Positions 1-25,337 of a stretch of DNA of 25,337 nucleotides are shown here, one piece after another. The position numbers were made by a program, and so were the translations under genes. The stretch is from a virus. Where the stretch lies: positions 1 to 25,337 of the IMG/VR virus record IMGVR_UViG_3300042516_002620; one strand, given 5' to 3'. The notes under the pieces were generated by a model. The model was not told where the DNA came from and ran no database searches. It saw nothing but the letters and a program-made list of their open reading frames with translations. The number at the start of each line of letters is the position of its first letter. The stretch's first letter is position 1.

Positions 1-2
1 CT

Positions 3-221
3 ATTGGTGCCATTGAAGAAATGAAAGAACAAGTGATGGTAGAAGACCTGCCTGAAAATGTTCAAAGCCTTAGCGAACTTCCCCTTACGCAAGCCATTCG
101 CGCCATTGAACTCATCCATGATCCAGATCGTCTGGCAGATTGGAAGAAGATCGAAGGGCGCATTCGCGTAAGGAATGCCATTGCAAAGCGCGTTGAAGCC
201 ATTCGCATTGGGAAAGCCTGA
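3..221 (+). CDS. C-terminal part of an unidentified head-region phage protein (5' end outside window)
   Basis: The reading frame is open to the left edge, so this is probably the end of a longer gene; an internal ATG at 21 could be a start but has no clear ribosome binding site. The 72 visible residues are charged and probably helical, with an acidic first half and a basic end (KRVEAIRIGKA). The stretch around DWKKIEGRIRVRNAI resembles the C-terminal tails of proteins encoded just upstream of head-tail connectors, which often end in a short helical module. The gene stops two bases before the connector start at 224, consistent with one operon. I do not recognise the family, and the function is unknown. 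Confidence 0.55.
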   Translation: MGAIEEMKEQVMVEDLPENVQSLSELPLTQAIRAIELIHDPDRLADWKKIEGRIRVRNAIAKRVEAIRIGKA

Positions 222-223
222 TT

Positions 224-535
224 ATGGCAGTCACCTACGCAAGCTTTCTTGAGCGCTTCCCTGAATTCAGTCCACATCCTTCTGGCATTGTCAATGGTGC
301 CATTGCAGAAGCTTCTTACGATGCTTCTAGTGATGTGTTTGGGGATCAAACTGATAGAGCAGTCAAATTCCTTGCTGCTCATATCATTGCCATTCAACTT
401 GCTCAAATGGGCATTCAAATTGGTGCCACTGACGGCAAGGTATATGGTGAGGGGCTTGACGCCACTCAATATGGTCAGGAGTTCAAACGAATGACCAACA
501 ATCTTCCTCTTTCTTCTGTTGGGTTTGTGGTGTGA
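224..535 (+). CDS. Head-tail connector, DUF4054-like
   Basis: The 103-residue product begins with FLERFPEF, followed by an AIAEAS helix and a LAAHIIAIQLAQ helix. This pattern (F..FPEF near the N-terminus and an AAH helix in the middle) is typical of the DUF4054 / gp6-like connector proteins that sit between portal and tail, and the length fits. It is the first complete gene of the tail cluster. Its TGA overlaps the GTG of the next gene by four bases, so the two are probably translationally coupled. The role in joining the head to the tail is inferred from family resemblance and gene order. Confidence 0.7.
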   Translation: MAVTYASFLERFPEFSPHPSGIVNGAIAEASYDASSDVFGDQTDRAVKFLAAHIIAIQLAQMGIQIGATDGKVYGEGLDATQYGQEFKRMTNNLPLSSVGFVV

Positions 536-921
536 GCAATTTTCTGGAGCCACTTGCAAATGCCACTTTGGTGTTTAATGTGGCTTCGGGCTATGTGCTT
601 GACAATGAAACTGGCAACTACGTGCCTGCGGCTACTGGTATTACTTTCTATGCCACGTTGAAGCAGAAACAAAATCCACGGTACGACCAACTACTGGGGG
701 CTGATCTGACTGCCGTCTACATGGAAGGCAGGATGACCAGTCCTCTTACTTTGTCTGGTGTAACCGTTGGAGATAGTGCTCAGGCAACGATCAATGGAAG
801 AGAAGGAAGGTTTGAACTGTTGCCGAATGAACAAATTGCTATTCACTATTGGCAGTTCTTAGGCACGCCAGTCAGGGGAATTTTTAGACTGATTGGCAAA
901 GGAAGCGTGGACAACGCTTAA
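532..921 (+). CDS. Putative neck / head-closure structural protein
   Basis: The GTG start at 532 overlaps the stop of the upstream connector (GTGA), the arrangement used by several gene pairs here. The 129-residue product is rich in beta-forming residues and has no signal peptide or membrane segment. Motifs such as SGYVLDNETGNYVPAA and a C-terminal GTPVRGIFRLIGKG fit a small beta-barrel head-closure or adaptor protein. The position between a DUF4054-like connector and the tail tube gene is where siphoviruses encode head-closure and tail-completion proteins. I do not recognise a named family, so the role rests on synteny. Confidence 0.6.
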   Translation: MSNFLEPLANATLVFNVASGYVLDNETGNYVPAATGITFYATLKQKQNPRYDQLLGADLTAVYMEGRMTSPLTLSGVTVGDSAQATINGREGRFELLPNEQIAIHYWQFLGTPVRGIFRLIGKGSVDNA

Positions 922-948
922 TTCTCTTCTTCCATTGAGGAATTTCTC

Positions 949-1527
949 ATGCTCTACCATCCCACTGAGCTAGTGAAGAGCCAGGACGTGATTGTCCGCG
1001 TGGGCTCCATTGGCGGCACCTCTCGTCCTGTTATCACTCAAAGCGGTGCTACTTTCACTGTTAGCGGCGCCCCCACTCTCTACACTCTGCAAGCAGCTAC
1101 CACTGCTTCTGTTGCCTTCAACGATGGCAATCAGGAATTCTACCTGCTGGGTGGCGGCGGTTTCGCTGATAGCGTGATTACTACCAGCCAAGCTACTGCC
1201 TCGATCACTTCCTACTTCCAAAAGGATGTTGACGGCACCGTGTTCCTGCCGAACAGCTTTGACGAAGCTTTCCAAGTGGTGAGCGCCAGTCGTTACGACA
1301 AGAACCACGAAGTGTACGTGGAAATCAACAAGCAGCTTGGCGCTTCTGGCAATACTTACTACTATGATCGCGTGGCATTTGTTGCTTGCGTGATGAACTA
1401 CAACGAGAGCTATCCTGCTGATAATCTCGTGGAAGTGACGTTCGATCTGACCAGCCGTGGTCGTATTGGTATCCACCAGAATGCTTCTGAAACTGGCAGC
1501 ATCATCCCGACTGCTCCTAATTCCTGA
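949..1527 (+). CDS. Probable major tail (tube) protein
   Basis: The 192-residue protein is dominated by beta-forming and small residues, with Gly/Thr/Ser/Val-rich strands, and has no membrane segment. It carries a probable Shine-Dalgarno (GAGG at 936-939) before the ATG. Its codons are more G+C-rich and regular than those of its neighbours, as often seen for an abundant virion protein. It lies between connector genes and the tail-completion and chaperone genes, and is followed at once by a strong terminator, which suits a gene whose transcript is made in excess. These points suggest the tail tube subunit. A head decoration protein is the main alternative. Confidence 0.6.
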   Translation: MLYHPTELVKSQDVIVRVGSIGGTSRPVITQSGATFTVSGAPTLYTLQAATTASVAFNDGNQEFYLLGGGGFADSVITTSQATASITSYFQKDVDGTVFLPNSFDEAFQVVSASRYDKNHEVYVEINKQLGASGNTYYYDRVAFVACVMNYNESYPADNLVEVTFDLTSRGRIGIHQNASETGSIIPTAPNS

Positions 1528-1548
1528 TTCTTTTATTGAATCTTCGCT

Positions 1549-1576
1549 AGCCTGTCCCTAAGGGGACAGGCTTTTT
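1549..1576 (+). terminator. Strong rho-independent terminator after the major tail gene
   Basis: A perfect 10-bp stem (AGCCTGTCCC at 1549-1558, GGGACAGGCT at 1563-1572) encloses a TAAG loop and runs into five T residues (1572-1576). The next start codon follows after a single base (ATG 1578), so the hairpin fills the region where that gene's ribosome binding site should be. The best Shine-Dalgarno-like run, AAGGGGA (1560-1566), lies partly in the 3' arm. Confidence 0.9.
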
Positions 1577-1577
1577 A

Positions 1578-1988
1578 ATGAACATTTCACAACTGCGCGA
1601 GACAGTTACTGAGCTGCTTTCTGCATCACCTAATCTTATTGGCACTTATACGCTGCCAAATAATTCAACGCTTCCTGCTGTGTATGTAGTGGGCAGGCAA
1701 AGCGTGCCAAAGGAATGGAAAGTGAAGGGCTTGGAAGTAACAATGCGGGAGTTTCCCGAGCTTGTACCAAGCTCTCCCTTGGGAGGCACTGTAAAAGTGA
1801 CGCAAGTATGGGAAGTAATTTTGGTGCAATACACGCCAAGCTCCAATACGCTTGCATTGGCAATGGACAGAATGGTGCGAAGATTTCCTGACGCTACGCA
1901 AAGATACTTTCCTGGCGATGACATCGCGTATGAGCGGTGCCGCTTTCTAGTTCCTGATTTAATTCTTCGTAATCTAATTGCACCATGA
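1578..1988 (+). CDS. Putative tail-completion / tail-terminator protein
   Basis: The 136-residue product starts with a short helix (ISQLRETVTELL), followed by alternating strands (LPAVYVVG, VKVTQVWEVILVQY) and a helix (LALAMDRMVRRF). This layout resembles the small alpha/beta tail-terminator proteins that cap the tube and meet the head. The start sits one base after the upstream T-tract, with no free ribosome binding site, so translation may depend on readthrough transcripts with a re-folded leader. Its stop overlaps the next gene as ATGA. The function is inferred from fold pattern and position. Confidence 0.55.
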   Translation: MNISQLRETVTELLSASPNLIGTYTLPNNSTLPAVYVVGRQSVPKEWKVKGLEVTMREFPELVPSSPLGGTVKVTQVWEVILVQYTPSSNTLALAMDRMVRRFPDATQRYFPGDDIAYERCRFLVPDLILRNLIAP

Positions 1989-2434
1989 GCGGAACGATTG
2001 TTGGTGGAGAATTTATTAATCCACAAAAGCTTGAACAAAAGCTTGCAAAAGCTTTTGAGACTTGGACTCAATTTGATGTGAATGATTACTTTCGTGATCA
2101 GTTTTTAGAAGACAAATGGTCTTACGACGGTGAGACAGAAAGAAAAAATGGTGAAACAGTTGGAAGCCCTCGTAATATTTTTGACTTAGGAGAGCTTTAC
2201 AGGAGTGGTCGCGATAGCTTCTCTATCTCCCGAGGAAGTGTAGATGTCACTGCCTCATGGAACTGGGATGCTAAAAACGATAGCGGAAGAGGATATGCTT
2301 GGTATGTCCACGAAGGACTCAGCACTAATCTCACTCCACGGCCATGGACAGACATATTTCAGCAGCGAGATCTGTTCAATGGCAGTAATGTAAGCAAAGA
2401 GCTTCGAGCGCGTATCCGCACTGCATTGAGATGA
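1985..2434 (+). CDS. HK97 gp10-like neck / minor tail protein
   Basis: The start overlaps the previous stop (ATGA at 1985-1988). The 149-residue product contains LGELYRSGRDSFSI in the middle, then a strand with WNWDAKN, then YAWYVHEGLSTNLTPRPWT. A mid-protein 'L..SG.L..S' element followed by 'YA.yVHeG....pRPW' is characteristic of the HK97 gp10 / tail-component family, which acts at the head-tail junction and typically has 100-150 residues. It sits next to a tail-terminator candidate, as in many siphoviruses. Its own stop overlaps the following start by four bases. Confidence 0.7.
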   Translation: MSGTIVGGEFINPQKLEQKLAKAFETWTQFDVNDYFRDQFLEDKWSYDGETERKNGETVGSPRNIFDLGELYRSGRDSFSISRGSVDVTASWNWDAKNDSGRGYAWYVHEGLSTNLTPRPWTDIFQQRDLFNGSNVSKELRARIRTALR

Positions 2435-2694
2435 GAATTGATTATCTATGGAGCGATGACAATACGGTGCATGCCATCAATTGCTTGGTTGATGGCGCGG
2501 CTTTAGAAGTGGGCATCCTTTGTCTTGTTTCTTGCAGGGAAACGACGATTAGAATAAGCAACGAAAATCATTCAATGCTGATTGAAGTGCCGCCAGAATT
2601 TCGCTCTTCTCATGAGCGAGTGAAGGTATTCAACGCATTGTTAAACATTCTCGATCATGAGCAAATACAGCTTCCTAGTTCAAACCAAGACTGA
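2431..2694 (+). CDS. Small hypothetical protein before the tail chaperone
   Basis: An ATGA overlap (2431-2434) couples this gene to the preceding one, which supports its being real. The 87-residue product has a beta-rich first half (VHAINCLVDGAALEVGILCLV) and a helical end (RVKVFNALLNILDHEQ), with three cysteines in the N-terminal half. I do not recognise a family. The last 38 bases overlap the start of the chaperone gene in another frame, which is longer than the other overlaps here. The reading frame would otherwise leave about 220 bases empty inside a tightly packed operon. Confidence 0.6.
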   Translation: MRIDYLWSDDNTVHAINCLVDGAALEVGILCLVSCRETTIRISNENHSMLIEVPPEFRSSHERVKVFNALLNILDHEQIQLPSSNQD

Positions 2695-3190
2695 AGGCTA
2701 TTTCGAGCTGCTGCCTGAAATCCGCCTGAAGAAATATGGCAGTTGGCTTGTTGCTGAATCCATTGAACAGGAGGAGATCAGCAAGCTGCAAAGTCAAGCT
2801 ACCATTCGTGCCGTTCAGCTCGCAAAGCGCATTGCTGCCTCGCGTGAGATTCCTCTAGATGAGGCCTTTGCGCTGCTGCAGGGCGGTGGCTCCATTTCAG
2901 AAGCTGAGCTGCTGTCTGAGTTCACAGAGGAGACGCTGAGCATGATTACCAGCGGATCGTCGGTGGAAGCCACTAATGCTCGCATGGTCACTGCTTTCAT
3001 TCGCTCTCGTGGACAGGGCCTCATTGATGGTGAATGGCAGGATCTTCCTGACTGGGAAATTGAAGACACTAAGAATCTTCCGCGTAAAGCCATTGCAAAA
3101 GTGGTTGAGTTTATTGCTGAAGAGCAAAATGCTGAGACGCAGGAGGCCGTAGAAGCAAAAAAGGCAGCGAAGAGGAATTCTCCTCAGTAG
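2657..3190 (+). CDS. Tail assembly chaperone (lambda gpG-like), unshifted product
   Basis: The 177-residue product is mostly helical and acidic. It has a short strand-rich N-terminus (YSFLVQTKTEGYFELLPEIRLKKYG) and ends in an alpha-helical, charged tail (AEEQNAETQEAVEAKKAAKR). It lies directly before the tape measure gene, where siphoviruses encode the gpG-type chaperone that binds the tape measure during tail assembly. Near its 3' end it contains a slippery A_AAA_AAG heptamer at 3157-3163 in the correct frame, followed by an open -1 frame of 155 codons. It therefore behaves like lambda G, the short, abundant member of a G/GT pair. There is little sequence resemblance to lambda; the call rests on position and the frameshift signal. 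Confidence 0.85.
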   Translation: MSKYSFLVQTKTEGYFELLPEIRLKKYGSWLVAESIEQEEISKLQSQATIRAVQLAKRIAASREIPLDEAFALLQGGGSISEAELLSEFTEETLSMITSGSSVEATNARMVTAFIRSRGQGLIDGEWQDLPDWEIEDTKNLPRKAIAKVVEFIAEEQNAETQEAVEAKKAAKRNSPQ

Positions 3191-3630
3191 CAGAAAAGCT
3201 TGAAGCGCAAGCCAGGAAGCAGCTTAAGAGCCTGACGGATTGGAACGAAATCTATTTCAGGCTCTCAGCTTCTGACTTTAAAGACGAGCGATGGAGCGCT
3301 AAAAATTTTGGCCTCCAGAAGCTTGATGATGTTAAGCGTGCGCTTAAATATCTTGACCGTCATGACATCGCAAAATACAATGTTGCGAGTGTTGCCGTAG
3401 CCAAACTTGGCACAATGGCAGCAGGAATGATGGCGGGGAGAAAGAGCAAAGTGAAGCCTGAGGATTTCTTGCCGTTTGATACCAAGCAGCTCAAGAAAGA
3501 AGATGGCGTGACAGATGCAAGCTTGATTGTTCTGCAGCGTTTAATGAAGACGAGAAGAATGGACGGGCGTGTTATTGCATTGCTTGCTGATGAGATGAAG
3601 GCTTTTGCCGGGCGCAATCAAGAGCAATGA
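2657..3630 (+). CDS. Tail assembly chaperone G-T fusion made by -1 ribosomal frameshifting
   Basis: If ribosomes slip back one base on A_AAA_AAG (3157-3163), translation continues from GGC at 3163 with no stop until TGA at 3628-3630. This gives a product of about 324 residues: 169 from the first frame and 155 from the second. The second part begins GSEEEFSSVAEKL and includes TDWNEIYFRLSASDF, DDVKRALKYLDRHDIAKYN and KPEDFLPFD. The KPEDFLPF element is like those seen in the second-frame part of GT-type chaperones. There is no good independent start for this frame before an ATG at 3415, which would leave 84 codons of open, protein-like sequence unexplained. The tape measure gene follows 34 bases later. 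Confidence 0.85.
3141..3185 (+). other. Programmed -1 frameshift signal (SD stimulator, slippery site, hairpin)
   Basis: Three elements line up. AGGAGG (3141-3146) is a strong Shine-Dalgarno-like sequence inside the gene. Ten bases later lies the heptamer A_AAA_AAG (3157-3163), phased so that the zero-frame codons are GCA AAA AAG. Eight bases downstream, GAGGA (3172-3176) can pair with TCCTC (3181-3185) around an ATTC loop. E. coli dnaX uses the same heptamer with an upstream Shine-Dalgarno about 10 bases away and a downstream hairpin. The hairpin here is weak. Confidence 0.85.
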
Positions 3631-3633
3631 TTA

Positions 3634-3639
3634 TAGAAT
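3634..3639 (+). promoter_or_regulatory. Candidate late promoter -10 box (TAGAAT) for the tape measure gene
   Basis: TAGAAT, inside TATAGAATGA, lies 26 bases before the tape measure ATG counted from its last T. No -35 box is evident. It belongs to a recurring set of such boxes at 21-26 bases before starts in this window. The same TATAGAATGA string occurs on the minus strand near 25230 before the lysis cassette. Confidence 0.4.
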
Positions 3640-3664
3640 GAAGAGAAAGTAAGCGAAAATTAAA

Positions 3665-6600
3665 ATGGCAGCTCAAGACGCCGAACTGAAGCTTAAGGTA
3701 AGTCTTGACTTGGGATTTTTTAGGCAACAATTAGCAGGACTTGGACAAGCTGCGGCTGGATATAATCTTCCCGTAAGAGTGCAGTTTGATCGGCGCTCTG
3801 TGCAAAATGAGCTTAATGCTCTTGGCGCAAATATTCGACGGAGAAATTACAGGCTAACTGTCGAAACAAATTTATCCGCTGAAATAGCAAAAGCAGATAC
3901 TCTCGCCAGAAAACTTGGAGAGCTTAGCGGAAAGCTTAAAGCAACTCGCGGAGGGGGTGGAGTAGCACAAGGTCGAGAAGCAATATCTCAAATCGAAGAG
4001 GTATTACGAGGAGGCCTTTCGGGGCGTGCATTTGGCATCCAAAAAGCTCAAGAAAATATTGCAAAGCAAGCAATTTTATCTCGTCTTGAAAAAGCTTCAT
4101 TGAGCAAAGGAGGCTATAACACAGCAGGTCTTGAAAAAATTATTCGTGATCTTGGTGGCACTCCAACTGGCGGTCGCAAGGATTTAGTTGCACAAGCTAA
4201 GAGGCTTGTAGAAGAAAGCAATGGTATCACGGATGCCGTTTTCGACAATCTAAAAGACTTACAGATGAAGCTTCGTCCAATTCGTGGACAAGCTCAAACG
4301 AGCGCTGCTCGTTCAATGCCCAACCTCAACCAGATGTTGGATCGCATTGCAAATCTTACAGAAAATCCTCGCGCAGCACAGCGGATGCTGCGAATGATGC
4401 CTGAAAGCAGGCTCACAACTGATCTTATTGGCGCGGCCAATAGGCAGGCTGCATTTAGGGAGCAGTATGGCGCGCAGGGATTCAGACTTCCTGGCTTTGG
4501 AGGAGCAAAAGCTTTTGATCCTCTTTTGAAGAGCATTGCTGAAAGTTTTTCAGATTACACCCGCACTGTAAATACTTCCAATCCATGGATGGGGAAAATT
4601 GGCAGTGGCATTACCACTCTTATTAGTCGAGCATTAACGCAATCCCCTGAACAAATGTTTGGAGGCAGGGCTCCCGTCGCAAGTGCAAAGCTTTTACCTG
4701 CGGCAGGACAAACTAGCGGAACTCGCTTAATGCGCGAACAACTTGAGAGAGCAAATCTTCCTCTTCTTCAGGCCCCTAGCGTCGGCCAAGAAAATGCACC
4801 CTTAAGTAGAGCCGCCACTTATATGCTGAATAGGGCTCGACGTGCGTTAGAGCTTCCGATTGGCCCGTATTCTCCTTATGAGCCGAATCCCTTTGCTGGA
4901 AGAGCAACGGTACCAAGTCGACAATATTTTACGCCAACAATGCAAGCTGCATTGCCGCCAGTAGGCGCAACCGGCGGACGACTAAGCTTATTAGAGCAGC
5001 AATTAGCTCAGTCTCGCGGCGCGTTGGGGACAGGAGGCGGAGTCGCTGGTTCTTTATTTACTGGTCGCGCACTTATAAATCCTGGCGTATCAATGCTTTC
5101 GCCAGTTGGTATTTCTGGGAACTATAGGCAAATGGCCGCTGCTTTAGCAAATCAAGCAGCTAATCCTGCATTGGCACATCGACAAATTGCAGATATTGGC
5201 TTCGGAGGCGTGCCAACTGCTGCCACTGGGATGTCTGGACAAGCATTGAATCGGGCTTTAAACCAAGCTTTCCTACAGCGCAGAGGGCTTGGTATTGGAG
5301 GCGGGCAATCATTGCCTATTTTCAATGCTCCCGGCGTAGCAGTGCAGCAAAATATCCCCGGCATGGCTTACCAAATGGGAGGCGGTGGACTGGGAGGGTC
5401 AATGGGAATGTTCCCAAGTGCGGGAATGATGGGACCATCAAGCCCGTTGACGATCAATGCTCAGAGCAGCATGTTTGGCGGTGGTGGAGCCATGCCTCCT
5501 GGAGGAGGCGGTGGCGGCGCAGGAGGAATGGGCGGGATGGGCGGCTTTGGTCGTGCATTGGGAGGCGTTAATCTTCCTGGCGCAGGAGCCATTCGTGAAC
5601 TTGGTGGAGAATTTGCTTTTGCTACACAACAGGTATTGCTTTTTGGTCAAGCGTACAAATTATTGGCATTTGTTCAAAATTTTCCAGCGCAAGTTGGAGA
5701 AGCGGTTAGCCAACTGCAAAGCTTCAGAAATACATTGAATAGCGTCACTGGAAGCGCCGAAGAAGCGGGCGACGCCAATGAATTTATTCTTGCGGCAGTT
5801 GAAAAATACAATATTCCGTTGCAGTCAGCTCGTGATGGCTTTGTGAAGCTTTTTGCTTCTATGGAGCCAGCCGGATTTGCTGCAGGCGAAATCCAAAACC
5901 TATTTCTTGGTATTACAAAAGCTGCTGCCACTTATGGTTTAAGCGCAGACAAAGTTGATCGTGTAAATTATGCTTTTGCTCAAATGGCAAGCAAAGGCCA
6001 AGTCATGAGCGAAGAGCTTAAGGGACAGCTTGGCGATGTACTGCCAGGAGCAATGGGTATTTTCGCTGAAGCTGCTGGCTTTACAGGTCCAGATGCCATT
6101 CAGAAATTCAACAAAGCTCTTGAAGATGGCGTGTACAAAGGCGGCGAAATGCGCAAACTTTTGAAAAACGTAGCGGATGGTATGAATAAAGAATTTGGAC
6201 CTGGCGCAGAAGGGGCTGCGAAAACATTCCAAGGTTCAATCAATCGCATGCAAAATGCAATCAAGAGTTTTTACGAAAGCTTTGAGCCTGCTGCCATTAG
6301 CGTGCTAAATCAAGTGGCAGTACCCTTGGTTAGTACACTAAAGAATATTACAGCCGGCATAAATGCTTATTTTCAGGGGCAAACAGCAGCTACGCCAGAA
6401 GCTCAAAAATTTGCAAATGCCTTGCAAGTAATTGTGCCGGTGATTAGCGGCATCGCTAAGAATGCTACAATTGTTGCCACTCAATTAGGATTAATGGCTG
6501 GAGTATTTGGCTCTGCTGCCATTCAGATTGGGAGACTATTATCTCTTCCTATAGTTGGCTACCTCGCATCAACTTATGCGCAAGTTTTAATCCTGACTAC

Positions 6601-9403
6601 TGCTTTTAATTTCCTTGCGAAAAGCGCTATTGGTGCTGCTATAGTTGCAATCTCTCAATTTATCGCGAAGGGCATTGTTTACGCGCAAGTATCGCTTGGC
6701 ATGCGTGTTGCCACGCAGCAAACGACCGTAGCAATGTATCAGTTTGGCACAGCAGTACAAACTGTAATGATTAAGACTGTCATTGGGATTGCCCTTGTTG
6801 CAATTAGTGCTTTAATTGCAAAATTTGTGGAACTTCAGAATGCCATGGCATCAGTGTCTGGCCAATCCAGGCAAATGCAAGATGCTGCTAAGGCATCCGC
6901 AAAAATGGGCGACGTAGCAGGCGTCAAGGAGGCAATCGGAAACATGGAAGATCGAGTGCAAACTTATAAAAAACTTAAAGGAGAGCTTGATAAAGTAATT
7001 GGCGACGAGCATACTTATGGCTTTTACCGTGAAATCCCATCTGCATTGGCGGGAGAATTAATGTCGCTAGGCCTTATAGTAGAAAGTTCAATGAGAAAAG
7101 TCGGGGCCGGATATAAAGTTAAAATAGGCGACTTGCGGGACGCTTATAATTTAGCCACGAAAAATGTTTCCGAATTCAATAAGGCTATTGATAGTTCTCA
7201 AGCACTTGTTGGTCAAGCACAGAAGAAAAATCAGCAGCTTAAGCAGCAAGGAGTCGTCACGGGAGCGGCGGAAAGCGATCCTAAAGCGTTAGCAAAAGCC
7301 GCAGAAGAAGCCCGCAAGCTTGCTGATGATAAGCGTAAGTATGAAGCTGATTTAATGAAGATTAGCTCTCAGCAAGCCATAAGTTTAAATGAAATGGAAT
7401 TTGACCATTGGAAGAATCTACAACAGGCAAAATATGATTTTCTTGAAGCTGGCCAGAATGAATGGATGAGTAGAGAGCTAAAATTCCAGCGCGATCTTCA
7501 AGCGATTGAAATACGCAGAATTGAAGCAATTCGCAAAGCTCGCATTGAAACCGTAAAAGCAGAAACAGATGCGCGAGCAAGCGCTTATGTAGCGGGAGAC
7601 TCCGGTGCTGGCGGGGGTGCCGCTATGTTCGGCGCTACTGGGAGAGTTTTCAATGCTCCTGGCTGGGTGCATGGTCATTTCCAAAACATGAACCGAGAGG
7701 CATTGGTTCAAGATACTGTTGAAGTGGTGATGAAGCTTCTGCAGCAAGGCGTTAAGCCTGAATTAGGCAGCGGGCAAAAATTCACCGCTGGAATGCAGCA
7801 AGCTCAAGTGGAGCAGCTAGTGCGTCGTGGCATTGCTTCGCATAAATCGTACGCGAGTGGAATTGGGGCTATTGATGTGTTTGTTCCGCAGGGGACGCGA
7901 GTGCCAGTTGGCTTGTCAGGAGTGAGCAATCTCGGTGGCGCCGCTGGTATTTCTGGGAATCTGCCTCGTGGCACGCAATTAATGCACCTCGATCCCAGCT
8001 CGCGCTCTGGAGCGACTGGTGCAGCGCCTGCTGGAGTGCCTGCTTCAAGAATAAGAGCAGAAGCGAAGAAGGATTATGCCTCGGCGCTTGCAAGTCAAGA
8101 GGCAATTAATGCGAAAGAAAAAGAAAATCTTGCCACTAAATATGCAAATATTCAGGCGCAGCAAGAGCTTAATATTCTCATTCGAGAATATACTGCCTCC
8201 ATTGTTCCAGTGGAACAGCAAAAGCTTGAAAATACTCTCTTACAAAATCGTATTAATTTGATTTCATCCGGCGCGTTCGGAGATGCTCTCGAAACTGAGC
8301 AGAAAATTGGCGAAGCCAGAGAAAAAGCTGCTCTTGGCGTGCAAATGGCCAACGCTCAAATCGAGCAAAACAACAAACTAGTAAGAGATGGAATCATCAA
8401 GCAAGAAGAAGCAGATAAGCTAAATGCTTCTCAAGTGGAAAAGATTAAGCAGCTCACTCAGGGGCTTGAAGCTTACATCCCACTGCTAAGAGAAAGACTG
8501 AAGCTTGAGCAATCAAGTGCAGAAGCTACTTTGCGTGGTGAAATCACTCGCGCCACTCCTCTGGGAGGCATGGGACTTTCTGCTGGTTTTATTGGTCCCG
8601 CTAGCGATAGGTTTAAAGAGGCAATTGGTCGTGGAGCCACGCAAGACGAAGCGTCCCGTTTCGCTGAATTACAGAATCAACTTACTCTTCTTGAGAGCAG
8701 AAATGAAGCAATCAAACAATCTATCTATGGCATTGGCAATGCTTTTGGCGAAGCTTTAACTACTGGCGTAGCAAGTCTCGTTTCCGGCACTGCCACTGCT
8801 AAAGAAGTATTTGCAAGCTTCTTGCAAAGCGTGGGTCAAGCTTTGTCTCAAGCAGCTTCACAGATGATTGCCACTTACATTGCTATTGGCATTGCAAAGC
8901 TGTTTGCTGGTCTTGGCGGAGGCGGCGGGAATCCAGCAGGTAGCGGAGGAGGTATTTCAGACAGCCTTCCTGGAATACGTCAGTATGCAGGAGGCCTTGG
9001 AGGAGGTGGAGCACCCGGATCTATGCCATTTGCGCCACCTGCGTTTGCGAACGGCGGCATTGTTACTGGCCCCACACTTAGCCTCATTGGAGAAGGCAAG
9101 TACAACGAAGCCGTTGTCCCCCTCCCAGATGGTCGCTCCATTCCCGTGCAACTTGGTGGACGTTCTGCTCGCGATCTTATGGGCAATGGCGCCCCTGGCA
9201 TGCCTCAGGCGCCTTCTCTGAGCATGAAGTTTGAAACAACTAAGATTAATGGCGTAGAATACGTTAGCAGAGAACAATTAGAGCAGGCAATGGCAGAAAC
9301 TCGTCGCGCTTCCATTGCAGGCGGTGCTCAACGAGGCATGTCAATGACGCTCGACAAAATTAAGCAAAGCCCCTCCACTCGCTCTAGTATTGGTATCCGC
9401 TAA
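3665..9403 (+). CDS. Tail tape measure protein
   Basis: At 1912 residues this is the longest gene, and it lies directly after the chaperone pair, as tape measures do. Residues about 683-875 match the tape-measure N-terminal domain type (TIGR02675-like): FRNTLNSVTGS, YNIPLQSARDGFVKLFASM, then MSEELKGQLGDVLPGAM and a final FQGSINRMQNAIKSF. Before this lies a Gly/Met-rich linker (about 570-635). Hydrophobic segments (about 920-1060) may insert into the host membrane during DNA delivery. Charged coiled-coil stretches follow. The end has FANGGIVTGPTLSLIGEGK and NEAVVPLPDG (about 1793-1824), a common tape-measure C-terminal motif. Residues 1336-1441 hold HGHF, a D in AIDVF and LMHL, which look like scattered M23-peptidase elements. 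The protein sets tail length and may aid DNA entry. Confidence 0.93.
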   Translation: MAAQDAELKLKVSLDLGFFRQQLAGLGQAAAGYNLPVRVQFDRRSVQNELNALGANIRRRNYRLTVETNLSAEIAKADTLARKLGELSGKLKATRGGGGVAQGREAISQIEEVLRGGLSGRAFGIQKAQENIAKQAILSRLEKASLSKGGYNTAGLEKIIRDLGGTPTGGRKDLVAQAKRLVEESNGITDAVFDNLKDLQMKLRPIRGQAQTSAARSMPNLNQMLDRIANLTENPRAAQRMLRMMPESRLTTDLIGAANRQAAFREQYGAQGFRLPGFGGAKAFDPLLKSIAESFSDYTRTVNTSNPWMGKIGSGITTLISRALTQSPEQMFGGRAPVASAKLLPAAGQTSGTRLMREQLERANLPLLQAPSVGQENAPLSRAATYMLNRARRALELPIGPYSPYEPNPFAGRATVPSRQYFTPTMQAALPPVGATGGRLSLLEQQLAQSRGALGTGGGVAGSLFTGRALINPGVSMLSPVGISGNYRQMAAALANQAANPALAHRQIADIGFGGVPTAATGMSGQALNRALNQAFLQRRGLGIGGGQSLPIFNAPGVAVQQNIPGMAYQMGGGGLGGSMGMFPSAGMMGPSSPLTINAQSSMFGGGGAMPPGGGGGGAGGMGGMGGFGRALGGVNLPGAGAIRELGGEFAFATQQVLLFGQAYKLLAFVQNFPAQVGEAVSQLQSFRNTLNSVTGSAEEAGDANEFILAAVEKYNIPLQSARDGFVKLFASMEPAGFAAGEIQNLFLGITKAAATYGLSADKVDRVNYAFAQMASKGQVMSEELKGQLGDVLPGAMGIFAEAAGFTGPDAIQKFNKALEDGVYKGGEMRKLLKNVADGMNKEFGPGAEGAAKTFQGSINRMQNAIKSFYESFEPAAISVLNQVAVPLVSTLKNITAGINAYFQGQTAATPEAQKFANALQVIVPVISGIAKNATIVATQLGLMAGVFGSAAIQIGRLLSLPIVGYLASTYAQVLILTTAFNFLAKSAIGAAIVAISQFIAKGIVYAQVSLGMRVATQQTTVAMYQFGTAVQTVMIKTVIGIALVAISALIAKFVELQNAMASVSGQSRQMQDAAKASAKMGDVAGVKEAIGNMEDRVQTYKKLKGELDKVIGDEHTYGFYREIPSALAGELMSLGLIVESSMRKVGAGYKVKIGDLRDAYNLATKNVSEFNKAIDSSQALVGQAQKKNQQLKQQGVVTGAAESDPKALAKAAEEARKLADDKRKYEADLMKISSQQAISLNEMEFDHWKNLQQAKYDFLEAGQNEWMSRELKFQRDLQAIEIRRIEAIRKARIETVKAETDARASAYVAGDSGAGGGAAMFGATGRVFNAPGWVHGHFQNMNREALVQDTVEVVMKLLQQGVKPELGSGQKFTAGMQQAQVEQLVRRGIASHKSYASGIGAIDVFVPQGTRVPVGLSGVSNLGGAAGISGNLPRGTQLMHLDPSSRSGATGAAPAGVPASRIRAEAKKDYASALASQEAINAKEKENLATKYANIQAQQELNILIREYTASIVPVEQQKLENTLLQNRINLISSGAFGDALETEQKIGEAREKAALGVQMANAQIEQNNKLVRDGIIKQEEADKLNASQVEKIKQLTQGLEAYIPLLRERLKLEQSSAEATLRGEITRATPLGGMGLSAGFIGPASDRFKEAIGRGATQDEASRFAELQNQLTLLESRNEAIKQSIYGIGNAFGEALTTGVASLVSGTATAKEVFASFLQSVGQALSQAASQMIATYIAIGIAKLFAGLGGGGGNPAGSGGGISDSLPGIRQYAGGLGGGGAPGSMPFAPPAFANGGIVTGPTLSLIGEGKYNEAVVPLPDGRSIPVQLGGRSARDLMGNGAPGMPQAPSLSMKFETTKINGVEYVSREQLEQAMAETRRASIAGGAQRGMSMTLDKIKQSPSTRSSIGIR

Positions 9404-9798
9404 TGGCAATATTCCCTTCCATTAGGCCAACTGGACGATCCTATTCTCCAGGGCAATTTCCCACGAAAGTTTATCGTGGACTTTCGGGAGCCACTGTCAA
9501 AAGAGTGTTTGGCAATCGGTCATTTGGTCATGCCATTGATCTTCAGTTTGAAAATATTTCTGACGCCAATACAAAGGCCATCCTCGATCATTACTATGGT
9601 CAATTTGGCAGCTACGTCCGCTTCGCTCTTCCTGATGATGTATTTTCTGGCATGAGCACAACGCTGAAAGGCGTTGTGCAAGCTCCTACAAATATTCTCT
9701 GGGAATATGCTGAACCTCCCCAAGTGGAAAGCGTGTTCAATGGACGAAGCACTGTTACAGTGAGGCTGATTGGCGAGCTTGACTATTCTGGCGCTTGA
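9403..9798 (+). CDS. Minor tail / distal tail protein, lambda gpM-like position
   Basis: The ATG overlaps the tape measure TAA by one base (TAATG), implying coupled translation. The 131-residue product has an FPTKVYRGLSGATVKRVFGNRSFGH segment, then a helix (DANTKAILDHYYGQFG) and beta strands ending TVTVRLIGELDY. It is about the length of lambda gpM (109 residues) and has gpM's place directly after the tape measure. A small beta protein of this type joins the tube to the tip complex. I see no catalytic motif. The assignment comes from position and general character. Confidence 0.65.
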   Translation: MAIFPSIRPTGRSYSPGQFPTKVYRGLSGATVKRVFGNRSFGHAIDLQFENISDANTKAILDHYYGQFGSYVRFALPDDVFSGMSTTLKGVVQAPTNILWEYAEPPQVESVFNGRSTVTVRLIGELDYSGA

Positions 9799-9800
9799 TA

Positions 9801-10310
9801 ATGGAAACCTCAGTTCACATTGCCCATTTTCTTTTCATCGAAACCGCCAACGGACAGTCGCATTACTATCAAAACTATTTCTTCAATACTGGCGCTTCTA
9901 CAGTGGCCATTCCAGGCACCGCATCGCCAACGTATAGACACGCTCCGTTTCGCGTGGAAGGAGCGTTGTCTTCCTTGAATGGAGAAAATAGCTTGCTGCG
10001 CGTACTGTTTCCGCATAGCGCTTTTACCATTGCGCTCGTTGAAAACGGAGAAGGCAATCGCCTTAGCAAGCTTTCCTTAAAAACCGTGTGGATGGCAACA
10101 ACTGGTTCCATCGTTGACTACAACAGCTACACCAAGACTGCCGAATACGAGGAGTTTTATGTGGGCGTTGGTGCTTCCTTTGACGATACCACTGTAGAAC
10201 TGCGCTTTAGGAGCGCAATGGATAGCGTGGGCGCATCATTTCCAAGACAAACATTCTCGTCTAAGAATGTTGGCTTCTTGCCATTGAACGCAGAAATTAG
10301 CCTGCGATGA
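9801..10310 (+). CDS. Minor tail protein, lambda gpL-like position
   Basis: The ATG at 9801 follows the previous stop (9796-9798) by two bases; a TTG at 9795 would give a four-base TTGA overlap and two more residues (Ile preceded by the start Met). The product of about 169 residues is beta-rich and ends RFRSAMDSVGASFPRQTF...LPLNAEISL. This resembles the C-terminus of DUF1833 / gpL-like tip proteins, which bind the distal tail ring. Lambda gpL carries cysteines that bind an iron-sulfur cluster; this protein has no cysteine, so it cannot have that cluster. Its stop overlaps the next start by four bases (ATGA). Confidence 0.65.
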   Translation: METSVHIAHFLFIETANGQSHYYQNYFFNTGASTVAIPGTASPTYRHAPFRVEGALSSLNGENSLLRVLFPHSAFTIALVENGEGNRLSKLSLKTVWMATTGSIVDYNSYTKTAEYEEFYVGVGASFDDTTVELRFRSAMDSVGASFPRQTFSSKNVGFLPLNAEISLR

Positions 10311-10684
10311 ACGATCTAATTGGCTTGCAATATGAATGGGGCGCAAGTCCAGATGATGGCAATGGCAAGTCTGATTGCTTTCAGCTTTGCTGCACCATTA
10401 GGCGCAGGCTTGGACTGAAGGATTACGCTCCAGCTTTTGCGTGGGCGTATAAAAAATACAACGAAGATAGTTTTTCAGCCCGACTATTACTTCGATGGCT
10501 TAAGGAGAATTGTCTTCCCATTGACTCACTGCAAAATGGTGACGTGGGAATGTGCGTTGAGAAAGCAGCGTTAATTACAGTTGCCAATGGGCGAGCCTTT
10601 TGCATAGCTCCCAGAGGGAGAAGCGTTAGCATTGAATGCAACGAAAGCGTATTATCATACGCTCATTGGTTCAGGCCGAGATAG
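10307..10684 (+). CDS. NlpC/P60-like tail peptidase, lambda gpK-like, possibly inactive
   Basis: The 125-residue protein opens with LIGLQYEWGASPDD and then SDCFQLC, with Cys24 in the position of the NlpC/P60 nucleophile (the usual form is a small residue, then DC, then a hydrophobic helix). An arginine-rich helix follows (CCTIRRRLGL). It sits between the L-like and J-like genes, where lambda has K. In active members a His follows a 'GD.V.f' strand; here the corresponding NGDVGMCVEKAALITVANG region has no His. The only His late in the chain is in AHWFRP at the C-terminus. It may therefore be an assembly factor rather than an active peptidoglycan hydrolase. Confidence 0.7.
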   Translation: MNDLIGLQYEWGASPDDGNGKSDCFQLCCTIRRRLGLKDYAPAFAWAYKKYNEDSFSARLLLRWLKENCLPIDSLQNGDVGMCVEKAALITVANGRAFCIAPRGRSVSIECNESVLSYAHWFRPR

Positions 10685-10686
10685 CA

Positions 10687-13600
10687 ATGCGCAAGCTTCT
10701 TCCTTACGAAAAAGCCCTGATTGAAGCTCTGCAAATTTCAGAAGAAGAATACTGGCAATTTTATTTGGCACGATTAAATTATCGTGACAATAAAGAAGGT
10801 ACTGTTTTCGACGTAAGGAACGAGGCCGGAACCATCGCATTGGTTCTAACCATTGTTGGAACATTGGCGCAAGTTGGCGCAGCGCTACTTGCTCCCAAGC
10901 CAGAAGCCCCCAGCGCAACGATGGGGCGACGCAGCCGCAATCTTTTCTTCGCTCCTCGCTATGGCTTTAATTCTTTTCAAGAGGTAGCGCGTTACGGCGA
11001 TCCGGTTAATCTTGTTTATACCAATGTTTCAGAGAATCCTGCGGGTGGTGTTCGCGTAAACACTTCGCTTGTTTGGTCTGCTGTGCATAGCCTTGGCTCA
11101 CGTCAGTTCATGCAAATGTTGACCGTTGTAGGCGCTGGCCCCATTGAAGAATTTGGCTACGGTCGCACTGCTTTTGGACAAACGCCGTTAAGGGATATTC
11201 CGTCTCAGCGTTTCTGGCTTTATTCTCAGCCGGAAGGTGGGCGTCTTGCGTTCCTTCACAATACGTATCCAGAGCCGCTTAACGCGGATGATCCTTCTAG
11301 GGAAGGTATTGTTCCTTCTGACGCTGTTTACAAGGCAAACACTTCCGGACTGCAAAGGCCAGAGGGCTTTAGCCAGGCGTTTTCCCCTACAACTGCAACG
11401 TCACTAGGCGTATATGACGTTGTGCCAATCAGGGTGCAAGTTGAAGATAGGGACGACGATGGCAGCGAAGAGAGGGATTTGCTTGGAATTAGTATGACGG
11501 GAAGAGGAGATTATTGGCCCGCGACTTGGCCAATTGTTGGCACTCGCCCGTCGTTACCAGTTGGCCATGAGTTAACTATTGTTTTCAATGAAGAAGATGG
11601 CAAACGCATCGACGAGGATGTAGAAAGGGCTGCAGTTGATTTGCGTAGCTCTTATATCACTGTTTTTGACTCATCTAGTCTGTATAAGCTTGGCGCGGCC
11701 AAGTTGAAAATGATTTCTAGCACCATTAACAATGGAAGTGACGTAGAAGGACAGTTCACATTTAGGTGTGTTGAATCTGGAGTATTATGTGAGGAAGATT
11801 ACAGCACTTTAAATTATCAACAAAACGGCGAAGAACTTAGGGCAAGGAAACGGCAGCTTGAAGCTCTTATTGCTCAACTTCTCATTGACAAAGGCGTTGC
11901 TTTTGGTAACAAGATTAATGGTGCCACTGCAGCTCAGATTGATCAATATGCAACACGATTAGAGCAATTAGACGAAAATATTCTGCTTGCATCTGCAATT
12001 AGAAAGGGAAATATATCATCACAAGACTTTAGGGATCTTCTTGATTCAACAGGAGCATTTCAATCAGCAAACATACAAATTAATAACTTAGAAGATGATA
12101 TTAGAGAGCGCAATAGAATTATTGACGCTAGGCGTGAAGAATTAGAGGATATCAACTCAACCATTCAGGACATACTGGGAGAACGTCCATTTACTGATGC
12201 TCAAAGGGATAGAATTAATAGGCTAAAAGAGAGGCGCGGAGATAAAAGGCAGGCCATTCGCGATCAAACTACTGCCAAAAAAGAAAGCCGCAGGCAGATT
12301 AACGACATCGTTCGGCGTCTCATGCCGCAAGCCATTGAAGAAGGCTTGTTTGATGGTTCACCTAGAACTAATCTGAAGGATGAGCTTCGCGCTATGCGCA
12401 GGGAGCGCCGTCAAATCAGACGTGCCATTGATGAGCTCATGCGGAATCAAAGGGATATTCCAGCAGAAACTGCGGCACAACAGGCATGGCAACAACAATA
12501 TGACGAAGCCACCAGAGAGCTGCGCGAAACGGAAGCCGAACTAAAGAATACAGACAATTGGAATGATTATTTCAATACAAAATGCATTGCAAAGATTGAC
12601 GAAATTAGCTACGAAGCAACTACAAAATGTGACATCATTAATTTCTGCTTTAAGAGCAAGATTTATCAACGTATCCAAGGGAGGCAAAGTAAATATGCCG
12701 AAACCGATATGCAAGGACATAAAGATAGTGACAATGGTGTGCGCAATCGCACGTCAATGTTCTGGATGCTTTACAAAAAGCCAGGAGATTCTCGTTATAC
12801 AAGGGCGAAGTATGTATTAGCCATTCGCAATGGAAAGGAAGTTGATATTTATACGCATCTTCGTTTCATAGCTGCATCAAAGGATAAGTGGCAGTTTAAA
12901 TTTGAGCCAATTGTCGATCTTCCGGCTGAACTTCGCACTCATAATGATGCGCAGCAAATCAATATGATTTATCTTCGTACATTTGGCTATGGGCTGAATG
13001 ATGAACAAAGTAGCGTCGTTCTTGATGGTGGTCATCAATTAGTATTTCGTGGCAAGATTCGCCAAACTGTTCGCCTTCGTCCTCGCTTAAATCGCACACC
13101 CAAGTTCATTGACGAATGGGGACTGTTTTCATTGCGTTCTGATACGCAAATTTCTTTCTCTTTTGATAGTGGTGCAGAGAATACGCTTGCTGCAGTTACA
13201 GAGCAACAGCTTGAAGCATTCTCTCCAAATCTTTATCAAGATCTGGTAATGCTTGGTCTTAATATTTACAGTGGACAAGGTGTGCAAGATTTGCGTTCGC
13301 TTAGCGCATGGGTGACGAAGGGTAAAAAAGTAAGAAAACTTAGCGATGGTGGCAGTTATTCTTCTGGACTGGTTTCATCTACAAGCTTTGCGCCAGAAAT
13401 TTTTCTTGACACAATTCTTGATGAAAAGAATGGTATTGGCGCCTATGCAAACATTAATGGTATTGATACAGCACGTCTGGGGATTGCGCAAAAGTTTTGT
13501 CGTGCCAATGGCTACTACATGGACGGAGTGATTGCCGAGCCGCAATCATGGCGAGAATTTTGGAGTACTGTTGCGCCGTTTTCCCTTCTTGAATTTGCGC

Positions 13601-14406
13601 GTATTGGAGGAAAAGAAACGCTCGTTCCAGCCGTGCCTTATGACACGTTTGGAAATGTCACTAGAAACATTTCTATCTCCGCATTGTTTAATCAAGGAAA
13701 TATTCTTGAAGATAGCTATAAAGAGGAATTCCTTGATTATGGCGACAATACGCAAGATTTAATCGCCACTATTGTCTACCGCAATACTGAAAATGATAAT
13801 GTTTTTCCTGGTAACACAAGCCTAACGATTATGCTTGCGGACGCTTCCGAAAGCAGCAGCGTTCGTCAAACATTTAATTTGTCAGACTTTGTTGTACGAC
13901 GGACACAGGCTCTGCATTACGGAATGCTGCTTTGTCAGCAGCGTAGGTTATCCAGAAGAGCAGTGGAATTTAAAACGTTTCCCACTGAAAGCCCTATTGA
14001 GCCTGGTAGCTACATCTATGTTCAAACCGACCAGAATCAGTGGGACGATTTTCGCAGTGGCGTTGTCGAAGCTGGTGGTAGCCTAAATACGCCATTGGCA
14101 GAAGATCCAATTAACGGATCGTATACTGCGCTTTTATATAGTGGCAATCCAAGCGATTCCGTTGTCAAACTTTCTTCAGTGAGCGTTTCTAATAGTCAAT
14201 CCGCTTCGTTTACCGCTTACGAAGGATGGTTATTTGTGCTTGGCACTGCTGTGACAACCAAGAGAGTATTCCGCGTGACGGAAGTAACAATGGAAGAAGA
14301 AGGTGAAATTACAGTGAGGGCAATTGAGCATCCATGCGAAGAAAGTGGTGGTCAAACAAAATCACAGATTGTACGGTTTGATCCATCGCTTTATCGTATT
14401 GATTAA
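10687..14406 (+). CDS. Tail tip / central fibre protein, lambda gpJ-like, with a large coiled-coil insertion
   Basis: I take the ATG at 10687, two bases after the preceding stop; an upstream ATG at 10636 would overlap that gene by 49 bases. This gives 1239 residues, close to lambda J (1132). The N-terminus has GTVFDVRNEAG, then a hydrophobic segment (about 47-70). A structured head domain follows. Residues about 380-625 are a long, highly charged alpha-helical stretch (REELEDINSTIQDI, DRINRLKERRGDKRQAI, MRRERRQIRRAI) predicted to form a coiled coil. After it come CIAKIDEISYEAT and a beta-rich C-terminal half. It occupies the J position, closing the M-L-K-J set. J proteins cap the tail and contact the host surface. 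Confidence 0.8.
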   Translation: MRKLLPYEKALIEALQISEEEYWQFYLARLNYRDNKEGTVFDVRNEAGTIALVLTIVGTLAQVGAALLAPKPEAPSATMGRRSRNLFFAPRYGFNSFQEVARYGDPVNLVYTNVSENPAGGVRVNTSLVWSAVHSLGSRQFMQMLTVVGAGPIEEFGYGRTAFGQTPLRDIPSQRFWLYSQPEGGRLAFLHNTYPEPLNADDPSREGIVPSDAVYKANTSGLQRPEGFSQAFSPTTATSLGVYDVVPIRVQVEDRDDDGSEERDLLGISMTGRGDYWPATWPIVGTRPSLPVGHELTIVFNEEDGKRIDEDVERAAVDLRSSYITVFDSSSLYKLGAAKLKMISSTINNGSDVEGQFTFRCVESGVLCEEDYSTLNYQQNGEELRARKRQLEALIAQLLIDKGVAFGNKINGATAAQIDQYATRLEQLDENILLASAIRKGNISSQDFRDLLDSTGAFQSANIQINNLEDDIRERNRIIDARREELEDINSTIQDILGERPFTDAQRDRINRLKERRGDKRQAIRDQTTAKKESRRQINDIVRRLMPQAIEEGLFDGSPRTNLKDELRAMRRERRQIRRAIDELMRNQRDIPAETAAQQAWQQQYDEATRELRETEAELKNTDNWNDYFNTKCIAKIDEISYEATTKCDIINFCFKSKIYQRIQGRQSKYAETDMQGHKDSDNGVRNRTSMFWMLYKKPGDSRYTRAKYVLAIRNGKEVDIYTHLRFIAASKDKWQFKFEPIVDLPAELRTHNDAQQINMIYLRTFGYGLNDEQSSVVLDGGHQLVFRGKIRQTVRLRPRLNRTPKFIDEWGLFSLRSDTQISFSFDSGAENTLAAVTEQQLEAFSPNLYQDLVMLGLNIYSGQGVQDLRSLSAWVTKGKKVRKLSDGGSYSSGLVSSTSFAPEIFLDTILDEKNGIGAYANINGIDTARLGIAQKFCRANGYYMDGVIAEPQSWREFWSTVAPFSLLEFARIGGKETLVPAVPYDTFGNVTRNISISALFNQGNILEDSYKEEFLDYGDNTQDLIATIVYRNTENDNVFPGNTSLTIMLADASESSSVRQTFNLSDFVVRRTQALHYGMLLCQQRRLSRRAVEFKTFPTESPIEPGSYIYVQTDQNQWDDFRSGVVEAGGSLNTPLAEDPINGSYTALLYSGNPSDSVVKLSSVSVSNSQSASFTAYEGWLFVLGTAVTTKRVFRVTEVTMEEEGEITVRAIEHPCEESGGQTKSQIVRFDPSLYRID

Positions 14407-14422
14407 TCATCTTTGAAAGTGC

Positions 14423-14428
14423 TAAGAT
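14423..14428 (+). promoter_or_regulatory. Candidate late promoter -10 box (TAAGAT, extended TGC)
   Basis: TGCTAAGAT gives a TAAGAT hexamer with an upstream TG, the extended -10 form, 22 bases before the ATG at 14450. It sits in the short gap after the tip gene. It is a member of the recurring box family. Confidence 0.4.
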
Positions 14429-14449
14429 TAAAACAAAAGCCTTAAGACG

Positions 14450-14869
14450 ATGCCCTTTTATACTGGCCGCACTGGCAAATTAAAGCTTGGCGGAAGCGAG
14501 GTGTCCAAGGTGCGCAATTGGACGTTAGACACATCTGTCAACATGCTGGACACTACAGCATTGGGAGATACTGCCAATACGTTTACGCCTGGCCTTTTTA
14601 GCGGTACTGGTAGCGCAACGCTTTCTTATTACAACGGCGATACTACTGACGTTACAAATCTTCTTGAAAAGATTGCCAAGACTGGCGCCATCACTGATAG
14701 TGATGAAGTGACGCTTACGTTTGAAGTGGGCACCAATCAGTTCTTCACTGCTGGTGCTTTTATCAATAGTGCAAGCATCACTTCTTCTACTGACGAACTC
14801 ACTAGCGTTTCATTTAATTTTACGCTTAATGGCCCCTTGACAACGGTGACGCTTACTGGCACCACTTAA
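14450..14869 (+). CDS. Tail tube-like structural protein, copy 1
   Basis: The 139-residue beta-rich protein has the layout of tail tube proteins: GRTGKLKLGG, then VSKVRNWTLDTSVNMLDTTAL, then FTPGLFSGTGSATLSYY, and a C-terminal strand pair (SVSFNFTLNGPLTTVTL). The element 'v..wsld...  .ldtT.lgD....f..Gl.sgsGs..l.y' is typical of phage tube proteins. It is unusual to find such a gene after the tip genes. The following gene contains a related domain, so this appears to be a duplicated tube or tube-decorating protein. It probably assembles into the tail; whether it replaces the gene at 949 as the main tube subunit cannot be told from sequence alone. Confidence 0.7.
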   Translation: MPFYTGRTGKLKLGGSEVSKVRNWTLDTSVNMLDTTALGDTANTFTPGLFSGTGSATLSYYNGDTTDVTNLLEKIAKTGAITDSDEVTLTFEVGTNQFFTAGAFINSASITSSTDELTSVSFNFTLNGPLTTVTLTGTT

Positions 14870-14891
14870 TTTTTAATGCGCCGTTGTTAAG

Positions 14892-14897
14892 TACAAT
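14892..14897 (+). promoter_or_regulatory. Candidate late promoter -10 box (TACAAT)
   Basis: TACAAT lies 24 bases before the ATG at 14921. The surrounding 12 bases (AGTACAATGAAA, 14890-14901) are identical to those at 21368-21379, which precede another structural gene at nearly the same distance. Confidence 0.45.
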
Positions 14898-14920
14898 GAA
14901 ATGATTAATGCCGAGGCGAA

Positions 14921-15796
14921 ATGACGTTCTTTGTTGGCCATACTGGCATTGTCAGACTTCAGCGCAACGCTAGCAATAGCTTTCCCGCGATTATTTCGCC
15001 TGCGGATGTTAATACATCGCTCAATAGATTTAGCTTTGAGAATAGCGAGGATAATTTAATTACTGGAGATCTAGTAGAAATATCTACAACTGATGCAAGA
15101 GGAATTGATTTCCTTCCATCGTCTTTCTGGGGATTGCCAGAAGGGCAAAAAGCAAACAACGCAAGGGCTGTTGTCAATGTTAATAATGTAGGCGGCATTC
15201 GTTTATATCGAGATTTTGCCGATGCAATCAATAACGTTAGAGCACAAGAGGTTTCTCTTTCTTCTTTCGCCGGGGCTGATTTAAGCACTTCTATTGCGGT
15301 GAGGGACACTCGATATAACACGCTTGGTTCTGTCACTTCTTTTGAAATTAATACTGACAGAGGGGCAATGGAAACAACCAGCCTTTCTGACGTATTCAGG
15401 CAGCAATATTCCGCAGGTTTATTAAGTGGCAATGGAAGTATTGAATGCTTGTTTAGCTATGAAACAACCGGCGTTGCCGAAACGCCTTTGCTATTGTTGC
15501 AAATTATTAATCGTTTAGATATAGGAAGCAGCTTCAAGGCACTTCTATCTTTATCGTCTGTTGAAAAAACAGCTACGTTTACCGAGGAAGTGTATTATGA
15601 AGTGGATGCAGTTATTACGCGGGCAGGCGTTACCGTTACAGCAGACTCTTTGGTTTCCTGCTCTATAGATTTTGTTACCACTGGAGAATTCAAGCTCCGC
15701 ATTGGCGTGCCTTCTGAATACATCCTGAAAGAAGACAATGATGCCATCTATCTTGAGCAGAGTCTTGATTATCTTCTGCAAGAAGTGACGGACTGA
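14921..15796 (+). CDS. Tail tube-like structural protein, copy 2 with N-terminal extension
   Basis: The 291-residue protein begins MTFFVGHTGIVRLQRN, which parallels MPFYTGRTGKLKLGG of the preceding gene. Its second half carries LGSVTSFEINTDRGAMETT, then SAGLLSGNGSIECLFSY, matching the tube-like elements of copy 1 in order. The first half contains an extra region of about 130 residues (FENSEDNLITGDLVEISTTD, LYRDFADAINNV) not seen in copy 1. A Shine-Dalgarno GAGG lies just upstream (14912-14915). It is probably a virion protein that stacks on or next to the tube; a baseplate or tail-tip collar role is possible. No known family is claimed beyond the internal similarity. Confidence 0.65.
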   Translation: MTFFVGHTGIVRLQRNASNSFPAIISPADVNTSLNRFSFENSEDNLITGDLVEISTTDARGIDFLPSSFWGLPEGQKANNARAVVNVNNVGGIRLYRDFADAINNVRAQEVSLSSFAGADLSTSIAVRDTRYNTLGSVTSFEINTDRGAMETTSLSDVFRQQYSAGLLSGNGSIECLFSYETTGVAETPLLLLQIINRLDIGSSFKALLSLSSVEKTATFTEEVYYEVDAVITRAGVTVTADSLVSCSIDFVTTGEFKLRIGVPSEYILKEDNDAIYLEQSLDYLLQEVTD

Positions 15797-15810
15797 TAAT
15801 AGCTATTATC
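15795..15810. promoter_or_regulatory. Perfect 16-base palindrome at the end of the tube-like gene
   Basis: GATAATAGCTATTATC is a perfect inverted repeat that overlaps the TGA stop of the preceding gene and lies just before a candidate promoter at 15820. There is no strong T-tract, so it is not a standard terminator. It could be an operator or a processing hairpin; the role is unknown. Confidence 0.4.
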
Positions 15811-15819
15811 GTTTAAGAC

Positions 15820-15825
15820 TAGACT
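15820..15825 (+). promoter_or_regulatory. Candidate late promoter -10 box (TAGACT) for the first fibre gene
   Basis: TAGACT lies 26 bases before the fibre ATG at 15851. It is a weaker match than the other members of the family and follows the palindrome at 15795-15810 by ten bases. Confidence 0.3.
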
Positions 15826-15850
15826 GTATTTAGCTTTGCCCTTCTGAGAG

Positions 15851-18800
15851 ATGGCCGATCAAAGAATCACGGAACTTGTTGAACTCTCCCAAGGGGCAGT
15901 TGCTTCTGGTGACGTACTGCCGATTGTAGATATCAGCGCCAGTCAGACCAAGAAGGTACAGGTGAAAAGCCTCATCCAGGCTGGATTTAATTTAGCGGAT
16001 TCCTCGACATTAGATATTGCAAAAATCAACCAAAGTAGCACTACAAAGATTGGTGCTACTGCCATCGCGGATGGCGCCATTACTTATGCAAAAATTCAAA
16101 ACGTTAGCGCTACAGACAAGCTTTTAGGAAGATCTTCTGCTGGCAGCGGCAACGTTGAAGAGATTGCTTGCACTTCATTTGCTCGTACTATTCTTGATGA
16201 CGCCGATGCCGCAACGGTTCGTACAACTATTGGCCTGGGGGTGGTTGCAACTGGCAATACAGTTAATACTGCTCTGATTGAAGACGAGAGCGTTACCAGT
16301 GCAAAACTAGCAAGCGGTAGCGTAACTACCGTCAAGATTGCAGACAGTGGTGTAACAAACGCAAAGCTTGCCGCAAATTCAGTTGACAGCGTACAGCTAG
16401 TTGTTAGTGGCGTAACTGCAGGAAAACTGGCTGCTGATGCTGTAGTCACCGTCAATATTGCTGACAATGCAATTACGGGCGCAAAAATTGGAGCCGCTGC
16501 GGTCAGTGGCGTTCACATCCTCGATGGAAGCATTACGCAAAGCAAGCTAGCAAGTGGAAGCATTGCTACTGCCTACATTGCCGATAGCGGAGTTACTCAA
16601 GCAAAACTCGCTGCCAATGCAGTGGCTACTGTAAATATTACAGACGGGAATGTTACTGCAGCAAAGCTTGCATCTGGCTCCGTTACGCTTGCCAAGCTTT
16701 CTCTTTCTTCTGGCGAACTTTCTGGCACTCTTATTACTGCAAGCTCTATACCTTCTGGAAGCTATGCAAGTGGTTCTATCCCCACTGCTGCCATCGCGGA
16801 TAACGCAGTCACTTTTGCAAAAATTCAACAAGTGGCTAGTGGAGTGCTGCTTGGCAGGGCTTCTGCGGGAAGTGGAAATGTAGAAGAAATCACGCTTACT
16901 GCTGCTGGCAGGGCATTGCTGGATGATGCTGATGCGAGCGCTCAGCGCACAACGCTCGGCCTTGGAACACTAGCCACACAAAATGGCACATTTTCCGGCA
17001 CATCCACTGGTACTAATACTGGCGATCAAACCATCACTCTTTCGGGAGATGTTACTGGCACAGGAACTGCCGGATTTAGCACCACCATTTCTAATGATGC
17101 CGTAACAACAGTCAAGATTCTTGATAGCGCTGTTACAACTGCAAAGATTGTTGATAGTGGAGTTACTGCAGCAAAGCTTTCTGATAATTCTGCTGTCATT
17201 GTTGCTGGCTCCACTCCTACAGGTGATGGTGATTTTATTGGTCAACAATGGCTCAATACAAATACTGGCGTTGAATACACCTGGACTGGTAGTGTTTGGC
17301 AGCGTCAAAGTGGCCTTTCGACAACTGTCGTTTCAGGAGATACTGTTTACAGTTTTGCCACTTCCTATCCTGATGCTTTTAGCGCCTCCATTGTTCCTTC
17401 TTTAAATACGCAAGTTGCTACACGCTTCTTCGCTGGTCCAGCCAGTGGAAGTGCAGATGCAGCTCCTACTTTCCGGGCCATCACGGCCAGCGATCTTCCA
17501 AAGGCCACCACCAGCGATTTAGGCGTTGCTCAAGCTGGCACTGGACTCGTTACTGTCAGTGGCGTTTTTAATCACGCCAACAGCGTGGCATCTGGCACGT
17601 ATTACAAGGTGACAGTAGATGCGCAGGGACATGTAAGCGCTGGCGCAGCCAGTCTTGTAGCAGATGACATTCCTGCTCTTTCTGCAAGCAAAATTACCAC
17701 TGGCACCTTTGGAAGTGGCTTTATTGCAGACGAATCAATTCTTGCTTCTAAGCTTGCCAACTATTCAGTTAGTCAGTTTGGCGAAGCACCGCCTGTAGCA
17801 GATTTTATTGGGCAATTCTTCTTCAATCCATTGGAGAAAGACCTCTATCTATGGGATGGTAACGTTTGGAATCCAGTGGGTATTAGTGTTGGCGAGATTA
17901 TTTTTGGTGGCACTTATAACGCCTCTGGAAATACCATTGCGAGCGTCAGCGCTGATGGCGCCGGTATCGGTCTTTCTGTTGGACAGCCACTTCCCGCCGC
18001 ATCGACCACGTTTAATCGTTATTACGTTGTAGTGGCGAGTGGAGGCACTGGCACTTCACCAGCTCCTGAAACCGTTTTACAACCGCCTGATATTCTGCTT
18101 TGCAATGGCACGGCGTGGGTGGAGCTTGACGTTAGCTCTACTTATCAATCGCAAACTGCTTCTAATGTAGCTTTTGCGCCAGCGGGAACTATTGGAAGCA
18201 CGAATGTTCAATCTGCGCTTGAAGAAGTTAACACTGAATGCCGCAATCTTAATAATGTGGCTAGTGGCATTTTGGCCACTGGTTACGGCGGTACTGGTAT
18301 TAATTCTTATACGACAGGAGACATCCTTGTTGGCAGTGGCACCACATTAGTTAAACAAGCAATTGGAACTAATGGGCAAGTGCTCACTGCTAATTCCGCG
18401 TTTGGCGGTGGTGTTCATTGGACTACGCCTGCAAGTGGCACTGTTCTTTCCGTAAGCGTCAATTCTCCTCTCACTGTTATTAGCGGCACTACCACGCCCG
18501 TTATTTCCATCCCAGACGCCACGACAAGCGTGCGTGGCACTGTCATTCTGACTGATAGTACAAGCACGACAAGCTCTTCTCTTGCTGCTACGGCCACTGC
18601 AGTAAAGAGTGCTTACGACTTAGCGAATGCAGCCCTTCCAAAGGCTGGAGGTACTATTACTGGCGAAGTGATTATTGGCAGTGCTGGCACTCTTCTTTTT
18701 GAAGGCGCTAGTGATGACGCTTTTGAAATTCAACTTGCTGCAGCAGACGCCACTGCAGACAGGATAATTACACTTCCAAATGTTACGGGAACCGTTGTTA

Positions 18801-19012
18801 CCACTGGTGACACTGGTACTGTTACAAATACGATGCTTGCTGGCAGCATTGCCGACACAAAGTTAAGCACTATTTCTACAGCAGGAAAAGTTAGCAATAG
18901 CGCCACTACTGCTACAAGCTCTAATACGGCTAGTGCAATTGTTGCGCGTGATGCTAGTGGTAATTTTTCGGCTGGAACCATTGATGCCGCAATCGATGAA
19001 GGAACATTCTGA
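15851..19012 (+). CDS. Long tail fibre protein with tandem 20-residue repeats
   Basis: The 1053-residue protein starts MADQRITELVELSQGAV and DVLPIVDISASQTKKV, a phage fibre N-terminus that I associate with virion attachment. It is low in aromatic and cysteine residues and rich in Ala, Ser, Thr, Gly and Val. Seven exact-length 20-residue repeats (about residues 138-277; the unit resembles VTTVKIADSGVTNAKLAANS) should form a beta-helical or trimeric shaft. A 59-residue block containing LLGRSSAGSGNVEE occurs twice. Two modules with a Trp-containing 'WTGSVW' or 'WDGNVW' core may be tip or carbohydrate-contacting elements. The C-terminus SAIVARDASGNFSAGTI usually leads into further domains, but here the chain ends 9 residues later. 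Confidence 0.9.
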   Translation: MADQRITELVELSQGAVASGDVLPIVDISASQTKKVQVKSLIQAGFNLADSSTLDIAKINQSSTTKIGATAIADGAITYAKIQNVSATDKLLGRSSAGSGNVEEIACTSFARTILDDADAATVRTTIGLGVVATGNTVNTALIEDESVTSAKLASGSVTTVKIADSGVTNAKLAANSVDSVQLVVSGVTAGKLAADAVVTVNIADNAITGAKIGAAAVSGVHILDGSITQSKLASGSIATAYIADSGVTQAKLAANAVATVNITDGNVTAAKLASGSVTLAKLSLSSGELSGTLITASSIPSGSYASGSIPTAAIADNAVTFAKIQQVASGVLLGRASAGSGNVEEITLTAAGRALLDDADASAQRTTLGLGTLATQNGTFSGTSTGTNTGDQTITLSGDVTGTGTAGFSTTISNDAVTTVKILDSAVTTAKIVDSGVTAAKLSDNSAVIVAGSTPTGDGDFIGQQWLNTNTGVEYTWTGSVWQRQSGLSTTVVSGDTVYSFATSYPDAFSASIVPSLNTQVATRFFAGPASGSADAAPTFRAITASDLPKATTSDLGVAQAGTGLVTVSGVFNHANSVASGTYYKVTVDAQGHVSAGAASLVADDIPALSASKITTGTFGSGFIADESILASKLANYSVSQFGEAPPVADFIGQFFFNPLEKDLYLWDGNVWNPVGISVGEIIFGGTYNASGNTIASVSADGAGIGLSVGQPLPAASTTFNRYYVVVASGGTGTSPAPETVLQPPDILLCNGTAWVELDVSSTYQSQTASNVAFAPAGTIGSTNVQSALEEVNTECRNLNNVASGILATGYGGTGINSYTTGDILVGSGTTLVKQAIGTNGQVLTANSAFGGGVHWTTPASGTVLSVSVNSPLTVISGTTTPVISIPDATTSVRGTVILTDSTSTTSSSLAATATAVKSAYDLANAALPKAGGTITGEVIIGSAGTLLFEGASDDAFEIQLAAADATADRIITLPNVTGTVVTTGDTGTVTNTMLAGSIADTKLSTISTAGKVSNSATTATSSNTASAIVARDASGNFSAGTIDAAIDEGTF
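16076..16252 (+). repeat. Duplicated 59-codon block in the fibre gene, copy 1 (copy 2 at 16805-16978)
   Basis: Both blocks encode AKIQ, then LLGR(S/A)SAGSGNVEEI, then LLDDADA-type and RTT(I/L)GLG elements in the same order. Copy 2 is one codon shorter. They flank the tandem 60-base repeats and look like an ancient internal duplication, diverged at the DNA level. Confidence 0.85.
16262..16681 (+). repeat. Seven tandem 60-base units in the fibre shaft
   Basis: Units begin at 16262, 16322, 16382, 16442, 16502, 16562 and 16622 without a length change. Each encodes two 10-residue half-repeats, with a hydrophobic-then-'D.' half and an 'AKLA.' half. Identity is clear at protein level and loose in DNA, so these are coding repeats and not a CRISPR array. 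Confidence 0.9.
17107..17196 (+). repeat. Three further 30-base half-repeats in the fibre gene
   Basis: The codons for VTTVKILDSA, VTTAKIVDSG and VTAAKLSDNS continue the half-repeat pattern of the 16262-16681 array after the second 59-codon block. Their separate position suggests that the array and block were duplicated together. Confidence 0.7.
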
Positions 19013-19024
19013 TCATTAAAAATA

Positions 19025-19080
19025 AAAGCCTTTTAGAATTGCGAAAGACTAATTAGTCTTCTGTAATTCCGAAAGGCTTT
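19025..19080. promoter_or_regulatory. Long near-perfect hairpin between the two fibre genes
   Basis: AAAGCCTTT (19025-19033) pairs with AAAGGCTTT (19072-19080), GAATT (19036-19040) with AATTC (19065-19069), and AAGACT (19045-19050) with AGTCTT (19055-19060) around an AATT loop. The two mismatches fall at 19035/19070 and 19044/19061, with a few G-T pairs, so about 26 pairs form one continuous stem. The inner 16 bases form a perfect palindrome. GAAAGG (19071-19076), the only plausible ribosome binding site for the ATG at 19085, is in the 3' arm. Termination, RNase III cleavage or translational control are possible roles. Confidence 0.7.
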
Positions 19081-19084
19081 AATC

Positions 19085-20791
19085 ATGGCTGGTGTTCTTC
19101 AGCATCTGCGTTCATCAACGCTTAACAAGCGTCCTAATCCTGCTTCCATGGTTGATGGTCAATTGGCCATTAACTATGCCAGTGGTAGCCCTGGAGCGTA
19201 TTTCAAGGACAGCAACGGTAATCTTGTCAAAGTGGGGCCTGTGCATGTAGGGAGTGGTGCTCCCAATGCAAGTCCCGCGAGTGGTGGCACTGCAGGTAAC
19301 AGCCTTGGCGAGCAATGGCTGGATACTAGCGGTGGTACCTATGTTTTTAAAGTTTGGGATGGTTCTGCCTGGCGCAGTGAATCCGGCACTTTTGTAGATG
19401 TTGCTGGTGACACGATGACCGGCGATCTTACAGCGCCGGCGTTCATTCCAAACGGCAGCACCGTTCCCACGAATGGGGTTTATCTACCTGCCGCAAACAC
19501 CGTAGCCATCTCGACTAATTCCTCTGAGCGCATCCGTATTGGTGCAAACGGGGAGATTGGGATTGGCGGCGCAAATTACGGCACCAGCGGTCAGGTGCTA
19601 ACCAGTGCTGGCTCTGGCGCAGCACCGACATGGCAGACACCAGCAGCAGGCAACGCGGACAAAATTGAGGAAGGCAATAGCTCTGCCGAAGTCATCGACA
19701 CCGGCAGCGATGGCCGGTTTGTGGTGACGACGGAAGGGACGGAGAGAGCGCGTGTTGATAGCTCCGGCAGGTTGTTAGTTGGTACGTCTACGAGTCGTGG
19801 AGGATGGTTCAATACAAGTGGACAAGATTCGCTTATTCAAACCGAAACAACCACACAGAACGTATTCTCCGGTGTTCAAAACTCAAATAGCGCTCTTGGT
19901 CCTTGGATTCTTTTAGGTAAATCTCGCGGGACAACCGCTGGAGCAGTTACTGCTGTTCAAAATGATGATCCTTTGGGCGGGATTACTTTTCAGGGTGCGG
20001 ATGGCACCGAGATGGTTGACGGCTGCCGCATCCAAGCGTATGTTGATGGAACTCCTGGCGCTAATGATCTTCCGACAAGATTAGTCTTCGCCACAACTGC
20101 GGATGGGGCGAGTTCTCCGACGGAGCGGCTGAGGATTACGAGTGATGGCGATACATTTATCGGCAAAACCGGCTTTAGTTCGTCAACTGCTGGCATTGAA
20201 CTGCAAAAGGCTGGTGCAGTTTATGCAACTAGGGATGGTAGTGTTTGCGGCTTGTGGAACCGCCTTACCAGCGACGGCGACATAATAATTATCCAACAGG
20301 CTTCTGTCACAGAGGGATCAATCTCCGTCTCCGGCACCACCGTCTCCTACAACGGTGCTCACCTCAGCCGCTGGTCACAACTTCCTTCTGGCGCAGAACG
20401 CACCGAGATCCTGCGCGGTTCCGTTCTCTCCAACGTCGATGAGATGTGCGAATGGGGCGATGAAGAAAACGAACAGCTCAACCGGATGAAGGTGAGCGAC
20501 GTTGAAGGCGACAAGAACGTGTCGGGCGTGTTCCAGGCTTGGGACGATGACGATGACACCTATACCAATGATTTCTACTGTGCGATGACGGGTGACTTCA
20601 TCATCCGTATTGGTGCTGGTGTAACGATTGAGCAAGGTGATCTGCTCATGTCCGCTGGTGATGGCACCGCCAAGCCCCAAGACGATGATCTGATTCGTTC
20701 CTGCACTGTCGCCAAGGTCACCAGCACCACAGTGAGCTGCACCTACGACGACGGCAGCTACTGCGTGCCTTGTGTACTCATGGCCTGCTGA
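19085..20791 (+). CDS. Second tail fibre / receptor-binding protein
   Basis: The 568-residue protein begins LRSSTLNKRPNPASMVDGQL and NYASGSPGAYFKDSNG, an N-terminal attachment layout found in many phage fibres. A module with GEQWLDTSGGTY and VWDGSAW follows (about 77-102), related to two modules in the previous fibre. The central part carries repeated SxERxRI(G/T)(A/S)(N/D)G elements (SSERIRIGANGEIGIGG, TERARVDSSGRLLVG, TERLRITSDGDTFIG), typical of trimeric beta-solenoid shafts. The C-terminal 190 residues (HLSRWSQLPSG to the end) include EDDDD-like acidic runs and a Cys-rich end (SYCVPCVLMAC), similar to C-terminal fibre domains I associate with marine phages and with self-cleaving (Peptidase_G2-like) chaperone tips. 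The second half of the gene is visibly more G+C-rich than its neighbours. Confidence 0.85.
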   Translation: MAGVLQHLRSSTLNKRPNPASMVDGQLAINYASGSPGAYFKDSNGNLVKVGPVHVGSGAPNASPASGGTAGNSLGEQWLDTSGGTYVFKVWDGSAWRSESGTFVDVAGDTMTGDLTAPAFIPNGSTVPTNGVYLPAANTVAISTNSSERIRIGANGEIGIGGANYGTSGQVLTSAGSGAAPTWQTPAAGNADKIEEGNSSAEVIDTGSDGRFVVTTEGTERARVDSSGRLLVGTSTSRGGWFNTSGQDSLIQTETTTQNVFSGVQNSNSALGPWILLGKSRGTTAGAVTAVQNDDPLGGITFQGADGTEMVDGCRIQAYVDGTPGANDLPTRLVFATTADGASSPTERLRITSDGDTFIGKTGFSSSTAGIELQKAGAVYATRDGSVCGLWNRLTSDGDIIIIQQASVTEGSISVSGTTVSYNGAHLSRWSQLPSGAERTEILRGSVLSNVDEMCEWGDEENEQLNRMKVSDVEGDKNVSGVFQAWDDDDDTYTNDFYCAMTGDFIIRIGAGVTIEQGDLLMSAGDGTAKPQDDDLIRSCTVAKVTSTTVSCTYDDGSYCVPCVLMAC

Positions 20792-20815
20792 TTAGTCCCC
20801 TTCACTTCTTGCCCT

Positions 20816-20847
20816 AGGCGGTTTCCCGAAGAAACCGCCTTTCTTTT
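20816..20847 (+). terminator. Rho-independent terminator after the second fibre gene
   Basis: AGGCGGTTTC (20816-20825) pairs perfectly with GAAACCGCCT (20831-20840) around CCGAA and runs into TTCTTTT. It closes the fibre transcript just before a candidate promoter at 20854. Confidence 0.9.
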
Positions 20848-20853
20848 CATTGC

Positions 20854-20859
20854 TAAACT
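20854..20859 (+). promoter_or_regulatory. Candidate late promoter -10 box (TAAACT, extended TGC)
   Basis: TGCTAAACT lies 24 bases before the ATG at 20883 and directly after the terminator, so a new transcript is expected here. TAAACTAA recurs at 25266 before another start. Confidence 0.5.
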
Positions 20860-20882
20860 AACAAAGACCATTCTTTTTAACC

Positions 20883-21194
20883 ATGGCGATCACTTACACT
20901 TGGGGCGTTTCCCAACTTGAAAGGCAGCTTTCGAGCGGTATTGTCTACACCGTCCACTATACGATTTCTGCCGATGATGGCACGTATGCTAGTTCGGCAT
21001 ACGGCAGTCTTGGCCTTGAACCCCCTGATGAGGACGACGAGATTCCTTATGCTCAGCTCACCCCTGAAATCGTCACCGGCTGGGTGAAAGATAAGTTTGG
21101 CGATGAGAAAGTGGCAGAAATTGAAGCCGCCCTTGCAGAACAAATTTCTCAACAACGCACTCCCACTACTGGCACTGGCCTGCCTTGGAGCTGA
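20883..21194 (+). CDS. Small fibre-associated protein, conserved cyanophage-type
   Basis: The 103-residue protein starts MAITYTWGVSQLER and VYTVHYTISADDGTY, and ends with IPYAQLTPEIVTGWVKDKFG and a short helix (EAALAEQISQQ). The ITYTW start together with a 'f.qLTeE.V.gWvk' end is a pattern I know from small proteins next to cyanophage tail fibre genes, possibly DUF7936. Its function is not known; it may be a fibre accessory or chaperone. No Shine-Dalgarno is visible in the T-rich leader before the ATG. Confidence 0.7.
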   Translation: MAITYTWGVSQLERQLSSGIVYTVHYTISADDGTYASSAYGSLGLEPPDEDDEIPYAQLTPEIVTGWVKDKFGDEKVAEIEAALAEQISQQRTPTTGTGLPWS

Positions 21195-21197
21195 TGA

Positions 21198-21335
21198 ATG
21201 GCAGCAAAATCTAAAGTTGGCATTAGTGGCCAAAAGCTTCATTCCCCTAATCGCCGCAAGAAGACTAGGCAAGGCAATGGAGCAAATAGCAAGGCCTCTC
21301 ATGGGCGCAAGCTTATGCGAGGCCAAGGTAAATAA
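21198..21335 (+). CDS. Small very basic protein (45 residues)
   Basis: ATG at 21198 begins three bases after the previous TGA, and the frame closes at TAA 21333-21335. The protein is MAAKSKVGISGQKLHSPNRR followed by KKTRQGNGANSKASHGRK and LMRGQGK: almost entirely Lys, Arg, Gly, Ser and Asn with no acidic residue. Small proteins of this kind, ending in a GQGK-like motif, occur beside fibre genes of cyanophages in my recollection. The sequence suits nucleic acid or acidic-protein binding, but the role is unknown. A terminator follows within five bases, which supports the gene end. Another open frame covers the same bases, but it lacks this compositional bias. Confidence 0.75.
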   Translation: MAAKSKVGISGQKLHSPNRRKKTRQGNGANSKASHGRKLMRGQGK

Positions 21336-21339
21336 TTAC

Positions 21340-21364
21340 GGGGCCGAAAGGCCTCTTTTCTTTT
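21340..21364 (+). terminator. Rho-independent terminator after the small basic gene
   Basis: GGGGCC (21340-21345) pairs with GGCCTC (21350-21355), with one G-T pair, around a stable GAAA tetraloop, followed by TTTTCTTTT. A candidate promoter follows at 21370. Confidence 0.85.
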
Positions 21365-21369
21365 AGCAG

Positions 21370-21375
21370 TACAAT
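21370..21375 (+). promoter_or_regulatory. Candidate late promoter -10 box (TACAAT)
   Basis: TACAAT lies 22 bases before the ATG at 21397 and immediately after a terminator. The 12-base string AGTACAATGAAA (21368-21379) is an exact copy of that at 14890-14901. Confidence 0.55.
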
Positions 21376-21396
21376 GAAAAGAAAGCATTATTTCTC

Positions 21397-22620
21397 ATGG
21401 GCCAAATCATTGCCGGCGACGAACAGTTTGAAACTCACATTCAAGCTGATTATCGCGGACAAATTTTAAAAACTGGTCCCGACAGTGGAGCCGTTGATGC
21501 TTTTGGTCGTGCTCGCACTAGCGCTCCTTATACGCTTTTTGATAGCACAATGCGTTATGACAAACGTAGTGATCAATGGTTTGATCGCATTGTCGGCGGT
21601 GGTACAGTCACGTATTTAACTAATCAAAGCAGTGTTGCGATGACGACTACCACTGCATCGGGAGATACTGTACTTCGTAGAACCAAGCAATATTTTCCTT
21701 ACCAGCCAGGCAAGAGCATGATGACCATGCAAAGCTTTGCTGGTACCACTCCTGCTTCTGGACTTATTCAAGAAGTGGGAATGTTTGACGACCAAAATGG
21801 CGTGATGCTCCGAGCTAACGGCACCACTTTACAGTTTGTAATCAGAAGCTACACGTCTGGATCAATAATTGAAGATGTTGTTGACCAATCGCAATGGAAT
21901 ATTAATACGCTTGAATCATTAGATTTCTCTAAAGCACAAATCTTGACCACCGACTTGGAATGGTTAGGCGTTGGACGAGTAAGGATGGGTTTTGTTATCA
22001 ACGGAGAAATTATTTACTGTCATGAATTTAATCATTACAACGTTCTAGCTGGCGCTTATATGACAACGGCTATTTTGCCATTGTCCTATCGCATTCACAA
22101 TGCTTCTGCTCAGGCTTCAGGAAGAACAATGAAGCAAATTTGCTGCAGTGTTTTAAGCGAAGGTGGTTACGAGCCAGATGGTGCTGTGTATTCAGTGGGT
22201 CATGATCTTGCCACTGTCGCCAACACTTCTGGAGAGCGCATCACTGCTGGCATCCGCATGGCGAGTGGTCGCACTGGTAATGTCATTCTGCCTGTGAGGA
22301 TTTCCACTGCCACTTCCTCTAGCGATGTTGTGCTATGGAGGCTTCGTCTTAATCCAACGCTAAGTGGAGTTGTGTGGAGCGCTGCGGACAATCAAAGGGG
22401 CAATGTGGAAGTTACAACTAGTGGCACTGCGACAGGCGGCACAGTGGTCGATGCAGGCTTTGCAAGCCAAGGCAGTGCGAATAATTACGATATTGCAGTG
22501 GCCATTCGTCTTTCCTTAGGGCAAAATGCGTCTGGCGAAAGCGACACCCTCATTTTGACTGTTGACAGTTCTGTCAACGCCAAAGCTCTTGGCATGATCG
22601 GCTGGGTAGAAATCACTTAA
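21397..22620 (+). CDS. Virion structural protein (fibre/baseplate-type, conserved phage family)
   Basis: The 407-residue protein has an N-terminus with GAVDAFGRARTSAPYTLFDS, and FGR.R.S.P.TLFDS is a signature I associate with a widespread family of phage structural proteins, common in cyanophages. Then come YDKRSDQWFDRIVGGG, a central region with GKSMMTMQSFAG, and beta-rich C-terminal parts (RTGNVILPVRISTATSSSDVVLWRLRLNP). It has few cysteines and no membrane segment, so it is probably part of the tail tip or a fibre. It has its own promoter candidate and lies downstream of a terminator, so it may be made independently of the fibres. The exact place in the virion is unknown. Confidence 0.75.
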   Translation: MGQIIAGDEQFETHIQADYRGQILKTGPDSGAVDAFGRARTSAPYTLFDSTMRYDKRSDQWFDRIVGGGTVTYLTNQSSVAMTTTTASGDTVLRRTKQYFPYQPGKSMMTMQSFAGTTPASGLIQEVGMFDDQNGVMLRANGTTLQFVIRSYTSGSIIEDVVDQSQWNINTLESLDFSKAQILTTDLEWLGVGRVRMGFVINGEIIYCHEFNHYNVLAGAYMTTAILPLSYRIHNASAQASGRTMKQICCSVLSEGGYEPDGAVYSVGHDLATVANTSGERITAGIRMASGRTGNVILPVRISTATSSSDVVLWRLRLNPTLSGVVWSAADNQRGNVEVTTSGTATGGTVVDAGFASQGSANNYDIAVAIRLSLGQNASGESDTLILTVDSSVNAKALGMIGWVEIT

Positions 22621-22634
22621 GCTATCAGGGCAAT

Positions 22635-22859
22635 ATGTCCCTTTCCATGGCATTTCCTTTAGTTGCAGAAGGTGATTGGTACAAACAACAAACAGAGCAT
22701 CTTTCAGACATTCTCGCTGAGCTACTGACGGACGATAATCCGGCGATGGCTTGCAAAGCGCTGAGTGAGACCATTGCTTCGTGGGAGGACTACCACGATA
22801 AGGAGCTTACTAAGTGGAAGCGCCTTAGGGCGCTTCTTGGTCTAGGATCTGGCACGTAA
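22635..22859 (+). CDS. Small hypothetical protein, last gene of the structural transcript
   Basis: The 74-residue helical, acidic-to-basic protein (SLSMAFPLVAEGDWY, then a helix DILAELLTDDNPAMACKALSETI) has AGGG four bases before the ATG as a possible ribosome binding site. It begins 14 bases after the previous stop. I do not recognise the family. Its last 35 bases overlap the 3' end of the convergent minus-strand gene, and a hairpin at 22818-22835 lies in that overlap. The function is unknown. Confidence 0.6.
   Translation: MSLSMAFPLVAEGDWYKQQTEHLSDILAELLTDDNPAMACKALSETIASWEDYHDKELTKWKRLRALLGLGSGT
22818..22835. terminator. Hairpin at the convergent gene ends (possible terminator)
   Basis: AAGCGCC (22818-22824) pairs perfectly with GGCGCTT (22829-22835) around TTAG. 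It lies at the junction of the plus-strand and minus-strand genes, including the minus gene's stop codon (22825-22827). There is only a weak T-run on the plus side (CTTCTTGG), so termination is uncertain. Confidence 0.4.
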
Positions 22860-23229
22860 TCCTCATCTCTCCTCCCAAGGCTTTTACGGCCTCGCTAGCC
22901 TCCGCTGGTGGGGCCTTTTCAATGAGAACAGACGGGACAATGGCATTGGGGAGGGGCGTGACCTTGGCATCAGGAAAAAGCTCGTGGGCTTTTTCGGCGA
23001 GAGCGTTTGCTTTTGTTTCCCGCTCATCCTCTTCCCATCGTTTAACCAGTGTGATTGCCTGCTGGTCAATTTTCTTTATTACTGCTTTGGTTTTCCATTC
23101 TGACCAATCAGGGCGGCAATGAGCCATGAGCATTTTGAACCATGGCTTCAATGCAAGAGAAGGCCGCCTTGAGGCGGCCCATAAGGCTAGTTCATAGCAA
23201 AGTGCATTAAACCAAGACTGCCAGTTCAT
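22825..23229 (-). CDS. Hypothetical protein, Trp-rich N-terminus
   Basis: Read on the minus strand, this 134-residue protein starts MNWQSWFNALCYELALWAAS and continues with a helical region (EWKTKAVIKKIDQQAITLVKRWEEDERETKANALAEKAHELF) and a Pro/Ala-rich stretch. Six tryptophans, five of them in the first half, stand out. The GGAAGG directly before the ATG is too close to be ideal. It does not match a family I know. A 7-bp hairpin at 23162-23179 (GGCCGCC, TTGA, GGCGGCC) lies inside the coding sequence near the start and would be followed on the minus strand by TTCTCTT, so it may reduce transcription. The gene lies downstream of the lysis cassette, beyond the HNH gene. Confidence 0.55.
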   Translation of the reverse strand: MNWQSWFNALCYELALWAASRRPSLALKPWFKMLMAHCRPDWSEWKTKAVIKKIDQQAITLVKRWEEDERETKANALAEKAHELFPDAKVTPLPNAIVPSVLIEKAPPAEASEAVKALGGEMRITCQILDQEAP

Positions 23230-23260
23230 CCTTCCGTCTCGCGATGGTCAATTCTTGAGG

Positions 23261-23266
23261 TAAGAT
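23261..23266 (+). promoter_or_regulatory. Candidate -10 box (TAAGAT) for the HNH endonuclease gene
   Basis: TAAGATGAAA fits the recurring box consensus. It is 58 bases before the ATG at 23324, longer than the other examples, because a hairpin occupies the leader. Confidence 0.35.
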
Positions 23267-23270
23267 GAAA

Positions 23271-23297
23271 GGGCAGCGGAACTGCAATTCCCTGCCC
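23271..23297 (+). promoter_or_regulatory. Leader hairpin before the HNH endonuclease gene
   Basis: GGGCAG (23271-23276) pairs with CTGCCC (23292-23297) and GGAA (23278-23281) with TTCC (23288-23291), with a one-base bulge and a CTGCAA loop. It starts four bases after the candidate -10 box, at or just after the expected transcript start. There is no T-tract, so it is more likely a 5' leader structure than a terminator. Confidence 0.45.
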
Positions 23298-23323
23298 ACG
23301 GACACCTACAAGGACTAGGCATC

Positions 23324-23881
23324 ATGTCAATCATAGAAGAATGGCGACCCGTCGTTGGATACGAGGATCTTTACGAGGTGAGCGATCAAGGGCGCGTCAG
23401 GAGCCTTGATCGCTTATGCAAAAGTGATAAGCGCAGCGACCAGTGGATGAAGGGGAAAATCTTACGTCCCAAAATCAATCCGCATCGACAAAATCGCTGC
23501 ACAGTTGCGCTTACAAGGAAAGGTGTACCTTCTTACCCTTACATTTCGCGGTTAGTCTTAACTGCCTTTGTTGGTCCTGCGCCAGAAGGTCACGATGCGG
23601 CGCACTGGGACGGCGATCCAACGAATAATCGCTTAGGCAATTTGAGATGGGCTACTGTTAGCGAAAATATGTCCGATAAAAAGAGGCATGGCACGGATCC
23701 GTCTGGCATGAGAAATGCAATGGCGAAGTTAACAGATGAACAAGCTTTATATATAAAACGCAATTACAGACGCACCTCGTACCACGACAGTAACGCCCTT
23801 GAACTAGCGAGGCAATTTAATATATCAAGAGCGATTGTTATTCGAATTGCCAATAATACAAGATGGGGACACTTGGCCTAG
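23324..23881 (+). CDS. Free-standing NUMOD4 / HNH homing endonuclease
   Basis: The 185-residue protein begins with a NUMOD4-type DNA-binding motif: EEWRPVVGYEDLYEVSDQGR followed by VRSLDR. Residues about 60-115 form an HNH_3-type nuclease: YPYISRLVLTAFVGP, GHDAAHWDGDPTNNRLGNLRWAT. His94 and the downstream Asn and Trp are in place. The first His of the usual vHRLV element is Ser75, so activity is uncertain. The C-terminus (LTDEQALYIKRNY, LELARQFNISRAIVIRIANN) is a helix-turn-helix-like DNA-binding end. The gene stands alone between minus-strand genes, opposite to them, which fits an insertion. Its stop overlaps the endolysin stop as CTAG (23878-23881). Confidence 0.85.
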   Translation: MSIIEEWRPVVGYEDLYEVSDQGRVRSLDRLCKSDKRSDQWMKGKILRPKINPHRQNRCTVALTRKGVPSYPYISRLVLTAFVGPAPEGHDAAHWDGDPTNNRLGNLRWATVSENMSDKKRHGTDPSGMRNAMAKLTDEQALYIKRNYRRTSYHDSNALELARQFNISRAIVIRIANNTRWGHLA

Positions 23882-24822
23882 CCCTCTTGCCAAACAGAGC
23901 AAAATATTTTGCCTTTCTTGTAAAGCGGAAGAATTTTATCGCGGAGATCAATATTTTTTAGACGCAAACATCCGTGTGTAGGTACAAGTGGTTGATTAGG
24001 CGCCCATGCACCTGGCCAGCCGTTAGCGCTGCCACCGCCATGACATGCAATGCCAGCTCTCCCATTATTTCTTTCTTGTCCCTCTAGATCAATCATGTCA
24101 AACGTGTACCAACCGTAAGACATAAGAGTGCGGTCGTAAGCGGGTTTATCGCCCACTCGTTCGTAGTCTTTATAAACCTCTCCGAATAGGTAGACCCCTG
24201 GAGGACAGTCTGAATTTGTGATTTTCCATTCAAAATCACTGTATTGCCCACGAGCGAGACACGGGATTTCCCACAAAAGCTTTCCTTCAAAAGAGAAAGC
24301 TTTCATGGTTTCCACTGCATCGTTCACAATTAAATGTGAATCGCCTTTCTTAAAACCAAAATCTTGAGGACGTTTTTTAGGGCCAACCATAGTAAAAGCG
24401 GTGCTCTCAGGAGCGTATTCCTTCATGAGCTTAGACAGCTTTGCAGGATAATCTGGATCAGTGGCATACGATTGCTCCTTGAGCATTCGCGCTGCTGCAT
24501 AGCGATTTGGAGCATTATTAATGCCCTTGAAATGACGATAGTCTTTATGCCAACGAGTGATCAAATATTCAATGCAAGCAGCAAGACTAGGAAAATCAAT
24601 GAATCCAGCTTTGATGGTCACCCATTGGCCATCGTAAAATTCTTGAGTGGTAGTAGTCGTGCCTTCGCCTTTTGCACCGATGTAATTGTGGGCGCCAGAC
24701 ACGTGATTGCCAAAGCCACTCTCTAAGCAGCATTGCGCTGCTACCAATTCAGGATAGCGAGCGCCATATTTACGGGCAATTTGGAAGCATTCGTTCCAAA
24801 AAGCCCGATTAGATGGCCACAT
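23878..24822 (-). CDS. Endolysin: glucosaminidase (GH73-like) fused to an L,D-transpeptidase (YkuD-like) domain
   Basis: The 314-residue minus-strand product has two domains. Residues about 8-125 carry YPELVAAQCCLESGFGNHVS and NYIGAKG, which match the FlgJ/LytG-type glucosaminidase fold, with Glu34 as the probable catalytic acid. Residues about 165-310 end in CHGGGSANGWPGAW and PTHGCLRLKN, the HG...(S/T)HGC.R signature of YkuD L,D-transpeptidases, with His261, His283 and Cys285. There is no signal peptide. It starts four bases after the stop of a small membrane gene, with AAGGA as a ribosome binding site. Cleaving the glycan and acting on peptide cross-links, it would open the host wall at lysis; the second activity could also be an amidase-like or binding role. 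Confidence 0.85.
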   Translation of the reverse strand: MWPSNRAFWNECFQIARKYGARYPELVAAQCCLESGFGNHVSGAHNYIGAKGEGTTTTTQEFYDGQWVTIKAGFIDFPSLAACIEYLITRWHKDYRHFKGINNAPNRYAAARMLKEQSYATDPDYPAKLSKLMKEYAPESTAFTMVGPKKRPQDFGFKKGDSHLIVNDAVETMKAFSFEGKLLWEIPCLARGQYSDFEWKITNSDCPPGVYLFGEVYKDYERVGDKPAYDRTLMSYGWYTFDMIDLEGQERNNGRAGIACHGGGSANGWPGAWAPNQPLVPTHGCLRLKNIDLRDKILPLYKKGKIFCSVWQEG

Positions 24823-24826
24823 GGCT

Positions 24827-24970
24827 TCAATCCTTCACACGGAAGATTGCCTTAAGACCAGTCAGCAAAAGCTGAATAATATTGTTCTCCTTGTAGGGAG
24901 TGCGTTCGATAATTTGGTCAGCAGCAGCAACAATAATGCCACCAATAACGAACCATTCAATGCCGCTCAT
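24827..24970 (-). CDS. 47-residue small membrane protein next to the endolysin (holin candidate)
   Basis: This gene is below the usual length limit. On the minus strand it reads MSGIEWFVIGGIIVAAADQI followed by IERTPYKENNIIQLLLTGLK and AIFRVKD. One hydrophobic segment (residues about 6-21) is followed by a charged turn, an amphipathic helix and a basic end. The stop lies five bases before the endolysin start, and its last codons hold the AAGGA ribosome binding site for the endolysin, so the two are coupled. A membrane protein of this size beside a lysin fits a holin or holin regulator. A short protein family with a 'KENN.IQLLL' type of end is familiar from phages, but I cannot name it. Confidence 0.65.
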   Translation of the reverse strand: MSGIEWFVIGGIIVAAADQIIERTPYKENNIIQLLLTGLKAIFRVKD

Positions 24971-25000
24971 GACGAGAGATGCAATGGAGATATAAATAGC

Positions 25001-25216
25001 CTAGCGTTCAATCTCTAGATTACGGACTCTGTTTTCCATCTCGCTCATCTTATCCGTGAGAGTGGAAAGCTTTTCTGTGACGGTTTCAATTTGTACGGCC
25101 ACTCTTGCTTGCTGAGTGCCCACTGCAATGAGCATAGCTCCAGTTGATAGAAGCATGCCAGCCGTAATAGTGGCTACGAAATTTGCAAGGCCGTCCTTGA
25201 AACTGTCCATAGCCAT
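25001..25216 (-). CDS. Holin-like protein: one membrane segment and a coiled coil
   Basis: I use ATG 25216, giving 71 residues; TTG 25219 or ATG 25210 are alternatives, and 25210 fits the promoter spacing best. The product starts MAMDSFKDGLANFVATITAG and has a hydrophobic segment (about 13-34, ATITAGMLLSTGAMLIAVG). It is followed by a heptad-patterned, charged helix (VQIETVTEKLSTLTDKMSEMENRVRNLE). A membrane segment plus coiled coil is common among phage holins and XhlA-like proteins, although in XhlA the coil precedes the membrane segment. It is the first gene of the minus-strand lysis cassette, with the 47-residue protein and the endolysin downstream. A spanin-like role is less likely because no lipobox or second component is visible. 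Confidence 0.65.
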   Translation of the reverse strand: MAMDSFKDGLANFVATITAGMLLSTGAMLIAVGTQQARVAVQIETVTEKLSTLTDKMSEMENRVRNLEIER

Positions 25217-25230
25217 CAATCAATACCATC

Positions 25231-25236
25231 ATTCTA
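25231..25236 (-). promoter_or_regulatory. Candidate late promoter -10 box (TAGAAT) for the lysis cassette
   Basis: On the minus strand the sequence is CTATAGAATGATGG, repeating TATAGAATGA found at 3632-3641. The last T is 15 bases before ATG 25216 and 21 before ATG 25210. With the plus-strand box at 25266 it forms a divergent promoter pair. Confidence 0.45.
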
Positions 25237-25265
25237 TAGAAAATTCACGAGACATTATTTAGCGT

Positions 25266-25271
25266 TAAACT
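25266..25271 (+). promoter_or_regulatory. Candidate -10 box (TAAACT) for the gene at the right edge
   Basis: TAAACTAA, as at 20854, lies 26 bases before the ATG at 25297. It is on the opposite strand to the lysis promoter, about 30 bases away. Confidence 0.4.
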
Positions 25272-25296
25272 AAGGTCAAGACAATTTAATAGTGCC

Positions 25297-25337
25297 ATGC
25301 CAAGAGCGAATGGTCCTGATGAGCTGCTTTATTCTCT
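25297..25337 (+). CDS. Start of a plus-strand gene cut by the window edge
   Basis: ATG at 25297 opens a frame that stays open to the window edge (MPRANGPDELLYS). Its placement after a candidate promoter and a leader of fitting length supports it. There are too few residues to suggest a function. Confidence 0.4.
   Translation, partial: MPRANGPDELLYS

Follow-up and report, generated by a model that had tools for sequence, protein, structure and literature searches.

The combination of a translational lock with a promoter is documented for T4 genes e, soc, 49 and I-TevI and for Aeh1 mobE (PMC3014915, PMC2988022). At T4 gene e, long transcripts sequester the Shine-Dalgarno (SD) sequence in a helix, the late promoters lie in the DNA of the 5' strand, and the shorter transcripts are translated (PMC3014915). 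I-TevI, segB and Aeh1 mobE are preceded by a very stable hairpin whose 3' arm carries the ribosome binding site (RBS) about 8 nt before the AUG, and a late promoter is placed such that its RNA lacks the 5' arm (PMC2988022). T4 genes 25 and 38, which are tail genes, have a conserved hairpin just before the AUG, located between the SD and the AUG, where it aids translation (PMC3014915). Most known RBS locks with an internal promoter come from T-even phages, in which they hold back lysis or homing enzymes, and a literature search found no hairpin-hidden RBS at a tail-fibre gene. The hairpin described here stands at the junction of two tail-fibre genes. It shares with genes 25 and 38 its place just before the start codon of a tail gene, but its SD is inside the stem. 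Gene e uses gp55 late promoters (TATAAATA), whereas the promoter predicted here has a sigma-70-like TAGAAT; the e lock keeps early and late expression of a lysis gene apart, whereas both neighbours here are tail-fibre structural genes. I-TevI, segB and mobE differ in being homing endonuclease genes in T-even early or middle units and have no homology to this locus.

The junction lies in a siphovirus tail module carried by a 25.3-kb virus record, IMG/VR IMGVR_UViG_3300042516_002620, whose positions 1 to 25,337 were analysed and are called the window. Gene annotation of the window identified a major tail protein, a tape-measure protein, a central fibre, two further fibre genes, a structural protein, an HNH endonuclease and an endolysin (Table 1). 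The HNH endonuclease gene and the glucosaminidase-type endolysin gene run towards each other and share four bases. Judged by its tape-measure protein, the virus is nearest, among isolates, to Synechococcus phage S-CBS4 (42% identity, over only part of the protein); a structural gene nearby also matches Synechococcus phages. Because of these two matches, a cyanobacterial host is likely. The upstream (fibre 1) and downstream (fibre 2) genes are separated by 72 bases, of which the hairpin takes 56. The fibre 2 N-terminus, MAGVLQHLRSS, is conserved among relatives, and the proteins diverge after about codon 150.

Table 1. Features of the fibre 1/fibre 2 junction and of other sites in the window
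Feature	Position	Strand	Description
Tape-measure protein gene	3665-9403		
Fibre 1 gene	15851-19012	+	1053 aa; PHROG tail fibre hits, Pfam Phage_fiber_2
Fibre 1 stop codon	19010-19012	+	TGA; protein ends ...DEGTF
Hairpin 5' arm	19025-19050	+	AAAGCCTTTTAGAATTGCGAAAGACT
Putative -10 box	19034-19039	+	TAGAAT; leader enrichment, one box per lineage at the junction
Predicted transcription start	19046	+	7th base downstream of the box, from the usual -10 to +1 distance
Hairpin loop	19051-19054	+	AATT (AAUU in RNA); top of hairpin palindromic, AAGACTAATTAGTCTT
Hairpin 3' arm	19055-19080	+	varies, with pairing maintained through G-U exchanges and one compensatory change of A-U to G-C
Shine-Dalgarno	19071-19076	+	GAAAGG; 8 nt before ATG, wholly paired in stem
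Fibre 2 start codon	19085-19087	+	ATG
Fibre 2 gene	19085-20791	+	568 aa; PHROG tail fibre hits
Terminator-like hairpin	1550-1577		GCCTGTCCCTAAGGGGACAGGC TTTTTA; directly before ATG 1578
Long imperfect hairpin	3214-3275		AAGCAGCTTAAGAGCCTGA ... TTTCAGGCTCTCAGCTTCT; in 224-base gap before 3415
Candidate promoter box	3634-3639		TAGAAT; 31 nt before tape-measure start
HNH endonuclease and endolysin genes	23324-24822	+ and -	convergent

The initial annotation had described about 26 pairs with two mismatches. The mismatches and the extent, from 19025 to 19080, were borne out, but 24 pairs were counted, in blocks of 10, 8 and 6 divided by single A·C mismatches at 19035·19070 and 19044·19061. As it also stated, the stem ends four bases before the fibre 2 ATG and the GAAAGG SD is within the 3' arm. 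No other close inverted repeat in the window is as long, and among its fully intergenic hairpins this one is the strongest, despite 31% G+C. The RNA fold of 19015-19100 has a predicted energy of -28.1 kcal/mol (-27.8 kcal/mol for the hairpin alone), compared with a mean of -12.4 for 200 dinucleotide shuffles, none of which was as stable (z = -6.0). Rfam gave no match at the gathering score for the window or for nine loci with related leaders.

GAAAGG pairs with CCUUUU of the 5' arm (SD duplex energy -3.5 kcal/mol), and opening the SD and AUG is calculated to cost 17.2 kcal/mol, among the highest values for gene starts in the window. In the modelled long transcript the SD is thus sequestered in a stable helix, as in locks of the T4 e and I-TevI type. 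A translational lock, one of several roles initially suggested for the hairpin, is supported by this folding cost of 17 kcal/mol and by selection for the helix (see below). We consider the best explanation to be an RNA lock whose 5' arm also holds a promoter, with a probability of roughly one half. A plain RBS-sequestering hairpin lacking an internal promoter, tuning fibre 2 below fibre 1 and possibly opened by a protein or other trigger, would draw on the same fully paired SD and 17 kcal/mol opening cost. Such a reading is distinctly unlikely, as a lock this stable would nearly abolish translation unless relieved, and it leaves the frozen, TAGAAT-bearing 5' arm described below unexplained.

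With its 56 nt folded out, the hairpin brings the fibre 1 stop to about 16 nt from the fibre 2 ATG and a GAAGG in the last codons of fibre 1 to about 25 nt, a geometry that might bridge the gap for re-initiation, with the split ribosome sites of T4 genes 25 and 38 as precedent (PMC3014915). We regard such a bridge as highly improbable: 25 nt is wider than is usual (the corresponding distances are 11 for T4 gene 25 and 5 for gene 38), the protein sequence dictates GAAGG, which is missing in relatives with HP2 hairpins (DDG), and the perfectly placed internal SD would become redundant. Stop-codon read-through or a mini-ORF across the hairpin was rejected because spacing and frames vary.

The GCC/GGC stem base followed by UUU(U) could also belong to a leaky intrinsic terminator or attenuator after fibre 1, and an A-rich 5' flank, which gives a U-rich minus-strand tail in many variants, could make it bidirectional, as the initial annotation had raised. 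The terminator scores speak against this, and we think it very unlikely. On the coding strand they averaged -11 (-21 for the window) and were above zero in 3 and below zero in 20 of 23 variants, whereas scores of +6 to +31 were obtained for four ordinary terminators of the window. The minus-strand U-tract is not conserved, and scores for that strand exceeded zero in 12 of the 23.

Conservation was counted from scans with the fibre 2 N-terminus and the fibre 1 C-terminus, in which the hairpin was not used as bait; hairpin pattern searches, being biased towards the 5' arm, were left out of the counts. The fibre 2 N-terminus scan yielded 43 loci, of which 42, the window included, could be read across the junction, and the hairpin was present at the fibre 1/fibre 2 junction in 40. 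The independent fibre 1 C-terminus scan found the hairpin in 36 loci and found it missing from several. In near-complete relatives of about 75 kb it is single-copy per genome. Two loci, L145 and L148, have the gene pair without the long hairpin. Their lineage branches from within the hairpin-bearing clade, where the hairpin has thus been replaced on one occasion; it is useful but not essential. Beyond these relatives, isolate phages gave no DNA match at this junction and only chance matches in a hairpin search with E up to 10, the S-CBS4 gp047/gp048 junction has only a short palindrome, and the bacterial genomes searched gave no match.

Standard pairs fill 97.3% of pair cells across 23 distinct sequences, compared with 29-67% when one arm was slid by 1-3 bases. 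One pair has changed on both sides from A-U to G-C in four sequences, a result reached by none of 500 shuffles; for the rest, with so little variation in the 5' arm, column-wise covariation did not exceed that of the shuffles. The other changes fall mostly in the 3' arm, where they convert U-A to U-G or G-C to G-U. G-U occurs at 9 pairs (69 cells, 22 of them from one constant U-G pair) and A-C at 4 pairs (6 cells); A-C on the coding strand would be G-U on the other strand. Because the variation keeps the helix mostly via coding-strand G-U, selection appears to act on the coding-strand RNA helix, the G-U excess being support rather than proof. The initial annotation had held that related phages with the gene pair, but without the hairpin and without compensatory changes, would count against it. 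The outcome is divided: L145 and L148 lack the long hairpin yet keep the -10-like box, and elsewhere a change in one arm is either matched in the opposite arm or tolerated by it.

The G-U-compatible changes, which favour RNA and one strand, also bear on a DNA-level element, such as a hot spot for fibre-exchange recombination, a cruciform or a protein-binding palindrome. Identity is high through the hairpin and the fibre 2 N-terminus and the fibre C-termini are mosaic, as such an element would have it, but the mosaic boundary, where identity among relatives drops from about 0.7-0.85 to 0.35, is near 19535, about 450 nt into fibre 2 and not at the hairpin. A recombination point at the hairpin, another of the initial suggestions, therefore does not fit this profile, and a DNA-level role is barely credible. 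No evidence was found for a homing-endonuclease target at the hairpin.

The two arms have evolved unequally. The first 17 bases of the 5' arm are invariant in the unbiased set, mean pairwise identity is 0.97 for the 5' arm and 0.86 for the 3' arm, and 3 of 24 positions vary in the former versus 13 of 24 in the latter (Fisher p 0.005). Third codon positions of the flanking genes, with identities of 0.61 and 0.74, are far below the 5' arm. Because pairing alone would constrain both arms, the 5' arm probably has a second job besides pairing.

The main rival explanation is that RNase III cuts the approximately 24-bp helix, splitting the fibre 1 and fibre 2 messages and freeing the SD; a remnant of the hairpin would then shield the 3' end of the fibre 1 message, like those at T7 processing sites. 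The RNase III processing hairpins of T7 are long imperfect intergenic helices between late genes, and cyanobacteria possess RNase III enzymes. The present hairpin resembles those of T7 in being intergenic, about two helical turns long and interrupted by few mismatches, with conserved pairing, and its 24 pairs with two single mismatches exceed the helix of at least about 20 bp expected of a substrate. Cleavage would further explain how a locked gene ever gets translated. The hairpin differs from the T7 sites in its SD in the 3' arm and its frozen 5' arm. While the helix length thus agrees with the RNase III site proposed initially, neither the frozen 5' arm opposite a drifting 3' arm nor the retention of the -10-like box after loss of the long hairpin is explained by it, and we consider both the cleavage and the protective remnant possible but unlikely.

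TAGAAT, correctly placed inside the 5' arm but mentioned only in passing in the initial annotation, is key to the interpretation. In four relatives of about 75 kb, it ranks 1, 9, 7 and 1 of about 4,050 hexamers for enrichment in gene leaders; one of the sites counted falls inside tRNA-like sequence. Other conserved TAGAAT sites are found 30 nt upstream of the tape-measure gene and ahead of several other genes. The copy before the tape-measure gene of the window is kept in four relatives and is a candidate promoter of the same type.

At the fibre junction, each of six lineages, three of them without the long hairpin, contains exactly one TA[GT]A[AC]T. The joint shuffle probability of this one-box-per-lineage pattern is 1.5e-6, which is optimistic because the pattern was refined after inspection of the sequences; a pre-set comparison of the whole 5' arm with the hairpin-less gaps gave p values of 0.004, 0.62 and 0.18, significant in one of three lineages. 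The boxes in relatives without the long hairpin are TATAATTTGTAAAGAC (L148/L145), TAGAATTAAAG (L270) and TAGAATTTAAAG (L269), and TAGACT is found in relatives with other hairpins (L267, L268, L282, L278, L273 and L313). In every lineage but L270, the predicted start precedes the ATG by 35-47 nt; in L270 the distance is 18 nt and the next gene differs. No -35 box was found at the usual spacings upstream of TAGAAT, and a general sigma-70 scan does not pick the site. The four relatives of about 75 kb contain no second copy of the whole 5' arm, and since the arm is unique in the genome, a repeated phage promoter was rejected. On these sequence comparisons the 5' arm looks like it contains a promoter, with a predicted start inside the hairpin.

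Under the preferred reading, a lock with a promoter in its 5' arm, RNA reading through from fibre 1 would contain both arms and form the 24-pair hairpin, and pairing of CCUUUU with GAAAGG would leave fibre 2 hardly translated from it, a repression that we infer from the energies. RNA from the predicted promoter would lack the 5' arm below the top pairs, leaving a small 5'-terminal stem-loop and an exposed SD, and the dosage of fibre 2 would be set by its own promoter and not by the fibre 1 transcript. For the window, the modelled cost of opening the SD and AUG falls from about 17-18 kcal/mol in read-through RNA to 2.8 kcal/mol in RNA from the predicted start, and for the variants of this hairpin (HP1) that were tested, from 15-19 to 2.8-4.2 kcal/mol. 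Provided that transcription begins at the predicted position, the short transcript would be unable to form the lock. Here the lock would uncouple the doses of two fibre proteins encoded in a single operon, and such a case at a tail-fibre gene of unrelated cyanophage-like siphoviruses would show the trick to be more general. The 40 natural variants, the nested loss and the prediction of a start at 19046 offer ready material for arm-swap tests.

At the fibre junction of sister lineages (L267:1405-1476, L268, L282:662-734 and L278:1390-1462), a hairpin of another, unrelated family, HP2a, lies directly against the ATG. Its outer stem, GATTAAGA/TCTTAATC, shows the paired changes GATTAAAA/TTTTAATC and GATTGAAA/TTTCAATC, and its inner stem is GTCTC/GAGAC with a bulged GUUAA; a variant, HP2b, is present in L273 and L313. 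HP2a had no match in an Rfam search. In the HP2a hairpins, the predicted start barely alters the opening cost. Tentatively, the region around the fibre 2 start may be a rapidly evolving control module in which a -10-type promoter is conserved and RBS-hiding hairpins (HP1, HP2a and HP2b) have been rebuilt around it, in every case decoupling fibre 2 from the polycistronic structural message; we hold this to be rather doubtful. If true, phages would have in it a widespread means of adjusting how much of a fibre protein is made, or when, without regard to its operon.

Other hairpins were noted in the window and its relatives. A small bulged hairpin stands directly before other fibre genes in L040 (before 4995), L068 (before 4318), L076 (before 4220), L024 (before 4989) and L179 (before 3503). 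Its pattern is UUCC-GGCC-loop-GGC-GUUAA-GGAAUG; one part of the SD is paired and another falls in the bulge. It may represent a leader motif common to fibre genes of these phages. In the window, a terminator-like hairpin after the major tail gene has a terminator score of +31 and an opening cost of 19.8 kcal/mol and is a possible attenuator, and another long imperfect hairpin lies in the gap before 3415 (Table 1). A conserved intergenic composite hairpin, GAGCTTAAGCCTCTGAAGCGATTAGCGCTTGTTAATCGCTTCACGCTTAAGCC, occurs in L238 at about 499-560 (G001 60499) and, in reversed orientation, in G009 at 73210, and it adjoins a tRNA-like stretch in related genomes.
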